This document shows positions 1 to 64,000 of a DNA stretch of 64,000 bases, one piece after another. Within the stretch, counting starts at the first letter, position 1; every line of letters begins with the position of its first letter. The notes under the pieces were generated by a model. That model searched no databases. It saw only the letters and a program-made list of their open reading frames with translations, and was not told where the DNA came from. A program made the translations under genes and the position numbers. This DNA comes from Nesterenkonia sp. LB17. GTDB lineage: Bacteria; Actinomycetota; Actinomycetes; Actinomycetales; Micrococcaceae. The stretch lies in the NCBI RefSeq assembly GCF_022565915.1, contig NZ_JAJOYX010000001.1, forward strand, positions 62,001 through 126,000, read 5' to 3'.

Positions 1-352
1 ATCCGACCGCGGTGCGCTCGTCGTAGCGCTGCACCGGGGAACCGTTGATCAGGATCTCGCCGGTGCTGCCGGTGTCGAGACCACCGACGGCGCGCAGCAG
101 CGTGGACTTGCCGCAGCCGGAGGAACCCAGGATCGCGAGCACCTCACCGGGAGCGATCTGCAGGCTGACGTCGCGCAGCACGGTGCGCGATCCGAAGGCG
201 CGGCCGACGCCGGAGAGCTGGACATCGAGTGACGTGTACTGCTGCCGGCTGTCAGGCTTGGCGGCAGCCACGGAGGTGGCGTCTGAGGGCACGGCAGGGC
301 CGGCAGCGGTTGTTGCGGTGTAGTCGGTCAGGGTGGAGGCAGGCGAAATCAT
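1..352 (-). CDS. ABC transporter ATP-binding protein, sulfonate/nitrate type (partial, 3' end outside window)
   Basis: Reading leftwards from ATG at 352, the first 117 codons are open to the window edge. After a Ser/Ala/Thr-rich lead of about 45 residues comes a typical ABC nucleotide-binding start with Walker [10 protein letters not shown]. The style ([16 protein letters not shown], then [16 protein letters not shown]) resembles SsuB/TauB/NrtD ATPases, which energise import of alkanesulfonates, taurine or nitrate. A GGGAG ribosome site sits 9 nt upstream. A SAM-I riboswitch lies directly before it, which favours a sulfur substrate. The signature, Walker B and the permease/binding-protein partners lie outside the window, so the substrate is inferred. 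Confidence 0.8.
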
Positions 353-363
353 CAGAGGATACT

Positions 364-471
364 CCCATCGATCCTGGCGGTAGCACCCGGCGAAAAGACA
401 CCCTTGCAAAGGTGCCCCTCCCTGGGTTGCTGCGGCGTCGACGAGCCAGATCTCTCGGCCGCTCGGGATGG
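364..471 (-). promoter_or_regulatory. SAM-I (S-box) riboswitch controlling the sulfonate-type ABC gene
   Basis: On the minus strand the order is CCATC, GAGCGGCCGAGAGATCTGGC, GACGCCGC, the core GCAACCC, a P3 hairpin, GGTGCTACCGCCAGGA and closing GATGG. This is the actinobacterial S-box pattern (AGA turn, GCAACC, GTGCTA-CC). P1 pairs CCATC with GATGG. The Shine-Dalgarno GGGAG begins inside the 3' strand of P1, so SAM binding should hide it and block translation of the ATG at 352. Expected effect: expression when SAM/methionine is scarce. Confidence 0.88.
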
Positions 472-481
472 TACGCGGATC

Positions 482-511
482 AGACTACGCCCAGGCGGGG
501 AATCCGATCAA
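482..511 (-). promoter_or_regulatory. candidate promoter of the leftward SAM-riboswitch unit
   Basis: On the minus strand TTGATC (506-511) and TAGTCT (482-487) are separated by 18 nt and would start transcription just before the riboswitch. Match is moderate; no transcript data. Confidence 0.4.
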
Positions 512-555
512 TGTCGCGTTCAGCAAATGAGACAAAACGCAACACATATCGCGAC

Positions 556-586
556 TTGACTTTCTGCCCACGTTCACCATTACAGT
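556..586 (+). promoter_or_regulatory. candidate promoter of the metNIQ unit
   Basis: TTGACT (556-561) is followed after 19 nt by TACAGT (581-586), or after 17 nt by ATTACA. Transcription would begin a few bases before the riboswitch at 599. This and the opposite promoter share the 472-598 intergenic space. Confidence 0.45.
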
Positions 587-598
587 GAAGGCACTCAA

Positions 599-692
599 CC
601 ATCCAGAGCGACCGAGAGATCTGGCTCGAAGACGTCGCAGCAACCCGGAGGGCTTCACGGCCTCCGCCGGGTGCTAACGCCAGGACCGATGG
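599..692 (+). promoter_or_regulatory. SAM-I (S-box) riboswitch controlling metNIQ
   Basis: CCATCC opens P1; AGAGCGACCGAGAGATCTGG, GACGTCGC and GCAACCCGG follow, then a P3 hairpin, GGGTGCTAACGCCAGGA and the closing GATGG. GCGAC/GTCGC forms P2 and CCGG/CCGG closes P3. GGAG, the ribosome site of metN, starts in the closing strand of P1, 8 nt before the TTG start. This implies translational OFF control by SAM. It mirrors the riboswitch at 364-471. Confidence 0.9.
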
Positions 693-702
693 AGTATGCC
701 CC

Positions 703-1617
703 TTGATTTCCCTGTCCCATGTCTCGACGACCTTTGCCGCCCGCGGCCACGAGCCGCTGACCGCGGTCGATGACGTCAGCCTCGAGGTGCCGCGCGGCAG
801 CATCCAAGGCATCATCGGGTTCTCCGGCGCCGGCAAGTCCACGCTGCTGCGCAACATCAATCTGCTCGAGCGCCCCACCTCGGGCCAGGTCAGCGTCGCC
901 GGCACCGAGCTGACCGGCTTGGACGATGCGGCGCTGCGCCGGGCCCGGCACCAGATCGGCATGATCTTCCAGGGATTCAACCTGGTCAACAACCTCAGCG
1001 TCGCCCAGAACGTCGAGCTGTCGCTGAAGTTCGCCGGGGTCAAGGACCGCCGTGAACGTCTGCGGCGGGCGGCCGAGGCGCTGGAGATCGTGGACATCAC
1101 CGACAAGGCCTCCGTGTATCCGGCTCAGCTCTCGGGTGGTCAGAAGCAGCGCGTGGCGATCGCTCGGGCACTGGCGACCAAGCCTGAGGTGCTGCTCTGC
1201 GATGAGCCGACCTCTGCGCTGGACCCCTTCACCACTGCCACCGTGCTGCAGTACCTCGCGGATGTGAACCGTGAATTCGGCATCACCGTGGTGATCGTGA
1301 CCCACGAGATGGAAGTCATCAAGGCTCTCGCCGACAACGTCGCGGTGATGGAGGATGGGCGGGTCGTCGAGGAGTTCCCGGCGAGCGAGCTCCGCCGAGA
1401 AGGGTTCAATCCGCGGACCTCGATCGGAAAGTACCTGCTCAGCGATGGGATACGGCTGGACCGCAGCGGCCCGGCCGCGCATGGGTCGGAGTCCGGCGAG
1501 CAGAAGTCGGGTCAGTCCACGCGACGCTCCCCGCAGCACGCGGAGTCTCAGGATCAGGGTCAGACGCGCCGGTCAGAGCACGCCGCCCTGGCCGGCTCGG
1601 CAGGGGGTGTGCGCTGA
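703..1617 (+). CDS. metN: methionine ABC importer ATP-binding protein MetN
   Basis: ATPase of the MetNIQ D/L-methionine importer, peripheral on the inner face of the membrane. Walker A GFSGAGKST is at residues 39-47, the Q-loop is FQGFNLVNN, the signature LSGGQKQR, Walker B LLCDEPTSALD and the H-loop VTHE. Start is TTG at 703, fixed by the GGAG site at the end of the riboswitch. The ABC domain ends near residue 245. The remaining 60 residues are Ser/Gln/Arg-rich and look disordered; the NIL domain that lets methionine inhibit classical MetN is missing. The stop codon overlaps the metI start (TGATG). Regulation is probably by the SAM-I riboswitch alone. Confidence 0.92.
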   Translation: MISLSHVSTTFAARGHEPLTAVDDVSLEVPRGSIQGIIGFSGAGKSTLLRNINLLERPTSGQVSVAGTELTGLDDAALRRARHQIGMIFQGFNLVNNLSVAQNVELSLKFAGVKDRRERLRRAAEALEIVDITDKASVYPAQLSGGQKQRVAIARALATKPEVLLCDEPTSALDPFTTATVLQYLADVNREFGITVVIVTHEMEVIKALADNVAVMEDGRVVEEFPASELRREGFNPRTSIGKYLLSDGIRLDRSGPAAHGSESGEQKSGQSTRRSPQHAESQDQGQTRRSEHAALAGSAGGVR

Positions 1618-2285
1618 TGGACCTCGTCATCGAGCGGCTTCCCGAGATCAACCAGGCCATGCTGGAGACCTTCGCGATGATCGGGGTCGCCATCCCGGTG
1701 GCGGTCCTGCTGGGCACCCCGCTGGGGATCTGGCTCTTCGTCCACGCTCCCGACGGACTGGCGCCGCGGCCACGGTCTCATGCGATCGTCTCCGGGGTGG
1801 TGAACATGATCCGGTCCTTCCCGTTCCTGATCCTGCTCATCGCCATCATCCCGTTCACCCGGTTCGTGGTCGGCACCTCGGTGGGCACCGCCGCGGTGAT
1901 CGTCCCGCTGACGATCAACGCCATCCCCTACTTCGCCCGTCTGGTGGAGCAGAACATCACCCAGCTGGGCTCCGGTGCGGTGGAGGCGTCCCGGGCGATG
2001 GGCGCCACGCGCGGGCAGATCATCCGCAACGTGCTGCTCGTCGACGCCAAGCCCGGACTGATCGGCTCCATCACCATCACCACGGTCAGCTTCATCTCCT
2101 ATTCGGCGATGTCAGGGCTGGTCGGCGGCGGGGGCATCGGTGACCTGGCGATCCGCTACGGCTACTACCGCTATGAGACCCCCACCATGATCGCCGCCAT
2201 CGTACTGATGGTGCTGCTGGTGACTCTGGTGCAGTTCGCCGGCACCCGGCTCGCCCGGGCCTCGGACCGGCGCGTCACCGCCTGA
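1617..2285 (+). CDS. metI: methionine ABC importer permease MetI
   Basis: 222 residues, the family's usual size, with about five hydrophobic segments. The EAA loop that docks on MetN is visible as VEASRAMGATRGQIIRNVLL. The start overlaps the metN stop, so translation is coupled. Forms the transmembrane channel of the MetNIQ importer. The stop codon lies in the first unit of a 17-nt tandem repeat. Confidence 0.92.
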   Translation: MDLVIERLPEINQAMLETFAMIGVAIPVAVLLGTPLGIWLFVHAPDGLAPRPRSHAIVSGVVNMIRSFPFLILLIAIIPFTRFVVGTSVGTAAVIVPLTINAIPYFARLVEQNITQLGSGAVEASRAMGATRGQIIRNVLLVDAKPGLIGSITITTVSFISYSAMSGLVGGGGIGDLAIRYGYYRYETPTMIAAIVLMVLLVTLVQFAGTRLARASDRRVTA

Positions 2286-2362
2286 CCGCGATCACCGCAT
2301 GACCGAGATCCTCGCCTGACCGAGATCACCGTCTGAGCAGGATCTTCGCCTGACCCGCGCAT
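2278..2362 (+). repeat. 17-nt degenerate tandem repeat spanning the metI stop codon
   Basis: Five units of about 17 nt (core CGCCTGACCGAGATCA with changes) start at 2278, 2295, 2312, 2329 and 2346. Each carries a TGA at the same place. Because 17 is not a multiple of three, the TGAs fall in all three frames. The rest of the gap to metQ (2363-2492) shows nothing recognisable. Confidence 0.55.
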
Positions 2363-2492
2363 CCGCGGAACGGCAACACCACCCCGCATCACCTCGCTCC
2401 GCTGCCAGGGCTGGCGTCCGACGTCGCGCCCTGGTCATTCCCGCACACCCTCTGGGCACATGTCGCCCAGCCATAGAAAGCAGCCCAAACCC

Positions 2493-3365
2493 ATGAACGC
2501 TCTACGCCCCGCGATCCTCACCGGCGCAGTCCTCTCCGCCGCAGCCCTGAGCCTGACCGGCTGCGGGCTGGTGGAGGATGATTCCACCATCAGCATCGTG
2601 GTCACCGAATCCGCGCCCTTCCAGGAGCCCGCCGAGATCGCCGCCGAGCTGCTCGCGGAGCAGGGCTACGAGCTGGACATCACCTATATGACCGATATCG
2701 TCCAGCCCAACCAGGTGGTCAACCAGGGCGAGTTCGAGGGCAACTACTTCCAGCACCTGGCCTATCTGAACAACTTCAACCAGTCCAACGACACGCAGGT
2801 CGAGCCGCTGTTCTCGGTGTACTACGCCCCCGCCGGGCTGTTCTCACTGGAATACGACTCCCTCGAGGAGCTGCCCGACGGGGCCGAGATCAACCTGCCG
2901 GTGGATCCCTCGAACAACGGCCGGGCGCTGCAGCTGCTCGCCGATGAGGGCCTGATCGAGATCGACGAGTCCGTCTCGATCATCGAACTGACCCAGAACG
3001 ACATCACGGAGAACCCCCGGGACTTCAAGTTCGTGGAGACCGACCAGCAGTCAGCTGCGCAGGTGCTGCCCGACGTCGACGCCGGCTTCGCCTTCGTCCG
3101 GCTGATCGCCGAGGCCGACCTGGACCTCGAGGAGACCACGCTCAGCATCGAGGACGGACGCGAAGAGGTGCGCACCCCGTTCACCTGCGTGGTCGCCGTC
3201 GGACCGGACGGGGTCACCGATGAACAGGCCCAGGCGCTTCAGGACGCCTTCCAGTCCGAAGAGGTCGAACAGTGGTTCGAGGAGTACCAGGGCGGGGTCA
3301 TCGACTTCGAGGACTTCATCACTATCGACAACGCCGAAGAGATCTGGGCGGACTTCAGCGCATGA
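2493..3365 (+). CDS. metQ: methionine-binding lipoprotein MetQ (copy 1)
   Basis: NlpA/MetQ family substrate-binding protein that delivers methionine to MetNI, anchored outside the membrane. I chose ATG 2493 over ATG 2460 because it gives a clean Sec lipoprotein signal: hydrophobic stretch then LTGC with the lipid-modified Cys at 24. Family features include VTESAPFQEPAEIAAELL and YMTDIVQPNQVVNQGEFEGN. 290 residues, normal length. Its stop overlaps the next metQ start by ATGA. Separated from metI by about 200 nt, so it may also have its own promoter, though I see none. Confidence 0.9.
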   Translation: MNALRPAILTGAVLSAAALSLTGCGLVEDDSTISIVVTESAPFQEPAEIAAELLAEQGYELDITYMTDIVQPNQVVNQGEFEGNYFQHLAYLNNFNQSNDTQVEPLFSVYYAPAGLFSLEYDSLEELPDGAEINLPVDPSNNGRALQLLADEGLIEIDESVSIIELTQNDITENPRDFKFVETDQQSAAQVLPDVDAGFAFVRLIAEADLDLEETTLSIEDGREEVRTPFTCVVAVGPDGVTDEQAQALQDAFQSEEVEQWFEEYQGGVIDFEDFITIDNAEEIWADFSA

Positions 3366-4264
3366 GCACATCCAGCGCCCCCACGCTCTCCCGGCGTCGA
3401 GTATTGAGCGGTTCACTGGGCATGGCCGCTCTGCTCGGCGTCGGGAGCCTCACCTCGGGATGCGGCCTCGCCGGCGGGGCCGGCGCCGACCGCAGCCTGC
3501 GCCTGGTGGTCACCGAGAACGCCCCCTTCCAGGAGCCGACCCGCATCGCCCAGCGCATCCTGGAGGCCGATGGCTGGGAGTTCAACGCCACCTACGTCAC
3601 CGACATCATCCAACCCAACCACGCGGTGAGCAACGGCGAATACGACGTCAACTTCTTCCAGAACATCAGCTATCTGCGCCAGTTCAACGCGGACAACGAC
3701 CTCGACATCGAGCCGATCTTCTTCATGTTCGAGCAGCCCTCGGGGATCTACTCCGCGCAGCACGACTCGCTGGAGGAGCTCCCGGACGGCGCCCAGATCG
3801 CGCTGCCGGTGGACACCGCGAACAACGGGCGCGGGATCCGGCTGCTCGCCCGCGGAGGTCTGATCGAGATCGATGAGTCCAAGCCTGTCGCCGCGCTGAG
3901 CGTCCGGGACATCACCGCCAACCCCAAGGACCTGCAGTTCATCGAGGTGGACCAGCAGTCGGTGGGGCAGATCTACGCGGATGTCGACGCCGTCTTCGGC
4001 TTCGCCCGGCTGCTGGCCGAGATCGATGTGCTCCCCGACGAGGTGCTGATCATGGAATCAGCCGAGGAGGCGCTGCCCTTCGCGCTCGCGGTCTGCGCGC
4101 GCCCGGGCTTCCGCGAGGAACAGCCCGAGCGCTTCGAGGCGCTCAAGGCCGCCTACCACTCCGCGGAGGTGCGTGAGTGGTACGGCGAGTACCTCGACGG
4201 TCTGCTCAACCCCGCCTTCGACCGAGACATCGACGCCGCATGGAAACAGGTGAACGACGCATGA
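3362..4264 (+). CDS. metQ: methionine-binding lipoprotein MetQ (copy 2, Tat-type signal)
   Basis: A second NlpA/MetQ family binding protein, clearly a paralogue of the preceding one (VTENAPFQEPTRIAQ, YVTDIIQPNHAVSNGEYD in the same places). Start is the ATG overlapping the upstream stop. The signal differs: twin-arginine SRRRVL at residues 10-15, a hydrophobic segment, then TSGC with the lipid Cys at 34. It therefore probably leaves the cell folded through Tat, whereas copy 1 uses Sec. The two proteins may bind different ligands (D/L-methionine, methionine sulfoxide or a related thioether); this is inference. Confidence 0.88.
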   Translation: MSTSSAPTLSRRRVLSGSLGMAALLGVGSLTSGCGLAGGAGADRSLRLVVTENAPFQEPTRIAQRILEADGWEFNATYVTDIIQPNHAVSNGEYDVNFFQNISYLRQFNADNDLDIEPIFFMFEQPSGIYSAQHDSLEELPDGAQIALPVDTANNGRGIRLLARGGLIEIDESKPVAALSVRDITANPKDLQFIEVDQQSVGQIYADVDAVFGFARLLAEIDVLPDEVLIMESAEEALPFALAVCARPGFREEQPERFEALKAAYHSAEVREWYGEYLDGLLNPAFDRDIDAAWKQVNDA

Positions 4265-5481
4265 GCCGCACCATCCCTGAAGAGCTCCTGACCCGCATCC
4301 GAGAAGGCGCCGTACAGCGTGAGCTGGAGCGGATCCTGCCCTTCGAGCAGGTCGGCTGGCTCGACGACGTCGGCTTCGGCGCGCTGCGCGTGCCGACCGA
4401 GTTCGGCGGCGAGGAGCTCAGCATCGAGGGGCTCATCGCCGAGGTGATCGCGCTCGCCGAGGCAGATTCCAACATCGCCCACCTCTACCGCGGGCATTTC
4501 GGGTTCGTCGAGTCGCTGCGCTTCCAACCTGCGCCGGTGCGCGAGCTCTGGTACGCCCGGGTGCTCAAGGGCGGCACGGTGGGCAATGCCTCCACGGAGA
4601 AGGGCGGCAACGCGTTGGGCAGCCTGAACACCCGATTGGACCGCGACGAGCATGGCGCGGCGCTGCTCACGGGCGAGAAGTGCTACTCCACCGGCACGAT
4701 CTTCTCGACCTACACCCGCGTCTCAGCTTCTCAGGCCCAGGAAGGGGAGGGGCGACGCTTCGCTGTGGTGCCCACAGACGCCGCCGGGGTGACCCTGCTC
4801 GATGACTGGGACGGCTTCGGGCAGAAGCTCACCGGCACCGGCACCACGCGGCTGGACTCCGTGGCGGTGGAGGACCTCGCGGTGCTCGGACGCAGCCCGG
4901 GCGATCACGAATCCGTCCACGAGGCGGCGTTCTTCCAGCTCTACCTGCTCGCCGTCCAAGCAGGAATCGCCAAGGCGGCCCTGGCAGATGCCACGTCCAC
5001 ACTGGCCCGGCGCACCCGCACCTTCAACACCTCCACCGCCGGGCAGGCCTTCAGCCAGGATCCGCTGATCCAGCAGGTGGTCGGGAAGATGTCCTCTAAG
5101 GCCTTCGTGGCCGAGGCCGCCGTGCTGCAGGCGGCCCGCACCCTGGACCGGGCACTGGCAGCGGGCCTGCAGGCCGGCACCGGCGGCCCCGAGTTCCATG
5201 GCGAACCACCGGTTCAGATCCATGATGCGGAGATCGCCGTGGAGAAGGCCCAGATCAGTGTGCCGGAGCTGGTCCTGGCGGTGACCTCGGAGCTGTTCCA
5301 GACCGTGGGCGCCTCCGCCACGCTGCGCACCAAGGCGCTGGACAGGCATTGGCGCAATGCGCAGACCATCGCCACCCACAACCCGGTCGTCTTTCGCGCC
5401 CGCTCACTGGGCGACCATGAGATCAACGGCACCCTGCCCCAGGGGCTCAACGCGATCGGCGAGGCCAAGGAGAAACCATGA
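4261..5481 (+). CDS. acyl-CoA dehydrogenase-family flavoprotein, SfnB/DszC-like
   Basis: 406 residues with the acyl-CoA-dehydrogenase fold signature: an N-terminal helical part (PTEFGGEELSIEGLIAEV), a middle beta domain (GNASTEKGGNALGSLNT; LTGEKCYSTGTIFS) and a C-terminal helical bundle (ELFQTVGASATLRTKALDRHWRNAQT). The THNPVVFRAR ending is typical of the SfnB/SfnC/DszC flavin monooxygenase branch, used to scavenge sulfur from sulfones or thioethers. Start ATG overlaps the metQ2 stop (ATGA); the stop overlaps the next gene the same way. Operon context with SAM-controlled methionine uptake supports a sulfur acquisition role; the exact substrate is unknown. Confidence 0.82.
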   Translation: MSRTIPEELLTRIREGAVQRELERILPFEQVGWLDDVGFGALRVPTEFGGEELSIEGLIAEVIALAEADSNIAHLYRGHFGFVESLRFQPAPVRELWYARVLKGGTVGNASTEKGGNALGSLNTRLDRDEHGAALLTGEKCYSTGTIFSTYTRVSASQAQEGEGRRFAVVPTDAAGVTLLDDWDGFGQKLTGTGTTRLDSVAVEDLAVLGRSPGDHESVHEAAFFQLYLLAVQAGIAKAALADATSTLARRTRTFNTSTAGQAFSQDPLIQQVVGKMSSKAFVAEAAVLQAARTLDRALAAGLQAGTGGPEFHGEPPVQIHDAEIAVEKAQISVPELVLAVTSELFQTVGASATLRTKALDRHWRNAQTIATHNPVVFRARSLGDHEINGTLPQGLNAIGEAKEKP

Positions 5482-6893
5482 CCATCCATTTCAACGCCTT
5501 CGACATGCTGGTCCCGGTGCATCAGTCGCCGGGCCTGTGGCGCCACCCAGAGTCGCGGATCGCAGAGTTCGACACGCTCGAGTACTGGACCGAGCTGGCC
5601 CGCACCGTGGAGCGGGCAGGCTTCTCATCCTTGTTCCTGGCTGACATCCCCGGGGTCTATGACGTCTACGGCGGCACCGCCGAGGCAGCTGCCCGCGGTG
5701 GAGTGCAGTTCCCGCTGCTGGACCCGCAGGTCATCGTGCCGGCGCTCGCCGCGGCCACCACACACCTGGGATTCGGGCTGACCGCCTCGGTGACCTATGA
5801 GGCTCCGTACGCCCTCGCTCGGCGCTTCGCCACCCTGGATCACCTCACTCGGGGCAGGATCGCGTGGAACATCGTCACCAGCTATCAGGACTCCGCGGCG
5901 CGCAATCTCGGACTTGCCACACAGATCCCGCATGACGAGCGCTACGACCGCGCAGACGAGTACCTCGAAGTGATGTACAAGCTCTTCGAGCACTCCTTCG
6001 AAGACGGCGCGGTCCTCGCGGACAAGTCCACCGGGGTCTTCGTGGATCCGGAGAAGGTCCACCCGATCGACCACCAGGGAGAGTGGTTCACCGTGCCCGG
6101 GGAGATGCTCACCCACCCAGGACCGCAGCGCACCCCGCTGCTCTTCCAGGCGGGGTCCTCCGCGCGGGGACAGAAGTTCGCGGTGGACCATGGCGAGGCG
6201 ATCTTCGTGGTCAGCTCGTCCCCGCAGCGGCTGGCTGTTCAGGTCTCCGAGACCGGCAGGGCACTGTTGGAGGCCGGGCGTGATCCCGAATCCGTGCGGT
6301 TCTTCGCCATGGCCACGATCATCGTGGCCGAGACCGAGGAGCTGGCACAGGCGCGGCTCGCCGAATACCGCGAGTATGTGGACACCGCCTCGGCACTGAC
6401 GCTCTTCGGCGGGTGGACCGGGGTGGATCTCTCGGATCTGCGCGAGGACGACGTCGTCGCCGATGTGCAGACCGAGGCCAATCAGTCGGCGCTGGCGATG
6501 TTCACCAAGGACCCGTCCAAGCACTGGACGGTGCGAGATGTCGCGGAGTTCATCTCCATCGGTGGGCGCGGGCCGCTGATCGTGGGAGACCCGGTGCAGG
6601 TCGTCGATGAGCTGGTCCGGTTCAAGGAGCTCTCCGGGGTGGATGGGTTCAACATCTCGGCCGCAGTGCGGCCCGCGGACTTTGAACGCTTCGAGACCTT
6701 CGTGACTCCGGAGCTGCGCCGACGAGGTCTGCTGCCCCAGCGCCCCGAGACCCCGGTGACGCTGCGCGAGGCGCTGTTCGAAGATGGGCCGCACCTGCGC
6801 GCGGATCATCCCGCGCGCCGGGCTTCTCAGCGTGAGGCGCGCAGCAGGATCTCGTCGGCGATCGCGCCGGCGACGTCTCTCGGCTCTCCGTAG
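5478..6893 (+). CDS. LLM-class flavin-dependent monooxygenase, NtaA/SnaA/DszA type
   Basis: 471 residues, usual for the two-component bacterial-luciferase-like NtaA/DszA/SfnG group, which uses reduced FMN from a separate reductase. Recognisable parts: FSSLFLADIPGVYDVYGG, HLGFGLTASVTYEAPYALAR, TLDHLTRGRIAWNIVTSYQD, HPGPQRTPLLFQAGSSARG. Start overlaps the previous stop by ATGA. Together with the preceding flavoprotein it probably oxidises an organosulfur compound and releases sulfite or a thiol. No flavin reductase gene is adjacent. The last 67 nt overlap the convergent gene ending at 6827; the tail beyond about residue 440 is poorly conserved in appearance. Confidence 0.85.
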   Translation: MTIHFNAFDMLVPVHQSPGLWRHPESRIAEFDTLEYWTELARTVERAGFSSLFLADIPGVYDVYGGTAEAAARGGVQFPLLDPQVIVPALAAATTHLGFGLTASVTYEAPYALARRFATLDHLTRGRIAWNIVTSYQDSAARNLGLATQIPHDERYDRADEYLEVMYKLFEHSFEDGAVLADKSTGVFVDPEKVHPIDHQGEWFTVPGEMLTHPGPQRTPLLFQAGSSARGQKFAVDHGEAIFVVSSSPQRLAVQVSETGRALLEAGRDPESVRFFAMATIIVAETEELAQARLAEYREYVDTASALTLFGGWTGVDLSDLREDDVVADVQTEANQSALAMFTKDPSKHWTVRDVAEFISIGGRGPLIVGDPVQVVDELVRFKELSGVDGFNISAAVRPADFERFETFVTPELRRRGLLPQRPETPVTLREALFEDGPHLRADHPARRASQREARSRISSAIAPATSLGSP

Positions 6894-7792
6894 GCGGGCA
6901 GGTGGGCGCGGCTGATATCGGCATCCGGCAGCACCGCCAGGACGACGGCGCCCTCGGCCGACTCGAGGTCCGGAACCTGCAGATCGACCGCGGCCGCGAA
7001 GAGTCCCGGCACCGCCATGACCGCCTCCACCGCAAGCTCGTGCAGAGCATCGGGCAGCACCGTGGTCACATCGATGGTCAGCCCGCCCGCCGAGATCTCC
7101 AGCGAGTCCTGCAGCTGCACGGGGACACCTCGTGCGGGCACGTCGTCGGGATCAAGGCCCCGGCTGCGCAGCTGGTCCTGCGCAGCGGGGGTCGAGCCGT
7201 CGGCAGGGACGGGCACCGCGGTGCCGGCGAGCAGCGCGTGCCGACTGCGCGCCTGGGCATCGGCCTGCATCAGCTGGCTCAATGTTGAGCTGCCGTCGCC
7301 GAGGACCGTGGCGGGCAGTCGCAGCAGGGAGGCGCAGACCCGCTCGCCGACGACGAAGGCGCGGATCGCGGAAGGCGCTGGGCGCACGACGGTCGTGCCA
7401 GGATCAGCGGCGCCCTGGTCGCCTGTGCGCTGGTCACCCGAGTCCGGATCAGCGTCAGCCTGATCTGTGTGAGTCTGATCGGCATCGTTCTGCTCCGCTG
7501 GCAGCGGCACCTCTTGGAGCTGCAGGTGCCGACGCAGGAGCTGCGGATCCGCAGTGATCCGGCGCGCGTGGGCGCTCACCAGTGTCGTCACCACCGAGTC
7601 CATCCCGCCGACGACCACGCCGCCGAAGACGAAGACCTGGCTGTGCTCGCCCACAGGCTTCAGCGTCACCCGCCTGCGCCGCAGGGCTCGGCGCAGAAGC
7701 TGGTCATGGCGCGGGGCCTCGGGGTGTTCGTTCAGTGTTCGGGTGCCGAGGGTCTCGACGATCAGTCGGGCGGCGGATGTCTCAGTCGGCAT
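6827..7792 (-). CDS. degenerate ATP-grasp-like protein
   Basis: 321 residues from ATG 7792. That start is supported by TATCCT seven bases upstream, fitting a leaderless transcript. Parts match the ATP-grasp domain of cyanophycin-synthetase/GshAB-type ligases: IRAFVVGERVCASLLRLPA followed by VLGDGSSTLSQLMQADAQAR. An acidic, Gln/Asp-rich insert with repeating DQTHTDQADADPD character (about residues 105-135) separates an N-terminal GGVVVGGMDSVVTTLVSAHA block. The usual Mg-binding end of the fold is weak (DLQVPDLESAEGAVVLAVLP). Enzyme activity is uncertain. Its 3' end overlaps the monooxygenase gene on the other strand. Confidence 0.6.
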   Translation of the reverse strand: MPTETSAARLIVETLGTRTLNEHPEAPRHDQLLRRALRRRRVTLKPVGEHSQVFVFGGVVVGGMDSVVTTLVSAHARRITADPQLLRRHLQLQEVPLPAEQNDADQTHTDQADADPDSGDQRTGDQGAADPGTTVVRPAPSAIRAFVVGERVCASLLRLPATVLGDGSSTLSQLMQADAQARSRHALLAGTAVPVPADGSTPAAQDQLRSRGLDPDDVPARGVPVQLQDSLEISAGGLTIDVTTVLPDALHELAVEAVMAVPGLFAAAVDLQVPDLESAEGAVVLAVLPDADISRAHLPAYGEPRDVAGAIADEILLRASR

Positions 7793-7799
7793 AGGTCTC

Positions 7800-7805
7800 A
7801 GGATA
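7800..7805 (-). promoter_or_regulatory. -10 element, leaderless start
   Basis: TATCCT on the minus strand, 7 nt before the ATG at 7792, which would be the first transcribed codon or nearly so. Confidence 0.45.
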
Positions 7806-7879
7806 TAGGTTGGCCGTGGGACCGCCCCCATTCTCAGAGGCGAGCACCCACGGCCGTCACTGCTTGTCAGTGCCTGAAG

Positions 7880-8410
7880 TCAGCGTCCGTTGCTCCCGGA
7901 GGGCTTGGTGGACGAGTCGGTGTTGCTGCTCGAGGACGAGTCGGTGTTGCTGCTCGAGGACGAGTCGGTGTTGCTGCTCGAGGACGAGTCGGTGTTGCTG
8001 CTCGAGGACGAGTCGGACGAGCCGGTGCCGCCGGAGGACTGGCGGGCCTTCTCATCCGCCGCGTCGGCCTGCTTCTCGACCTTCTCGGCGGCCTGATCGA
8101 CCAGCTTCTCGGCGCTGCTGCCGGCCTTCTTCACGGTGTCTTCGGCGCGCGCGGCGGCGTCGATCGCCACGTCGGCCACCGGAGTGGCGGCGTCGTTGGC
8201 GTGCTTCTTGACCGAGTCGGCCACGGTGGAGACGTACTGCTTGGCAGTCTCTCCGGCCTTGGTCACGGTCTCCTGGACCTTGGGGTCCTTCCAGGTCTCC
8301 GCGGCGTTCTTCTTCACGGCGTTGAGGCTCCGCTCGAATTCTGCCTTGCCGCGCTTGCTGCCGATGATGTAGCCGATGGCTACGCCGGCGCCCAGTGTGA
8401 ACAGTCGCAT
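7880..8410 (-). CDS. YtxH-like membrane-anchored protein with Ser/Asn repeat tail
   Basis: 176 residues. ATG 8410 is preceded by GGAG at a good distance; a TTG two codons earlier is less likely. Residues 1-18 form a membrane segment with a glycine motif (AIGYIIGSKRGKAEFE) typical of YtxH/gas-vesicle-related stress proteins. A long Ala/Lys/Glu amphipathic helical stretch follows (KKAGSSAEKLVDQAAEKVEK), probably coiled coil. The C terminus is four perfect copies of an 8-residue unit, DSSSSSNT, then a short basic end. It likely sits in the membrane with its helical part in the cytoplasm; function unknown, possibly envelope stress. Confidence 0.75.
   Translation of the reverse strand: MRLFTLGAGVAIGYIIGSKRGKAEFERSLNAVKKNAAETWKDPKVQETVTKAGETAKQYVSTVADSVKKHANDAATPVADVAIDAAARAEDTVKKAGSSAEKLVDQAAEKVEKQADAADEKARQSSGGTGSSDSSSSSNTDSSSSSNTDSSSSSNTDSSSSSNTDSSTKPSGSNGR
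7911..8016 (-). repeat. 24-bp perfect tandem repeat inside the YtxH-like gene
   Basis: Four identical 24-bp units (7911, 7935, 7959, 7983) plus a 10-bp partial fifth. Each encodes DSSSSSNT. Since 24 is divisible by three, copy-number change would lengthen or shorten the tail without a frameshift. Confidence 0.9.
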
Positions 8411-8416
8411 GGTCAA

Positions 8417-8610
8417 CTCCGTTCTGACGGTGGATGAGTCTCTCGTGTCTTACGAGTCCCTTTAGAACTTAGTCTGCTTTGCACGCCGATGTCACGGTCA
8501 TGACCCCTGATGGACCCTGATTCCACCCTGATTCAGCACCCGGCTCCATCCCTGGTTCGCGCCGCAGGGGTCGCCTGTTCGAGCTCAGACCGGAGCCTCG
8601 GATCGGCGGC
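8417..8610. other. intergenic region between panD and the YtxH-like gene
   Basis: Contains the ribosome site of the YtxH-like gene at its left end and the end of panD at its right. A run of related CCCTGATG/CCCTGATT words occurs near 8500-8540. I see no further gene or clear terminator. Confidence 0.4.
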
Positions 8611-9033
8611 TCAGCCGAGCGTCGCGGTGCGCGGGTCCAGCTGGTCCGTCGCGCCCGGCACCGGCTCGGCCGGGTCGTGGCCGAGCGCCACGATCCGGTT
8701 CTCACCGTCCACATGGACCACCTGCGGCTCGTGGGAGGCGAGCTCGAGCGCGTCCAGCATCACGTAGCTGATCAGGATGATCAGGTCCCCTGGATCCACC
8801 AGGTGGGCGGCGGCGCCGTTGATCCCGATGACACTCGATCCGCGCGGACCAGCGATGGTGTAGGTCTCCAGGCGTGCACCGTTGGTGATGTCGACCACCT
8901 GGACCTTCTCGCCCTCGACGATCCCTGCCGCGTCGAGCAGATCGGCGTCCACGGTGATGGACCCCACGTAGTGCAGGTCCGCGTGGGTCACGGTGGCGCG
9001 GTGGATCTTGCCGCCCATGACGGTCCTCAGCAT
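8611..9033 (-). CDS. panD: aspartate 1-decarboxylase (pro-enzyme)
   Basis: Decarboxylates L-aspartate to beta-alanine for pantothenate and coenzyme A. The pro-enzyme self-cleaves between Gly24 and Ser25 ([10 protein letters not shown]) to make the pyruvoyl group. Other family features: [32 protein letters not shown]. 140 residues, normal. The start [15 protein letters not shown] matches known PanD starts. Downstream of the P-type ATPase gene on the same strand with a 46-nt gap, so it may be co-transcribed. Confidence 0.95.
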
Positions 9034-9079
9034 GCTCGGCTCGCTTTCGACGAAGGAAGGGTGCTCATGACGTGGTCCA

Positions 9080-11674
9080 TTATCCAGCGTCCGAGCCGAG
9101 CCCGGTATTCCCGGGCGCGGGCCGCCGTGTGGTCAGCGCCGTGACGGCCCGGCTCCCGACCTCGACGAGCCCGCAGCCCAGGATGCTGGAGACGATCGCC
9201 GCCACCAGCAGCTCGGTCGAGGGCATCACGAAGAGGTGGTACTGCACAGATATGGGGAGCAGGAGCACCGCGGCGAGGAGCAGGTACATGGTCCCGATCA
9301 GGGCCACCCGCGGCCACGTCAGCGGGCGCAGCGCCACATTGAGCACCCAGAGGCCCACCGCGGTCAGGCACAGCGTCGTGGCGGTCTGGATCGCCGCGGA
9401 GGGCGCTTCGAGGTAACGGCCGAAGGCGCTGACCGTGACCACTGCGAGCACGATCGCGATCGCCGTCGGGATGGAGAAGAGCATCGAGCGGCGGAGGAAC
9501 CCCGGTCGGTAGAGCCGCGGATTGGGCATCAGGGCGAGGAAGAACGCCGGGAATCCGATCATGAGGAAGTCCACGGTCGAGAACTGACGGGGAAGGAACG
9601 GGAACTCCCAGAAGAGCAGCCCGTAGATCAGCCCGAGCAGGATCGCATAGGCGGTCTTGGACAGGAACAGGTGCGCCACCCGCTCGGTGTTGGCGATGAC
9701 CTTGCGGCCCTGTTCCAGCACCGAGGGGAGCCGGTCGAAGCGACCGTCGAGCAGCACCATCCGAGAGACCGCCTTGGTGGCCGGTGCGCCGTCGCCCATG
9801 GCGATCCCCAGGTCAGCCTTCTTCATGGCCAGGGCGTCGTTGACTCCGTCGCCGGTCATCGCCACGACGTGTCCGGCAGACTTCAGCGCCTCCACCATGG
9901 TGCGCTTCTGCTCGGGGGAGACCCGGCCGAACACCGAATGGTGTTCCAACGTCTCGCGCAGCGCCACGGGGTCTTCTGGCAGCGCGGAGGCGTCCACGGC
10001 GTCGCCTTCGATGACCATGCCCACCTCGCGGGCCACCGCGGCGGCCGTCTTGGGGGAGTCGCCGGAGATCACCTTCAGCGCGATGTTCTGCTCACGGAAA
10101 TACTGAAGCGTGGCATGGGCCTCGGGACGGACGTTCTCCTTGAAGGTCAGCAGCGCCACCGGGACCATTCCCTGCGGCAGTCGCTGCCCCCGGCCGAGCG
10201 GCCCGGTGTCGCCGTCGATGATCGGGCCGTCCAAGGGCGCGTGGGCGAGCAGCATCGTGCGCAGTCCCCGGCTGGAGAGCTCCTCGGTGCGGTTCAGCAG
10301 CTGCTCCGTGCGCACCTGCGGGTCGGTGGAGTCCCCGCGGAGGATCTCCGGGGCGCCCAGCACCCAGTGCCCGGCGAGACCGCCGGCGTCCGCGGCGAAG
10401 CTCACGGCGGAGAAACGCCTGGCCGAGGAGAACTGGACCTGACTGGCCACCCGGTGCCGAGGCAGGGCCGTGTAGGGTGCGCGCAGCGCCGCCGCGGTGG
10501 CGTTCGCGCCCTCATCGGCGCCGAAGAAGGCCAGCACCTGCTCCCACTCGGCGGTCCCCTCCAGCGCGGTGGACCCCGGGTCGCGGCGGGCCGGGGCGGG
10601 AAGCCCGCGCGGACTCAGCGCGGTGGCCCGGTGGAAGGCGATGGTGCCGTCGGTGAGCGTGCCGGTCTTGTCCAGACAGACCACATCCACCCGGGCCAGG
10701 ATCTCCACGGCCGGCTGCTCCTGGAGCAGCACGTTCTCCCGGGAGAGCTTCACGGCGGCCACGGCGAAGGCGATGGTCGTCATCAGGGCCAGCCCCTGGG
10801 GGATCATCGCGGTGACCGAGGACACCGAGGTGACCAGCGCGTCCCGCCACTGGCCCGACTCCCAGGCGGTGTTCCAGCCGCCGAAGGCCTGCATCTGGCC
10901 GTTGAGCACCACCGCCACGATGGGCAGCAGCACCATGGAGAGCCAGAAGGCGATCTTCTCCATCGCGCGGCGCAGCTCCGAGTTGATCTTCTGATATCGC
11001 TTCGCCTCGGTGGCCAGCCTCACCGCATGGGCCCGTTCCCCCACGGCAGTCACCCGGAATCTTCCGGATCCCGCCACCACGGCGGTCCCGGAGAGGATCC
11101 GGTCGTCGCGGCGCTTGGCCACGGCATCGGACTCCCCGGTGAGCATCGATTCGTCCACGTCGAGCCCCTCGGCGCTGAGCACCGCGCCGTCGGCGGGGAT
11201 CTCGTCGCCGCGGCGCAGCTCGACGACGTCGTCGAGCACGATCTGTTCGCGGTGGATCTGCAGGAGCATCCCGTCCCGCAGCACCCGCACATCGTCCTGG
11301 TGCAGCAGCGCGATGGCATCAAGCTTGCGCTTGGCGCTGTACTCCTGGAAGAGCCCGATGAAGACGTTGGCCACCGCTGCGACCGCGAAGAGCAGGTCCA
11401 GCCAGCGTCCCAGCAGGATGATGGCCAGTGCACAGAGCCCGATGATGAGATTGAACAGCGTCATCAGGTGGGTGCGCAGAATGTCGGTGATCGAGCGCGA
11501 GGTGGTTCGCGGCTGGACGTTCGCCAGTCCCAGCCGGTTTCGCTCCAGCACCTGCACCGAGCTCAGACCAGCGGTTTCGAGCGTCTTGGGGTCCACGGCA
11601 GACCTTGTCTCCGCGGTGTCGCGGATCGCAGTCCTCTGGGCAGCCACAGGGCCAGAGTCTACAGTTCGGATCAA
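9080..11674 (-). CDS. P-type cation-transporting ATPase, CtpE-like
   Basis: 864 residues, ten or so membrane segments. Actuator motif LTGES, phosphorylation site DKTGTLTDG, hinge motif [20 protein letters not shown]. The C-terminal half ([20 protein letters not shown], then six hydrophobic segments) resembles mycobacterial CtpE, reported as a calcium-uptake ATPase. It lacks N-terminal heavy-metal-binding CxxC domains. Start ATG 11674 overlaps the upstream gene's stop (ATGA), so both are one operon. Cation specificity cannot be read reliably from sequence. Confidence 0.85.
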
Positions 11675-12744
11675 TCGGAGCCGGAGACCGCGACGATCAG
11701 CTCCTCGCCGCTGGCACCGACCTCGATGCTGAGCGCGAAGTCGACCTGGTGGCTCTCTTCAAGGCTCGCCCCATCGTGGAAGTGCCGCGAGTCGAAGGTG
11801 ACCGTGGCCGACATGTCGGCACCGGGGGTCTCCCAGCCCTCCTCGGCGAAGTCGAGCGTGAGGCCCTCGGGCTCAGGCATCCGCCAGCTGATGGACTCGG
11901 TGACCACCTGGTTGGGGGTGTTGATGCCCATGGGGCATCCGGCGGGCATCAGCACCTGCTGATCGGCACAGCCGTCCAGATAGGCCCCGACCTCTTCCTG
12001 GAGCAGGTCCTGGGCGGCCTCGGAGGCCTGGAGCTCCAGCGTGATCTGGTGGGCCTGGCCGTCGTCGTCCCCCTCCCCGGCGTCCTGGACCACCACGTAG
12101 CGAGAGGCGCCGACCAGCCATTCGCTGTCCACCGCGATCTCCACCACGGCCGGGACATAGGTCCGCAGCGTCGCGGAGTCGTCTTCGAGGTTCACCGGCT
12201 CACCGTTCACGGTGATCTGCGCGATGCCGCCGGCCGCGGCGCCGGGCACATCGATCTGCAGCTGGCTCATCGACGCCGCCGTGAGCTCCCAGTCCGGGAA
12301 GAAGGCCAGCGTGTTCTGCTGGGATTCCATGGGCAGCTGGGTCTCGAAGCTCTCACCCTCGATGTCGAACTGCATCATCGCGCGTCCCCGCTGCCCGGGG
12401 TCTTCCTCGAACCTGGTGTTCTCGATGCCTGCGGCGCTGCGTGCAAGCGCGTCTCCGTCCAGCAGCAGGCTGTCCATCGGGGCGCCCTCCGCCGCGTCCA
12501 GCGCGGCGGGGTCGAAGAATCCCAGCGCCTCGGATCCGCTGCCTCGGGTGATCGAGTCCCAGTACTCCTGCGCGGTGTGACCCGGGGTGTAGATCCTCTC
12601 GCTGACCTGCCAGATGGCGACGCCGCCGGCCGCCAGCGCCAGGACCAGCGCGGCCGCCCACGCCACCAGCAGTCCGCGGCGGGAGCGGGTGCGCCCGGGC
12701 GCCCCGGGTGGGGGCGGCGGAGGGGAGTGGGGGGCCTGCGACAT
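11671..12744 (-). CDS. membrane-anchored extracytoplasmic protein of unknown function
   Basis: 357 residues: Pro-rich cytoplasmic tail, one membrane segment (about residues 24-47), then a 300-residue outside domain. A first NTF2-like part is suggested by HTAQEYWDSITRGSGSEAL, followed by repeated beta-rich stretches. Two cysteines (DGCADQQ, PAGCPMG) could form a disulfide. Translationally coupled to the CtpE-like ATPase, which hints at a shared envelope role. TACGCT lies 7 nt before the ATG, giving a leaderless start. Confidence 0.7.
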   Translation of the reverse strand: MSQAPHSPPPPPPGAPGRTRSRRGLLVAWAAALVLALAAGGVAIWQVSERIYTPGHTAQEYWDSITRGSGSEALGFFDPAALDAAEGAPMDSLLLDGDALARSAAGIENTRFEEDPGQRGRAMMQFDIEGESFETQLPMESQQNTLAFFPDWELTAASMSQLQIDVPGAAAGGIAQITVNGEPVNLEDDSATLRTYVPAVVEIAVDSEWLVGASRYVVVQDAGEGDDDGQAHQITLELQASEAAQDLLQEEVGAYLDGCADQQVLMPAGCPMGINTPNQVVTESISWRMPEPEGLTLDFAEEGWETPGADMSATVTFDSRHFHDGASLEESHQVDFALSIEVGASGEELIVAVSGSD

Positions 12745-12751
12745 AGGGTTC

Positions 12752-12757
12752 AGCGTA
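12752..12757 (-). promoter_or_regulatory. -10 element, leaderless start of the CtpE operon
   Basis: TACGCT on the minus strand, 7 nt before ATG 12744. Confidence 0.45.
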
Positions 12758-12848
12758 GCAATGCCCTGACCCTCCGCCCGTCGCTCGGCTGCCGCCCCGC
12801 AGGGGCCGCCCCGGTCGCCGGTTCGGTGATCGGTCGGGTCTGCGCTGA

Positions 12849-13811
12849 TCAGCCCAGCAGCACGGCGACCAGCACCACGGTGGGGATCGCCGCGATGGTG
12901 GTCAACAGGACCGTGTCGCGGGCGATGACCTCCCCGGCCTGATAGCGCACGGCAGTGACCAGCACGTTCTGCGCGGTCGGCAGGGCCGCCATGACCACCG
13001 CGACGAGCACCTGATGCGCATCGAGTCCGAAGACGAAGGACGCGAGCAGCCAGGCGAGCACCGGGTGCAGGATCAGCTTCAGGCCGGCGGCGAGGAACAC
13101 GTCACGACGCCGGGCGGAGGCCCTGCTCAGCGGCCGGCTGCCGACCAGGGAGAGGCCGAAGGCCAGCAGCATCAGCGGGATCGAGGCGCCGGCGAGGAGC
13201 TCGATCGCCTCCTGCACAGGGGTGGGGAAGCTCAGTCCCTGCCAGGAGAAGAGCAGGCCGAGAGCGGCGCCGATGATCATCGGGTTCACCGCCGACTGCC
13301 CCAGGCTGCGCAGCACCGCGATGCGGGGGCGGGGCCGGACCTTCGGCGTCGTGCCCGCGTCGCGGGTCAGCAGGTCCAGTGCGGTGACGTAGATCGGGGT
13401 GTAGATCGCCAGCTGGAACATGATGATCGGCGCGGCGAGCGCGACGTCGCCGAGCACATAGGCCGCGATCGGGAAGCCGAGGTTGGCGCCGTTGACCAGC
13501 GACCCGCTCATTCCGCCGATCATCAGATCAGACCCGGCGCGGCCCTTGAGCAGCAGGAGTCGGCCGAGCAGGATGAACGCGACCAGGGTCATCAGAGCAC
13601 CGATGGTCGCGATGGCGAACTGCGGCCCGAGCACCTCGCGCAGCGAGGATTCGGAGATGGTGACGAAGAGCAGGCAGGGGGAGGCCACGAAGAACGCGAC
13701 GCGGCTCATCACCACGCGCGCATCGGGGCCGAGCACCCCGAACCTGCCGATGCTCCAGCCGACCGCGATGATCAGCCAGATGATGGTGAAGCCGGAGAGG
13801 ACCGCGCCCAC
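12849..13811 (-). CDS. AEC-family transporter (auxin efflux carrier type)
   Basis: 320 residues, about ten hydrophobic segments in two five-helix halves. Typical AEC pieces: FTIIWLIIAVGWSIGRFGVL at the start, GGMSGSLVNGANLGFPIAAYVLGD in the middle, and MAALPTAQNVLVTAVRYQAGEVIARDTVLLTT near the end. The family moves organic acids or amino-acid derivatives; substrate unknown. Stands alone on its strand. Confidence 0.88.
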   Translation of the reverse strand: MGAVLSGFTIIWLIIAVGWSIGRFGVLGPDARVVMSRVAFFVASPCLLFVTISESSLREVLGPQFAIATIGALMTLVAFILLGRLLLLKGRAGSDLMIGGMSGSLVNGANLGFPIAAYVLGDVALAAPIIMFQLAIYTPIYVTALDLLTRDAGTTPKVRPRPRIAVLRSLGQSAVNPMIIGAALGLLFSWQGLSFPTPVQEAIELLAGASIPLMLLAFGLSLVGSRPLSRASARRRDVFLAAGLKLILHPVLAWLLASFVFGLDAHQVLVAVVMAALPTAQNVLVTAVRYQAGEVIARDTVLLTTIAAIPTVVLVAVLLG

Positions 13812-13901
13812 GACACTCCTCCCGGCTCCTGCAGCAGATTCAGCTCAACACTCTAGCCCCGGCGGGGGCGGTGCGAGCGCTGCCGCTCAGCGGAGGTCAG
13901 C

Positions 13902-14369
13902 TCATTGCTGGGCTTCGGCGTCCTCGGCAGGGCTGATGAAGTCGGTGCGGATCCGCTCCACGCCCTCGGCGGAGATCTGGAAGCCATGCTCCTGGCCGGC
14001 GTCGATCATGATGCCGGCGCCGGTGATCGACTGCACGATGGCGACCCCGGGGGCCTCCACGGCATGCGGAGCGTGCTCCTTGTAGTCATCGGGAATGTTC
14101 CCGCTGGTGCTGAACAGCGCGATCAACGGGTTGCCCTCGTTGTCCTGCAGCGTCAGCGGATTCACCGAACCGGTCTCGTCGTTGACCTCCTCGGGGCTGA
14201 GGAAGAAGACGCTGCTGGTCAGGAAGGTCCGGATGATCTCGCCGGCCTGCGCGGTGCCGTCCTTGCCCTCGATCAGGACCTGCTCGAGCGTGGCGGCGGG
14301 GCCGACCTGCTCGGCGGCTGCGTCGGTGGCGGGAGTCTGCTCTGGCTGGGTATTGGGAGTCTCGGTCAT
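13902..14369 (-). CDS. SseB-family protein
   Basis: 155 residues. After a Thr/Pro/Glu-rich lead, the SseB N-terminal domain pattern appears: [11 protein letters not shown], then [27 protein letters not shown] and [18 protein letters not shown]. These small cytosolic proteins are common in actinobacteria; enzymatic role unknown. Divergent from dcd with a 90-bp gap. Confidence 0.75.
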
Positions 14370-14447
14370 GTCTCTACGCGATCACGGACTCGCGCAGAAT
14401 GCAATGCGAACGGGCCCGGCTCGTCTCCGGCAAGTGCTGTGCTGAGG

Positions 14448-14453
14448 TACTTT
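14448..14453 (+). promoter_or_regulatory. -10 element, leaderless start of dcd
   Basis: TACTTT followed by 6 nt and the GTG at 14460. It decides the start, since no ribosome site is present. Confidence 0.5.
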
Positions 14454-14459
14454 GGGCGA

Positions 14460-15038
14460 GTGCTGCTATCTGACCGAGACATCCGAGCCGAGATCGACGC
14501 CGAGCGGATCAGGCTGGACCCGCTGGACACCTCGATGATCCAACCCTCAAGCGTGGATGTGCGCCTGGAGCGCATGTTCCGGCTCTTCGACAACCACAAA
14601 TACGCCCACATCGACCCGGCGGCGGACCAGCCGGATCTGACCCGGCTGGTGGAGGTGGATCCCGAGGAGCCCTTCATCCTGCATCCCGGGGAGTTCGTGC
14701 TCGGCGCCACCTATGAGTCGGTCACCCTGCCCGACGACGTCGCGGCCCGGCTGGAGGGCAAGAGCTCACTGGGCCGGCTGGGACTGCTGACCCACTCCAC
14801 CGCGGGGTTCATCGACCCCGGGTTCTCCGGGCAGGTCACCCTGGAGCTCTCCAACATGGCCACGCTGCCGATCAAGCTGTGGCCCGGGTCGAAGATCGGT
14901 CAGCTCTGCTTCTTCCGGCTGAGCTCTCCGGCCGAGCACGGCTACGGCACCGGGGCGCATCAGTCCCGCTATCAGGGCCAGCGCGGACCCACGGCCTCGC
15001 GCAGCCACGCGAACTTCCACCGCACGATCATCAGGTAG
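14460..15038 (+). CDS. dcd: dCTP deaminase, dUMP-forming (bifunctional type)
   Basis: Converts dCTP to dUMP in the pyrimidine deoxynucleotide pathway. GTG 14460 gives [17 protein letters not shown], matching the mycobacterial enzyme's start; longer upstream reading is not credible. Conserved blocks: [31 protein letters not shown], the active-site [19 protein letters not shown] with IDPGFSG, and the C-terminal [12 protein letters not shown]. Length 192 equals the actinobacterial deaminase/dUTPase form, so both activities are likely. Confidence 0.94.
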
Positions 15039-15083
15039 CCCGAGGCCGGGTCAGCTCGGGGCCACTCCGCCCCGCCTCAGCCA

Positions 15084-16457
15084 TCAGCTGCGGTTCAGCA
15101 CCCGATGCTCGCGCATCTTCGCCGGACCGGTGGGGTTGTGCACCAGGGTCAGGGTGAGAAGCCCGATGCTCAGGATCACCACCACGCCGATGATGATCGC
15201 CTTGTCGCTGCCGCCCGCGCTCCACAGCAGCAGCGCGATCAGCCCCGGAGTCAGGAAGGACACGCTGCGCCCCGCCGTCGCGTAGAGCCCGAAGAGCTCA
15301 CCGGCCCGGCTCGGCGGTGCCAGCCGGGCCAGGAACGCCCGGGAAGAGGACTGCGCCGGGCCCACGAACACGCAGAGCATCAGCCCGAAGACCCAGAAGG
15401 CGCCCGTCGGGGTGACCACGAAGCCGCCGAAGCTGCGCTCCACGTCGAGGAAGTACAGGATTGCGGCGGTGATGATCAGCGCGGTCACACAGGTGGCGAT
15501 CACTCGGCGCGGACCGACCCGGTCGTCGAACCAGCCGCCGATGAACGCCCCCAGCGCCGCGGCCACATTGCCGGCGATGCCGAAGAGCAGGATGTCGGAG
15601 GTGGTGAACCCGAAGACCGTGACACCGAGGATCGCGCCGTAGGTGAACACCGCGGAGAGCCCATCACGATAGATCGCGGAGGAGACCAGGAACCAGAAGG
15701 TGTTCCGGTCCTCACGCCAGAGTCCGATGACCAGCCCGACGAGCCTGCGGTAGGACTCCAGGATGCTGACCCGTTCCTGAATGACCTCCTGGTCGGCGGT
15801 CTTGAGCGGCGTCAGCAGCAGCGGCAGCGAGAAGATCAGGAACCAGGCGGCAGCCACCAGCGCCACTGCCCGGACGTTGACCATCTCATCCTCTCCCAGT
15901 CCGAACAGGTGCGGCGGCTCGCCGGCGACCAGACCGAAGTAGACGATGGCGAGGATCACGATCCCGCCGAGGTAGCCCGAGCCCCAGCCGATGCCTGAGA
16001 CTCGGCCCATCCGTGGCGAGTCAGCGATGTCGGTGATCATGGAGTTGTAGTTGAGGTTCGCGAACTCGTCGAAGAGCGTCATCGTGGCCATGAGGGTCAC
16101 GCCCAGGACCAGGTAGGCCTGGTCGGGCTTCACGAAGAAGCATGCCGCGACCAGCGCGATGACGATCAGGGTGTTGACGGCGAGCCAGCGTCGTCGTCGG
16201 CCGCCGTTGTCCGCCCGCTGCCCGATGACCGGGGCGGTGAGCGCGATGACCAGCCCGGCGATGGTGTTCGCGGTGGTCAGATACTGCGTGCCCTGCCCGC
16301 CCGGCCCGACCGCGTCGGCGATGTAGGTGCCGAAGACGAAGGTCACCATCACCGCGCTCACAGTGGCATTGCCCCAGCTCCACAGGCTCCAGACCGCGAT
16401 CAGCCGCTTCTTCAGCGGAGCGAGGGAGGAGGCCGCGACGGGCTCGATGCTGGTCAT
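15084..16457 (-). CDS. MFS transporter, UMF1/Atg22-like family
   Basis: Twelve hydrophobic segments. The AVWSLWSWGNATVSAVMVTFVF start, the NYNSMITDIADSPRMGRVSG loop and ALGAFIGGWFDDRVGPRRV after segment 8 are typical of the UMF1 (vacuole effluxer Atg22-like) branch of the major facilitator superfamily. Substrate unknown. I prefer ATG 16457 to the ATG ten codons upstream because TACTAT stands 6 nt before it. Convergent with dcd (45-nt gap) and divergent from the mrp operon. Confidence 0.86.
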   Translation of the reverse strand: MTSIEPVAASSLAPLKKRLIAVWSLWSWGNATVSAVMVTFVFGTYIADAVGPGGQGTQYLTTANTIAGLVIALTAPVIGQRADNGGRRRRWLAVNTLIVIALVAACFFVKPDQAYLVLGVTLMATMTLFDEFANLNYNSMITDIADSPRMGRVSGIGWGSGYLGGIVILAIVYFGLVAGEPPHLFGLGEDEMVNVRAVALVAAAWFLIFSLPLLLTPLKTADQEVIQERVSILESYRRLVGLVIGLWREDRNTFWFLVSSAIYRDGLSAVFTYGAILGVTVFGFTTSDILLFGIAGNVAAALGAFIGGWFDDRVGPRRVIATCVTALIITAAILYFLDVERSFGGFVVTPTGAFWVFGLMLCVFVGPAQSSSRAFLARLAPPSRAGELFGLYATAGRSVSFLTPGLIALLLWSAGGSDKAIIIGVVVILSIGLLTLTLVHNPTGPAKMREHRVLNRS

Positions 16458-16463
16458 TGCGGC

Positions 16464-16469
16464 ATAGTA
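16464..16469 (-). promoter_or_regulatory. -10 element, leaderless start of the UMF1 gene
   Basis: TACTAT on the minus strand, 6 nt before ATG 16457. The same region carries TTGCGG (16457-16462) and TAACAT (16482-16487) on the plus strand, a possible mrp promoter with a 19-nt spacer. Confidence 0.45.
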
Positions 16470-16570
16470 ACCCTGGTTTGTTAACATTGAGAGGATTGCC
16501 GCCGCAGAACCTGGATCCAGGAACTCGCAGTGAGGCGTGTGAGGCTGATGACTGGAGAGGAGCGGGGTAC

Positions 16571-19500
16571 ATGATCATTGGGATGCTGGCTGTGCTGTTC
16601 GCGCTCAGCATCCTGACCCCCTTCCTGTACCACCGGTTCGGCCGCCGCACCTTCTTCTTCCTCGCCGCAGTCCTGGCTGTGGCCATGGTCGCGATCCTGA
16701 GCTATGTGCCCGCGGTGCTCGAGGCCGATCAGGCCGCCGGCATCGGCGAGCCCAACGCTCCTCCGGCCGAGGTGATCGAGTGGATCCCGCAGTTCGGCGT
16801 GGAGCTGGCGTTCCGCATCGACGCCCTGGCGCTGGCCATGTCGGTGCTGATCCTCGGCGTCGGGGCCCTGGTGATGCTCTACTGCGCCCGCTACTTCGCG
16901 TCCTCCGAGCGTGCGGCGGGCCCCTTCGCCGCGGAGCTCTTCGCCTTCGCCGCCTCGATGCTGGGTCTGGTGCTCGCCGATGACCTGGTCATGCTCTTCG
17001 TGTTCTGGGAGCTCACCACGATCCTGTCCTTCCTGCTGATCGGCTTCTCGGCACACCGGATCTATGCCCGCCGCTCAGCGATCCAGGCGCTGCTGGTGAC
17101 CACCTTCGGCGGACTGGCGATGCTGGTGGGTCTGCTCTGGCTGGGTCAGCTCACCGGCAGCTACCGGCTCTCCGAGATCCTCGCCGCCGCCCCGGAGCTG
17201 GTCTCTGACCCCGCGACGGCGACCGCGGTGGACATCGCGGTGGCGCTGGTCCTGCTCGGCGCGCTCTCGAAGTCCGCGCTGGTCCCGTTCCACTTCTGGC
17301 TCCCCGCAGCGATGGCGGCGCCGACTCCGGTCTCGGCCTATCTGCATGCCGCCGCGATGGTCAAGGCCGGCGTCTACCTGGTGGCCCGGTTCGCCCCGGG
17401 CTTCCACGAGACCACCTTCTGGCTGCCGCTGGTGCTCGGGCTCGGGCTGCTCACCATGCTGGTCGGCGCCTGGCGGGCGCTGCGCCAGACCGACATCAAG
17501 CTGGTGCTCGCCTACGGCACGGTCTCCCAGCTGGGCTTCCTGATCATGATCAACGGGCTGGGCACCGAGGACGCGGCGCTGGCCGGACTCGCCATGCTGC
17601 TGGCCCACGGGTTGTTCAAGGCGGCGCTGTTCATGGTGGTCGGGATCATCGACCACCAGTCCGGCACCCGCGATCTGCGCAGGCTCTCCGGGCTGGCCCG
17701 GACCCAGCGCCCATTGTTCATCGTCGCGCTGATCGCCACCGCCTCCATGGCAGGCCTGCCGCCGCTCTTCGGCTTCGTGGCCAAGGAGGTCGTCTTCGAG
17801 TCGTTCTTCAGCTACGCCGAAGCCACCGACGGGGGCTCGGCGCTGACCTGGGGCTGGCTGGTGCTGGTCGGCGTCGTGCTGGGCTCCGCGCTGACCGTTG
17901 CCTACTCGGCCCGGTTCCTCTGGGGAGCCTTCGCCACCAAGCGCGAAGCCTCCGGCGCTGCGGCGGCGCCCATCGTCTTCAAGGGCCCGGTGCCGCGGGT
18001 CTTCCTCGCAGCTCCGATGATCCTCGCCGCGGCGACCGTGGGCCTGGCGCTGTTCCCACAGCCGGTGCAGGCGCTGGTCGAACCCTGGGCCACCCTGTTC
18101 GCGCCGGTGGACCCCGCGGTCGAACCGACCTATCTCGCGCTCTGGCACGGACTGACCCCGGTGCTGGGACTCTCCGCGCTGACCTGGGTGCTGGGCTACG
18201 CGCTCTTCCGCCTCCGCGAGCCTTTCGCCCGCGTCCAGACGAAGGTGCCTCCGGTGTTCGACGCCGAGCGCGGCTACCGAGCCACGGTGCGCGGGGTCGA
18301 CATGCTCTCCTCCTGGGTCACCGCCCGCACCCAGCGCGGTGCGCTGGGCTGGTACCTGTTCATCATCCTCGCCGTGGCGACGCTGGTGCCGCTCAGCGTG
18401 GTGATCTTCGGCGGCCCCGGAGGCGCCGGGGTCTCAGATCGCTGGATGGTGGACGACTTCATCATCGCCGAGCAGCCGCTGCAGGTGGTGCTCGCGCTGA
18501 TCATCCTCGGCGGAGCCTCCGGCGCTATCTGGGCTCCCAAGCGCTTCATGGCGGTGCTGATGGTCTCGCTCTGCGGCTGGGGGATCGCCGGGATCTTCGC
18601 GCTGCAGGGCGCCCCGGACCTCGCGCTGACCCTGCTGCTGGTGGAGTCCATCGTGCTGGTGGTCTTCGTGCTCGCGCTGCGAAGCCTGCCGGCGGGCATC
18701 TGGACCCAGACCCCCACCCGGTTCAAGTTCGGCCGCGCGGCGCTGGGCATCGGCTTCGGCGTGGTCATGATGGCCGTCGCGGCGATGTCCATGAACGCCC
18801 GCACCGCCGATCCGGTGTCCGTGGAATACCCCTGGATGGCCTATGAGGTCGGTCAGGGCGCCAACATCGTCAACGTCACACTCGTGGACATCCGCGTCTG
18901 GGACACCTTCGGTGAGATCACCGTGCTCGCCGCCGCGGCCACCGGCGTCGCCTCGCTGATCTTCGTGAAACGCCGTGACGTGCAGCGCCGGGAGCTCCAT
19001 GAGGTCCCCAGCGGCACCGTCGGACGGGTGCTCTCGGACAAGGCGCTCTCCCCGCGCCAGGTCCGCGAGATCAAGGTCGCCCGCTCCTTCGCCACCGTGG
19101 CCCGTGAGGCCTGGCTGGTGGCGGGCCGCACGGTGGCGCCGGAGCACCGCAGCATCGTCTTCGAGGTCATCACCCGGCTGATGTTCCACGGCATCATCAT
19201 GATCTCGCTCTACCTGCTGCTGGCCGGACACAACCTGCCAGGCGGCGGCTTCGCCGGCGGCCTGCTGGCGGGACTCGCCTTCGTGCTGCGCTACCTGGCC
19301 GGCGGCCGCTACGAGCTCGAAGCCGCGATCCCGTTCTCCGCCGGCGCCATGATGGGCTGGGGCCTGGCCATCGCCTGCTTCACGGGCATCACCCCGCTGA
19401 TCGCGGGCGGGCAGGCCTTCCAGTCCTTCGACTTCTACCTCACCCTCCCGATCTTGGGCGAGCACCACTTCGTCTCGGCGATCCTCTTCGACGTCGGGGT

Positions 19501-19645
19501 CTACCTGGTGGTCATCGGCCTGATCGTGGACATCCTGCGCAGCCTCGGCTCGGAGATCGATGTGCGCAGCGAACGTGAGGGCCAGCGCGCCACCACCACC
19601 GCGCACGGCATCCACGGTGAGACCTCTGCGGGGGTGGCCCGATGA
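16571..19645 (+). CDS. mrpA: Na+/H+ antiporter subunit MrpA fused to MrpB
   Basis: 1024 residues. ATG 16571 follows GGAGAGGAG at a normal distance. The first 500 residues are the proton-pumping MrpA/NuoL fold (FVFWELTTILSFLLIGF; ALSKSALVPFHFWLPAAMAAPTPV, in which the Lys and His are conserved, and MLLAHGLFKAALFMVVGIIDH). MbhD/E-like segments follow, then a C-terminal MrpB domain (FHGIIMISLYLLLAGHNLPG, GGFAGGLLAGLAFVLRYLA). Bacillus has A and B as separate genes; here they are one protein. First gene of the seven-function operon for Na+ (K+) expulsion and alkaline pH tolerance; its stop overlaps mrpC by ATGA. Confidence 0.93.
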   Translation: MIIGMLAVLFALSILTPFLYHRFGRRTFFFLAAVLAVAMVAILSYVPAVLEADQAAGIGEPNAPPAEVIEWIPQFGVELAFRIDALALAMSVLILGVGALVMLYCARYFASSERAAGPFAAELFAFAASMLGLVLADDLVMLFVFWELTTILSFLLIGFSAHRIYARRSAIQALLVTTFGGLAMLVGLLWLGQLTGSYRLSEILAAAPELVSDPATATAVDIAVALVLLGALSKSALVPFHFWLPAAMAAPTPVSAYLHAAAMVKAGVYLVARFAPGFHETTFWLPLVLGLGLLTMLVGAWRALRQTDIKLVLAYGTVSQLGFLIMINGLGTEDAALAGLAMLLAHGLFKAALFMVVGIIDHQSGTRDLRRLSGLARTQRPLFIVALIATASMAGLPPLFGFVAKEVVFESFFSYAEATDGGSALTWGWLVLVGVVLGSALTVAYSARFLWGAFATKREASGAAAAPIVFKGPVPRVFLAAPMILAAATVGLALFPQPVQALVEPWATLFAPVDPAVEPTYLALWHGLTPVLGLSALTWVLGYALFRLREPFARVQTKVPPVFDAERGYRATVRGVDMLSSWVTARTQRGALGWYLFIILAVATLVPLSVVIFGGPGGAGVSDRWMVDDFIIAEQPLQVVLALIILGGASGAIWAPKRFMAVLMVSLCGWGIAGIFALQGAPDLALTLLLVESIVLVVFVLALRSLPAGIWTQTPTRFKFGRAALGIGFGVVMMAVAAMSMNARTADPVSVEYPWMAYEVGQGANIVNVTLVDIRVWDTFGEITVLAAAATGVASLIFVKRRDVQRRELHEVPSGTVGRVLSDKALSPRQVREIKVARSFATVAREAWLVAGRTVAPEHRSIVFEVITRLMFHGIIMISLYLLLAGHNLPGGGFAGGLLAGLAFVLRYLAGGRYELEAAIPFSAGAMMGWGLAIACFTGITPLIAGGQAFQSFDFYLTLPILGEHHFVSAILFDVGVYLVVIGLIVDILRSLGSEIDVRSEREGQRATTTAHGIHGETSAGVAR

Positions 19646-20310
19646 CCGTCAACCTGACCCTGCTGGTGCTCATGGGCGCGCTCTTCGCCATCGGCATCTA
19701 CCTGCTCCTGGAGCGCTCACTGACCCGGGTGCTGCTCGGGATCATCCTGATCTCCAACGGGGTGAACCTGCTGCTGCTGCACACCGCCGGCCGCGCCGGA
19801 CTCGCCCCGATCTATGATCCCGACATCTCCGCCGAGGAGTATCTCGACCCGCTGCCGCAGGCGCTGCTGCTCACCGCGATCGTGATCGCCTTCGCACTGG
19901 TCAGCTTCATGCTGGCGCTGATCTACCGGTCCTGGGTGCTCGCCCGGCAGGACGAGCTCGCCGACGACGAGGAGGACCGCCGCATCGCCTCCTACGCCAA
20001 CGTCCATGACACCGAGGAAGACGCTGAGCTGGCCACCGAGACCACCGAGTTCGCCGATGACACCGACTCCTCGGGGCGCCAGCTGCTGAACCCGCGCCGC
20101 GGGGTGGATGAGGTGGCTGGGACGGATGCCGCAGATGAGGCGCCCGCGTCCGGAGCGATGCACGCAGACCAGCTCGACGTCACCATCGGAGCCGGACGCG
20201 CCGACGGGCCGCCTCGGCAGGTCCCGGCAGATCCCGACGTCGAGCCGACGGCGGAACCTGACACCGATCCGGCTGAGGATCCAGACCCGACCGAAGGAGG
20301 TCAGCGCTGA
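19642..20310 (+). CDS. mrpC: Na+/H+ antiporter subunit MrpC with acidic C-terminal extension
   Basis: The first ~115 residues are the NuoK-like MrpC: three helices including LLGIILISNGVNLLLLHTAG and LPQALLLTAIVIAFALVSFM. Typical MrpC ends there. This one adds about 105 polar residues rich in Asp, Glu, Pro and Thr (DDEEDRR, EPTAEPDTDPAEDPDPTEGG), probably a disordered cytoplasmic tail. Overlaps mrpA and mrpD at its stop-start joints. Confidence 0.92.
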   Translation: MTVNLTLLVLMGALFAIGIYLLLERSLTRVLLGIILISNGVNLLLLHTAGRAGLAPIYDPDISAEEYLDPLPQALLLTAIVIAFALVSFMLALIYRSWVLARQDELADDEEDRRIASYANVHDTEEDAELATETTEFADDTDSSGRQLLNPRRGVDEVAGTDAADEAPASGAMHADQLDVTIGAGRADGPPRQVPADPDVEPTAEPDTDPAEDPDPTEGGQR

Positions 20311-22040
20311 TGAACACCGAGTTCCTCAACTTCACCCCGCTGGCCGTGCTGATCCCGTTCTTCGGCGCGGGCTTCGCCTTCGCCTTCTACCGCAACAAGT
20401 CCGCCCAACGGGCGATCACCATCGGCGCGCTCGTGCTCACCGTGATCCTCGAGGTCACGATGCTGAGCCACGTCTGGAACGGCGGCGCCCACGCCATCCA
20501 CCTGGCCGGCTGGCCGGCGCCCTTCGGCATCGTGATGGTGATCGACCGGTTCGCGGCGCTGATGCTGGTGGTCTCCTCGATCATCACCCTGTGCGTGCTG
20601 CTCTACGCGGTGGGCCAGGGCGCCGCCGAGGAGAAGGACGACTCCGGTCCGGTCTCGATCTTCTACCCCACCTACCTGATCCTGGTGGCCGGCGTATCCA
20701 ACGCGTTCCTCGCCGGTGACCTGTTCAACCTCTACGTGGGCTTCGAGATCTTCCTGACCGCCTCCTATGTGCTGCTGACCCTGGGCGGCGGTGAATCCCG
20801 GATCCGTGCGGGCGTCACCTACGTGGTGGTCTCGATCGTCTCCTCGATGCTGTTCCTGATCACGATCGGGATGATCTACGCCGCCACCGGCACGGTGAAC
20901 CTGGCCGATCTCGCGCTGCGCCTGGCGGACCTTGATCCCAGCACCCAGCTGACCCTGCACGTGATGCTGCTGGTGGCCTTCGGGATCAAGGCCGCGGTGT
21001 TCCCGCTGGCCTTCTGGCTGCCCGACTCCTACCCCACGGCGCCGGCCCCGGTCACCGCGGTGTTCGCCGGGCTGCTCACCAAGGTCGGCATCTACGCGAT
21101 GATCCGCACCGAGACGCTGCTCTTCCCGGGGGAGCGGATCAACACCGCGCTGATGATCGTCGCGGCGCTGACCATGATCGTGGGAATCCTCGGTGCGCTG
21201 GCGCAGGCGGACATCAAGCGCATGCTCTCCTTCACCTTGATCAGCCATATCGGCTATCTGGTCTTCGGGCTCGCGCTGAGCTCGATCATCGGCATGGCCG
21301 CCACCATCTACTACGTGGCCCACCACATCACCATCCAGACCACGCTGTTCCTGGTCACCGGACTGATCGAACGCCGGTCCGGGACCTCCAACGTGCTGCG
21401 CCTGGGCGGGCTGGCGAAGATCTCCCCGGTGCTGGGACTGCTGTTCTTCATCCCGGCGATGAACCTCGCCGGGATTCCACCGTTCTCCGGATTCGTCGGC
21501 AAGCTGGGCATGATGCAGGGCGGCATCGCGGAGAACACCTGGATCACCTGGACGCTGGTGATCGCCTCGGTGGTGACCTCCCTGCTCACCCTGATGGCGG
21601 TGGCCAGGATCTGGACCCGCGGCTTCTGGCGCAAGCCTGAGGACGCCGATGAGACTCCCGAGCGCCAGCTGATGTCCAAGACGCTGGCGCACTCCCGCGC
21701 GGCGAACAAGCGCTACCTGCCGATGTCGATGGTCGCCCCGACCGCGGCGCTGGTGGCGATGTCGCTGGCGTTCAGCGTCTTCGCCGGCCCGCTGATGGAC
21801 TTCTCCCGGGCCGCCGCGCAGGATATGTATGAGCGCACCCCCTACCTGGAGGCCGTCTTCGGCCCCGACCGGACCGAGGGTGTGCGCGACGAGCTCGAGG
21901 AGTTCGCCGCCACCTTCCTGATCGACTATGAGCTCGACGACGGCGGCGCGGCCGAGCATGCTCCGGTGGAGACCTCCCTGCAGCCCGATGACGAAGCGGC
22001 CGACGTCGTCCCGGAGATCACCGACGGGGATGATCAGTGA
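20310..22040 (+). CDS. mrpD: Na+/H+ antiporter subunit MrpD
   Basis: 576 residues, NuoN/NuoM-like proton-translocating subunit with about fourteen helices. Conserved features: GDLFNLYVGFEIFLTASYVLL, GIKAAVFPLAFWLPDSYPTAP, SHIGYLVFGLAL, IPPFSGFVGKLGM. The C-terminal 80 residues after the last helix are acidic. TGATG overlaps join it to mrpC upstream and mrpE downstream. Confidence 0.94.
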   Translation: MNTEFLNFTPLAVLIPFFGAGFAFAFYRNKSAQRAITIGALVLTVILEVTMLSHVWNGGAHAIHLAGWPAPFGIVMVIDRFAALMLVVSSIITLCVLLYAVGQGAAEEKDDSGPVSIFYPTYLILVAGVSNAFLAGDLFNLYVGFEIFLTASYVLLTLGGGESRIRAGVTYVVVSIVSSMLFLITIGMIYAATGTVNLADLALRLADLDPSTQLTLHVMLLVAFGIKAAVFPLAFWLPDSYPTAPAPVTAVFAGLLTKVGIYAMIRTETLLFPGERINTALMIVAALTMIVGILGALAQADIKRMLSFTLISHIGYLVFGLALSSIIGMAATIYYVAHHITIQTTLFLVTGLIERRSGTSNVLRLGGLAKISPVLGLLFFIPAMNLAGIPPFSGFVGKLGMMQGGIAENTWITWTLVIASVVTSLLTLMAVARIWTRGFWRKPEDADETPERQLMSKTLAHSRAANKRYLPMSMVAPTAALVAMSLAFSVFAGPLMDFSRAAAQDMYERTPYLEAVFGPDRTEGVRDELEEFAATFLIDYELDDGGAAEHAPVETSLQPDDEAADVVPEITDGDDQ

Positions 22041-22762
22041 TGAAGAGACCCAAGACTCCGCTGAAGCTGGAGCTGCCGCTGATCGCGTTCCTCGGCTTCT
22101 TCTGGATGGCGATCTGGCAGGACTTCACGATCGGCACGTTCATCATCGGGGCGGTCTATGCCACGATCATCGTGCGGGTGTTCTACCTGCCGCCGCTGCG
22201 CGGCAGCGGACGGCTGAACCCCTGGTGGGGACTGGTCTTCACCGGTCGCTTCCTGGTGAAGATGGTCGCCGCCTCGTTCCAGGTCTCCTGGATCGCCGTC
22301 GTCGTCGGACCGAGGGTGAAGAACTCGATCATCTCGATCCAGCTGCGCAGCCATGACGACCTGATCGTCACCCTGACCGGGCATGCGCTTGCGCTGGTGC
22401 CGGGCTCCCTGGTCCTCGACGTCGACCGCACGACGGCGACCCTCTACCTGCACACTCTCGACATCAATTCCGATGAGGATGCCGAGAAGATCCGCCAGGA
22501 CGCGCTGAAGACCGAGGCGCTGCTCATCCTGACCTGCGGGAATCGCTCGGACGTGGCCGTGGTCAAGGCGGAGAAGCGCCTGGGCAGGATGTCGGGCTTC
22601 TCCAAGACCGAGCGGGAGGCCCCGTTCATCCATCGCGGCGACGGTCCCAGCGAGGCCGAGCGGGACGCCGAACGTGCCGCGGGACGCACCCCCGAGCGTA
22701 CCGACATCGATGCCGGCGCCGATTCTCCTGAGCGGACCACGATCGAGGAGGTGGAGCACTGA
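22040..22762 (+). CDS. mrpE: Na+/H+ antiporter subunit MrpE with polar extension
   Basis: 240 residues. ATG 22040 overlaps the mrpD stop; a GTG one codon earlier is also possible. The core (about 160 residues) has two helices then the MrpE domain: NPWWGLVFTGRFLVKMVAASF, NSIISIQLRSHDDLIVTLTG, VLDVDRTTATLYLHTLDIN. Its last 70 residues are charged (ERDAERAAGRTPERTDIDAG) and absent from ordinary MrpE. Confidence 0.92.
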   Translation: MKRPKTPLKLELPLIAFLGFFWMAIWQDFTIGTFIIGAVYATIIVRVFYLPPLRGSGRLNPWWGLVFTGRFLVKMVAASFQVSWIAVVVGPRVKNSIISIQLRSHDDLIVTLTGHALALVPGSLVLDVDRTTATLYLHTLDINSDEDAEKIRQDALKTEALLILTCGNRSDVAVVKAEKRLGRMSGFSKTEREAPFIHRGDGPSEAERDAERAAGRTPERTDIDAGADSPERTTIEEVEH

Positions 22763-23355
22763 TGCTGGACATCGCCGTGCACATCACCCAGGTGCTGCTC
22801 GCCATCGGCGCCATCGGCAGCGTCTACCGCATCTATAAGGGCCCCTCCGTGCTGGACCGGGTGATCAGCCTCGACGTGATGCTCATCATCGTGGCCTCGA
22901 TGATGATCGTGGACATGGTGGTCAACGACCACCAGGACTTCATCATGTTCGTCGTGATCACGGCCGTGATCGGCTTCCTCGGCGCGGTGGCCATCGCACG
23001 CTATGTGGTCGTGCGCTCTCCCGAAGAGGTGGCCAGCGAATCCTCCGAGCAGGACCCATACCCTGCGCCCCCGCTGGCCCCGGCCATCCCCGGTGCCGCT
23101 GCGGAGAGCGAGCCGGAGGCCCCGCACGACCCGGTGAGCACCCCCAGGATGCCCGGGATCGAGGTGGAGGAGGGCGAGGACGAGTCCACCTCCTGGTTCT
23201 CCGCCCTGACCCGCTCCGGGTTCACCCCGCGCCGCCACGACGACGCCCCCGCAGACGACGACGCCAGCGCCGACGCGGAGGAAGCCCCGAGTGCTGACAC
23301 CGCTGCTCGCCCGCCCGCACAGAAGCCATCGAAGCAGGAGGATCGTGATGCTTGA
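22762..23355 (+). CDS. mrpF: Na+/H+ antiporter subunit MrpF with long acidic tail
   Basis: Residues 1-90 are MrpF: three helices with YRIYKGPSVLDRVISLDVML and the conserved Asp of VISLDV. The normal protein is about 90 residues; this one runs to 197 with a Pro/Glu/Asp-rich tail, probably disordered. Start TGATG overlaps mrpE. Its last 8 nt overlap mrpG, which has its own AGGAGG site. Confidence 0.92.
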   Translation: MLDIAVHITQVLLAIGAIGSVYRIYKGPSVLDRVISLDVMLIIVASMMIVDMVVNDHQDFIMFVVITAVIGFLGAVAIARYVVVRSPEEVASESSEQDPYPAPPLAPAIPGAAAESEPEAPHDPVSTPRMPGIEVEEGEDESTSWFSALTRSGFTPRRHDDAPADDDASADAEEAPSADTAARPPAQKPSKQEDRDA

Positions 23356-23734
23356 GTCTCTCGACGCGGACCTGATCCTCGATGCGGTGGCCTCGGTGCT
23401 GCTGGTGATCGGCGGGCTGATGTCCCTGGCCGCCGGCGTCGGCCTGGTCCGGCTGCCCGATCTGCACTCGCGGATGCACGCAGCGACCAAGCCACAGGTG
23501 CTGGGGCTGCTCGCGCTGCTGCTGGCCGCGGCGATCAGCTGGCGGTCCTGGGAATGGGTCGCCATCGTGCTGCTCGCCTGGGGCCTGCAGCTGCTCACCG
23601 CGCCGGTCAGCGCGCACGTGGTGGGCCGCTCCGGCTACCGCACCAAGCACATGCGCCGGGATCTGCTCACCCATGACGAGCTCGCCAGCGCGGTCGAGCG
23701 GATCAGCCGGGACATCCCTCCCTCCCGCGGCTGA
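23348..23734 (+). CDS. mrpG: Na+/H+ antiporter subunit MrpG
   Basis: 128 residues, three helices: LLVIGGLMSLAAGVGLVRLP, DLHSRMHAATKPQVLGLLALL, then VLLAWGLQLLTAPVSAHVVG. The RMHAATKPQVLG motif is diagnostic of MrpG/PhaG. ATG 23348 is set by AGGAGG about 7 nt upstream. Last gene of the mrp operon; converges on the ECF transporter gene with a 12-nt gap and no visible terminator. Confidence 0.93.
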   Translation: MLESLDADLILDAVASVLLVIGGLMSLAAGVGLVRLPDLHSRMHAATKPQVLGLLALLLAAAISWRSWEWVAIVLLAWGLQLLTAPVSAHVVGRSGYRTKHMRRDLLTHDELASAVERISRDIPPSRG

Positions 23735-23746
23735 GCATGGACCCGC

Positions 23747-26236
23747 TCAGGTCCAGACGAAGTTCCAGGCTCCGGCGAGGACCGCCGCGGTCACCGCCAG
23801 CGCCCCGATTCCGGCGCCGCCCAGGATCACCGGCAGATCCGCCGCGCTGAACCGCGCCGGGCGCGCCCAGCTGCGCGGTCCCGCGCCGAACCCGCGCGAC
23901 TCCATGGTCACCGCGAGCCTGGTGGCCATCCGGATGGCCTGGACCAGCAGACCGAAGGCCTGCGAGGCCGTGCCGCGCATCCGTGCCGTGAGCCCGCCGT
24001 GCGCACCCACGCCGCGGGCTCGGCGGGCGTGCCCGATCGTTCTCCAATGCTCCGCCAGCAGACCGAGCAGCCGCATCGCCGCCAGCGCACTGAGCACGAA
24101 GCGCGCGGGCAGCCGCAGCTGCTGCGCCAGGGAGTCCGCCAGATCCGTCGGATCCGTGGTGGAGAAGACGATCACCGAAGGCAGCACGATCGCGAACGCA
24201 CGGGCGCCCAGCGCGAGCCCCAGCGTGATCGATCCCTCGCTGATCGTGGTGAACCCCAGGTCAGCGAGCACACGACCGGACTCTTCGGCGGCGATCGCCG
24301 TGCCCCAGGCGGCCACCACCGCGCCCGCGGCGAAGGGCCAGACGCGTCGCAGGAAGCCGCCCGGTCTGATCCCGGCCAGCGGCAGCAGCGCGAGGCTGGC
24401 GAGGATCACGACGCCGGAGCTCACCGCGTCGATGGTCATCACCAGCGCCGCCGTGATCAGGAAGACCGCGATGAGCTTGGCCAGCGCATTGCGCCGGCCC
24501 AGCCAGGACAGCGACCGCTCAGGCCCGAAGAGCTCCCCACCCGGGGGGTCTGACCGCTCCCCGCCCCGCTGCTCGTCCGGGGTGACCGGTTCTTCTCGCC
24601 GGACCTGGTGCTCACTCGCGTGAAGTCCGCGCAGGAAGGCGGCATCGTGGGTGACCGCCAGCACCGTTCCGCCGGAATCCACATGCTCGCGCAGCAGCGA
24701 GATGAGCTCCGCGAAGGTGCGGGCATCCTGGCCGAAGGTGGGCTCATCGAGCATCAGCACCTCAGGTCCCGCCGAGAGCACAGTGCCCACCGAGAGCCGG
24801 CGCTTCTCCCCGCCCGAGAGCGTGAACGGGTTGGCCTCGGCCAGCTCCGTGAGTCCGAGACGCTCCAGCAGCCGGGCGACCCGGTCGTCGATCTGCTGCT
24901 CGTCGAACAATGGGTCCGTCGTGCCGGGGACCTCGGCCTGCTGCGCGCCCAGGGCGAGCTCCTCGCGGACGGTGCTGCGCACGAACTGGTGCTCCGGCTC
25001 TTGGAAGACCACCCCGATCCGGGCGACCAGGTCAGCGGAGCGCCACTTGTGCGGGTCCTCCGCCAGCAGCGCGCCAGCGCCCTTGAGCTCCGCAGTCGCC
25101 GAGACGCTGCCGGCATGGGCGGGCAGCAGCCCCGCCAGGGTCAGCAGCAGCGTGGACTTCCCCGCGCCGTTGGCGCCGGTGATGCCCAGGGTCTGACCTC
25201 GACGGATCACCAGATCGAGATCCTTCACGGTCGGCGGCGCCGGCTGCGCGCGCCGCCAGCCGGGTTTGGGGGAGTGGCGTCCGACGGCGAGGCCCTCGGC
25301 CAGCAGCAGCGGTTCGGCCTGCTTCCGCCCAGTCCCGCCCAGCCGCTCAGTCCAGTCCTGCCGCTCAGTCCCACCCCTCCACACCGGCAGATCCTGCAGC
25401 GGATCCCGTCCGGGAACCCAGAGCCCCATGCCGGCCAGCTCCTCGCGAAGCGCAGCATCGGTGAAGATCTCTGCGGCGGGACTGCTCCTGCGGATCCCGC
25501 CGCCGGTCTCGAGCACCAGCAGGGTGTCCATGTGCTCCGCCCAGACCTCGAGACGATGCTCCACCAGGATGACCGTGGCGCCGGTGGCCTCGGCGGCGGC
25601 GAGCACCGCGTCACGTACCTGCCGGACGCCCTCGGGGTCCAGGTTTGCGGTGGGTTCATCGAGCAGCAGCAGGCCGGGGCGCATCGCGAGGATCCCGGCC
25701 AGGGCCAGCCGCTGCTTCTGTCCTCCGGAGAGCTTCGCGCTGGGATGATCCAGGTCGAAGCTGTGCAGTCCGACATCGGTCAGTGCGGCCCGGACCCGCT
25801 GCCAGATCTGCTCCCGCGGCACGGCGAGGTTCTCGGCGGAGAAGGCCACGTCGTCGCCGATCCGCGAGAGCACCACCTGGGACTCCGGGTCCTGCTGCAT
25901 CAGGCCGGCCCGGCCGCGGGCCTGCTCAGGGTCGACGCCGTCGAGCAGCAGCCGGCCGTGGACCTCGGCCTCGTCATCATGCAGCACCGCGGCCAGCGCG
26001 TGCAGCAGGGTGGACTTCCCCGCCCCCGAGGGCCCCGCGAGGAGCACCTTCTCTCCCGGAGAGATCTGCAGGTCAAGGCCCGCCACAGCAGCACGCTCGC
26101 GTTCGGCATGGGTCCAGGACCATCGCTGCGCGGTGACGGCGACCCCGCGCGCAGGGTGCGCCCGGGTCGCGGAGCCGGGCTCAGGGACCGGGGTGCCGGC
26201 GAGATCACCAGCCCCGGCGTCGACCCGTTCACCCAT
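23747..26236 (-). CDS. ECF transporter energising protein: ATPase-ATPase-EcfT fusion (YkoD-YkoC type)
   Basis: 829 residues. First ABC domain: Walker A GPSGAGKST (68-76), signature KLSGGQKQR, Walker B LLLLDEPTANLDPEG. Second ABC domain: GANGAGKST, signature TLSGGEKRR, Walker B LMLDEPTFGQD, H-loop VTHDA. The last ~270 residues are an EcfT membrane protein with about five helices and coupling motifs of the Ala-Arg-Gly type (RRARGVGA and MESRGFGAG). In Bacillus the two-domain ATPase YkoD and the EcfT YkoC are separate; here they are one chain. It overlaps the YkoE gene by 8 nt and shares its TPP riboswitch, so the complex should import hydroxymethylpyrimidine or thiamine. Confidence 0.9.
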   Translation of the reverse strand: MGERVDAGAGDLAGTPVPEPGSATRAHPARGVAVTAQRWSWTHAERERAAVAGLDLQISPGEKVLLAGPSGAGKSTLLHALAAVLHDDEAEVHGRLLLDGVDPEQARGRAGLMQQDPESQVVLSRIGDDVAFSAENLAVPREQIWQRVRAALTDVGLHSFDLDHPSAKLSGGQKQRLALAGILAMRPGLLLLDEPTANLDPEGVRQVRDAVLAAAEATGATVILVEHRLEVWAEHMDTLLVLETGGGIRRSSPAAEIFTDAALREELAGMGLWVPGRDPLQDLPVWRGGTERQDWTERLGGTGRKQAEPLLLAEGLAVGRHSPKPGWRRAQPAPPTVKDLDLVIRRGQTLGITGANGAGKSTLLLTLAGLLPAHAGSVSATAELKGAGALLAEDPHKWRSADLVARIGVVFQEPEHQFVRSTVREELALGAQQAEVPGTTDPLFDEQQIDDRVARLLERLGLTELAEANPFTLSGGEKRRLSVGTVLSAGPEVLMLDEPTFGQDARTFAELISLLREHVDSGGTVLAVTHDAAFLRGLHASEHQVRREEPVTPDEQRGGERSDPPGGELFGPERSLSWLGRRNALAKLIAVFLITAALVMTIDAVSSGVVILASLALLPLAGIRPGGFLRRVWPFAAGAVVAAWGTAIAAEESGRVLADLGFTTISEGSITLGLALGARAFAIVLPSVIVFSTTDPTDLADSLAQQLRLPARFVLSALAAMRLLGLLAEHWRTIGHARRARGVGAHGGLTARMRGTASQAFGLLVQAIRMATRLAVTMESRGFGAGPRSWARPARFSAADLPVILGGAGIGALAVTAAVLAGAWNFVWT

Positions 26237-26894
26237 GTGCTCGCCCGAGGCTCAGCCGTGGCTCCCGGTGCGCTCGCCGAGAGTTCAGCGGCCCCAGCAC
26301 CGAGGCCGCCGCCAGTCCACGGGTGGCGAGCCAGGGGAGCACCCCGGCGATGATCGCCCCGGAGAGCGCGAAGCAGGTGATGTGGATGATGGTCTCGGTG
26401 GGGGCGTAGGCGTACATCGGGACGATCCAGTGATAGGTGATTCCGCCGGTGAGCCCGGAGGCGGCGCCGGCTGCCATCGCGAACTCCAGGGAGAAGCGGC
26501 GATAGGCCACCGCCAGGAAGATCAGCTCGGCACCGAGGCCCTGCATGAACCCGGAGGAGAGCACGGTGAGTCCCCACTGGGAGCCCAGCAGGGCGGAGAC
26601 CGCCGCGGCGACCATCTCGCAGTAGATCGCGGCGCCGGGCTTGCGGATCACCAGGGCCCCGAGGACGGCGGGGAAGAGCCACATCCCATGCACCAGGGTC
26701 TCCACCGGCGGGTAGAAGACGAAGAGGTTCCCGATCAGGTGGTAGCTGAGGTTCCAGCCCCAGAAGATGACTCCGGAGGCGACCGCGAGCACCGAGGCGA
26801 CCACGATGTCGGAGACCGACCAGCGCCATGATCGGGCGGGGGAGTGTGCGCCTGTGCCGCGACCGGAGGTGGCCGGGCGTTTGCTGCTGCTCAT
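26229..26894 (-). CDS. ykoE: thiamine/HMP ECF transporter substrate-binding subunit YkoE
   Basis: 221 residues, about six helices. ATG 26894 is chosen because GGGAGAAG precedes it by 8 nt; an earlier ATG at 26963 would translate part of the leader. YkoE features: DIVVASVLAVASGVIFWGWN, GAAIYCEMVAAAVSALLGSQ, PTETIIHITCFALSGAIIAG. YkoE is the S-component for thiamine precursor uptake. The TPP riboswitch just upstream supports this. First gene of the pair with the ATPase-EcfT fusion. Confidence 0.9.
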   Translation of the reverse strand: MSSSKRPATSGRGTGAHSPARSWRWSVSDIVVASVLAVASGVIFWGWNLSYHLIGNLFVFYPPVETLVHGMWLFPAVLGALVIRKPGAAIYCEMVAAAVSALLGSQWGLTVLSSGFMQGLGAELIFLAVAYRRFSLEFAMAAGAASGLTGGITYHWIVPMYAYAPTETIIHITCFALSGAIIAGVLPWLATRGLAAASVLGPLNSRRAHREPRLSLGRAHG

Positions 26895-26896
26895 GA

Positions 26897-26929
26897 TGCT
26901 TCTCCCTGGATGAGGGCGGACCAGAAGCA
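26897..26929 (-). promoter_or_regulatory. hairpin hiding the ykoE ribosome binding site
   Basis: On the minus strand TGCTTCT pairs with AGAAGCA (7 bp), and CCCT with AGGG inside. The GGGAGAAG ribosome site lies in the 3' arm. This is a plausible expression platform for the TPP riboswitch, acting at translation. A second hairpin (26942-26961, GCTCGAGC arms, loop of 4) lies between it and the aptamer. Confidence 0.55.
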
Positions 26930-26979
26930 CGCAGGAGGAGAGCTCGAGCCGGAGCTCGAGCATCCGAGTGAAGATTCTC

Positions 26980-27060
26980 GACTTCCTTCGCAGGTCCTAA
27001 CCTGATCAGGTGCGAGGGTCTGGGCCTTCAGCCCACTCTCAGCGCCCTGCCGGCGGAATC
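26980..27060 (-). promoter_or_regulatory. TPP (THI-box) riboswitch
   Basis: On the minus strand GCTGAGAGTGGGC is followed by GACCCTCGCACCTGATCAGG, TTAGGACCTGCGAAGGAA. CTGAGA, ACCTGATC and GCGAAGGAA are the conserved thiamine-pyrophosphate-binding cores. AGGG/CCCT closes P2 and GGGC/GCCC closes P3; GATTCC with GGAAGTC forms a bulged P1. It should switch off the YkoE transporter when TPP is plentiful. Confidence 0.92.
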
Positions 27061-27169
27061 ATGGCTTTTCAGCCGCGTTCTTCCGTCGAGGGGCGCTCCC
27101 CTGTCGTGTCTCAAATGACGTGCACTAGAGTAACACCAGGACATCGACCCACCCCCTGAGGAGAACATT

Positions 27170-27439
27170 GTGGACAAGCTTCTGGACAAGGGCATGGCCC
27201 TTGGCATCTCACTGGCAGGCGGCTTCGTCGCCACCCGAATCTTCGACTTCGTGTGGAAGAAGGCCACCGGCGACGACGCCCCGCGCGTGGGCAACGACGA
27301 GATGACGCTCAAGCGAGCCCTCGCCTTCTCCATCGGTTCCGCGGCCGTCTCTGCGACCGTGCAGGTGCTCTCCCAGCGGGGCGCAAGCTCTACGGTGAAG
27401 AAGCTCCGCAGCAAGGTCGGAGATCGCGCGGAGGTCTGA
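27170..27439 (+). CDS. DUF4235 family small membrane protein
   Basis: 89 residues from GTG 27170, with GAGGAGA upstream. Two short hydrophobic helices surround the family's FVATRIFDFVWKKATGD and FSIGSAAVSATVQVLSQRG. DUF4235 proteins are common in actinobacteria and of unknown function. The basic C terminus is probably cytoplasmic. The nitrilase-family gene starts 4 nt after its stop, so the two are co-transcribed. Confidence 0.83.
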   Translation: MDKLLDKGMALGISLAGGFVATRIFDFVWKKATGDDAPRVGNDEMTLKRALAFSIGSAAVSATVQVLSQRGASSTVKKLRSKVGDRAEV

Positions 27440-27442
27440 TCG

Positions 27443-28273
27443 ATGCGCATCGCTGCCGCTCAGATCACCACCGGCCCGGATCCTGAAGCCAACCTCGAAC
27501 TGATCCGCGAATATGCCGCACGCGCCGCGCAGGCCGGCGCCCGCGTCGTCGTGTTCCCCGAGGCGACCCAGCGAGCCTTCGGGCACCCGCTGCCACCCGT
27601 GGCCGAACCGGTCACCGGCCCCTGGGCCGAGGCGGTCCGCGCCCTGGCGCGCGAACTCCAGATCGTGATCGTCGCCGGGATGTTCACCCCCGGGGTTCCC
27701 AGCGGCGAGGGTCGACCGCGGGTGGTCAACACGCTCATTGCCGTGGGGCCGGCCGTTTCCGGCGAAGAGATCGATGTCGCCTACGACAAGATCCATCTCT
27801 ATGACGCCTTCGGCTTCAAGGAGTCCGACGGCGTCCAGCCCGGCCGCAGCCCCGCGCAGTTCGTGCTCGACGGGGTCACCTTCGGCCTGGCAACCTGTTA
27901 TGACATCCGCTTCCCGAACCTCTTCACCGACCATGCCCGCTCCGGGGCGCAGGTGACCCTGGTGCCGGCCTCATGGGGAGCAGGGGAGGGCAAGCTGGAG
28001 CAGTGGCGGCTGCTCGCACAGGCCAGGGCGCTGGACTCCACGCAGTACATCCTCGCCTGCGGTCAGGCCGACCCCGCCGCCGCGGGGGTGGACGCGGTCC
28101 AGGGAGCGCCCACCGGAATCGGTCATTCGATGATCGTCTCCCCGCTGGGCGTCCCGCTCAGCGAGGCCGGCGGCGCACCCGAGCTGCTGGTCGCAGAGGT
28201 GGACCCGGAAGTGGTCAGCCAGACCCGAAAGATGGTCCCGGTGCTGAAGAACGCCCGCCAGCTGCAGAGCTGA
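27443..28273 (+). CDS. carbon-nitrogen hydrolase (nitrilase superfamily, Nit1/omega-amidase-like)
   Basis: 276 residues with the Glu-Lys-Cys triad at E40 (VVFPEATQ), K116 (DKIHLYDAFGFKESD) and C152 (ATCYDIRFPNLF). The CYDIRFP signature and KESD motif resemble deaminated-glutathione amidase/omega-amidase enzymes, which hydrolyse side-chain amides for metabolite repair. Substrate not certain; an organism using mycothiol may have another one. The last 12 codons form the 5' arm of a very large hairpin. Confidence 0.87.
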   Translation: MRIAAAQITTGPDPEANLELIREYAARAAQAGARVVVFPEATQRAFGHPLPPVAEPVTGPWAEAVRALARELQIVIVAGMFTPGVPSGEGRPRVVNTLIAVGPAVSGEEIDVAYDKIHLYDAFGFKESDGVQPGRSPAQFVLDGVTFGLATCYDIRFPNLFTDHARSGAQVTLVPASWGAGEGKLEQWRLLAQARALDSTQYILACGQADPAAAGVDAVQGAPTGIGHSMIVSPLGVPLSEAGGAPELLVAEVDPEVVSQTRKMVPVLKNARQLQS

Positions 28274-28293
28274 CGGGCGTTCTTCAGCACCGG
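28238..28293. terminator. long perfect hairpin between convergent genes, overlapping a coding end
   Basis: A 20-bp perfect inverted repeat (28238-28257 with 28274-28293; arms start CCGGTGCTGAAGAACG) continues inwards through CAGCT/AGCTG around loop GCAG. The 5' arm codes for the last residues of the amidase. No T-run on either side. It probably ends transcription from both directions (amidase + and pabC -). Confidence 0.7.
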
Positions 28294-28318
28294 CTGTGCC
28301 GGCGGGCTGTGGACGCGC

Positions 28319-29275
28319 TCAGTCCACCGGGTGATTGACCGGGAGGTCCTGGTCCAGGAAGCTGTTCAGCTGCGCGGTGAGTTCGGGGTCCACGGCGAGC
28401 TCGTGCTCATCGATCCGGTTCACCGGAGCGGCGAGCCGCACCGAGGACAGCAGCCACACGTGGTCTGCCGCGTAGAGATCCTCCGGGGTGAGCGGCCCAT
28501 AGCCGAGCTTCCATCCCGCCCGCTCTGCAGCGGTGAAGATCGCGCCCTGCGTGGTGCCGGGCAGGATGCCGGTCTCCAGCACCGGGGTGATCAGCGTCGG
28601 GGGCTCGCCTGCGGCGCCCGCCTCGGCGATCAGCACCGTGGAGGTGGGCCCCTCGAGGACCTGGCCGTCGGAGGTGATGAAGATGACGTCGTCGAAGCCG
28701 CCGGCGTCGGCGTGGCGCAGCGCCGCCATGTTCACCGCGTAGCTCAGCGTCTTCGCCCCGAGCAGCAGCCAGGGCGCCCGCTCGGCGGCGGTGGAGTCAT
28801 AGCCGCGGTCGAGCAGCGTCACGCCGAGCGGCTTTCCGCGGTTGGTCCGCATGCTCTCCGCCACCGGGGTCAGCATGAGCCAGTAGGTGCCGGCGAAGGC
28901 CGGATCCTCGGAGGCGGGCTCGTTCTCCACCCCGCGGGTGGCCACGAGCTTGATCGCGAGCTCCTCAGGCACTCCGCCCCGCGCGCGGTACTCCTCGAGG
29001 CCCAGCCCGACGGCGGCCTCCCAGGAGTCTCTCGGAGGGATGCCGATGTCGAGGATGCCGGCGGAGCGTCGCAGCCGGGCGAGGTGCGCGTCGAGCTTCC
29101 GCGGCGTCCCGTTGATGGCGTGCATCGTCTCGAATATCCCGTCCCCGCGAATGGCACCGAGATCGGTGATTCGCAGCTGGGGCTGGTGCGGGTCAAAGAC
29201 CGCACCGGTGGGGTGTTCGGCGTCGATGCGTACGGCGACGGCGGCCACAGAGTCATCACGAAAGTGCTCAGCCAT
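28319..29275 (-). CDS. pabC: aminodeoxychorismate lyase (class IV aminotransferase fold)
   Basis: 318 residues, PLP enzyme of the BCAT/ADC-lyase family. Features: ITDLGAIRGDGIFETMHAIN, RLRRSAGILDI, the PLP lysine in LLGAKTLSYAVNMAAL, FITSDGQVLEGPTSTVLI, and TPVLETGILPGTTQGAIF. It would release pyruvate from 4-amino-4-deoxychorismate to give p-aminobenzoate for folate. pabB lies 4 kb away (32880-34472), which supports the call; a D-amino-acid or branched-chain aminotransferase is the alternative. Leaderless start: TAGGCT, 6 nt, ATG. Confidence 0.8.
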   Translation of the reverse strand: MAEHFRDDSVAAVAVRIDAEHPTGAVFDPHQPQLRITDLGAIRGDGIFETMHAINGTPRKLDAHLARLRRSAGILDIGIPPRDSWEAAVGLGLEEYRARGGVPEELAIKLVATRGVENEPASEDPAFAGTYWLMLTPVAESMRTNRGKPLGVTLLDRGYDSTAAERAPWLLLGAKTLSYAVNMAALRHADAGGFDDVIFITSDGQVLEGPTSTVLIAEAGAAGEPPTLITPVLETGILPGTTQGAIFTAAERAGWKLGYGPLTPEDLYAADHVWLLSSVRLAAPVNRIDEHELAVDPELTAQLNSFLDQDLPVNHPVD

Positions 29276-29281
29276 GGCTAC

Positions 29282-29287
29282 AGCCTA
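29282..29287 (-). promoter_or_regulatory. -10 element, leaderless start of pabC
   Basis: TAGGCT on the minus strand, 6 nt before ATG 29275. A mirrored TAGGCT at 29333-29338 on the plus strand is placed to serve cls, giving a leader of about 20 nt with GGGAGGG. Confidence 0.5.
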
Positions 29288-29364
29288 GCTCCTGCGCGAC
29301 CTGCCGGGGGCGATTGACGTGAGCGGACCCAGTAGGCTGTCTTGGAAGGATTGGGAGGGATGCG

Positions 29365-30855
29365 TTGCTGTGGCCATTTAGCGGGCTGGGACTTGACTCC
29401 CTGCCGCAGGGGATCTTCCTGAGCATCCTCGTGTTCGAGATCGGCGTACGGGTGGCTGTGATCGGCATCATCCCGTCGAACCGCCGTCCCAACACTGCGA
29501 TGGCCTGGCTGCTCGCGATCTTCTTCATCCCCGCTATCGGGCTTCCGCTCTTCCTGCTCCTGGGTCGCAGCAAGCTCTCGGCTCGGCGGCAGGAGCGTCA
29601 GCAGCGGATGAACGCGGCGCTGCTGGAGGCCACCAGCCAGATGCAGCTCTCCGACCAGCTGCGCGAGCACGAGCAGCTCAGCGCCACCGTGGTGCTCAAC
29701 CGCAACCTCGGCGCGTTCCCCATCCAGGAGGGGAACCAGCTCACCCTGATCACGGACTATAAGGCGTCCTTCACCTGGCTGGTCGATCAGATCGATGAGG
29801 CGCGGGAGTACGTCCACGTGCTCTTCTACATCGTCGGCGATGACCCCGAGTACACCGGCCCGGTCCTCGACGCCATGGAGCGCGCGGCCGAGCGCGGGGT
29901 CAAGGTGCGTTTCCTCTACGACCACCTCGGCACCGCCCGGGTCAGCGGCTACCGACGGCTCAAGCGCAGGCTCCGCAGCTCGAAGATCGAATGGTACCGG
30001 GTGCTGCCGATCCGCCCGCTGCGCCGTCGCTTCTCCCGCTTCGACCTGCGCAACCACCGCAAGATCGTCGTGATCGACGGCATCACCGCACTGACCGGCT
30101 CCACGAACCTGATCGAGCCGCACTACCAGCGCCCCGCGGCGGTGCGGATGGGTCGGCGCTGGGTCGAGCTCAACGTCGTGCTCACCGGTCCGGCCGTGAC
30201 CGGGCTCGACATCGTCTTCGCCTCGGACTGGTATGCCGAGACCAACGAGAACCTCGGCGAGAAGCTGCTGGTGGACCTCGAGGCCGATGAGGCCGCCTCG
30301 GGCGGTTCGCTGGTCCAGGTCGTCCCCTCCGGCCCGGGATTCCCGGACGAGAACAACCTCCGACTCTTCAACGACCTGATCTACCAGGCCACCCATCGGA
30401 TCATCATCTCCACGCCGTATCTGGTCCCCGACGATTCGCTGCTCTACGCGCTGACCAATGCCGCGCACCGCGATGTCGAGGTCCTGGTCCTGGTCTCCAA
30501 GAAGGCCGATCAGTTCACCATCCAGCACGCCCAGCAGTCCTACTATCAGATCCTGCTCGAGGCCGGGGTGCGGATCTTCCGCTACCCGGACCCCGATGTG
30601 CTGCACGCGAAGTTCATGATCATCGATGACCACGTCGCGGTGCTCGGCTCCTCGAACATGGACATGCGCTCCTTCTCGCTGAACCTGGAGGTCACGCTGA
30701 TGATCGTCGACGCGGGCAAGGTGGCCGAGATCGAAGAGGTCTTCACCCGGTACCTGCTGCTCTCCACCGAGCTCGATCTTCAGGAGTGGGCCCGCCGGCC
30801 GTGGCACGTCCGATACCTGGACAACACGTTCCGACTGACCTCGGCTCTGCAGTAG
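29365..30855 (+). CDS. cls: cardiolipin synthase
   Basis: 496 residues. TTG 29365 is placed after GGGAGGG. Two N-terminal membrane helices (ILVFEIGVRVAVIGIIPSNR, TAMAWLLAIFFIPAIGLPLF) anchor two phospholipase-D domains with HKD motifs: NHRKIVVIDG and HAKFMIIDD. GSTNL and GSSNMD follow each motif as expected. It would join two phosphatidylglycerol molecules into cardiolipin at the membrane. Confidence 0.92.
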   Translation: MLWPFSGLGLDSLPQGIFLSILVFEIGVRVAVIGIIPSNRRPNTAMAWLLAIFFIPAIGLPLFLLLGRSKLSARRQERQQRMNAALLEATSQMQLSDQLREHEQLSATVVLNRNLGAFPIQEGNQLTLITDYKASFTWLVDQIDEAREYVHVLFYIVGDDPEYTGPVLDAMERAAERGVKVRFLYDHLGTARVSGYRRLKRRLRSSKIEWYRVLPIRPLRRRFSRFDLRNHRKIVVIDGITALTGSTNLIEPHYQRPAAVRMGRRWVELNVVLTGPAVTGLDIVFASDWYAETNENLGEKLLVDLEADEAASGGSLVQVVPSGPGFPDENNLRLFNDLIYQATHRIIISTPYLVPDDSLLYALTNAAHRDVEVLVLVSKKADQFTIQHAQQSYYQILLEAGVRIFRYPDPDVLHAKFMIIDDHVAVLGSSNMDMRSFSLNLEVTLMIVDAGKVAEIEEVFTRYLLLSTELDLQEWARRPWHVRYLDNTFRLTSALQ

Positions 30856-30875
30856 AGCCCTTTCCGATGAGCGGA

Positions 30876-30881
30876 TATACT
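30876..30881 (+). promoter_or_regulatory. candidate -10 element
   Basis: TATACT, about 69 nt before the lipoprotein ATG at 30950. No convincing -35 hexamer. Confidence 0.3.
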
Positions 30882-30949
30882 CACTGCCCAGGGTGCCGGA
30901 GCGCACAATTCGGCCCCTCTCACCCTGCGCCGACGAGACCTGAGGAACC

Positions 30950-31810
30950 ATGATCGGATTGCGTTCGACGGCTCACCGAGCCGTGCCCTGCGCGACTCGG
31001 GCCAGGGGTCTCCTTGCGCTGTCTGCGGCTGGAGCGCTCGCCGTGACTGCCACCGGCTGCTCCCCAGACGCCGAAGATGCGAGCTCGGCGCAGGATGTCG
31101 CATCCATGAGCTCCCTCCCGTCGGAGGCTGGGGAGCCTGATGGCAGCGCCGACGAGGATCCCGCTGAGGATGAGACCGGAACCGAAGAGTCAGCTGCGTC
31201 TGACGCAGACGAGCTGCTCACCGAGCGAGAGATCTCCCAGGTGCTGGTCACCGAGTCCGAGCTGCCCTTCGCCCCAGACAGCCACTCCACGCTGACCGGA
31301 CTGAACTTCTTCAAGGACCAGCTCGGAGCGGCCGCAGAGGTCTATACCGAGAGCTTCGGCGAGGGCGAGTGCGCCTCGGCGATGGACCGGATCAATGCGG
31401 ATCTCATCGGGGAGCGCCCGGAGCTCGGCGTGGTCCAGGAATACAAGCATGAGCTCGCCGATCGCACCGAGAGCCTCTACGTCTGGATGCTCGGTCTCGA
31501 GGACCCGCCGGAATCGGCTGTCATCTGGGACCGGGTCATCGAAGCCTGCACCGCCGAACCGCTGCGCGGTGAGACCGATTCGGTGGACGTCGAGGCCTTT
31601 GAGGCCCACGACTTCCGCGGTCTGGAGCTGAACATGAAGGTCCACGACGGGGAATCCATGGTGGAGGTCCTCGGCTTCTCGGCAAGCGTCGACTACGGCA
31701 GGCACCTGCTGATGGTCAGCGCCGCGAACATGGACGCCGAGACCTTCGACGCAATTGTGGAGCGCCAGGCAGGGAAGCTCGCGACCTTCGACCACCAGCG
31801 CACCGACTAG
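30950..31810 (+). CDS. lipoprotein of unknown function
   Basis: 286 residues. GAGGA precedes ATG 30950. Signal with hydrophobic LLALSAAGALAVTA and lipobox TATGC, lipid Cys at 37. A Ser/Glu/Asp-rich linker (to about residue 80) leads into a folded domain that starts LLTEREISQVLVTESELPFA. Two cysteines, in GEGECASAMDR and VIEACTAEP, could pair. Resembles the sensor-domain-like lipoproteins of actinobacteria in layout, but I do not recognise a named family. Confidence 0.75.
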   Translation: MIGLRSTAHRAVPCATRARGLLALSAAGALAVTATGCSPDAEDASSAQDVASMSSLPSEAGEPDGSADEDPAEDETGTEESAASDADELLTEREISQVLVTESELPFAPDSHSTLTGLNFFKDQLGAAAEVYTESFGEGECASAMDRINADLIGERPELGVVQEYKHELADRTESLYVWMLGLEDPPESAVIWDRVIEACTAEPLRGETDSVDVEAFEAHDFRGLELNMKVHDGESMVEVLGFSASVDYGRHLLMVSAANMDAETFDAIVERQAGKLATFDHQRTD

Positions 31811-32090
31811 TTCTACTCAGCCGCGGCCGACCGCCACAAGACGGCACGCATCGTGCGCAGGGCCCGGGTCCAGTGTTCAAACTGATGCGCCGTTGCCCGC
31901 GCCGCTGGCGCGATCCCGACCCGCACTTTGATCTGTGCTCGATCCGAGGTCGGATCTGGACGGTCGCCCTAGACGTGGCCACCCCGGGGTGCCAGCATTG
32001 AAGCGTTATCACCGGTGGATCCGGCGTCATGGAAGGACGTTGCCCATCGCACGGGTGGCACGTCCGTGGCTTACGAAGGAGTGATGGGCG
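31811..32090. other. intergenic region without recognised gene
   Basis: 280 nt. Neither strand shows a reading frame with convincing start and content. AAGGAG at 32076-32081 is the ribosome site of the next gene. Confidence 0.4.
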
Positions 32091-32480
32091 ATGGTGCGTC
32101 GAGGCGTTCTAGCTACATTCTTAGCGGCGGGGATCTTCGCAGGAAGCGTGACGGCCGCACAGGCCGCGCCAGTGAAACCGGACTTCCCCCTCATCACCGT
32201 CGGGTGCCCCGACGGCGAGGGCGGCTACGACATGCTACAGGTGAAGCCCCGCGGAGCTGTCGCCTTCGTCTTCGACGAGGCGGGAGTTGCCACGGGTGAG
32301 AAGCTGTTCATTCGCTCGATCGACGCCGCCCTCTTCTCCGACGATGGCCAGCTCCTCTGGGAGTACAACAAGGCCTATGGCAAGCGGACCGGTCACGGCG
32401 AGCCGGTCTCCTGCTCCGGATCCTTCAGGAAGGGCTCTGATGGGACGGTCTTCTTCGACGTCCTGGTGACACGCCGGTAG
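32091..32480 (+). CDS. small secreted protein of unknown function
   Basis: 129 residues. Sec signal MVRRGVLATFLAAGIFAGSV with probable cleavage after AQA near residue 25. The mature part has two cysteines (VGCPDG, VSCSGS), likely a disulfide, and a beta-rich pattern (AVAFVFDEAGVATGEKLFIR). No lipobox. It lies between a lipoprotein and transposase debris, so it may be an acquired gene. Function unknown. Confidence 0.6.
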   Translation: MVRRGVLATFLAAGIFAGSVTAAQAAPVKPDFPLITVGCPDGEGGYDMLQVKPRGAVAFVFDEAGVATGEKLFIRSIDAALFSDDGQLLWEYNKAYGKRTGHGEPVSCSGSFRKGSDGTVFFDVLVTRR

Positions 32481-32615
32481 CAGGGACCGCTCACCCGCGA
32501 TCCACTCTCGTGGATGCCCGCCGCCCCCGAGCGGACTGACAACCCTGAACTTCGAGGATTCCCCGGTCGCAGGCGAACTCTTCGGCTGGTGCAACTCCCG
32601 TGCCGGACGAGGACC

Positions 32616-32866
32616 TCACTGCGGGCAGCATGGACGCGGCATCTTCGAGACCGCCGGGGGCAGCGAGATCCCGCCGGAGGCGGGGAGCAGTCGGGGCAGG
32701 TGCGCCGCGGCTTTGGCGTCGGTCTTGACCCGGTCTGCGGCTGGTCGCTGGAGCTTCGACGGGGCAGGAACCTCGCACCGGATTCCGGCCGCGAGGACTT
32801 CGTCCGGTGCCCCATGAATCTCTGTGAGTGGGGGCCCGGCCCGCAACCCCTCGCCGACCAAGGAGC
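32616..32866 (-). pseudogene. remnant of an IS110-type transposase
   Basis: A minus-strand frame reads GIRCEVPAPSKLQRP then ADRVKTDAKAAAHLPRLL. This matches the IS110 DEDD-transposase block (AAGI...APSKLPR, GDRVKTDxxDAxxLARLL). It begins after a stop near 32866 and falls apart by 32616; later matches would need frame changes. No terminal repeats or complete gene are visible. It abuts the pabB stop. Confidence 0.5.
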
Positions 32867-32879
32867 TGCTATATATCGT

Positions 32880-34472
32880 CTAGTCCGAGGTCGCGGTCTC
32901 AGATTCCGGGAACCGGGCGCCCAGGGCCTCCAGCACCCCGCGTGACTTGGTGCGGATCTCCTCCCATTCCTCGGCAGGGTCGGAATCAGCGGTGATCGCT
33001 CCGCCCAGCCCCAGGTGGAAGCGGCGTGACTCACCCTCGCCGCTGAGCACCGCGGTGCGGATGAGCACTGCCAGGTCCGCAGCGCCGTTCGTGCTGAAAT
33101 ACCCCGCCACCCCGGAATAGGGCCCGCGCGGACCGGTCTCCAGCCGCTGCAGGATGTCCATGGTGGAGATCTTCGGCGCCCCGGTCATCGACCCCGGGGG
33201 GAATGCGTCAGCGACGACCCGGGCCCGCGGCACCGCATCCGGGATGCGGGCGCTGATCGTGGAGACCAGCTGGTGCACGCTGGGGTAGGTCTCCACCGCG
33301 CAGAGCCGCTCGGTGCGCAGGCTTCCCGGGATCGCGTGGATGGAGAGGTCATTGCGGACCAGGTCCGCGATCATCACGTTCTCCGCCCGATCCTTGGGGT
33401 GGGTGCGCAGATCCTCGATCATGGCGCGGTCCTGCGCGGCGGTCACCCCGCGGGGTCTGGTGCCCTTGATGGGCTCCGAGCGCGCCGTGCCGCTCGCGCT
33501 GATGCTGAGAAAGCGTTCGGGCGAGGTGGAGAGGATCTCGGTCTCACCGATGCTCAGGAACTGGGTGAAGGGGGCTCGGTTGCGGGTGCGCAGGGCGGCG
33601 AAGAGCTCGACGCCGCGTGCGCGGCCCGGTGCCAGCGTCCCGGTGACCGCCGTGGTCAGGCAGATCTCATAGCTGTTGCCCTCGGTGATCTCCCGCTTCG
33701 CCCGCGCGATCGCGGCGAGATAGTCCCGGCGAGAGTCACGGACCGCGATCTCGCGGAGCAGTGCGGCGTCGGAGCCTCCTTCAACGCAGCCTCCGTCGCC
33801 AGAGCCGTCCCTCAGCGCCAGGCCCTGCAACGTCTCGAACACCTGCTCCTTCCAAGCAGACTCCGCCGCTGCGTCCCAGCACTGAAGCTCCAGCTGCCCC
33901 TGGGCATGGTGGATGACCACGGCATGGGTGGCGCGGAACAGGCTGGCCTCCTGGGCCGGACGGTCTGCCGGCTCCAGGGCCTTCTCCGCCGGGTCTTCAG
34001 CGCCGACCTCCCGCTTGAGCTCATAGCCCAGCCATCCCACCCAGCCGAGCGCGAACCGCGGGAGATCATGGCGGGTCGCGTCCGGTCCGTCAGGCTGTCC
34101 AGGTCGGTCAGACTCGGCAGGCTCGCGACCCTCGTCCGGCTGCTCTGCGGACCCGGTCCAGTTCTCCGCCAACCAGCTGAAGAACGGCTGGCGGCGCTCG
34201 ATGGTCCCCTTGGGCGTGGTGACGCTGGTCTGGCCCTGATGGTGGCTGACCAGCGCCGCATGGTCCCCGAAGGAGAAGGCCAGGATGCTGTGGGCGCTGC
34301 GCGCGGGCTGATCGGTCCTGGCGTGATCGCTGCTGTCCAGCAGCGCAGCGGGAACCCCGGGCAGCTGCTCACACAGAGCGGCGAACAGCTGCGGTGCGAG
34401 GTCCTCGAGCGCGTCGCCCGCCACCTCGTCGAGACCTGGCAGGTGGCCCGCGGAGAGACCCGGCAGGTCCAT
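32880..34472 (-). CDS. pabB: aminodeoxychorismate synthase component I
   Basis: 530 residues from ATG 34472; upstream codons in this frame are low-quality. Chorismate-binding domain motifs: SYEICLT, APFTQFLSIGETEILSTSPERFL, PIKGTRPRG, ENVMIADLVRNDLS, VHQLVSTISARI, AFPPGSMTGAPK, GYFSTNGAADLAVLIRTAV. The Lys of PIKGTRPRG is the PabB-type nucleophile, separating it from anthranilate synthase. It aminates chorismate using ammonia from a PabA glutaminase that is not in the window. The N-terminal 150 residues contain a Pro/Asp/Gly-rich insert. Confidence 0.9.
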   Translation of the reverse strand: MDLPGLSAGHLPGLDEVAGDALEDLAPQLFAALCEQLPGVPAALLDSSDHARTDQPARSAHSILAFSFGDHAALVSHHQGQTSVTTPKGTIERRQPFFSWLAENWTGSAEQPDEGREPAESDRPGQPDGPDATRHDLPRFALGWVGWLGYELKREVGAEDPAEKALEPADRPAQEASLFRATHAVVIHHAQGQLELQCWDAAAESAWKEQVFETLQGLALRDGSGDGGCVEGGSDAALLREIAVRDSRRDYLAAIARAKREITEGNSYEICLTTAVTGTLAPGRARGVELFAALRTRNRAPFTQFLSIGETEILSTSPERFLSISASGTARSEPIKGTRPRGVTAAQDRAMIEDLRTHPKDRAENVMIADLVRNDLSIHAIPGSLRTERLCAVETYPSVHQLVSTISARIPDAVPRARVVADAFPPGSMTGAPKISTMDILQRLETGPRGPYSGVAGYFSTNGAADLAVLIRTAVLSGEGESRRFHLGLGGAITADSDPAEEWEEIRTKSRGVLEALGARFPESETATSD

Positions 34473-34562
34473 GGGGCGGCTGGTCAACGCAGCCCTCGGG
34501 GAGTCCCGGGTGCAATGGTCATGGGTCAAGGATGGCACAGGCCGGGAATCGTCTCGGCGCGC

Positions 34563-34568
34563 TACGAT
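34563..34568 (+). promoter_or_regulatory. -10 element, leaderless start of the TetR gene
   Basis: TACGAT, 7 nt before ATG 34576. It favours 34576 over the in-frame ATG at 34567. Confidence 0.45.
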
Positions 34569-34575
34569 GTCGCCC

Positions 34576-35220
34576 ATGGCATCTGAGGCGCAGCGGGCCG
34601 AGACCGCAGAACCGCGACGGGGACGTCCGCGCAGCGAAGCCTCCCACCAGGCGGTGCTCGACGCCACGATCCGGCTGCTCCGCGTGAGCTCATATGAGGA
34701 GCTGACGGTGGAGGCCATCGCCTCCGAGGCCGGGGTGAGCAAGCAGACCATCTATCGATGGTGGAAGTCCAAGGCTGCAGTGGTGCTGGAGGTGATGCTC
34801 ACCGGAGACGCCGAGATCGAGCTGGTGCCCATGCCGTCCACCGGTGATCTGCGTGCGGACTGCCTGACCTGGATCCGCGGCATGATCGTAGAGGCCTTCC
34901 GCGACACCCACGTCGGGATGGCGCGCAGTCTCGTGGTGGCAGGACTCCAGTGTGATCCCGGGACCGAGCGGCTGCTCCAGCAGGCGAGCATGTGGGATCA
35001 CGGACAGCTGGCGGAACGACTGCGTGAAGCCGAGCGGGCGGGCGAGCTTCGCGCCGGAGTCGACATCTCAGCGGCCGCCTCGGCGATCGGCGACCCGCTG
35101 ATCTTCCGGATGCTCATCGGCTCCGCACCGAGCCTGACCTGGGCGGAGAGCCTCGTCGACGTCGTGGTGACCGGGCTCCTGCGACCCGAGACGAACCAGA
35201 CCCACAACCCGCCGCGGTGA
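34576..35220 (+). CDS. TetR-family transcriptional regulator
   Basis: 214 residues. DNA-binding helix-turn-helix near residues 40-60: ELTVEAIASEAGVSKQTIYR then WWKSKAAVV. The C-terminal ligand domain matches TetR_C type (ARSLVVAGLQCDPGTERLLQ). It lies 72 bp upstream of the MMPL exporter in the same direction and divergent from pabB, so the exporter is the likely target. Confidence 0.87.
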   Translation: MASEAQRAETAEPRRGRPRSEASHQAVLDATIRLLRVSSYEELTVEAIASEAGVSKQTIYRWWKSKAAVVLEVMLTGDAEIELVPMPSTGDLRADCLTWIRGMIVEAFRDTHVGMARSLVVAGLQCDPGTERLLQQASMWDHGQLAERLREAERAGELRAGVDISAAASAIGDPLIFRMLIGSAPSLTWAESLVDVVVTGLLRPETNQTHNPPR

Positions 35221-35280
35221 GTTTCACCACAGTCGTCCTTCACAATCCTCTCGGTGAATTTCGAGACGCGGCGTTCCGTT

Positions 35281-35286
35281 TATGAT
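35281..35286 (+). promoter_or_regulatory. -10 element, leaderless start of the MMPL gene
   Basis: TATGAT, 6 nt, then ATG 35293. TTCACC (35223-35228) and GGTGAA (35253-35258) upstream form a 6-bp inverted repeat that could be a TetR site; this is weak. Confidence 0.5.
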
Positions 35287-35292
35287 CGTGTC

Positions 35293-37980
35293 ATGGCAAA
35301 GCTCCTTTACCGCCTCGGCCTGCTCTCTGCGCGCCGAGCCAAGACCGTCGTCGCAGCCTGGTTCGCCGTGCTCGCCCTCGCCGTCAGCTCCTTCCTCGCC
35401 TTCGGCGGACAGCTGACGGATCAGATCACCCTTCCTGACCTGGAGACCACCGCGGTCGCCGATCGCCTGGCCGAGGAGATGCCAGACTCCGGCGGCGGCA
35501 ACGCCTCGGCGATCATCCGCACCGACGACGGCGAGCCGTTCACCGGCGAGCAGGAGCAGCAGGTCGCCGAGTTCATCGAGGAGCTCGAGGCTGACGACAT
35601 CGTCAGCAGCGTCACCGACCCCTTCGCCACCGAGGATCAGATCGCCGACGCGCGCAGCGAGATCTCCGCCGGTGAAGCTGAGCTGGAGTCCGGCCGCGAG
35701 GAGATCGAGACGAATCGCGAGGACATCGAGACCGGTCGTGAGGAGATCGAAGCCGGTCGTGAGGAGATCGAAGCGGGCCGTGGGGAGATCGAGTCCGGAT
35801 TCGCCCAGCTCGACGAAGGTCAGGAGCAGCTCGACGAGGCCATCGCCGGCGCCCAGGAGCAGGGCATCTATGAGGCCGCGCGGCCTCAGTTCGAGGCTCA
35901 GCAGGCCGAGATCGATGCCAACCGGGCCGAGCTGGAAGCCGCAGAGCAGGAGCTCGATGCCGGGGAAGAGGAGCTCGAGGCCGGGGAAGAGGAGCTCAAC
36001 GCCGGGGAGGAGGAGCTCAACGCCGGCGAAGATGAGCTCACCGAGGCGGCCGCCGAGCTGGAGCGCGGCGAGGCGCTTCTGGAGCTCTCCTCCGGCGCCC
36101 AGGTCGTCTCCGACGACGGCGACGTCGCCGTGCTGATGCTCAACTTCACCGAGCCGATGGAGAGCATCGGCACCGAAGACCTGGCCACCGTCTCGGCGGC
36201 CATCACCGACGCGGAGATCGACGGAGTCGAAGCACTGCCCGGCGGAGACCTCGACTTCGAGCTTCCCCACCTCTTCTCGGTTGCCGAGCTGATCGGCCTG
36301 ATGATCGCCGCCGCCGTGCTGCTGATCATGCTCGGCACGCTCATCGGCGCAGGGCTGCCGCTGCTCAACGCCCTGATCGGCGTCGGAGTCGGCGTCGCCG
36401 GCGCGATGGCGCTCTCCGGCGTCGTCGAGATGATGTCGATGACCCCGATCCTGGGACTCATGCTGGGCCTGGCCGTGGGCATCGACTACTCGTTGTTCAT
36501 CATCCACCGGCACCGCCGGCAGCTGAAGGACGGCATGGCCGTCCATAAGTCGATCGCCCTGGCCACCGGGACCGCTGGCAACGCCGTGGTCTTCGCGGGT
36601 GCCACCGTGGTGATCGCGCTGCTGGCGCTCAACGTCACCGGCCTGCCGTTCCTGGCCCTGATGGGCAGCGTCGCAGCCGCCTGTGTGGCCATCGCGGTGC
36701 TCATGGCGGTCACCATGACCCCGGCCATGCTCTCCCTGGTGGACCGCAGGATCCTTGCCCGCCGGGAACGACGCCACATCGGCGAGCGGCGCACCAAGGA
36801 GATCACCACCCAGATGGGCCACGGCAAGGCGATCGGCATCGCCGCCGCTGCGCTGATCGGCCTCGGCGTGCTCTCCATCCCGACCTTCGACCTGCGCCTC
36901 GGCCTTCCCGATGCCAGCTCCAATGCCGAGGACTCGGCCTCCTACCAGGCGTACTCCGCGACCGAGGAGGCCTTCGGCCAGGGTGTCAACGGGCCGCTCC
37001 TGGTCCTCGCCGACCTGCCCTCCGGGCTGGATGACACCCAGGCGCAGGACTACCAGATCGAGATCGGCACCTCGCTGCTGGAGAACGAGAACATCGCGGC
37101 AGCGGTCCCCGCCGCACTCAGCGAGGACAACACGCTCGGGGTCTTCCAGATCATCCCCGAGGAGGGACCGGCTGCCGAGTCCACCGAGGCTCTGGTGCAT
37201 GAGTTCCGCGACGGCGCTCCGCTGGCCGGCACGGACGCCGCCGATGTCGAGCTCTCCGTGGCGGGCATGACGGCCGCCCAGATCGACATGTCAGATGTGA
37301 TCGCCGATGCGCTGCCGCTCTACCTGGCGCTGGTCATCGGGCTCTCGCTGCTGCTGATGATCATGGTGTTCCGCTCGATCCTGCTCCCGGTGATCGCCAC
37401 CCTCGGGTTCGTCGGGTCCTTCGCCGCCGCCGTGGGCATCGTCGTGGCAGTGTTCCAGTGGGGCTGGTTCGCCGACATCGTCGGAGTCACCGAACCCGGG
37501 CCGATCGTGACCTTCCTGCCGGTGCTGATGGTCGGCATCCTCTTCGGACTGGCCATGGACTATCAGCTCTTCACCGCCTCGGGCATGCGCGAGGCCTACG
37601 CCCACGGCTCTGCGCCGCGGCTCGCCGTGCGCCAGGGACTGCATGCCGGGCGCTCCGTGGTCACCGCCGCGGCGCTGATCATGTCCTCGGTCTTCGCAGG
37701 ATTCATCTTCACCGACGATCCGATGGTGGCCTCCATGGGCCTGGGGCTCTCCGTGGGCGTGCTGCTGGACGCCTTCGTGGTGCGACTGCTGCTGGTGCCC
37801 GCCCTGCTGCACCTGGCAGGTCCCGCCGCCTGGTGGCTGCCGAAGTGGATGGATCGCCTCATCCCTGACGTCGACGTCGAGGGCGCTCAGCTGGAGCGCG
37901 AGGTCCTGCCCGATGCTTCCGACCCCTCGGACGGGATCGAACCGCTGGCTCGCGAGCAGGAGCCGGCGCACCCGCGCTGA
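35293..37980 (+). CDS. MMPL/RND-family exporter with long coiled-coil periplasmic insert
   Basis: 895 residues. ATG 35293 is supported by the leaderless -10. One helix (VVAAWFAVLALAVSSFLAFG), then an outside domain including about 130 residues of heptad-like repeats (EEIETGREEIEAGREEIEAG and LDAGEEELEAGEEELNAGEE), predicted coiled coil like YhgE/Pip insertions. Two blocks of five helices follow, each with MMPL motifs (GLMLGLAVGIDYSLFIIHRH and VGILFGLAMDYQLFTASGMR, the Asp-Tyr pairs carrying protons). Likely exports a lipid or drug; the adjacent TetR regulator suggests induction by a substrate. Confidence 0.9.
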   Translation: MAKLLYRLGLLSARRAKTVVAAWFAVLALAVSSFLAFGGQLTDQITLPDLETTAVADRLAEEMPDSGGGNASAIIRTDDGEPFTGEQEQQVAEFIEELEADDIVSSVTDPFATEDQIADARSEISAGEAELESGREEIETNREDIETGREEIEAGREEIEAGRGEIESGFAQLDEGQEQLDEAIAGAQEQGIYEAARPQFEAQQAEIDANRAELEAAEQELDAGEEELEAGEEELNAGEEELNAGEDELTEAAAELERGEALLELSSGAQVVSDDGDVAVLMLNFTEPMESIGTEDLATVSAAITDAEIDGVEALPGGDLDFELPHLFSVAELIGLMIAAAVLLIMLGTLIGAGLPLLNALIGVGVGVAGAMALSGVVEMMSMTPILGLMLGLAVGIDYSLFIIHRHRRQLKDGMAVHKSIALATGTAGNAVVFAGATVVIALLALNVTGLPFLALMGSVAAACVAIAVLMAVTMTPAMLSLVDRRILARRERRHIGERRTKEITTQMGHGKAIGIAAAALIGLGVLSIPTFDLRLGLPDASSNAEDSASYQAYSATEEAFGQGVNGPLLVLADLPSGLDDTQAQDYQIEIGTSLLENENIAAAVPAALSEDNTLGVFQIIPEEGPAAESTEALVHEFRDGAPLAGTDAADVELSVAGMTAAQIDMSDVIADALPLYLALVIGLSLLLMIMVFRSILLPVIATLGFVGSFAAAVGIVVAVFQWGWFADIVGVTEPGPIVTFLPVLMVGILFGLAMDYQLFTASGMREAYAHGSAPRLAVRQGLHAGRSVVTAAALIMSSVFAGFIFTDDPMVASMGLGLSVGVLLDAFVVRLLLVPALLHLAGPAAWWLPKWMDRLIPDVDVEGAQLEREVLPDASDPSDGIEPLAREQEPAHPR

Positions 37981-38000
37981 CCGCTCTGCACACGCAAGAA

Positions 38001-38030
38001 CGCCCGGCACCTCTGCGAAGGTGCCGGGCG
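38001..38030. terminator. bidirectional terminator hairpin
   Basis: CGCCCGGCACCT and AGGTGCCGGGCG form a 12-bp perfect stem with loop CTGCGA, followed on the + side by TCTCTGCGT. It lies between the convergent MMPL and HAD genes. Confidence 0.8.
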
Positions 38031-38046
38031 TCTCTGCGTCTGAGTC

Positions 38047-38862
38047 CTACTGGGTGTCGTCGTCCCGATCTACCGGATCGTCGAGCAGCTCATAGACGCC
38101 GTCGATGATCCGATTCGGGCGGAACGGGAAGTCGGCGATGCTGGCGCGGCTGGAGAGTCCGGTCATCACCAGGATCGTGTGCATTCCGGCCTCCATGCCG
38201 GCCACGATGTCGGTGTCCATCCGGTCCCCGATCATGGCGGTCTCCATGGAGTGCGCCCCGAGGTGGTTCAGCGCCGACCGGAACATCATCGGATTCGGCT
38301 TGCCGACCACATAGGGCTTGCGACCGGTGGCCTTGGTGATCAGTGAGGCGATGGCGCCCGTGGCGGGCAGCACGCCCTCGGGGCTCGGGCCGGTGGCGTC
38401 GGGGTTGGTGAGGATGAACCGGGCGCCGTTGTTGATCAGCCGGAGGGCCTTCGTGATGGCCTCGAAGCTATAGTTCCGCGTCTCACCGACGACCACATAG
38501 TCCGGATTGGTCTCGGTCATGATGAACCCTGCGGCGTGGATCGCGGTGGTGAGCCCGGCTTCGCCTATGACGTAGCAGCTGCCCTGCGCGTTGGACTCCG
38601 GGTCGATCTGGTTCGCCAGGAAGGTCGCGGTGGCCAGGGCGGAGGTCCAGATCCGCTCCTCGGGCACCACCAGTCCGGAGTTGCGCAGCCGAGCGCTGAG
38701 ATCGCGGGCGGTGAAGATCGAGTTGTTCGTCAGCACAAGATAGGGGAGGTCCTGGCGCCGCCACTGTTCCAGCAGCTCTGCGGCGCCGGGCAGCGCCTCC
38801 TGCTCGCGGACGAGCACCCCGTCCATATCGGTCAGCCAACATTCGATGTTCTCACCGTTCAT
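38047..38862 (-). CDS. HAD-superfamily hydrolase, subclass IIA (NagD-like)
   Basis: 271 residues. Motif I WLTDMDGVLVREQEALPGA, motif II VLTNNS, then the class IIA cap (TSALATATFLANQ; VVGETRNYSFEAI), motif III Lys in GKPNPMMF, motif IV GDRMDTDIVAGMEAGMHTILV. These enzymes dephosphorylate small sugar or nucleotide phosphates; substrate unknown. Leaderless start with TAGGAT 6 nt before ATG. Confidence 0.88.
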   Translation of the reverse strand: MNGENIECWLTDMDGVLVREQEALPGAAELLEQWRRQDLPYLVLTNNSIFTARDLSARLRNSGLVVPEERIWTSALATATFLANQIDPESNAQGSCYVIGEAGLTTAIHAAGFIMTETNPDYVVVGETRNYSFEAITKALRLINNGARFILTNPDATGPSPEGVLPATGAIASLITKATGRKPYVVGKPNPMMFRSALNHLGAHSMETAMIGDRMDTDIVAGMEAGMHTILVMTGLSSRASIADFPFRPNRIIDGVYELLDDPVDRDDDTQ

Positions 38863-38868
38863 GTGCTG

Positions 38869-38874
38869 ATCCTA
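38869..38874 (-). promoter_or_regulatory. -10 element, leaderless start of the HAD gene
   Basis: TAGGAT on the minus strand, 6 nt before ATG 38862. Confidence 0.5.
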
Positions 38875-38954
38875 TGTCCTGAAGCTGGTGCCCTGCCAGA
38901 GGTGACCCTGGGGCCTCCCACACGCGGGGAGGCGTCGAACCTTGACCCAGCACG

Positions 38955-38994
38955 ACCTCTATGGTTCATTAGTAGAGTAATTAACCATAGAGGT
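38955..38994. promoter_or_regulatory. 12-bp perfect inverted-repeat operator of the GntR-ABC operon
   Basis: ACCTCTATGGTT (38955-38966) and AACCATAGAGGT (38983-38994) are exact reverse complements, separated by 16 nt of AT-rich DNA containing AGTAGAGTAATTAA. YtrA-type GntR repressors bind such spaced palindromes over their own promoters. It lies about 40 nt before gntR. TTGACC at 38942-38947 may be a -35. Confidence 0.65.
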
Positions 38995-39032
38995 AGTGGA
39001 CTCGGTATGCTGGAGCTGTTTCTCGATGAAGG

Positions 39033-39395
39033 GTGGATGGGTCCGTGGAAGAGGGTCGCGCACTGTTCGTGCAGATCGCTGAGCAGCTGGAGGCCTCCGT
39101 CCTGGACGGATCCCTGGCAGAAGGTGAGCGCGCCCCCTCGACCAACGAGCTCGCGTCCTTCCATCGGATCAATCCCGCCACCGCAGCCAAGGGTCTGAAC
39201 CTGCTGGTGGATCGCGGGATCCTGCTCAAGCGTCGCGGCCTCGGCATGTTCGTGGCCCCGGGCGCCCGGGAGATCCTCATCGCGCAGCGCCGGCAGCAGT
39301 TCGCGACCCACTACCTCGATCCGATCATCACCGAGGCCCGCACCGTCGGGCTCTCGGTGGACACCATCATCGAGATGCTCCGCTCCAGAGCGTGA
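39033..39395 (+). CDS. GntR-family regulator, YtrA subfamily
   Basis: 120 residues: winged helix-turn-helix (LFVQIAEQLEASVLDGSLAE, APSTNELASFHRINPATAAK, GLNLLVDRGILLKRRGLGMFV) and a short C-terminal helical part, the YtrA layout with no ligand domain. GTG 39033 is used; GTG 39045 is as likely, since no clear ribosome site decides it. First gene of an operon with an ABC ATPase and permease; probably represses it through the inverted repeat at 38955-38994. Confidence 0.85.
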   Translation: MDGSVEEGRALFVQIAEQLEASVLDGSLAEGERAPSTNELASFHRINPATAAKGLNLLVDRGILLKRRGLGMFVAPGAREILIAQRRQQFATHYLDPIITEARTVGLSVDTIIEMLRSRA

Positions 39396-39429
39396 ACAGC
39401 GCCCCGGGCGCTGAAGGAAGGAGGCGGTC

Positions 39430-40347
39430 ATGGACGCCGCCATAGAACTGATCCGGGTCTCGCGTCGATACCGCAGCGCCACGGCGCTGCAGGACATTTC
39501 GCTGAGACTTGAAAAGGACGCCATCCACGGGCTTCTGGGCCGCAACGGTGCCGGCAAGACCACGCTGATGTCCATCGCGACAGCCCAGGACTGGCCCACC
39601 GCGGGCGAGGTGAAGATCCTAGGCATGCGCCCCCATGAGAACGAGCAGGTGCTCCCGAAGATCTGCTTCGTCCGTGAAGAGCAGCGCTACGTCGACGACG
39701 CGCTCGCCAAGCACGCCTTCAACGCCGCGGCCCAGGCGTTCCCTCGCTGGGACGCGGAACTGGCGGCCCAGCTTGCCCGCGAGTTCCGCGTCCCGGAGAA
39801 GACCCGGATCAAGAAGATGTCCCGCGGCCAGCGCTCCGCCGTGGGCGTGATCATCGGGATCGCCTCGCGCGCCGAGGTGACCTTCTTCGACGAGCCGTAC
39901 ATGGGACTCGACGCGGTGGCCCGGCAGCTGTTCTACGACCGGCTGCTCGAGGACTACGCTGCGCACCCGCGAACCATCGTGATCTCTTCGCACCTGATCG
40001 ATGAGATCGCACACCTGATTGAGAATGTGGTGGTCATCGACCAGGGAAGCATCCTGCTGCAGGAGCCGGTGGAACAGCTGTGTGATCGTGCCGTCACCCT
40101 GGTGGGACGTGCAGATGCCGTGGCCGAGATCGCCGGCACCCGCGAGGTCCTGCAGCACGAGGCCATGGGCCGGATCGTGCGGACCACGGTGCTCGGGGCG
40201 CTCGATGAGGCTGAACGCAGGGCGCTTCAGGAGCGCGACGTGGAGGTCGTCCCAGTCTCGCTCCAGCAGCTCATCGTGCGGCTCACCGCACGCGAAGACA
40301 CGTTGAAACAGACCACGATGGATCCATCCCAGGAGGTGGCCCGATGA
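39430..40347 (+). CDS. ABC transporter ATP-binding protein (YtrB-like)
   Basis: 305 residues, AAGGAGG before ATG 39430. Walker A GRNGAGKTT (37-45), Walker B VTFFDEPYMGLD, H-loop SSHLIDE. The signature is degenerate, MSRGQRSA in place of LSGGQ, which is common in YtrB-like ATPases. A C-terminal regulatory part follows (VTLVGRADAVAEIAGTREVL). Overlaps the permease by ATGA. GntR-YtrA linked transporters respond to cell-wall antibiotics in Bacillus; that role here is inference. Confidence 0.87.
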   Translation: MDAAIELIRVSRRYRSATALQDISLRLEKDAIHGLLGRNGAGKTTLMSIATAQDWPTAGEVKILGMRPHENEQVLPKICFVREEQRYVDDALAKHAFNAAAQAFPRWDAELAAQLAREFRVPEKTRIKKMSRGQRSAVGVIIGIASRAEVTFFDEPYMGLDAVARQLFYDRLLEDYAAHPRTIVISSHLIDEIAHLIENVVVIDQGSILLQEPVEQLCDRAVTLVGRADAVAEIAGTREVLQHEAMGRIVRTTVLGALDEAERRALQERDVEVVPVSLQQLIVRLTAREDTLKQTTMDPSQEVAR

Positions 40348-41120
40348 GCAACGTCGCAGTTCACTCAATGGCGGTTCCGGCGGCACGGGAACAGGAAGCC
40401 CCACGTTCGAGCTTCGCCCGCGTCCCGTCCGCCTTCAAGCTGCAGTTCACCGTGCCATCGCAGATGATCTGGGTGCCGCTGAGCGTGTTCCTGCTGTCAT
40501 GGGCCGTGGCGATCGGCATCGGTCTCTGGCTGCGTCATGTCTCCGGCGATGGGCCGACGATCAACACCGGCGCCTCGCAGGCCACCATCTGGTGCCTGGC
40601 GTTCATCGCGGCCTATTCGGCATCTCACACGTTCCCCTTCTCCATGGCGCTGAGCTACAGCAGGCGGGTCTTCGTGCTGGGGGCCTTCTTGGCCTTCGCG
40701 ACAGTCTCGGCCGGCTTCGGCGCACTCTTCTCGATCGCCATCCTGCTCGAGCGGGCCACCGGTGGATTCTGGGCCGAGAGCTACACCTTCGACATCCCAG
40801 CGGTCACGCAGAACGCAGGGGTCCTGGGGGCCGGGATCCTGGCGGGAGCGGTGTGCCTGTGGGCGATGATGTTCGGGTTCTTCTGGTCGATCCTCTACCG
40901 CCGGGTCAGCCTGGCGATGCTCTGGATCATCGCGCTGGGTCTCGTGGCCCTGCTGGCCGTCACCATCATGGTCGTCGCGCAGAACCAGTGGTGGCCCCAT
41001 GTCGGGGACTGGCTGGCCGTGCAGAGCTCGTACTCCTTCGCCGGATGGGTGCTGCTGCTCACGCTGGTCCTGACTGCGGTGAACTATCTGGTGATCCGCC
41101 GGGCCGTACCCACTGCATGA
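40344..41120 (+). CDS. ABC transporter membrane protein of the GntR operon
   Basis: 258 residues with six hydrophobic segments, for example MIWVPLSVFLLSWAVAIGIG and LAMLWIIALGLVALLAVTIM. No recognised substrate motif. Partner of the preceding ATPase by gene overlap. Confidence 0.78.
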   Translation: MSNVAVHSMAVPAAREQEAPRSSFARVPSAFKLQFTVPSQMIWVPLSVFLLSWAVAIGIGLWLRHVSGDGPTINTGASQATIWCLAFIAAYSASHTFPFSMALSYSRRVFVLGAFLAFATVSAGFGALFSIAILLERATGGFWAESYTFDIPAVTQNAGVLGAGILAGAVCLWAMMFGFFWSILYRRVSLAMLWIIALGLVALLAVTIMVVAQNQWWPHVGDWLAVQSSYSFAGWVLLLTLVLTAVNYLVIRRAVPTA

Positions 41121-41148
41121 GCGGCGGACCTCTCCAAGGTATGAAGAA

Positions 41149-41306
41149 GGGAGCCCCAGATCGGCCAGCGTGAGGGGGACGCTGTATCGGCCGATCCGGG
41201 GCTCCCGAATCACTCGCACCTTGATGAGGTAGTCCTACCCTAGGACGTCTCCTTGGGCGGGCACTTGCGGTTTGCTGGTAAGTCACTGGAAATCGTGGCC
41301 CCAGTC
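41149..41306 (+). ncRNA. unrecognised structured repeat element, copy A
   Basis: An 18-bp outer stem (41149-41166 with 41189-41206, one A/C mismatch) encloses a small hairpin AGCGT-GAGGGGG-ACGCT. Immediately after comes AATCACTCGCACCTTGATGA, then GTCCTA-CCC-TAGGAC, CTTGGGC and a last hairpin ACTGG/CCAGT near 41284-41304. Two more copies follow in the same orientation (41319, 42371). Stems differ in sequence between copies but keep pairing. Orientation and transcription are unproven; it sits after the ABC permease stop. Confidence 0.6.
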
Positions 41307-41318
41307 TTGGCCATGAGA

Positions 41319-41462
41319 AGAGCCCCGAGTCGGCCAGCGTGAGGGGACGCTTTAAATGGCTGACTCGGGGCTCTGAATCACTCGCACCTTGATGAGGTAA
41401 TAATGACTCTAGGCGACATTCTTGGCGTTTCCCCGTGCAGTTCCTGGGAGCTTCCTGAGTCT
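41319..41462 (+). ncRNA. unrecognised structured repeat element, copy B
   Basis: 17-bp outer stem (41319-41335 with 41358-41374, one G-U) around AGCGT-GAGGGG-ACGCT, then AATCACTCGCACCTTGATGA, CTCTAGGC, TTCTTGGC and a weaker final hairpin (CCTGGGAGCTTCCTGAG). Only 12 nt separate it from copy A. It ends before the convergent Rieske gene (stop at 41492). Confidence 0.6.
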
Positions 41463-41491
41463 TAGTCTGCGACGCCTCACAGCTGCTCCGG

Positions 41492-41863
41492 TCAGGCGGC
41501 TGAGTCCTCGCTCGGGCGCGGTGTGCCGGGATGCAGCACCAGTCGATCTCCGTCGATCGTGACCTGATGCGTCTTCACCGGGCGCAGCGCTGGCAGCGTC
41601 TCCGGGACGCCGGTGCGCAGGCAGAAGGCTGAGGCGTGCATGGGGCACTCCAGAGTGTCTTCCTCGACATAGCCATCGGAGAGAGACACTGCCTCGTGGG
41701 AGCAGGTGTCGTCCAGGGCGTAGAAGTCGCCATCCTCGGCGTGGACCACCGCGATGTCGTCGTTCCACCCTGAGTCCTCTGCTGAGACTCGGAAGACCTC
41801 ACCTTCTGGGTATTGGCTTGCGGGGCCGAGGTCGATCGGGGGGAGTGCGTCGGTGGCGGACAT
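41492..41863 (-). CDS. Rieske [2Fe-2S] ferredoxin-like protein
   Basis: 123 residues. AGAGAGGC precedes ATG 41863. The Rieske ligands are present: CSHEAVSLSDG, then 16 residues after that His, CPMHASAFCLRTG (CxH...CxxH), with the usual GVPETLPALRPVKTHQV end. Such small Rieske proteins feed electrons to ring-hydroxylating oxygenases or serve nitrite-reductase-like enzymes. No oxygenase is adjacent, so the partner is unknown. Confidence 0.88.
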   Translation of the reverse strand: MSATDALPPIDLGPASQYPEGEVFRVSAEDSGWNDDIAVVHAEDGDFYALDDTCSHEAVSLSDGYVEEDTLECPMHASAFCLRTGVPETLPALRPVKTHQVTIDGDRLVLHPGTPRPSEDSAA

Positions 41864-41918
41864 CTGTAGTGCCTCTCTAGCGGTGAGTATGTGCAGCCTG
41901 CATTCTTTCAGAAGCCGA

Positions 41919-42314
41919 TCAGCCCGGGAGCTGGCCGCGGAGCTCCTCGAGCTTCCGACGTTCCCGTTTCGTCGGGCGCCCCGAGCCGCGCTCGCGCACC
42001 GGCAGGCCCACGTCGCGGGGCCTGATCCGCTCAGGCGAGTGGTCGCGGTAGGCCTTCTGGGCCACCGGGGGGCCGACTCGCTTCGACAGGGTGTGGACGA
42101 CGTCGAGGATGAGCTCGTGCCCTGGACGGCGGATGTGGATCCGGGTGCCGGGAGTGACGCGCAGCGAGGCCTTCGCCGGGTTGCCATCGATCGTGACGTG
42201 CCCGGCGCGGCAGGCGGTCGTGGCCGCGGACCGGGTCTTGAAGAGCCGGACCGACCAGAGCCATGCGTCGATGCGGACCGGGCCGGTGGGGCCGGTGGGG
42301 GCGGTCTCTGTCAT
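41919..42314 (-). CDS. S4-domain RNA-binding protein, Hsp15-like
   Basis: 131 residues. S4 domain near residues 13-75: RIDAWLWSVRLFKTRSAATT, ACRAGHVTIDGNPAKASLRV. The basic tail with GRPTKRERRKLEEL is typical of Hsp15/HslR relatives, which bind stalled 50S subunits in E. coli. Leaderless start: TAGACT, 6 nt, ATG 42314. Confidence 0.88.
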   Translation of the reverse strand: MTETAPTGPTGPVRIDAWLWSVRLFKTRSAATTACRAGHVTIDGNPAKASLRVTPGTRIHIRRPGHELILDVVHTLSKRVGPPVAQKAYRDHSPERIRPRDVGLPVRERGSGRPTKRERRKLEELRGQLPG

Positions 42315-42320
42315 GGAATC

Positions 42321-42326
42321 AGTCTA
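42321..42326 (-). promoter_or_regulatory. -10 element, leaderless start of the S4 gene
   Basis: TAGACT on the minus strand, 6 nt before ATG 42314. It places the transcription start downstream of element C, so C is not a 5' leader of this gene. Confidence 0.5.
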
Positions 42327-42370
42327 GAGAACCGCTGTCTCGCCTGCGGCGGAGATGTCCCAGCGAATGC

Positions 42371-42527
42371 GCAGACCCCGCGTCCGGAGTGTGAGGGAAC
42401 ACTATTCCGATACGCGGGGTCTGCTGAATCACTCGCACCTTCAAGAGGCACTTCCTACAGTAGAGAGGCTTCTTGGGCAGTCGATGGTCGTGACCTGTGA
42501 GCTGCCTGGAACTCTTGGGGCTCAGGC
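42371..42527 (+). ncRNA. unrecognised structured repeat element, copy C
   Basis: Outer stem (42371-42387 with 42407-42424, 13 bp of GCAGACCCCGCGT plus an inner bulged part) around AGTGT-GAGGGA-ACACT, then AATCACTCGCACCTTCAAGA, CTACAGTAGA, TTCTTGGGC and a closing hairpin GCCTG/CAGGC at 42504-42527. The inner stem changed from AGCGT/ACGCT to AGTGT/ACACT, a paired change. The last hairpin overlaps the 3' end of the lipoprotein gene on the other strand. Confidence 0.6.
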
Positions 42528-43175
42528 GTCGCCGCCTGAAGTCTGGTTGTGATATTCGCCTTCACAGAATTCAACGGTCAGCCATCCGTCCACCGGTTCC
42601 GCCGCGACCAGGACCGCTTCTTCGTCGAGTGATTCAACATCGGTGTCGACCAGAACAAGAATGTTTTCAAGCGGCTCGCGCAGTTCTACTGGGACGAGAA
42701 TATAGTTCTGCTCGACCGCAGAATAGATCTCATCAAGAACCTCTTGATCTTCAACCCCTTCATTCATGTCAGTTTGCAGTCCTTCCATCATTGAACCGAT
42801 GAACATGCAAGCCTCTTCTTCAGAGAAATAAGCACCTAGTTCCTCAGTTCTTTCGATGTCGATCTCATCGGGATCGGGAAGGTCGCCTCCCGGTCCTTCG
42901 CCCTGGGGAATCTCGCCAGAATTGCCGTCGTCCGGTGAGGTGTCGGGCTGCTCCTCCGGTTCCGGGGTCGGCGTCTGCTGCGGCTCCTCGGACTCCTCCA
43001 CGGGGGGTGCCGACTCCGAGCTCGGCTGCGTCGGAGAGCTCGGCTCCTCCTCGGCTGCGCATCCCAACAGTGCGAACGGCGTCATGGAAGCGAGTATCAG
43101 CATCCCTCGCACTCTGGTGCGGGCCATCTGGGCGCGCTGCACGGGGGCGGATTTCGAAGCTGGAGGCGGCGTCAT
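42522..43175 (-). CDS. lipoprotein of unknown function, locally AT-richer
   Basis: 217 residues. Signal with MLILASMTPFALLGC, lipid Cys at 39. A Ser/Pro/Glu/Gln-rich linker of about 70 residues (EESEEPQQTPTPEPEEQPD) leads to a mainly acidic helical domain (AYFSEEEACMFIGSMMEGLQ) with cysteines in EACMF and EFCEG. The 3' half (42540-42850) is visibly richer in A/T than its neighbours, a possible sign of transfer. Start ATG 43175; ATG 43127 is the alternative. Confidence 0.65.
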   Translation of the reverse strand: MTPPPASKSAPVQRAQMARTRVRGMLILASMTPFALLGCAAEEEPSSPTQPSSESAPPVEESEEPQQTPTPEPEEQPDTSPDDGNSGEIPQGEGPGGDLPDPDEIDIERTEELGAYFSEEEACMFIGSMMEGLQTDMNEGVEDQEVLDEIYSAVEQNYILVPVELREPLENILVLVDTDVESLDEEAVLVAAEPVDGWLTVEFCEGEYHNQTSGGDA

Positions 43176-43776
43176 GGGTCCAGTGTGGCACGCGCTGCGC
43201 GGCGTGAGTCACGAACGCATCACAATGGCGTGCCGCGCCGGGCGTTGGCTCGTTCCTGCTCTCCTGGAATGGGATACTTTTCCAGCGAGGGCAGTGCAGC
43301 GCCACGCGAGCATCCTGCGGTAGTGATGTTCGCCAGCTGCGCTGCCCTCCAATCATTCCCAGGCGCTCGCGGACGCCTGGACGTCGACTCGAACGCTGCT
43401 CTTGCGTCCTCCACCGTGTTCATCAACGCGTCGTGTTCTGTTCGTTTCCATGATCACGGCGTGGTTAAAGTTGAACTTGAAGCTTTTTTAAAAACTCTTG
43501 CGGCGGACAACTAATCATGGGTTACAGTTGTCCCGACTCGGCTTGCTGTACGCGTAGGTTTCCCATCTCTTAGTACGGTTCGCTGCTTCCCCAGTCGCCA
43601 TATCTGCTTATGAATACTCCGCATGCACGTGTTTCGCGTGCTGGTCCTCACTCACCCCGCAAGGGGGCTCGACGGTCTCCCAGCCGATGAGCGCGAGGGT
43701 CCCAGTCGTCGACCTTCGTGCCTGGCGGGGCGTTCATGGAGCCGTTCTGTTCTGAACGACTAGTGAGGAAGCACCT
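43176..43776. other. long intergenic region and leader before the wall hydrolase
   Basis: 600 nt without a convincing gene. TTGCGG (43498-43503) with GTTACA 17 nt on (43521-43526), behind an AT-rich run (43482-43494), is the best promoter. It would give a leader of about 240 nt with small hairpins (GCACG/CGTGC near 43625; CCCC-GCAA-GGGG near 43656). No known riboswitch pattern is seen. Confidence 0.45.
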
Positions 43777-46700
43777 GTGCCGAAGAAACTCTCATCTGCC
43801 GTTGTCGGCACCCTGGCCGTAGGCCTGACCATGCCACTGACCGCGAATGCCGCCGCCGCGGACACCGCGCCTATGAATGTGGCCGCGCTGCCCACCGCGG
43901 GGGTGGAAGCCCCAGCGACGAATCTCTCCGGACTGAGCAGTGTGGACGTCTCTGCCTCGCAGAACGCCACCCAGTTCCGGTTCCCGCTGGCCCAGCGCTC
44001 CTATACCTACACCTCCCCGTACGGCTCGCGCTGTATGCCGACCCAGGGTGCCTCCACCGCCCACTTGGGACAGGACCTCGGTGCCGCCGACGGCAGCCCG
44101 ATCTACTCCGTGGCCGCAGGCACCGTGGTGCGCGCCTTCAGCGGCAACCGGTACAACACCGGCTTCGTCGTCGTGCAGCACCAGATCAACGGCAGGACCT
44201 TCCACAGCGCCTACCTCCACATGTGGGATGCGCACACCCATGTCCGCGTCGGGCAGACGGTGCAGGCGGGCCAGACCATCTCGCGGGTGGGAAGCTCGGG
44301 TGCATCCACCGGGCCTCACCTGCACCTGGAGATCTGGGAGGGTGCCTGGATGCACGGCACCTCGCACAATCCGACGACCTGGCTCGCACAGCGTGGTGTC
44401 GACCTGCGCGCCTCCGCCTCATTCGTGATGAACATCACCAACCCTTCTGCCTGCAACTACTGGACCGTGAACTCAACTCCGCTGCGCGCCACCGCGAGCA
44501 GCACCGGTTCCGTCATCATGCAGCTCGGAGCGGGCGCCACGCTGACCGCAGCCCCGGGTGACACCAGCAACGGCATGGTGCGGGTGAACGCAAACGGTCG
44601 TATCGGCTGGGTGGCGCACTCTTCACTGACGCCCTCCCGCCCGGCCGGAGGCGGCACTGTGCCTGTGGCCAACGTCCCCCAGGGCACCTCGATCACGCCC
44701 ACCCAGTACCGGACCACCGCGGCGCTGAATGGCCGCAGCGGTCCCGGTACCAACTACGCGGTTCTCCAGGGGCTCACCTCGGGCACCACGGTGACCGTCA
44801 CCGCAACCCACGGCGGCTGGATGAAGTTCAGCCGAAACGGTCAGTCCGTCTGGTCGCACAGTGACTTTCTGACGAGGGTCACCGCGCCTGCTCCGGCAAG
44901 TCCTACCGTCTCGGGCGTCGCGTCGGCCAGCGGCAGCTACACGGTCAAGTCCGGGGGGCCGCTGAACGTGCGCGTCGCGCCGGGCACCTCGAACGCGATC
45001 GCGGGTCACCGCGCCTGCTCCGGCAAGTCCTACCGTCTCGGGCGTCGCGTCGGCCAGCGGCAGCTACACGGTCAAGTCCGGGGGGCCGCTGAACGTGCGC
45101 GTCGCGCCGGGCACCTCGAACGCGATCGCGAAGACTCTCGCGCCGGGCACCACGGTGACGGTCAATGGAAAGAAGGGCTCCTGGCTTCGGTTCAAGGATG
45201 GTTCGCGCAACCTCTGGGTGTTCCAGAATTACGTGGACAAGGTCACCGCGCCTGCTCCGGCAAGTCCTACCGTCTCGGGCGTCGCGTCGGCCAGCGGCAG
45301 CTACACGGTCAAGTCCGGGGGGCCGCTGAACGTGCGCGTCGCGCCGGGCACCTCGAACGCGATCGCGAAGACTCTCGCGCCGGGCACCACGGTGACGGTC
45401 AATGGAAAGAAGGGCTCCTGGCTTCGGTTCAAGGATGGTTCGCGCAACCTCTGGGTGTTCCAGAATTACGTGGACAAGGTCGATGTCCATACCGGCTCCG
45501 GGTCAGGCTCCGAAACCATCTCCGGCGGCCCAGAGTCCTCCAGCTCAACGCCCGTGACTGCGAGCGGCAGCTACATGGTCAAGAGCGGTGTGAGCCTCAA
45601 CGCTCGGACCGGCGCCAGCGCCACCAGCTCCAGCGCGAAGGTTCTCCCCGCGGGGACGAGGATCTCGATCACCGGCAAGAATGGTGAGTGGGTCAGCTAC
45701 CAGGACGGCTCCCGCACCCTCTGGGTCCACTCGGGCTACCTGACCGAGGTCTCAGCGTCGACCCCGAGCAGCCCCAGCACCGGGACCTCATCCGGTACCG
45801 GCTCCACCTCGAACACCGGCTCCACCTCTAGCACGGGCTCGTCCACCTCGACCACTTCGGCGAGCGGGACGTACCACGTCAAGAGCGGGGTCTACCTGAA
45901 CGCACGCAGCGGCCCCGGCACGACCAACCGCGTAGTGGTCACGCTGCTCCCCGGCGAGCAGATCGAGATCACCGGACGCTCCGGCGACTGGGTGCGATTC
46001 ACCTACATCGGCACGACGGTGTGGGCGCACGAGGACTTCCTCAACGCTGGCAGGACAGGCTCCGCCACGAGTTCAGGTTCGCAGGGCTCCACGGGCTCCA
46101 CGACGCAGGCCCCTCGGGCCAACTCCACGAACAGCACCAGCAAAGTCGTCGGCATCTCCTACACCACGGGCAGAGTCAACGTCCGGATGGGCCCCAGCGT
46201 CAACAACAGCGTGATGTACTCCGTGCCGACCGGGACCAAGGTCGAGCTGCTGGAGAAGAAGACCACCGGCTGGCAGGAGATCAAGGTCAACGGGGACACC
46301 GGGTGGATGTCGACTGACTTCCTCTCGAGCACGGCTCCCACCACGACCGGCACGAGCAGCTCGGGCACATCAGGCAGCTCGAACACGGGCTCCACCGGGG
46401 GAACCTCTGCCGGCTTGAGCTCCACCATGCACGCCAAGAGCAAGCATGGACCCTACAGCTCGGTCTGGGACAAGCTGGCCCAGTGTGAGTCCACGGGGGA
46501 CTGGAAGATCGACAGCGGCAACGGCTACTACGGCGGAGTCCAGTTCGGTGTGCAGTCCTGGAAGGCAGTCGGCGGCACAGGCTTCCCGCACCAGGCCAGC
46601 AAGGAGGAGCAGATCAAGCGGGCCTACATGCTCTGGAAGAAGCAGGGATGGAACGCTTGGCCGCACTGCACCTCCCAGCTGGGCCTCAAGGGTGACCCGG

Positions 46701-46963
46701 GCGGCTACGGGGACGACTATTACAAGGTCCACCCCAGCGCGAAGACCGTCTCCTCGGTCTCGGCCGCAGGGACCTGGACTGCGAGCTACAGCGTGCCGCT
46801 GCGCGAAGAGGCCTCCACATCCAGCGACAAGCTCGTGCAGGTCCCGCGCGGCACGGAGCTCAAGCAGCTTCAGCGCGAGGGGTCCTGGCTCAAGGTCCAG
46901 CACAAGGTCGGCGGGGACAGCTACACCGGCTGGGTCAACACCAGCTACATCTCCCAGGCCTGA
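43777..46963 (+). CDS. secreted cell-wall hydrolase: M23 peptidase, eight SH3b repeats, Rpf transglycosylase (frame broken by a 127-bp duplication)
   Basis: GTG 43777 follows GAGGAA. As printed, the frame is lost at 45004; removing one copy of the 127-bp duplication gives a single 1019-residue protein ending at 46963. Signal peptide to about residue 26 (ends TANAAAA). M23 endopeptidase: zinc ligands His96 and Asp100 (HLGQD) and His183 in GPHLHLEIW. Seven SH3b wall-binding repeats follow (such as LNGRSGPGTNYAVLQG, LNARSGPGTTNRVVV, RVNVRMGPSVNNS). Then an Rpf lysozyme-like domain (VWDKLAQCESTGDWKI with its catalytic Glu, GGVQFGVQSW) and a final SH3b. It would cut both cross-bridges and glycan strands of peptidoglycan. 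Confidence 0.85.
44877..45477 (+). repeat. 237-bp tandem repeat: 127-bp partial copy plus two identical full copies
   Basis: Full units 45004-45240 and 45241-45477 look identical base for base and each encode one SH3b unit of 79 residues. The first, 44877-45003, is exactly the first 127 bp of the unit and then stops. Positions from 44876 to 45003 match the sequence 127 nt later. 127 is not divisible by three, hence the frameshift. Confidence 0.93.
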
Positions 46964-46990
46964 GCCTTCCGCTCAGAGCTGGTAGAGAAC

Positions 46991-47052
46991 TCAACACGGC
47001 AGCTCGGGGAGTGGCACCACCAGTGGTGCCGCTCCCCGAGCTGCCGTGTTGA
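46991..47052. terminator. very long hairpin after the wall hydrolase
   Basis: 21 bp perfect (46991-47011 with 47032-47052, arms TCAACACGGCAGCTC...), a T-G pair, then GGCACCAC/GTGGTGCC closing on a 2-nt loop: about 30 bp in all. It lies between convergent genes and lacks a T-run. Confidence 0.8.
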
Positions 47053-47069
47053 GGACCATGACGCATCAG

Positions 47070-47125
47070 GACGACGACGGCGGGCTCGACTCCCTCATTC
47101 GCGGGAGAGTCGCGTCCGTCGTCGT
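47070..47125. terminator. second hairpin between the hydrolase and hisD
   Basis: GACGACGACGG pairs with CCGTCGTCGTC (11 bp) and CGACTCCC with GGGAGAGTCG inside. Probably ends hisD transcription from the minus strand, giving a tandem terminator pair with 46991-47052. Confidence 0.65.
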
Positions 47126-47158
47126 CGTGGGTAAGGCTGCCGGCGGCGGGTCAGCGGG

Positions 47159-48466
47159 TCAGCGGAACCGGGCCTGGACGGCGTCGCCGTGGGCCGGCAG
47201 CCCTTCGGCCTGGGCCAATGCCGAGACGTGACCCGCCACCGCGCGCAGCCCCTCCCGGTCGTACTGGATGACCTGCTGGGAGCGCAGGAAGCTGGAGACG
47301 TTCAACCCGGAGGAGTACGCCGAGGCGCCTCCGGTGGGAAGCACATGGTTCGATCCGGCGCAGTAGTCACCAAGTGACACCGGGGTGTGGGCGCCGACGA
47401 ACACCGCTCCGGCATTGTGGATCTGCTCCACGATTCCGGCATCATCGCTGGTCATCACCTCGAGGTGCTCCGCGCCGTATGCGTTGGCGATCTCCACGCC
47501 CTGCTCCATCGTGTCGACCACGAGCACCGCAGACTGGGTGCCGCTGAGCGCCTGCTTGACCCGATCCGCGTGCCGGGTGCTGCGCGCCTGCAGCTCGACC
47601 TGGGCTCCCACAGCCTCGGCGAGGGGCATCGAGGGCGTCACCAGCACCGCGGCGGCCAGCGCATCATGCTCCGCCTGGGAGATCAGATCCGCCGCGATCA
47701 GATCCGCCGGCGCGGTCTCATCGGCGAGCACCATGATCTCGGTGGGGCCGGCCTCTGAATCGATGCCCACCACCCCCTGGACCGCGCGCTTGGCCGTGGC
47801 CACGAAGATGTTCCCGGGTCCGGTGATCAGCGAGACCGGAGGGCAGGCCTGCTGGCCCTGCTCGTCCCGGGCCCCATAGGCGAACATCGCCACGGCCTGG
47901 GCGCCGCCGACCGCGTAGACCTCTTCGATCCCGAGCAGGTGCGCCGCACCGAGGACAGTCGGGTGGGGAAGGCCCCCGAAGTCCGCCTGCGGGGGTGACG
48001 CGATCGCCAGCGATCGCACCCCGGCCACCTGCGCCGGAACGACGTTCATCACCACTGAGGAGGGGTAGACCGCCTGACCGCCGGGCACATACAGGCCCAC
48101 CCGTCGGATCGGGGCCCAGCGGTTGATCACCCGGGCGCCGGGGCCGGGAGAGACCTCCGAGGCCTCCGGCAGCTGGGCCTCGTGCACCTGCCTGGCTCGG
48201 AGGATCAGCTCCTCGAGCGCCGCACGAACCTCAGGCTGAAGCTCCTCGGCGGCCTCGCGGAGCTTCTCCGCCGGAACCCGCAGCGAGGGCGGCCGGACGC
48301 CGTCGAACTTCTCTGAGTAGTCCAGCAGTGCGGAGACACCTTTCAGCCGCACATTCTCCAGGATCGGGGCCACGGCCTCGATGGTGGTCGAGATGTCCTG
48401 GGAGGCGCGCGGAAGCACGGAGGCGGCGTCGATCGCGCTGCCGCGCAGATCCTTGAGGGTCAGCAT
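47159..48466 (-). CDS. hisD: histidinol dehydrogenase
   Basis: 435 residues. Last enzyme of histidine synthesis, oxidising L-histidinol to L-histidine with two NAD+ and a zinc ion. Motifs: IRRVGLYVPGGQAVYPSSVV, EVYAVGGAQAVAMFAYG, SLITGPGNIFVATAKR, GIDSEAGPTEIMVLAD, DLISQAEHD with the zinc ligands, YGAEHLEVM, GDYCAGSNHVLPTGGAS. TAGGAGA stands just before ATG 48466. No other his gene is in the window; the operon may continue elsewhere or be split. Confidence 0.96.
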   Translation of the reverse strand: MLTLKDLRGSAIDAASVLPRASQDISTTIEAVAPILENVRLKGVSALLDYSEKFDGVRPPSLRVPAEKLREAAEELQPEVRAALEELILRARQVHEAQLPEASEVSPGPGARVINRWAPIRRVGLYVPGGQAVYPSSVVMNVVPAQVAGVRSLAIASPPQADFGGLPHPTVLGAAHLLGIEEVYAVGGAQAVAMFAYGARDEQGQQACPPVSLITGPGNIFVATAKRAVQGVVGIDSEAGPTEIMVLADETAPADLIAADLISQAEHDALAAAVLVTPSMPLAEAVGAQVELQARSTRHADRVKQALSGTQSAVLVVDTMEQGVEIANAYGAEHLEVMTSDDAGIVEQIHNAGAVFVGAHTPVSLGDYCAGSNHVLPTGGASAYSSGLNVSSFLRSQQVIQYDREGLRAVAGHVSALAQAEGLPAHGDAVQARFR

Positions 48467-48627
48467 GGGTCTCCTAGGGGTGAGGCGATCGGGTGCTCGC
48501 CCGCTGGATCGAGGGTGAACACCCCTCTATTGTCTCCATTGCGGCAGCCTTGCGCCCACTTCGTGACGTGAGAGCCCACACACCGGACGCCCCGCGGTGC
48601 TTCAGTGCCCGTCCAGAACGGCGTGGC

Positions 48628-50265
48628 ATGATGCTGGCCATGGTCTTTTCCCGGATGGATTTCTCGTCGAGCTTCCTGGCGCCCGCTGTGCCGCAGACCG
48701 CCGATCTCGCTCCCGAGGAGACGGCGCCCACCGAAGGGGTCGGTGACATCGTCGAGGAGAGCGTCCCTGAGGGACTCGAAACCCTGATTGCCGAACAGGG
48801 CCCGTTCTTCGGCATCATCACCGGCCTGATCATCGCGGTGGTGATCGCCCTGGTGGTCACCGTGATGTCCTCGATGCTGCTGAAGCAGATCTTCCGGCAC
48901 AACGATGGGGTCAAGCATGCGGTGAACCGGACCAGGACCCCGCTGTTCGTCACCCTGGTGCTGATCGGAACCTGGTTCACGCTGAACATCACGCTGCGCG
49001 CCGCCGAGTGGTTCCTGCCGGTCTCCTTCGTGCTGCTGGTCGCCGTGGTGATCGGGATCGCCTGGTGGGCGCTGCGGATCGTACGGATCGCCGAGGCGAT
49101 GATCTATTCGAAATACATCGGTCACTCCGAGGGGGAGCTGGATGTGGAGGACCGGCGCGGCCGCCGTCTGGCCACCCAGGTCTCCCTGATCCGGCGGATC
49201 CTCACCGCGGTCATCATCACCGTGGCGGTGGCGGCGATCCTGTTGATGATCCCGCAGGTGCGCGCACTCGGCGCCGGCCTGCTCGCCTCCGCCGGCGTGG
49301 CCTCGGTGGTGGTCGGCCTGGCGATGCAGTCGGTGCTCACCAACGTCTTCGCCGGCATCCAGCTGGCCTTCACCGATTCGATCCGCGCAGGAGACGTCGT
49401 CGTGGTCGAGGGCAACTTCGGCACAGTGGAGGACATCACGCTCACCGCCGTGGTCATCAAGTCCTGGGACGAGCGCAGGTTCATCTATCCCTCCAGCTAC
49501 TTCGTGGCCACCCCCTTCGAGAACTGGACCCGGGTGGGCACCGACATCCTGGGCACCGTGGAGCTCGACGTCGACTGGCGCGTCCCGATGGATCCGCTGC
49601 GGGCCCGGCTGAAGCGGCTGCTCGATTCTGCCGACCTCTGGGACGGCAGGGACTACTCGCTGCAGGTCACCGACGCCGTGGGCGGCATGATCAAGGCAAG
49701 GGTCGTGGTCTCCGCGCGGAACTCCGGGGAGCTCTGGGACCTGCGCTGCCTGATCCGTGAGGATCTGGTGAACTACCTGCGCGCCGAGCACCCCTATGCG
49801 GTGTTCACCCAGCGGATGCTGCTGACCAATGAGGAGGCGCTGGCGAAGGCTCCCGCGCCGGTGCGCACCGGGCAGGTCGGCGTCGTCGATCCCGGCGCAG
49901 ATTCTCAGCCGGTGACCCAGGCGGGGGAGGGGGCTTCGGTCTTCACCGGCTCGATCGCCGCCGTGCAGCGTAACCGAGAGTTCTCCGGCCCCGGAGCCGA
50001 GGCCTACCGCGAGCGGCTTGAACGGCAGGAAGAGCGCCAGGACGGCCATGAGCTCGACGCCGACGGCACCGCCTATCCCGAGGATGCCGCGCCCACGCCG
50101 GCGGTCACCCCGCTGAAGACTGATGCGCCGCAGGAACGGGACGTTTCGGGGACGCGGAAGGTGTCGGCGAACGAGGAGGTCGAGGATGCGGAGGAGGAGG
50201 CCTTCGGTGCTGCGGCGACACGGCGTCCGGGCGAGGCGCCGCCTCGGCCTGGTTCATCGCGCTGA
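48628..50265 (+). CDS. small-conductance mechanosensitive channel (MscS family)
   Basis: 545 residues if ATG 48628 is used; ATG 48640 is equally possible, as no ribosome site decides. Three hydrophobic segments precede the MscS pore helix GVASVVVGLAMQSVLTNVFA, followed by the beta domain (DSIRAGDVVVVEGNFGTVED, KSWDERRFIYPSSYFVATPF). The last 130 residues are a charged disordered tail with EEVEDAEEEAFG. It would vent solutes under hypo-osmotic shock, which fits the Mrp-bearing salt-adapted picture. Confidence 0.87.
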   Translation: MMLAMVFSRMDFSSSFLAPAVPQTADLAPEETAPTEGVGDIVEESVPEGLETLIAEQGPFFGIITGLIIAVVIALVVTVMSSMLLKQIFRHNDGVKHAVNRTRTPLFVTLVLIGTWFTLNITLRAAEWFLPVSFVLLVAVVIGIAWWALRIVRIAEAMIYSKYIGHSEGELDVEDRRGRRLATQVSLIRRILTAVIITVAVAAILLMIPQVRALGAGLLASAGVASVVVGLAMQSVLTNVFAGIQLAFTDSIRAGDVVVVEGNFGTVEDITLTAVVIKSWDERRFIYPSSYFVATPFENWTRVGTDILGTVELDVDWRVPMDPLRARLKRLLDSADLWDGRDYSLQVTDAVGGMIKARVVVSARNSGELWDLRCLIREDLVNYLRAEHPYAVFTQRMLLTNEEALAKAPAPVRTGQVGVVDPGADSQPVTQAGEGASVFTGSIAAVQRNREFSGPGAEAYRERLERQEERQDGHELDADGTAYPEDAAPTPAVTPLKTDAPQERDVSGTRKVSANEEVEDAEEEAFGAAATRRPGEAPPRPGSSR

Positions 50266-50289
50266 GCTCCCGATCGCGCTGAGCTCCCG
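50256..50289 (+). repeat. 17-bp perfect direct repeat at the mscS stop codon
   Basis: ATCGCGCTGAGCTCCCG occurs twice in tandem (50256-50272, 50273-50289), and CAGCGCTGAG follows. The first copy contains the mscS stop. Similar in layout to the metI stop repeat. Confidence 0.7.
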
Positions 50290-50341
50290 TCAGCGCTGAG
50301 GACGCCGCCGGGTTGAGGCTCCGACCGCAGGTCGGTCCTGC

Positions 50342-51325
50342 TCACTCCTTCGGCGGCTGGGACTCTCGGTTGGCGCTGCCCTTGGCGGAGCTCTTGGCCT
50401 TCGCCGACTTATAGGCGTTGACGGTCTTGATCGCGTCGGTGGTCGGCTCCGCGGTGCCGTCACCGGTCCCGTACTCCGCACTCACCGAGGAGTCGCGATT
50501 CGCAGCGCGGGAGTCGCTCGCCCCTGCGGTCTCGCCCTCTGAGTCCTCACCGTTTTCAGGAGACCCGGTGCGCTTGTCCACGGCCCACTGCACCACCGAG
50601 TCGGGCATGAAGCGCAGTCCGGCGGTGAGCATCTGGTAGCTGCGCGCCGGCACGCAGGTCGAGGCGCCCTGGGCATTGGCAGTCAGCGCCTGGCGGACGA
50701 CGTCGTCGGCGTCCAGCCACATCCAGCGCTTGACGGACTTGATCTTGATCCCAGAACGCTGGTGGAACTCGGTGCGCACCAGGCCGGGCACGAGAGCGGT
50801 CACGGTCACCCCGCGCGAGCGCAGCTGCGAATGCAGCCCCTTGGAGAAGTTGATCACCCAGGACTTCGCCGCGGAGTAGGTCCCGGTGGAGATGTATCCG
50901 GCCGTCGAGGCCACATTGATGATCCGCCCGCCGCGGCGACGCACCATCGCGTTGGCCGCAGTGTGGGAGAGCTCCATGGTGGTCTGTACATGCAGGCGCA
51001 GCAGCTTGCGCTCGTCGTCGAGGTCCGAGTCGATGAAGTCTGTGGCCAGCCCGTGCCCGGCGTTGTTCACCAGCAGGTGCACCGGATTCGTTCGGTCGGC
51101 GAGCCGCTCCTGGACCGCCGCCACGCCGTCGTCGGTCACCAGGTCCGCGACGATGACCGAGGTCCTCACCCCGTATTGGGAGGACATGGACTCGGCCTGC
51201 ATCCGCAGGCGCTTCCCGTCGCGGGCGACCAGGACGAGGTTGTAGCCCTGTGCAGCCAGCTGGCGCGCGAACGCTGCGCCGAGGCCGGCGGTGGAACCGG
51301 TGATGACGGCCGTATGGTTGCTCAT
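50342..51325 (-). CDS. SDR-family oxidoreductase
   Basis: 327 residues. Short-chain dehydrogenase core: cofactor motif TGSTAGLGAAFARQLA, NNAGHG, catalytic Ser in NVASTAGYIS and YSAAKSW (Tyr/Lys). VPGLVRTEFHQR follows. This is the DltE/YqjQ-like branch; substrate unknown. A charged, Ser/Lys-rich tail of about 70 residues is extra. TAGGAT lies 7 nt before the ATG: leaderless. Confidence 0.86.
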   Translation of the reverse strand: MSNHTAVITGSTAGLGAAFARQLAAQGYNLVLVARDGKRLRMQAESMSSQYGVRTSVIVADLVTDDGVAAVQERLADRTNPVHLLVNNAGHGLATDFIDSDLDDERKLLRLHVQTTMELSHTAANAMVRRRGGRIINVASTAGYISTGTYSAAKSWVINFSKGLHSQLRSRGVTVTALVPGLVRTEFHQRSGIKIKSVKRWMWLDADDVVRQALTANAQGASTCVPARSYQMLTAGLRFMPDSVVQWAVDKRTGSPENGEDSEGETAGASDSRAANRDSSVSAEYGTGDGTAEPTTDAIKTVNAYKSAKAKSSAKGSANRESQPPKE

Positions 51326-51332
51326 GCTCGCT

Positions 51333-51338
51333 ATCCTA
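51333..51338 (-). promoter_or_regulatory. -10 element, leaderless start of the SDR gene
   Basis: TAGGAT on the minus strand, 7 nt before ATG 51325. Confidence 0.45.
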
Positions 51339-51419
51339 GAGTGCAGAGATGTGCGGAGCGGTCAGCATTGCACGCGGCGTGCTCCGTCTGGCCTCCGCAG
51401 GAACACAACAGGAGGATCA

Positions 51420-51827
51420 TTGCGCTGGAAGAAACGGGCCGCATGGGGGCGGCGTCCCTTGGCGGTCGAAGAGTGGGCGGTGCTCCATGCCGAGGTCATT
51501 GCCGAGGACCTGATAGCTGTGGACGACGCGGTGGAGGAGCTCACCGGGTTCATGGACCCCTTCCGTGCCGACGTCGAGGAGGGCCCCCTGGTGGGAGTCA
51601 CCGACGGCCAGCTCTCTGTCGCCAAGAGAGAGTTCCACGACCAGCGGGGCCGCCGCGGGCTGAAGCTGAGCTTCTACGCCGCAGGGGCGGCGACCGGCAC
51701 CGGGAACGACGCCTTCGACCGGTTGAACTCCGCGGCTTCGGCGCTGCTGGATCATCTCAATGCCGAGGGCATCACGGTGGAGTCGATCCGCTGGACCGAG
51801 GCGGACCACATGACGCGGCCGTTCTAG
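51420..51827 (+). CDS. small protein of unknown function
   Basis: 135 residues from TTG 51420, set by GGAGG at 51411-51415. Begins with a basic run (RWKKRAAWGRRP), then a mixed alpha/beta domain (VEEWAVLHAEVIAEDLIAVD, LKLSFYAAGAATGTGNDAFD, ALLDHLNAEGITVESIRWTE). No signal or membrane segment. Family not recognised. Confidence 0.6.
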   Translation: MRWKKRAAWGRRPLAVEEWAVLHAEVIAEDLIAVDDAVEELTGFMDPFRADVEEGPLVGVTDGQLSVAKREFHDQRGRRGLKLSFYAAGAATGTGNDAFDRLNSAASALLDHLNAEGITVESIRWTEADHMTRPF

Positions 51828-51830
51828 CGT

Positions 51831-52640
51831 TCAGCGTTCGCCCAGGTGTTGCAGATGCTGCAGCTGAGCCGCCGCGATCTTGGTCGTGATCCCGGCCGGA
51901 AGCCCGGCGCGTTCACCGTAGATCAGCTTTCCCAGGGTCGCCGCATCCAGCGAGGTTCCGTCATTCTCGGCGGTGCGCAGCAGCTCACGGACCTGCTCCA
52001 GGCGCTCGATCCGGTGGGCCAGATAGCGCCGAGCCGCCTCGGCCACACTGGGCTGAGCCGGACCATGAGCCGGAAGCAGCCTGGCCCGGGCGTGCTCGCT
52101 GAGCCTTCTCAGACTCTGCAGATAGTCGGTGAGCGTCCCGTCGGGGTGATCGAGCATCGTCGTGCCCTCACCCAGAATGGTGTCTCCGGTGAACATCGCC
52201 TGTTCATGGCGATCGGCGTCTCCATGCAGCCAGAAGCAGACCGAATCCGAGGTGTGCCCCGGGGTGTGCAGCACGCTCAGCCGCAGACCGCCCAGCTCGA
52301 TGATCTCGCCGTCGGTCAGCGCCGCGGCTGGCTGGTCGGGAAGCCCGATGCACTGCTCCCGGCTGTGGCCGCGCACCGGCGCCGCGAAGGCTTCGCTGAA
52401 GCTCGCGGCAGCCCCGGTGTGGTCAGCATGACGGTGTGTGACCAGGATCTGTGCGACCCGGCGAGGGCCGACGACGGCGCGCACCTGCGCCAGATGCTCC
52501 GGGTGACCGGCCGGCCCGGGATCGATGATCACCACCTGTTGCGCCAGATCGGCGCCCAGGACATAGGTGTTGGTCCCCTGCAGCGTCATCGGGGAGGGGT
52601 TCTCGCAGGTGATCCGCTGCACCGGGCTGGCCTGAGACAT
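51831..52640 (-). CDS. MBL-fold metallo-hydrolase (LACTB2-like)
   Basis: 269 residues. Zinc motif ILVTHRHADHTGAAASF, then LHTPGHTSDSVCFWL with the next His and FTGDTILGEGTTML with the bridging Asp, and LLPAHGP. The C-terminal winged-helix part (RIERLEQVRELLRTAENDG) is typical of LACTB2/RNase-like or glyoxalase II-like members. Substrate not readable. Leaderless start, TAGGCT 6 nt before ATG. Confidence 0.87.
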   Translation of the reverse strand: MSQASPVQRITCENPSPMTLQGTNTYVLGADLAQQVVIIDPGPAGHPEHLAQVRAVVGPRRVAQILVTHRHADHTGAAASFSEAFAAPVRGHSREQCIGLPDQPAAALTDGEIIELGGLRLSVLHTPGHTSDSVCFWLHGDADRHEQAMFTGDTILGEGTTMLDHPDGTLTDYLQSLRRLSEHARARLLPAHGPAQPSVAEAARRYLAHRIERLEQVRELLRTAENDGTSLDAATLGKLIYGERAGLPAGITTKIAAAQLQHLQHLGER

Positions 52641-52643
52641 GAT

Positions 52644-52675
52644 CTCAGCCTACCGATGCCGACGCGTAGGCTGAG
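52644..52675. promoter_or_regulatory. mirror-image divergent leaderless promoters
   Basis: CTCAGCCTAC (52644-52653) and GTAGGCTGAG (52666-52675) are perfect reverse complements separated by 12 nt. Each carries TAGGCT exactly 6 nt before an ATG: 52640 on the minus strand, 52679 on the plus strand. The symmetry could also bind a shared regulator. Confidence 0.6.
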
Positions 52676-52678
52676 CCC

Positions 52679-53827
52679 ATGGCCCAGAACAGCGAATCCC
52701 ACCAGCACGAGCCGCAGAAGACGGCAGGCACCGAGCACTCCACCAAGGGTGCGTATGTGACCGGGGGAGAGTTCACCCGCGACACCAACTACATCGAGGA
52801 TCGTGTCGTCGCCGATCCGCAGGCCGCCCAGTCAGCGCCGCAGGAAGAGTCATCCTCCATCGGAGATCCGCGCCTGGCAGGACTCACCGAGGGCGGACAG
52901 GCCTGGCCGGTCGAACCGGGCCGCTACCGGCTCGTGGCCGCCCGCGCCTGCCCCTGGGCCCACCGCTCCATCATCATCCGCCGGCTGCTGGGCCTGGAGG
53001 ACGCGATCTCGCTGGGCGCCCCCGGACCCACCCATGACGCGCGCTCCTGGACCTTCGACCTCGACGAGGGCGGGGTGGACCCGGTGCTCGGCACCGAGCG
53101 GCTGCAGGAGAACTACTTCGCCCGCTTCCCCGACTACCCGCGCGGGATCACCGTCCCGGCGCTGGTCGATGTCCCCACCGGAGGGGTGGTCACCAACAAC
53201 TATCCGCAGCTGACCTTCGACCTCTCCACGCAGTGGCGAGAGCACCACCGCACCGGCGCCCCGGACCTGCTCCCGGAGGACAAGCTCGACGAGATGCTGC
53301 CGATGATCAAGCGGATCTTCACCGAGGTCAACAACGGCGTCTACCGCGCAGGCTTCGCCGGCTCACAGAGCGCCTACCAGGACGCCTACGATCGGCTCTT
53401 CACCGCACTGGACTGGCTCGAGTCCCACCTGTCCGAACGCCGCTATCTGATGGGCGAGCACATCACCGAGGCCGATGTGCGACTGTTCACCACACTGGTC
53501 CGCTTCGACCCGGTGTATCACGGGCACTTCAAGTGCAACCGGAACAAGCTCACCGAGATGCCGAACCTCTGGGCCTACGCCCGAGACCTGTTCCAGACTC
53601 CGGGCTTCGGGGACACGGTGGACTTCGACCAGATCAAGCGGCACTACTACGAGGTCCACGAGGACCTCAACCCGACCCAGATCGTCCCGGTCGGACCGGA
53701 CCTGGGGAACTGGCTGGGCGAGCACGGTCGCGAGGCCCTCGGCGGTTCACCCTTCGGCACCGGTACGGCTCCGGGTCCGGTGGCCGCCTCGGAGCAGCCA
53801 GGCGGGGCCAACCCGCTCTACCGCTGA
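52679..53827 (+). CDS. glutathione S-transferase-like protein, Ecm4/YqjG (glutathionyl-hydroquinone reductase) type
   Basis: 382 residues. RLVAARACPWAHRSIIIRRL contains the catalytic Cys of the Xi-class group; RSWTFDLDEG, ITVPALVDVPTGGVVTNNYP and MGEHITEADVRLFTTLVRFD are also typical. The fold reduces thiol-hydroquinone adducts. Actinobacteria usually lack glutathione and use mycothiol, so the natural thiol may be mycothiol. Start ATG 52679, leaderless. Confidence 0.88.
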   Translation: MAQNSESHQHEPQKTAGTEHSTKGAYVTGGEFTRDTNYIEDRVVADPQAAQSAPQEESSSIGDPRLAGLTEGGQAWPVEPGRYRLVAARACPWAHRSIIIRRLLGLEDAISLGAPGPTHDARSWTFDLDEGGVDPVLGTERLQENYFARFPDYPRGITVPALVDVPTGGVVTNNYPQLTFDLSTQWREHHRTGAPDLLPEDKLDEMLPMIKRIFTEVNNGVYRAGFAGSQSAYQDAYDRLFTALDWLESHLSERRYLMGEHITEADVRLFTTLVRFDPVYHGHFKCNRNKLTEMPNLWAYARDLFQTPGFGDTVDFDQIKRHYYEVHEDLNPTQIVPVGPDLGNWLGEHGREALGGSPFGTGTAPGPVAASEQPGGANPLYR

Positions 53828-53956
53828 TCGGTTGACGCCCATCTGGAGGTCGTCGTCCCACCTGGTGGCGTCGACCCCGCCAGGTTCAGTCCTGGCCAGC
53901 CCACCGGTAGGGTTGCTGCAGAGAGTACGCCAGCCGCATGCGAACGGGAGGGCTCA

Positions 53957-54748
53957 ATGTCCGCATCAGATCAACTCGACGGTCCATTTCAGAAACGCTT
54001 CGTCGCCCTGGGGGACTCGTTCAGCGAGGGTGTGGCGGACATCGATCCGTCCAGCCCCAACGGGGTGCGCGGCTGGGCCGACCGGGTCGCCGGCCAGCTG
54101 ATCTCCAACGACTCCTCCTGGGGCTACGCGAACCTCGCGGTGCGCGGCAAGAAGCTCCAGCAGGTCCTCGACGAGCAGCTGGACCCCGCGATCGGTCTGG
54201 GCCCCACCCTGGTGACCGTCTACGCCGGCGGCAATGATATCCTGCGCCCCACGGTCAACATCGACGCACTCATGGAGCGCTACCGCTGGGGTGTGGAGAA
54301 GCTCATCTCCAGCGGCGCCCGCGTGGTGCTGTTCACCGGGTTCGACTCCGGCCAGGCACCTCTGTTCAAGGCCACCCGCGGCCGGACCGCCATCTACAAC
54401 GAGCACGTGCGCAAGATCGCCGCAGACCTCGATCTGGACCTGGTCGACTTCTGGCACATGCGGCAGTTCCAGGACTGGCGCTACTGGGACGAGGACCGGA
54501 TGCACCTGGGCATCGCCGGGCACATGATGATGGCCAAGGAGGTGCTCAAGGTCCTCGGCGAGAAGGACGAGATCGAGGATCCCGAGGTCGACGACTCGCC
54601 TCTCGGTTCACTGCCTCAACGCGTCATCAGCGAGCTGACCTGGACCAAGGACTATCTCTACCCCTGGCTCAGGCGACGCGTCACGCGCACCTCCTCGGGA
54701 GACGACATGTCACCGAAGTACCCGCAGCTGACCTCCCGGGTCTGGTAG
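53957..54748 (+). CDS. SGNH/GDSL-family hydrolase
   Basis: 263 residues, GGGAGGG before ATG 53957. Catalytic Ser21 in FVALGDSFSEG (block I), Gly in block II, GGNDIL (block III Asn) and DEDRMHLGIAGH with the Asp/His pair (block V). No signal peptide, so it acts inside the cell. Likely an esterase; substrate unknown. Its last 60 residues are an additional charged region. Confidence 0.88.
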   Translation: MSASDQLDGPFQKRFVALGDSFSEGVADIDPSSPNGVRGWADRVAGQLISNDSSWGYANLAVRGKKLQQVLDEQLDPAIGLGPTLVTVYAGGNDILRPTVNIDALMERYRWGVEKLISSGARVVLFTGFDSGQAPLFKATRGRTAIYNEHVRKIAADLDLDLVDFWHMRQFQDWRYWDEDRMHLGIAGHMMMAKEVLKVLGEKDEIEDPEVDDSPLGSLPQRVISELTWTKDYLYPWLRRRVTRTSSGDDMSPKYPQLTSRVW

Positions 54749-54750
54749 CC

Positions 54751-54764
54751 GGAGGGCCGCCTCC
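54751..54764. terminator. short hairpin between convergent genes
   Basis: GGAGG-GCCG-CCTCC between the SGNH gene and gabT. Only 5 bp, so weak. Confidence 0.35.
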
Positions 54765-54778
54765 GTCGCGCCTGAGTC

Positions 54779-56074
54779 TCAGGTGACGACGGCGGCCACG
54801 GCCTCCGACCACAGCGTCAGCGCCTGGTCCACCTCGGATTCCGAGACCACCAGCGCCGGGATGAAGCGGACCACCTCGCCCCAGGATCCGCAGATCAGCA
54901 GCAGCAGCCCACGACGGGCGGCCTCCTGCTGCACCGCCGTCGCGGTGGCAGGGTCCGGGGCGCCGTGCGCATCGCGGAACTCATTGCCCACCATCAGGCC
55001 CAGTCCACGCACCTCGGCGATGCGCTCCGCTGCGGCCCGGGCGTTCGCCTCGGCGGCGATCTCGCGCAGGCCCGCGCGCAGCTGCTCGCCGCGCGCCGCG
55101 CTGTTCTCCACCAGGCCCTCCTGTGCGATGACCTCCAGCGTGGCCACAGCCGCCGCGCAGGCCACTGCGTTCGCGCCATAGGTCCCGCCCTGGGAGCCCG
55201 GCCATGCCTTGCTCATCAGCTCCGCCGAGGCCGCGATCCCGGAGATCGGAAACCCCGAGGCGATGCCCTTGGCGAACATCATGATGTCCGGCAGTCGCGG
55301 CGAGCCCTCCGCCGCGAAGTGGTCGTGCCCCCAGAACCGCCCGGTGCGCCCGAAGCCGGTCTGCACCTCGTCGATGATCACCAGGATTCCGTGCCGATCG
55401 GCACGTTCGCGAAGTCCCGCGAAGAACCGCTCATTGCCCGGCACATAGCCGCCCTCACCCAGCACCGGCTCGACCAGGAACGCCGCGGTGTCTGCCGGGT
55501 TGGACTGTGTCTGAAGCAGCAGGTCCAGCTCATCGAGCGCGAAGTCAGTGGCCTGCTCCTGGTCCCAGCCGTACTTGCGGTAGTGGCTGGGATTGGGGAA
55601 CGGCGCGACGACGACGCCGGACATCAACGGGCTGAACCCTGCCCGGAACTTCGTGCCGGAGGTGGTCATCGAGGCCGCCGCCACGGTGCGTCCGTGGAAG
55701 CCGCCCTGGAACACCACGATGTTCGGCCGTCCGGTGGCCTGGCGCGCCAGACGCAGCGCCGCCTCAGCCGCCTCGGATCCCGAGTTGGAGAAGAAGACCG
55801 AGTCCAGACCTTCCGGGAGCACCTCGGAGAGCCGCTCGGTGAGAGTCAACAGCGGCTGGTGCATGATCGTGGTGTATTGGCCGTGGATCAGGCTCCCCAC
55901 CTGCGCCTGCGCGGCAGCGACCACATGCGGATGGCAGTGCCCGGTGCTGGTGACCCCGATGCCGGCGGTGAAGTCCAGATGCGGCTGGCCCGCCTCGTCG
56001 TAGAGCCACACGCCCTCACCCCGGGTCGCCACCACGGGAGTCGCCTGCTTCAACTGGGGAGACAGCGTCGCCAT
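54779..56074 (-). CDS. gabT: 4-aminobutyrate aminotransferase (class III)
   Basis: 431 residues from ATG 56074, chosen since AAAGG precedes it; an ATG nine codons earlier overlaps the palindrome. Class III PLP motifs: LDFTAGIGVTSTGHCHPHVV, FFSNSGSEAAEAALRLARQA, GGFHGRTVAAASMT, VIIDEVQTGFGRTGRFWGHD, and the PLP lysine in MFAKGIASGFPIS. Divergent from the semialdehyde dehydrogenase gabD, so GABA is the likely donor; ornithine or beta-alanine aminotransferases look similar. Confidence 0.83.
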   Translation of the reverse strand: MATLSPQLKQATPVVATRGEGVWLYDEAGQPHLDFTAGIGVTSTGHCHPHVVAAAQAQVGSLIHGQYTTIMHQPLLTLTERLSEVLPEGLDSVFFSNSGSEAAEAALRLARQATGRPNIVVFQGGFHGRTVAAASMTTSGTKFRAGFSPLMSGVVVAPFPNPSHYRKYGWDQEQATDFALDELDLLLQTQSNPADTAAFLVEPVLGEGGYVPGNERFFAGLRERADRHGILVIIDEVQTGFGRTGRFWGHDHFAAEGSPRLPDIMMFAKGIASGFPISGIAASAELMSKAWPGSQGGTYGANAVACAAAVATLEVIAQEGLVENSAARGEQLRAGLREIAAEANARAAAERIAEVRGLGLMVGNEFRDAHGAPDPATATAVQQEAARRGLLLLICGSWGEVVRFIPALVVSESEVDQALTLWSEAVAAVVT

Positions 56075-56089
56075 CGAGAACACCTTTCG

Positions 56090-56103
56090 GATTGTTGACA
56101 ATC
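56090..56103. promoter_or_regulatory. palindromic operator before gabT
   Basis: GATTGTTGACAATC: arms GATTGT/ACAATC around TG. TTGTNNACAA-like sites are bound by FadR-type GntR repressors. It lies 15 nt upstream of the gabT ATG and contains TTGACA for the plus strand. Confidence 0.5.
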
Positions 56104-56256
56104 TTCTTGCAGCTCAGGCTAACGGTCATCGAGGCGCATTGCCAGATATGACGTCGCAGGCCGTGGCGCGCCGTGGCGCGGGACCGGTGGTCCGCCCGGT
56201 GCGACACATGGCAGCGGTGTACAGCCAGAACGCATGACCGCGTGCCGCCGGCGGCG

Positions 56257-56262
56257 TAGGCT
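56257..56262 (+). promoter_or_regulatory. candidate -10 element of gabD
   Basis: TAGGCT, about 50 nt before ATG 56313, with AAGGAGG in between. No clear -35. Confidence 0.35.
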
Positions 56263-56312
56263 GGCCTGCGAAGGCCCACGTCACGCCCATCGCACCCTCT
56301 CAAGGAGGACAC

Positions 56313-57791
56313 ATGGCAGAGCAGACCATCACCGCAGAACGCGAATCCAGCCTGATCGAGGCCGCTCCCAAGCGCCTCTACATCGGCGGCGAATGGGTGG
56401 ACGCCGAAGGCGGGGCCACCCTGGATGTCAACGATCCCTCCACCGGCAGGCTGCTCTGCACCGTGGCCGACGCCTCCGCGCAGGACGGCTGGAACGCGCT
56501 GAAGGCCGCCGAGGCCGCGCAGCCCGGACTCGCCGCGATGCCGCCCCGGGAGCGCGCGAACATCCTGATGCGCGCGTTCGAGCTGATGCACGAGCGCAAG
56601 GATGATCTCGCCCTGCTGATGACCCTGGAGATGGGCAAGCCGCTGAGCGACTCCTACGGCGAGGTCGCCTACGCCGCCGAGTTCTTCCGGCACTTCGCCG
56701 AGGAGGCCACCCGGATCAGCGGCAGCTACCAGACCGCCCCCGCCGGCGGCGCCCGCTTCCTGGTGACCAAGCAGCCGGTGGGCCCCGCGATCCTGATCAC
56801 CCCCTGGAACTTCCCGCTCGCCATGGGGACCCGCAAGCTCGGTCCGGCCATCGCCGCCGGCTGCACCTCGGTGATCAAGCCTGCCGAGCTCACCCCGCTG
56901 TCGATGCTCGCGCTCGCCGACATCCTGCACGAGGCAGGCCTTCCCGCAGGTGCCGTCAATGTCCTGGTGACCTCCACCTCGGGCAAGGTGATGGAGCCGC
57001 TGATCCGCTCCGGCATCGCGCGCAAGCTCTCCTTCACCGGCTCCACCGGAGTCGGGCGCAAGCTGCTGGAGCAGGCCTCCGAGCGGGTGCTGCGCACTTC
57101 CATGGAGCTCGGCGGAAACGCAGGTTTCGTGGTCTTCGAGGACGCTGACCTCGACGCGGCCGTGGCCGGTGCGCTGCTGGCCAAGATGCGCAACACCGGC
57201 GAGGCCTGCACCGCCGCGAACCGGATCTTCGTCCACCGCTCCGTCATCGATGAGTTCGCGCAGAAGCTCTCCGCAGAGATGGAGAAGCTGCCCCTGGGCC
57301 GGGGCGTGGAGGACGGTGTGCGCGTCGGGCCGCTGGTCGACGCCAAGCAGCTGGACAAGGTCGATGAGCTGGTCACCGACGCGGTCGACGGCGGCGCCAA
57401 GGTCCTCATCGGGGGCACCCCGGTGGATCGCGAGGGCTACTTCTACCCGCCCACGGTGCTCACCGACGTGCCCGCCGGAGCGCGGATGCGTCATGAGGAG
57501 ATCTTCGGACCCGTCGCTCCGCTGACCCCCTTCGATACCGAGGACGAGGTGGTCGAGTGGATCAACTCCACCGAATACGGACTGGTCAACTACGTCTACA
57601 CGGAGAGCCTGCGCCGCGGCATCCGCGTCGCCGAGGCCGTGGAGTCCGGCATGGTGGGGCTGAACCAGGGTGCGGTCTCGAACCCCGCGGCCCCGTTCGG
57701 CGGGATCAAGGAGTCGGGACTCGGTCGTGAGGGCGGCGACACCGGCATCGAGGAGTTCCTCGAGACCAAGTACATCGGCATCGCCATGTGA
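56313..57791 (+). CDS. gabD: NAD(P)-dependent succinate-semialdehyde dehydrogenase
   Basis: 492 residues, AAGGAGG 5 nt before ATG. Aldehyde dehydrogenase motifs: TPWNFPLAMGTRKLGPAIAA, the Glu of SMELGGNAGFVVF, the catalytic Cys of NTGEACTAANR, and EEIFGPVAPL. GLNQGAVSNPAAPFGGIKES at the end is typical of GabD. Converts succinate semialdehyde from GabT into succinate for the TCA cycle. Confidence 0.92.
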   Translation: MAEQTITAERESSLIEAAPKRLYIGGEWVDAEGGATLDVNDPSTGRLLCTVADASAQDGWNALKAAEAAQPGLAAMPPRERANILMRAFELMHERKDDLALLMTLEMGKPLSDSYGEVAYAAEFFRHFAEEATRISGSYQTAPAGGARFLVTKQPVGPAILITPWNFPLAMGTRKLGPAIAAGCTSVIKPAELTPLSMLALADILHEAGLPAGAVNVLVTSTSGKVMEPLIRSGIARKLSFTGSTGVGRKLLEQASERVLRTSMELGGNAGFVVFEDADLDAAVAGALLAKMRNTGEACTAANRIFVHRSVIDEFAQKLSAEMEKLPLGRGVEDGVRVGPLVDAKQLDKVDELVTDAVDGGAKVLIGGTPVDREGYFYPPTVLTDVPAGARMRHEEIFGPVAPLTPFDTEDEVVEWINSTEYGLVNYVYTESLRRGIRVAEAVESGMVGLNQGAVSNPAAPFGGIKESGLGREGGDTGIEEFLETKYIGIAM

Positions 57792-57832
57792 GCACCTTGT
57801 GGCTGCCTCTGCGGCGGCGCAGAACTCACGCG

Positions 57833-57858
57833 GGAATGGAATCTGTGAGGCTGTGGTT
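57833..57858 (+). promoter_or_regulatory. SigH/SigR-type promoter of the dnaK operon
   Basis: GGAAT (57833-57837), 18 nt, GTT (57856-57858). This matches the actinobacterial SigH/SigR consensus GGAAT-N18/19-GTT for thiol-oxidative and heat stress. Confidence 0.65.
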
Positions 57859-57874
57859 GGACCGGGAGTAGAAA

Positions 57875-57895
57875 GTTGAGTCACCTGCACTCAAG
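57875..57895. promoter_or_regulatory. HAIR element 1 (HspR operator)
   Basis: TTGAGT-N7-ACTCAAG; consensus CTTGAGT-N7-ACTCAAG with one base off at the left edge. About 75 nt before dnaK. Confidence 0.88.
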
Positions 57896-57900
57896 TCAGT

Positions 57901-57948
57901 TTGACACCACGTCGAGCGAGGACAAGACTTGAGTGCAGTTCACTCAAC
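57901..57948. promoter_or_regulatory. vegetative dnaK promoter overlapped by HAIR element 2
   Basis: TTGACA at 57901-57906 is a strong -35; AAGACT (57924-57929) is the matching -10. CTTGAGT-N7-ACTCAAC at 57928-57948 covers the -10 and start site, so HspR binding would block RNA polymerase. Confidence 0.85.
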
Positions 57949-57970
57949 ACCGCTCTCGAAAGGAGATCGC

Positions 57971-59827
<1,857 letters not shown>

Positions 59828-59840
59828 GGGGGTCTGACAC

Positions 59841-60602
59841 ATGGCAGATCACAAGAACCCTGAGGTTCCCAGCGGCGAAGAGCCCGACGAGCAGGATCCC
59901 GTGCAGGACCCGCTGGCCCAGGCCGAGAAGATTCTGCAGGACCTCCCCGTGGAGGATGCCGACCCTCGTGTGGCCGAGGAGCCCGAGCTCACTCAGGCCT
60001 CCGCTGAGGACGGCATCACCGGGGGCGTCGAGACCGAGCCCGAAGAGCGGATCCAGGCGGCTGATGAGTTCCTCCGTGGCACGGAGGAGGAGACGATCGC
60101 TGACGCCGCCATGGCGATGGACCCGGAGGCGCTCCTGGCCGAGGACAGCATCCGCGAGGATGCTCCTGCCGAGGACGGCGTGCGCGAGGCCGAGCTGCAG
60201 GCTGACCTGCAGCGGCTTCAGGCCGAGTACATCAACTACCGCCGACGGGTGGAGCGCGATCGGGCGACCGAGCGCGACCGGACCAAGGGTCAGCTCATCA
60301 CCGAGCTGATGCCGGTCCTGGACGACATCTCTTCGGCCCGCCAGGCTGGAGATCTCCAGGATGGCCCCTTCGCGCACATCGCCACCCGGCTGGAGTCGGT
60401 GCTGCAGAGCCAGGGTCTGGAGGTGTTGGGAGAGATCGGTGAAGCATTCGATCCCAACCAGCACGAGGCCATCATGGCTCAGCCCCATGAAGAGATCCCC
60501 GCCGACCACGTGGCCATCGTGCTGCGCGCCGGCTATCGCCACGGGAACCGCCTGCTCCGGGCGGCCCAGGTGATGGTCTCTTCCGGGCCCGAGCAGAGCT
60601 GA
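59841..60602 (+). CDS. grpE: nucleotide exchange factor GrpE
   Basis: 253 residues, 13 nt after dnaK. The first ~110 residues are acidic and low-complexity. The GrpE dimer coil ([20 protein letters not shown]) and beta domain ([40 protein letters not shown]) follow. It releases ADP from DnaK. Confidence 0.95.
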
Positions 60603-60633
60603 ATCTCTAAGCAGCAGAAAGGAGGGAGGCGCC

Positions 60634-61629
60634 ATGGCCTCACAGGACTGGATCGATAAAGATTTCTACGCAATCCTCGGCGTCTCCCGCGATGCCTCCG
60701 AGGAGGACGTCAAGAAGGCGTACCGAAAGCTCGCCCGGAAGCATCATCCCGACAAGAACCCCGGTGATGATGCTGCCGAGCAGAAGTTCAAGGACGTCGC
60801 TGAGGCTCACTCCGTGCTGGCTGACAAAGAGCAGCGCGAACAGTACGACGCCGTCCGCGCCATGGGCTCGGGCGCCCGGTTCTCGGGCGGCCCGGGCCCC
60901 GGTGGGGGAGGCGGCTTCGAAGATCTCTTCGGCAACCTCTTCAACGGAGGCGCCGGCGGTGCGCGCGGCGGCTCCGGCCGCGGCGGCGCCAGCGGCCCCG
61001 ACCTCTCGGACCTCTTCGGGGGACCCGGCGGGTTCGGCGGCTCCGGCCGCTTCGGCGGAGGCGGAGCCCCTGCGACGGGCGCCGACCGCACCGCGCGGAC
61101 CACCATCTCCTTCGGTGGGGCCATCCGTGGCACCACCGTGGGTCTGCGCGAGCCCGATGGCGGCGTCATCGACGTCCGGATCCCCGCGGGGATCCGGACC
61201 GGCCAGAAGGTACGCGTGAAGGGCAAGGGTCAGCGCGGCTCCGGCGGCGCCGGTGACCTCCTGGTCGAGGTCGCCGTCTCCGGCCACAGGTTCTTCGAGC
61301 GCGAGGGCGACGACATCCGCATCCACCTGCCCGTGGCCTTCGACGAGGCGGCGCTGGGCACCGCGGTGCAGGTTCCGACGGTCCACGGCGAGAAGGTCAA
61401 CATCAAGATCCCTGCCGGAGTGACCTCCGGGCGCGTGCTCCGGCTCAAGGGCCACGGCGTGCGCCGGAAGGAGAAGGGCCGCGAGGTCGCCGGCGACATG
61501 CTGGTCACGGTTCAGGTGGAGGTTCCCAAGGACCTCTCCGCCGAGGCGGTCGAGGCCGTGAAGGCCTATGCGGAAGCCACCAAGGGGCTCGATCCCCGGA
61601 AAGGCCTCGAGGCGAAGGCGGTGCTGTGA
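60634..61629 (+). CDS. dnaJ: DnaJ-family co-chaperone without zinc finger
   Basis: 331 residues; AAAGGAGGGAGG before ATG. J domain with HPD at 38-40 (KHHPDKN), a Gly/Phe-rich linker of about 75 residues, then two C-terminal beta domains ([41 protein letters not shown]). The four CxxCxGxG zinc repeats of classic DnaJ are absent, so it is a type II (CbpA-like) J-protein. In Streptomyces and mycobacteria this operon position has a zinc-finger DnaJ. Confidence 0.92.
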
Positions 61630-62108
61630 TGGTGGACCCCCGGATGCGTGACCCCCGGATTCTGGACTCGCGGATGCTCGAGCCCGAACACCGGCACGCG
61701 CCGATGTTCGTCATCTCCGTGGCCGCCGAGCTTGCCGACATGCACCCGCAGACGCTGCGCCAGTATGACCGGATCGGTCTGGTCACCCCGCGGCGCCAGG
61801 GCGGGCGACATCGCAGATACTCTCCCTACAACATCGAGCAGCTCCGCCAGATCCAGCAGTTCTCCCAGGATGGGGTCTCGCTGGAGGGCATCCGCAGGAT
61901 CCTCGATCTGCAGAACCGGGTGGAGGTGCTCGAAGAGACGGTGGACGCGCTGCGCCACGAGCTGCGCGAATCGCAGCGGCACTCCACCAAGCCGCGATTC
62001 TTCGCCGTGGGTCCGCACGGCGACGTCGTCACCGTCGCCCGTGGACGCCGCGCCAGGGCCAACACCCAGGCGCTGGTCCTCTGGGAGCCCGGCCCTCGTC
62101 GTCGCTGA
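61629..62108 (+). CDS. hspR: heat-shock repressor HspR (MerR family)
   Basis: 159 residues. ATG 61629 overlaps the dnaJ stop (TGATG). A short repetitive lead (MRDPRILDSRMLEPEH) precedes the MerR helix-turn-helix: VISVAAELADMHPQTLRQYD, RIGLVTPRRQGGRHRRYS, then EGIRRILDLQNRVEVLEETV, a coiled-coil dimer helix. HspR binds the HAIR sites upstream of dnaK, forming an autoregulated loop. Fourth gene of the operon. Confidence 0.95.
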   Translation: MVDPRMRDPRILDSRMLEPEHRHAPMFVISVAAELADMHPQTLRQYDRIGLVTPRRQGGRHRRYSPYNIEQLRQIQQFSQDGVSLEGIRRILDLQNRVEVLEETVDALRHELRESQRHSTKPRFFAVGPHGDVVTVARGRRARANTQALVLWEPGPRRR

Positions 62109-62167
62109 CCTGGAGACCCTTTGTGCGCACCCCGCGAGTCCTGCCCGAGACGCGCCCACGGTGCCGC

Positions 62168-62173
62168 AATAAT
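62168..62173 (+). promoter_or_regulatory. weak -10 element before the penicillin-binding protein
   Basis: AATAAT, 6 nt before ATG 62180; less like TANNNT than the others. Confidence 0.3.
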
Positions 62174-62179
62174 CAGGTC

Positions 62180-64000
62180 ATGTCTGTCTCCTCTCGCTCC
62201 CGGCTGATCATTCCGAGCGCGGTGGGGGTCGCGGCCGTGATGGTGCTCACCGGCTGCAGCGCCGACCCGTCCGAGACCGTGGAAGAGGCCGCCGATGCGC
62301 TGGCCTCCGCGATCTCCAGCGGTGACTTCTCCGCGCTGAGCTTTGAATCCGGAGACCCCGAGACCATGACGGCGGCCGTGGAGAATCTCCACGCGCCCTT
62401 CGAGGAGCTCACCCCTGAGGTGAGCACCGGCGAGGTCGTGCTCGATGAGCCGCCGGAGGATTCACCCCGCCCGGTCACCGCCACAGTCCCGCTTCAGCAC
62501 AGCTGGGAACTGGAGGAGCTCGGCATCGAGGGCGAGGCCTGGACCTATGAGACCACCGCCGAACTGGTCTACGACCAGGAGACCGAGGTCTGGGCAGTGG
62601 AAGCCACGCCAGAGATCATCATGCCCGACTATGCCGGCACCGAGTCGATCAGCCTGGCCACCACCCCCGCCGACCGTGGCCGGATCATGGACGACGACGG
62701 ACGGGCCATGGTCTACAACCGCGACGTCGTCCGGCTGGGCATCGACAAGGCCCAGCTCGCCCAGGACGGCGAGCCCGCCGATCAAGATACGCTGCGCTCC
62801 TCCGCCGAGGCGCTCGCCGAGCTGGTCGAGATCCCGGTGGACCCCTACGTCGAGAGCGTGCTCGGCGGCGGAGACCTGGCCTTCGTGGAGGCCATCACGC
62901 TGCGCCGATCCGAAGACGACGTGACCGCCACCGACGTCGAAGCGATCCCCGGCGCCTCAGGCATCTATGACCAGATGTCCTTGGCGGACTCCCGGGACTT
63001 CGCCCCGCTGCTGCTGGGCCGGGTGGGACCGGTGACCGCCGAGTCCCTGGAGGCAGACCCGAGCCTGAGCGTCGGCGACACCATCGGCACCTCCGGCATC
63101 CAGGCCTCCTACGAGCAGACCCTGCGCGGAGCTCCGGGGATGGCGATCCAGAAGGACGGCGAGCCCCTGTACTCGGTGGCCCCCGCCGACGGCGGAGACG
63201 TGGAGACCACCATGGTGCCGCGGCTGCAGAACCTCGCCCAGGAGATCGTCGAAGATCAGGACGCCTCTGGGGCGATCGTCGCCATCCGACCCTCCGACGG
63301 CGGCGTCCTGGCCGCCGCCAGCCACGACCCGGACGGCGGCCAGGTGGAGATCGCCACCCAATCCACCTACGCGCCCGGCTCCACCTTCAAGGTGGTCTCC
63401 TCGCTCGCCATGCTGCGCGACGGACTCACCCCCGACACCGACGTGAGCTGCTCGAACCAGACCACCGTGCACGGGCAGTCCTTCGGCAACTACACCGGGT
63501 TCCCCTCCGAGTACCTCGGAGACATCCCCTTCCGTGACGCGGTGGCAGTCTCCTGCAACACCGTCTTCGCCGACGCCTACGACGATGTGACCTCTGCGGA
63601 GGTCCACCAGGCCGCGCTCGACCTCGGCATCGTCGAGGAGACGCACCTGGGCGTGCCCGCACGGATGGGATCGGTGCCGCAGGACTCCGAGCTCAACCTC
63701 CATGCCTCCAATCTCTTCGGCCAGGGCGTGGTGGAGTCCTCCACCTTGGGCATGGCCACCGTGACCGCCTCGATCGCCACCGGCAGGACCGTCCATCCCC
63801 ACCTGGTCGTGCCGGAGGAGTCGGAGACCCCGGAGAGCGGGATCACAGAAGCCGAGGCCGAGGACCTGCGCACGCTGATGACCGACACCGTGAACTTCGG
63901 CTCGCTGGAGTCGCTCGTGGACGTCCCGGGCGAGCGGATCTACGCCAAGACCGGCACCGCGGAGGCAGGGGACGGCGATGACTCCTACTCCCACACCTGG
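62180..64000 (+). CDS. class B penicillin-binding protein with NTF2-like domain, lipoprotein signal (partial at right edge)
   Basis: 607 codons are visible and open to the window end. Signal IPSAVGVAAVMVLTGC has a lipobox, lipid Cys near residue 26. An NTF2-like MecA_N-type domain (SETVEEAADALASAISSGDF) and a dimerisation part (TPADRGRIMDDDGRAMVYNR) precede the transpeptidase. Active-site motifs: Ser401 in STFK, SCN at 458-460, KTGT starting at 590. It cross-links peptidoglycan outside the membrane. The NTF2 domain is the feature of PBP2a-like, low-affinity proteins, but resistance cannot be read from sequence. Confidence 0.9.
   Translation, partial: MSVSSRSRLIIPSAVGVAAVMVLTGCSADPSETVEEAADALASAISSGDFSALSFESGDPETMTAAVENLHAPFEELTPEVSTGEVVLDEPPEDSPRPVTATVPLQHSWELEELGIEGEAWTYETTAELVYDQETEVWAVEATPEIIMPDYAGTESISLATTPADRGRIMDDDGRAMVYNRDVVRLGIDKAQLAQDGEPADQDTLRSSAEALAELVEIPVDPYVESVLGGGDLAFVEAITLRRSEDDVTATDVEAIPGASGIYDQMSLADSRDFAPLLLGRVGPVTAESLEADPSLSVGDTIGTSGIQASYEQTLRGAPGMAIQKDGEPLYSVAPADGGDVETTMVPRLQNLAQEIVEDQDASGAIVAIRPSDGGVLAAASHDPDGGQVEIATQSTYAPGSTFKVVSSLAMLRDGLTPDTDVSCSNQTTVHGQSFGNYTGFPSEYLGDIPFRDAVAVSCNTVFADAYDDVTSAEVHQAALDLGIVEETHLGVPARMGSVPQDSELNLHASNLFGQGVVESSTLGMATVTASIATGRTVHPHLVVPEESETPESGITEAEAEDLRTLMTDTVNFGSLESLVDVPGERIYAKTGTAEAGDGDDSYSHTW

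Follow-up and report, generated by a model that had tools for sequence, protein, structure and literature searches.

A methionine-type importer encoded directly before two flavin monooxygenases in Nesterenkonia raises the question of what this operon imports and in which form the sulfur is released. The operon matters because the strain, judged by its sequence, appears unable to use ordinary sulfate. The answer favored here, with somewhat better than even confidence, is an operon for low SAM that scavenges organic sulfur by import of a compound other than methionine, S-oxygenation, oxidative C–S cleavage to a thiol, and capture by MetY. The window is the whole stretch of DNA that was analyzed (64,000 nucleotides). 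Gene identities were assigned using Pfam and NCBIfam profiles, and the features at the left end of the window are as follows.

1..352, minus strand: 5′ portion of an SsuB-like ATPase gene (L006), an open frame that runs past the window edge, beyond which lie SsuA, SsuC and the remainder of the island
362..474, minus strand: divergent SAM-I riboswitch of the ssuBAC operon (Rfam RF00162, 45.2 bits)
596..695, plus strand: SAM-I riboswitch of the metN operon (Rfam RF00162, 50.3 bits, E 1.4e-08)
599-603 (CCATC) with 688-692 (GATGG), plus strand: riboswitch helix P1 of the metN leader, from sequence and fold
691..694, plus strand: metN Shine-Dalgarno GGAG, overlapping the 3′ strand of P1, from sequence and fold
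703..1617, plus strand: metN, MetN-like ABC ATPase of 304 aa with a TTG start and without a C-terminal NIL domain (PF00005)
1617..2285, plus strand: metI, MetI-like permease of 222 aa (PF00528; NF008049 205.3 bits, cut-off 212)
2493..3365, plus strand: metQ1, NlpA-family lipoprotein with an altered ligand site (PF03180, 182.5 bits)
3362..4264, plus strand: metQ2, second NlpA-family lipoprotein with an altered ligand site (PF03180, 154.8 bits)
4261..5481, plus strand: sfnB1, SfnB/DszC/MsuC-like group D flavin monooxygenase with an acyl-CoA dehydrogenase fold
5478..6893, plus strand: nta1, NtaA/DmoA-family group C flavin monooxygenase (TIGR03860)

The six genes are co-directional. The junctions from metN to nta1 are −1, +207, −4, −4, and −4 nt, respectively, with the gap between metI and metQ1. 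The coordinates, the overlaps, and the single 207-nt gap given in the initial annotation agree with these gene calls; its count of five genes is corrected to six, as in its own listing. The operon proposed there is present but is not alone, since a divergent SAM-I riboswitch precedes the ssuB-like gene at the left edge. The metN operon is one arm of a SAM-controlled sulfur island of ~17.5 kb that extends past this edge and also contains ssuBAC, a second SfnB-NtaA pair, a flavin reductase, and MetY. Four of the five SAM-I riboswitches of the genome are found in the island, as two divergent pairs. The SsuB-like gene (L006, 16468-17352) scores 225 bits with NF008420 (cut-off 395). Ssu-type import usually belongs to a sulfonate route that yields sulfite, an observation that counts against release of the sulfur as a thiol.

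Both riboswitches in the window exceed the RF00162 gathering score of 44.4. Direct occlusion of the metN Shine-Dalgarno by helix P1 is suggested by their overlap, and in the fold of the ssuBAC riboswitch a GGGAG also overlaps the 3′ strand of P1. A metN match with >60% identity is found in 27 of the 44 loci scanned. A SAM-I core lies ≤190 nt upstream in all 27 of them, and the Shine-Dalgarno is placed within P1 in 23. The SAM control claimed earlier is supported by this anatomy, that is, by the RF00162 score, the P1/Shine-Dalgarno overlap, and the leader kept at 27/27 metN loci.

The set of MetNIQ components (MetQ/NlpA, MetI, and ABC ATPase) is complete, with PF03180 found twice and PF00528 and PF00005 once each. 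MetN scores 273 bits with TIGR02314 over profile positions 1-242 of 343, below the cut-off of 499.7, and no NIL domain was detected on it in the Pfam scan. The sole NIL domain found in the genome is on contig C6, as part of a canonical MetNIQ with a NIL-bearing MetN and a MetQ with the canonical pocket. No SAM riboswitch was found on C6.

In passages of PMC6739813, the methionine contacts of Neisseria meningitidis MetQ are given as R156, N213, N238, Y81, F98, H100, and Y103, and the single change N238A is given as costing >1e5 in affinity. In both MetQ proteins of the operon, the two asparagines that hold the methionine head group and Y81 are replaced, and R156, F98, and Y103 are kept; H100 is replaced also in MetQ2. 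The site residues are I69, F86, H88, Y91, R144, F201 then R203, and C232 in MetQ1, and I82, F99, N101, Y104, R157, F214 then R216, and L242 in MetQ2. MAFFT and hhalign place F201 of MetQ1 at the N213 position (broken L055 rows were excluded from the hhalign profiles), phmmer places R203 there, and the asparagine is lost either way. The AF2 model of MetQ1 (pLDDT 84.3) has the MetQ fold, with Z values of 22.1-26.5 to MetQ-type structures in a search made at the level of the fold, without residue mapping. Loss of the asparagine pair is not unique to SfnB-linked MetQ proteins, as the MetQ at 197 kb of contig C1 is also without it. A plain methionine-uptake operon was rejected on the MetQ pockets. 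The view of the initial annotation that the substrate is not methionine alone is supported by the lost head-group asparagines together with the canonical MetNIQ elsewhere in the genome.

The gene order is conserved across Nesterenkonia and in three Arthrobacter/Pseudarthrobacter loci. Orthologs of metI and sfnB1 are jointly present in 23 and jointly absent from 7 of 30 genomes of the genus, a co-occurrence weakened by their adjacency, as one deletion can remove neighbors. It amounts to about 5 changes on an rpoB tree that omits 2 of the 30 genomes (G006, no match; G017, in pieces), and these independent changes are too few for a sign test. The nta1 gene is absent from 5 of the 23 operon-bearing genomes. 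Five further genera of the family (G040, G043, G044, G048, and G049) have a SAM riboswitch ~90-220 nt before the SfnB1 match; none was found in G069. Among the 8 named loci scanned outside Nesterenkonia, a subset of 79 loci, Rfam SAM-type riboswitches occur in 3 (L138, L152, and L154). At 31 named loci, the importer adjoining the SfnB1 relative is MetNIQ in 8, an MFS symporter in 10, and Opp-type in 5, and none was found in 8. The coupling of importer and enzyme is not strict, because no importer was found at these 8 loci and metI and sfnB1 are on different contigs in G044 and G049. Co-directional Nta-MetN-MetI-MetQ-(probable MFS)-SfnB genes are found in Enterobacterales, where MetQ is also without the asparagine pair. 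The association of the importer with two flavin enzymes noted at the outset is that of a conserved operon, and an enzyme pair of this kind stands beside other importer types elsewhere.

The strongest competing explanation, which is nevertheless unlikely, is that the importer and the enzymes share only a common response to low SAM. MetNIQ would import methionine, one of its stereoisomers or S-oxides, or a methionyl peptide; the flavin enzymes would act separately on sources that diffuse in (e.g., DMS) or enter via SsuABC. This explanation is consistent with the membership of MetN, MetI, and MetQ in methionine importer families, with the second SfnB-Nta pair of the island, which adjoins ssuBAC without MetNIQ, and with the 23 of 31 named loci that have no MetNIQ beside the SfnB1 relative. 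In PMC8557817, MetN, MetQ, MetY, and an NtaA-like protein of Rhodococcus IGTS8 are tabled before the proteins lowered on dibenzothiophene and are taken here as raised, which also fits; their locus numbers are not those of one operon. Against it stand the loss from both MetQ proteins of the asparagine pair, given the cost of N238A, the location of the canonical importer on a contig with no SAM riboswitch found, and the recurrence of relatives of the enzyme pair beside several importer types. Import of a compound other than methionine remains the preferred reading, and the enzymes bear on its fate.

SfnB1 scores 274.2 bits with TIGR04022, below the SfnB equivalog cut-off of 430.9 (219.4 bits for the second SfnB copy in the island), and 113.6 bits with NF043015 (DszC), below the cut-off of 850. 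A PADLOC scan of SfnB1 gave no match. Nta1 and Nta2, the second copy, score 480.8 and 541.5 bits, respectively, with TIGR03860 (cut-off 279.7). Their nearest solved structure is the DMS monooxygenase DmoA (6ak1, presumably from Hyphomicrobium), with 460 and 523 bits, respectively. They also match YtnJ, which we take to be CmoJ, with 191 and 253 bits. In PMC13352529, group D enzymes oxidize DMS and DMSO, and in PMC10863075 the DszA homologue CmoJ cleaves the C–S bond of a sulfoxide to give a sulfenic acid. DmoA is placed among the C–S cleaving flavoenzymes in the latter source, but DmoA/B is given instead as oxidizing DMS to DMSO in a figure legend of the former.

The window genome is 99.7% complete. 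PF01077 (NIR_SIR) was detected only in NirB (TIGR02374, 875 bits; cut-off 578), no sulfite reductase was found, and no CysH/CysD protein of the PAPS-reductase family PF01507 was detected. A pathway that releases sulfite would be useless here because neither sulfite reductase nor CysH/CysD is detectable. A route to sulfite of the 4S/Ssu/Msu kind was rejected as the main reading for the window genome. The oxidative desulfurization proposed in the initial annotation is retained as C–S cleavage. An outcome in sulfite, the end point of the Ssu/Msu/Sfn/Dsz schemes, would not suit this genome, in which neither sulfite reductase nor a PAPS-reductase-family protein was detected. Across the genus, no association was found between the operon and loss of sulfite reductase (Fisher p 0.67; 10 genomes with both, 13 with the operon only, 2 with sulfite reductase only, and 5 with neither, with G017 counted from pieces and G006, G008, G017, and G025 being 62-82% complete). 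In the 10 operon-bearing genomes with sulfite reductase, sulfite would be usable, which counts against the thiol reading.

A sulfonate or sulfone pathway with sulfite as its end product, of the Ssu/Msu/Sfn or 4S (Dsz) type, is improbable. The best PDB match of SfnB1 is MsuC (6u76, a methanesulfinate monooxygenase), followed by DszC-type enzymes, ssuBAC adjoins the operon, and sulfite reductase is present in 10 of the 23 operon-bearing genomes. This pathway is opposed by NirB as the only NIR_SIR protein and the missing PF01507 in the window genome, by the 13 of 23 operon-bearing genomes in which no two-domain sulfite reductase was found, and by the seven luciferase-like proteins found in the genome, none of which passes the SsuD or SfnG cut-off. 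Salvage of imported S-alkyl cysteines by oxidation and dealkylation to cysteine, as by CmoO/CmoJ of Bacillus subtilis, is very improbable: the YtnJ matches, an amino-acid-type importer, and a sulfenate product that requires no sulfite reductase (PMC10863075, in part) agree with it, but that pathway needs N-acetylation and deacetylation, no N-acetyltransferase or deacetylase gene is among the annotated island genes, the amino-acid head-group contacts are lost from the MetQ sites, and the nearest solved relative is DmoA rather than YtnJ.

The preferred scavenging of organic sulfur would proceed as follows. At high SAM levels, SAM binding to the leader RNA would let helix P1 form and bury the metN ribosome-binding site, as the anatomy suggests; at low levels, the operon would be translated. 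MetQ1 and MetQ2, acting on the NIL-less MetNI, would import one or two small organosulfur compounds, probably not methionine, in which an anionic group is retained beside a thioether tail or one like it. Any small anionic thioether or sulfoxide would qualify as the substrate, which is not necessarily related to methionine. SfnB1 would oxygenate the sulfur and Nta1 would then cleave the C–S bond oxidatively, with reduced flavin for both supplied by the flavin reductase of the neighboring SAM-controlled operon. Since no sulfite reductase was found, the sulfur is expected to leave as a thiol, sulfenate, or sulfide and not as sulfite. MetY, encoded in the same island, would then combine it with O-acetylhomoserine to form homocysteine or methionine.

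A more specific and speculative proposal is a sulfite-independent route in which a small anionic thioether or its sulfoxide enters through the retuned MetNIQ, SfnB1/Nta1 release methanethiol or another thiol, and MetY converts the thiol directly to methionine or homocysteine. Under the control of SAM riboswitches, the route might sustain bacteria that lack sulfate assimilation, and the importer (MetNIQ, Opp-type, or MFS) would be exchanged as substrates change; at a guess, 3-methylthiopropionate, a methylthio-carboxylate, would be one such substrate. If the preferred reading is right, "methionine importer" is a misnomer for those MetNIQ systems of some Actinobacteria and Enterobacterales that are encoded next to flavin monooxygenases, and genomes lacking sulfate assimilation would have a dedicated organosulfur diet. 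The loci would also illustrate how one importer replaces another while the enzyme pair is kept. With both MetQ proteins, SfnB1, Nta1, and the flavin reductase, the set is small enough for direct assays against thioethers, sulfoxides, and sulfonates, which could assign substrates to enzymes named only by resemblance.

No description of this gene combination was found in titles, abstract starts, and passages, in a search that covered mostly openly accessible papers. The seuABC system of Corynebacterium glutamicum was considered as a comparison system. Compared with canonical MetNIQ, the three components and their folds are the same, but here there is no NIL domain and no asparagine pair, and two metQ genes and a SAM riboswitch are present. 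CmoO has a luciferase-like fold, whereas the S-oxygenase here belongs to group D and the island annotation differs as stated above. The likeness to CmoO/CmoJ lies in two flavoenzymes, with sulfoxidation followed by C–S cleavage to a sulfenate (PMC10863075, in part). A ribosome-binding site in the 3′ side of P1 of SAM-I (direct translation attenuation) is already described in passages of PMC2258182, and novelty of the riboswitch architecture was rejected on this ground; the riboswitches here are essentially alike and notable solely for four copies in two divergent pairs.

The 4S pair DszC-DszA resembles SfnB1 and Nta1 as an S-oxygenase of the acyl-CoA dehydrogenase fold with an NtaA-family lyase, but SfnB1 is far under the DszC cut-off, control and importer differ, and 4S ends in sulfite (PMC8557817, in part). 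Assimilation of DMS in Acinetobacter baylyi ADP1 (Dms1-3, SfnG, MsuC, and SsuD) likewise combines group D S-oxygenases and group C C–S lyases with one shared flavin reductase. As given in passages of PMC13352529, that pathway ends in sulfite for cysteine synthesis, whereas no sulfite reductase and no protein above the SsuD or SfnG cut-off were detected here. Nta1 and Nta2 belong to the same NtaA/DmoA family as DmoA, their closest solved relative, and may act on DMS. A thiol product would fit a genome in which no sulfite reductase was detected. In contrast to DmoA, the enzyme here stands together with a group D partner, with importers, and with SAM riboswitches.

A SAM-I riboswitch at 596-695 precedes six genes: metN, metI, metQ1, metQ2, and the genes for an SfnB/DszC-like and an NtaA/DmoA-like flavin monooxygenase (SfnB1 and Nta1). 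The junctions from metN to nta1 are -1, +207, -4, -4, and -4 nt, which bears out the single 207-nt gap among otherwise overlapping genes described in the initial annotation. That description of the operon is correct except for the gene count, which is six rather than five. The host genome (2.82 Mb, 10 contigs) is 99.7% complete. A convergent 334-aa ORF without a Pfam match (6827-7831, minus strand) overlaps the 3′ end of nta1 with its own 3′ end by 67 nt.

The operon is one arm of a sulfur island of approximately 17.5 kb, of which about 10.6 kb lies to the left of the window (locus L006). Four of the five SAM riboswitches of the genome are found in this island, as two divergent pairs. The riboswitches and the ORFs following the fifth (locus L007, same genome) are as follows.

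596-695, plus strand: SAM-I riboswitch, 50.3 bits, 5′ of the metN operon
362-474, minus strand: SAM-I riboswitch (Rfam) of the divergent operon, inside which the window starts
L006 10942-11028, minus strand: SAM-I riboswitch, one of two in L006
L006 11291-11377, plus strand: SAM-I riboswitch, the other of the two in L006
L007 5001-5096, plus strand: fifth SAM-I riboswitch, contig 3 near 770.8 kb
L007 5097-5762 and 5540-7408, plus strand: ORFs 3′ of the fifth riboswitch

In L006, a leftward group behind one riboswitch encodes a CoA-binding protein, MetY (TIGR01326, 593 bits against a cut-off of 495), an acetate-CoA ligase, and a flavin reductase; a rightward group behind another encodes a second SfnB-like and a second NtaA-like protein (SfnB2 and Nta2). 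The third island riboswitch precedes the leftward ssuC, ssuA, and ssuB, and the window operon lies behind the fourth. The fifth riboswitch is found 5′ of genes for an OsmC-like protein (PF02566) and, after it, a sodium/solute symporter. Sulfur scavenging by the operon under SAM control, as proposed earlier, is well supported by this anatomy and context.

The leader at 596-695 is inferred to switch operon expression. The sequences CCATC and GATGG can pair as helix P1 in all four island leaders, and P1 is formed by the minimum-energy fold in three, the exception being the sfnB2 leader. The Shine-Dalgarno sequence of the island leaders (GGAG, GGGAG, or GGAGG) begins within the 3′ strand of P1, and the first base of that strand lies 13-17 nt 5′ of the start codon. 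An SD-like run at this strand is present in 94 of the 102 riboswitch cores from loci L006, L007, and L038-L077 in which the strand was found by pattern; 21 further cores were unmatched by the pattern. Among 44 loci scanned, a SAM core was found no more than 190 nt upstream in all 27 with a metN match above 60% identity, and P1 overlaps the SD in 23 of these (not in L065, L155, L158, and L160). Riboswitch control here is ordinary in kind, since direct occlusion of the ribosome binding site by P1 is already reported for SAM-I; the same source describes Actinobacteria and Cyanobacteria as the groups in which direct SAM-I regulation is most frequent (PMC2258182).

Three further features were observed. 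A TPP riboswitch (57.5 bits) is located at 26966-27112 on the minus strand. A perfect 24-bp tandem repeat of 4.5 copies (7910-8016) encodes a Ser/Asn/Thr/Asp-rich repeat near the C-terminus of ORF 7880-8416 (minus strand), for which no Pfam match was found. By-eye inspection of the translation suggests that the radical-SAM-like protein at L007 106-1755 (minus strand) is interrupted after CVYC by an intein-like segment whose last residues are VVSHN.

The initial annotation suggested that the imported compound is not methionine alone, and the MetQ sequences favor a ligand that is not simply methionine. In the alignment, the thioether side of the site is I, F, H, and Y in MetQ1 and I, F, N, and Y in MetQ2; the head-group side is R, F, and C in MetQ1 and R, F, and L in MetQ2. 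The two asparagines that hold the methionine head group (N213 and N238, NmMetQ numbering) are gone from both, and both are kept in the four reference chains taken from solved MetQ-family structures. Among 41 MetQ homologs in the loci of relatives, asparagine occupies the N213 column in none (one is gapped there) and the N238 column in one. N213 is missing from 16 and N238 from 15 of 17 named-locus MetQs, eight of which are from Nesterenkonia genomes already within the 41-homolog set; among the other nine, L205 alone keeps both and L155 keeps N238. In L166 and L196, also among these nine, 7-8 kb separates MetQ from SfnB. The loss is not unique to SfnB-linked MetQs, because a MetQ at 197 kb of contig 1, not beside SfnB, also lacks both. 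A MetQ on contig 6 keeps both and sits with the only NIL-bearing MetN of the genome; contig 6 yielded no SAM riboswitch.

The predicted model of MetQ1 has the MetQ fold (Z of 22.1-26.5 for MetQ-type chains and about 16 for the next families). R203 of MetQ1 is nearly invariant in a further alignment, two residues after a lost asparagine position, and is located at the start of helix 202-207 of the model, after a strand ending at F201; it may line the cleft. Together, R144 and R203 suggest a ligand that is anionic and lacks the head group of an amino acid. Judged from their pocket residues, MetQ1 and MetQ2 are predicted not to be canonical methionine binders.

Importers beside SfnB1 relatives were compared in 31 named loci (L133-L163; at least 49% identity, the best 31 of 79 loci), of which L133-L137 and a few others belong to genomes also used in the genome comparison. 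MetNIQ is adjacent in eight (five Nesterenkonia, two Arthrobacter, and one Pseudarthrobacter), an MFS symporter scoring somewhat below the TIGR00883 cut-off in 10, and an Opp/Nik-type ABC importer in five; no importer was detected by the queries used in eight. The MFS gene often lies between sfnB1 and nta1. In Arthrobacter sp. H14 (L154), a SAM-I riboswitch precedes sfnB1 and a SAM-IV riboswitch precedes the MFS gene 3′ of it (8800-8888 and 10239-10363). Co-directional runs in Pantoea and Chimaeribacter encode an NtaA-like protein, MetN, MetI, a variant MetQ (pocket P/Y/H/W/Q/Y/S, not the canonical set), a probable MFS protein (called by eye), and an SfnB-like protein.

L207 3341-10155: Pantoea/Chimaeribacter run
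L208 and L186: further Pantoea/Chimaeribacter runs, L208 covered by the importer and MetQ comparisons only

Because different importers repeatedly accompany the enzyme pair, the arrangement points to the importer as a supplier of the enzymes; the coupling is not a rule, since loci without an importer exist.

Across 30 genus genomes, orthologs of metI (at least 76% identity) and sfnB1 (at least 63%) occur together in 23 and are both absent from seven (G001, G004, G006, G013, G016, G022, and G029); those of G017 and G025 are partly fragmented. This joint presence is weaker than it looks, because the genes are neighbors and one deletion can take both. Nta1 is present in 18 genus genomes (in pieces in G017) and missing from G005, G007, G010, G025, and G028. 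On an rpoB tree, which covers 28 of the 30 genomes, the operon changes state about five times. Outside the genus, metN-metI adjoins an sfnB1 relative in G030 and G058, and the two are on separate contigs in G044 and G049. A SAM riboswitch lies shortly 5′ of an sfnB1 relative in five other genera (G040, G043, G044, G048, and G049).

SfnB1 reaches neither the SfnB nor the DszC equivalog cut-off, and its best solved relatives are MsuC and the DszC group. Nta1 and Nta2 exceed the NtaA/DmoA subfamily cut-off, with DmoA as the nearest solved structure. Acinetobacter group D enzymes are reported to convert DMS to DMSO and DMSO2 (PMC13352529), and CmoJ, which is homologous to DszA and YxeK, splits the C-S bond of a sulfoxide to give a sulfenic acid (PMC10863075). 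These precedents make S-oxygenation and then C-S cleavage, in this putative order, a reasonable proposal for the SfnB1/Nta1 pair.

In the window genome, a NirB was the only protein detected with a NIR_SIR domain, and the search for PF01507 proteins (CysH/CysD type) gave none. Because no route for sulfite use was found there, the product is constrained, not proven: a pathway ending in sulfite would be of no use for growth, and a thiol, sulfenate, or sulfide could feed growth via MetY. Close Nesterenkonia relatives differ in carrying a sulfite reductase-cysH-cysD cluster (the window genome versus G012 and G021). In close relatives, G012 for example, a SAM riboswitch precedes a gene of the sulfite/nitrite reductase family and, after it, CysH-, CysD-, and CysN-like genes; the reductase, judged from this neighborhood, would act on sulfite. 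The two-domain reductase occurs in 12 of 30 genus genomes, with seven state changes on the rpoB tree, and was not found in 13 of the 23 genomes that carry the operon; its presence and that of the operon showed no association either way among genus genomes (Fisher p 0.67).

The system combines elements of known kinds: MetNIQ importers, desulfurization by two-component flavin monooxygenases, and SAM-I control.

Follow-up and report, generated by a model that had tools for sequence, protein, structure and literature searches.

In enterobacteria, the sRNA GcvB carries one invariant unpaired seed that matches many mRNAs of ABC solute-binding proteins at their translation starts. RybB and MicA are envelope-stress sRNAs that are driven by sigma-E and switch off the synthesis of envelope proteins. 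Mcr7 of Mycobacterium tuberculosis is the strongest target of PhoP and was proposed to alter protein export through pairing that covers a ribosome-binding site and the first codons (PMC4038636). It is a single-copy RNA of about 350 nt with a 33-nt loop, occurs only in the M. tuberculosis complex and has tatC as its target (PMC4038636).

The putative sRNA family described here, found in Micrococcaceae, is undescribed and, by its sequence, is a member of none of Mcr7, GcvB and 6C; no description of it was found in the open-access literature searched. PhoP-like boxes and a PhoP ortholog are present, and dependence on PhoP, as in Mcr7, is a prediction here; pairing at translation starts is proposed in both cases. 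Unlike Mcr7, the Micrococcaceae RNAs are short (about 85-90 nt), multicopy and widespread, differ in sequence and location, and have many candidate targets. The family resembles GcvB in that one seed would serve many solute-binding mRNAs, but there is no sequence relation, no Rfam match and a different regulator type, and the candidate targets here also include secreted proteases and wall hydrolases. A stress-induced sRNA turning off envelope proteins is proposed here, as is the case for RybB and MicA, but with a two-component activator in place of sigma-E, in bacteria without an outer membrane and with unrelated sequence. Like 6C RNA and other mycobacterial C-rich-loop sRNAs, the family has a hairpin loop rich in C that would be expected to contact G-rich sequences such as Shine-Dalgarno sites; however, 6C has two such loops where this family has one together with a conserved linear 5' seed, and 6C RNA (RF01066) had no Rfam match in the Nesterenkonia genome or at the copies.

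Copies of the element in the window and the genome

The window, the whole stretch of DNA analysed, comprised 64,000 nt of a 2.8-Mb Nesterenkonia genome. An earlier note, made from the letters of the window, had described three repeated copies of a structured RNA-like element without a known name. All three were present and non-random, as inverted repeats I3 (41149-41206) and I4 (41319-41374) and a third hairpin at about 42371-42425, and D1, a 57-nt direct repeat, was common to them. The pattern GAATCACTCGCACCTT with up to 3 mismatches had three matches in the window, all at the copies, compared with a mean of 0.29 in shuffled sequences, and 0 of 100 shuffles reached three. The stem changes that had been said to preserve pairing were real, with minus-strand fold z-scores of -5.9, -6.5 and -5.0 for the three copies. 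Two more copies were located on contig C3, giving five in the genome, and relatives carried copies as well. Rfam scans at the copies gave no match, GcvB family included, in agreement with an unnamed structured family, and no transposon end was found. The predicted RNA and promoter features, with the genes between them, are as follows.

41143-41231, minus strand: sRNA copy 1, with 5' stem-loop ACCUCAUCAAGGUG, unpaired GCGAGUGAUUC, hairpin at 41149-41206 with loop CCCCCUC, and tail UUCUUC
41237-41288, minus strand: promoter of copy 1, four CAG boxes with 11-bp spacing, -10 TAGGGT at 41237-41242
41312-41399, minus strand: sRNA copy 2, layout as copy 1, hairpin at 41319-41374 with loop CCCCUC, tail UUCUC
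41406-41457, minus strand: promoter of copy 2, four-box array, -10 TAGAGT at 41406-41411
41492-41864, minus strand: Rieske-type ferredoxin gene (MSATDALPP..., named by eye), flanked genus-wide by copy 3 on one side and copies 2 and 1 on the other
41919-42314, minus strand: S4-domain protein gene, syntenic neighbour immediately downstream of copy 3
42365-42450, minus strand: sRNA copy 3, with stem-loop GCCUCUUGAAGGUG, then GCGAGUGAUUC, and hairpin at about 42371-42425 with loop UUCCCUC
42457-42508, minus strand: promoter of copy 3, four-box array, -10 TACTGT at 42457-42462

Each copy had a predicted RNA length of about 85-90 nt. The usual order in Nesterenkonia was sRNA-B, the S4-domain gene, the Rieske gene, one or two copies of sRNA-A and a convergent ABC permease gene. 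An S4 neighbour was also present at loci of Yaniella, Enteractinococcus, Rothia and Micrococcus, which suggests that the neighbourhood of the S4 gene is the ancestral site. This recurrence, and the fact that copy 3 immediately precedes the S4 gene and is co-oriented with it, would fit a cis-acting leader or attenuator of that gene. However, the gene beyond copies 1 and 2 is convergent with them, which makes cis control of a downstream gene unlikely; the two C3 copies had other neighbours, with none in common, and many copies in other genera had no S4 gene nearby. A cis-acting leader is therefore very improbable.

The window contained other features apart from these copies. Rfam identified two divergent SAM riboswitches, at 362-474 (minus strand) and 596-695 (plus strand), and a TPP riboswitch at 26966-27112 (minus strand). 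At 43777-46963 (plus strand), a peptidase-like protein carrying SH3-like repeat units was encoded by two overlapping ORFs in different frames. The change of frame fell within near-identical repeats, and this may be a real frameshift, a variation in repeat length or an assembly error.

Strand, promoter and distribution across Micrococcaceae

Reading of the minus strand gave a regular anatomy across 207 unique copies. The hexamer TANNNT was located 6-8 nt before the invariant 5' part ([A/G]CCTC) in 206 of the 207, and CAG boxes were found at -46, -35, -24 and -13 relative to the hexamer, with exact 11 bp spacing. When one mismatch was allowed, the four-box array with its -10 had five matches in the genome, and these were the five copies only. 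In PhoB-type activation the activator box occupies the -35 position, and the third box of the array sits at this position. A strict scan for a sigma-70 promoter and terminator found none.

The 5' part of the RNA was near-invariant and consisted of an ACCUCAU-AAGGUG stem-loop (stem CACCU/AGGUG, loop CAUSA-like) followed by single-stranded GCGAGUGAU; compensated variants of the stem also exist, such as CCCCATAAGGG and CCTCATGGAGG. After it came a GC-rich hairpin whose sequence was unrelated between genera. The hairpin was strong, with a median fold z of -6.0 over the 207 copies (minus-strand RNA), and its loop contained CCCC in 156 of 207 copies versus 16 of 207 shuffled sequences, while GGGG was found in none. 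The U-tails after the hairpin were modest (mean of 2.8 T in 9, at least 4 T in 30%). The features expected of a base-pairing sRNA, namely a promoter of its own, no coding role and a terminator hairpin, were present: the 207 copies had the promoter array, a -10 and a strong hairpin, with a weak U-tail. A dedicated promoter, a conserved 5' part and a replaceable hairpin together argue for a small-RNA gene and not a mobile palindrome. The RNA gene and its minus strand are well supported by the comparison, and transcription is predicted.

The strand assumed in the earlier note was wrong. What had been read on the plus strand as a conserved CTTGGGC with a terminal hairpin was the promoter and activator-site array of the minus-strand transcript. 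Likewise, the unpaired CACCUU that had been proposed to bind ribosome sites is read by the minus-strand RNA as AAGGUG, the 3' arm of the 5' stem. A structured plus-strand RNA whose conserved CACCUU acts on ribosome sites could draw on the fact that the stems pair on that strand too, some pairs being G-U on the plus strand only. We consider it highly improbable, as the promoter, the start-anchored invariant part and the C-rich loops all fit the minus strand, no conserved promoter was visible upstream on the plus strand, and outside the genus the plus strand would start with an unrelated hairpin.

The same comparison bears on a mobile palindromic repeat of the REP or MITE type. The element is multicopy, palindromic and intergenic, and its tandem copies lie 168 bp apart. 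Nevertheless, a genome had no more than 2-8 copies, all of them with the complete promoter array, and the promoter and 5' part were kept while the hairpins were unrelated between genera. Placement was also syntenic across the genus. A transposon end, MITE or REP was rejected on the grounds of the unrelated hairpins and the synteny, and a mobile repeat in place of a gene is hardly credible.

The core was matched in 30 of 31 Nesterenkonia genomes. In the public genome set, the exact core pattern occurred in at least 117 stretches, all of them from Micrococcaceae among the matches listed. With up to 3 mismatches, the pattern was found in 184 of the 248 genomes from Micrococcaceae and in 31 of the 32 genera sampled, some of the weak single matches being due to chance as judged from a reversed-pattern control. 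The inner stem was lost in a covariance model built on a MAFFT alignment (R2), and the searches used a sequence profile (R1) of the promoter and 5' part. Profile R1 gave E values below 1e-5 in Micrococcaceae only. It also recovered copies in genera g10 and g7; a slightly different 5' stem had hidden most of these from the pattern. No clear copy was found outside Micrococcaceae by the pattern and profile searches.

Several variants were observed. Five Nesterenkonia genomes carried an sRNA-like paralog with a ATGGTGCGAGTGATA-type core and a different hairpin (L272, L273, L282, L306 and L315), and G018, the sole Nesterenkonia genome without a standard copy, was one of the five. In genomes G040, G069, G093 and G115 of genus g11, 5-8 places matched the GGGTGCGAGTGAT core variant, and two of these (L398 and L399) resembled sRNA genes. 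In Micrococcus and Citricoccus copies L051, L114, L140 and L143, the 15-mer AAGGTGCGAGTGATG, or a near match to it, was tandemly duplicated within the RNA. In genus g97 of f3, another family of the order, the four-box array and -10 stood before a different RNA (L248, L249 and L250; four matches in G509) that ended in a long near-perfect hairpin, TACTCGAAGGGG-TCGGCC...GGCCGG-CCCCTTCGAGTA; it may represent a second family of sRNAs controlled by a regulator of the same type. CAG-box arrays with similar spacing were located before protein genes in other families of the order (L252, L253, L255 and L256) and had weak profile matches (E of 0.001-0.006); these may be regulon members or chance matches.

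Candidate regulator and candidate targets

The genome encodes 11 Trans_reg_C proteins. The protein at C4:483347 was a PhoP ortholog, since its best PDB match was PhoP of M. tuberculosis (E of about 8e-84), followed by PrrA (7e-52) and MtrA (3e-50). Its recognition helix, VESYISYLRRKI, was nearly identical to that of M. tuberculosis PhoP, VESYVSYLRRKI. The CAG boxes of the sRNA promoters resembled the footprinted repeats of M. tuberculosis PhoP, which are ACTCCCAGT, ATGCACAGC, ACGTACAGC and TGTTTCAGC (PMC3413638). MtrA binds GTnAC-like repeats with an 11-bp period (PMC6265350, PMC5650626), and these fit less well than the PhoP repeats. CutR binds TAWATAAA (PMC12802291) and was rejected, as this motif is unlike the boxes. 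Judged on protein and motif similarity only, the PhoP ortholog is the most likely regulator.

The same sRNAs might instead be under another regulator of the OmpR family, such as MtrA, RegX3 or an uncharacterised one. Eleven candidate proteins are available, and 11-bp direct repeats are common to the whole family, MtrA sites included. We hold this to be somewhat unlikely, because the CAG core is closer to the PhoP repeats than to GTnAC or to the CutR motif and the PhoP ortholog has nearly the recognition helix of M. tuberculosis PhoP.

Candidate targets were sought by exact complement patterns, and several were accepted by eye. Perfect complements of 11-17 nt to the conserved 5' part recurred at the start codons or in the leaders of unrelated exported proteins. 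The sole perfect 14-mer complement elsewhere in the window's own genome was located within ATGAATCACTCGCACC at the start codon of a membrane protein (target 1). Among six close orthologs of target 1, that of this genome included, the complement was exact in four and had one mismatch in two. A distant ortholog carried TCACTCGCACC in the leader instead, beside an AGGGGG Shine-Dalgarno sequence, and the complement was thus kept at two different positions. The 5' duplexes with target 1 had predicted energies of -30 to -31 kcal/mol. G009 and G025 were rejected as sources of target-1 orthologs, as the leaders belonged to a different gene, encoding a solute-binding protein.

The TCACTCGCACCV complement occurred 63 times in the genus, five of these being variant sRNA genes, compared with 29 times for its reversal. 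Sense sites at starts or in leaders in Nesterenkonia included those of solute-binding lipoproteins (L280/L308, L297/L156, L284, L317 and probably L285) and of a protein that by eye looks like an alanine-type symporter (L330). Outside Nesterenkonia, sites were found at a Bmp lipoprotein in three genomes, just upstream of the Shine-Dalgarno sequence, at two subtilases (L362 and L371), at two NlpC/P60 proteins (L368, by eye, and L382) and at a 5'-nucleotidase-like protein (L393). Pfam assigned the candidate targets to five solute-binding families (ABC_sub_bind, SBP_bac_6, SBP_bac_3, Peripla_BP_4 and Bmp), to Peptidase_S8 twice, to LysM with NLPC_P60 and to Metallophos. At least one candidate, a ribF-like protein (L381/L409), is not exported. 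In G215, ATCACTCGCACC was located directly before an apparent intrinsic terminator (L356), possibly as a site of 3'-end pairing or a sponge site.

Under one automatic rule for export-like starts and leaders, the sense sites that qualified were 8 of 61 for the genus versus 0 of 29 for the reversed-sequence decoy (Fisher p 0.038), and 8 of 44 in the family set; among antisense sites, 6 of 105 qualified. These counts include orthologs and miss target 1 and L280, both noted by eye. Chance matches are to be expected among the sites of 11-12 nt, and as evidence for targets the statistics are suggestive but not overwhelming. The comparison suggests that the complementary sites were not randomly placed, and we predict pairing and repression at them. 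The earlier guess of trans-action near ribosome sites was close as a general idea, since the complementarity searches placed the candidate targets at translation starts, but CACCUU as the agent did not hold.

Alternatively, the 5' part of the minus-strand sRNAs could bind a protein or one main partner RNA, the sites at exported genes being mostly chance or secondary. Few base-pairing seeds are as invariant as the 5' part, and an RNA that binds a protein or acts by titration might well carry AAGGTGCGAGTGATG in tandem, as some Citricoccus and Micrococcus copies do. We rate this as unlikely: in the genus, complements outnumbered the reversed pattern about two to one and clustered on the starts of exported proteins. 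Furthermore, the extensions of the sites tended to track each genus's own sRNA, with GAATCAC in Nesterenkonia and TCATCAC in Micrococcus and Citricoccus.

Proposed mechanism and its meaning

We propose, as the rather probable reading, that the elements are trans-acting minus-strand sRNAs that would be activated by a PhoP-type regulator and would block the translation of exported proteins; regulator, targets and outcome are all predicted from sequence comparison. A phosphorylated response regulator of the OmpR family, most likely the PhoP ortholog, would bind the four tandem 11-bp half-sites and, with the third half-site at the -35 place, recruit RNA polymerase to the TANNNT -10. Activation would produce a burst of sRNA in which two parts would serve recognition: the conserved GGUGCGAGUGAU, which follows the 5' stem-loop, and the C-rich loop of the terminator hairpin. 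GGUGCGAGUGAU would pair at the start codon or within the leader of mRNAs that encode ABC solute-binding lipoproteins, secreted proteases, cell-wall hydrolases and membrane proteins, and the C-rich loop would probably add contacts to G-rich Shine-Dalgarno regions. As this pairing would block ribosome loading, firing of the kinase would cut the synthesis of exported proteins.

Little is known of trans-acting sRNAs and what they target in high-GC Gram-positive bacteria. This sRNA family brings together a conserved seed, a promoter that is both shared and highly specific, a candidate for the regulator and a list of targets open to testing, in soil and skin bacteria that are easily grown (Arthrobacter, Glutamicibacter, Micrococcus, Kocuria and Nesterenkonia). 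We tentatively suggest, as a possibility open to doubt, a family-wide actinobacterial export brake in which PhoP-type signalling acts through a multicopy sRNA whose seed has been matched repeatedly and independently by unrelated solute-binding, protease and wall-hydrolase mRNAs. Given Mcr7, and the different RNA of L248-L250 under the same promoter array, the wiring of PhoP to an sRNA may be a recurring design in actinobacteria. If true, Gram-positive bacteria would have in this family a counterpart to GcvB and to the envelope-stress sRNAs, and the Mcr7 circuit of M. tuberculosis would gain a wider setting.
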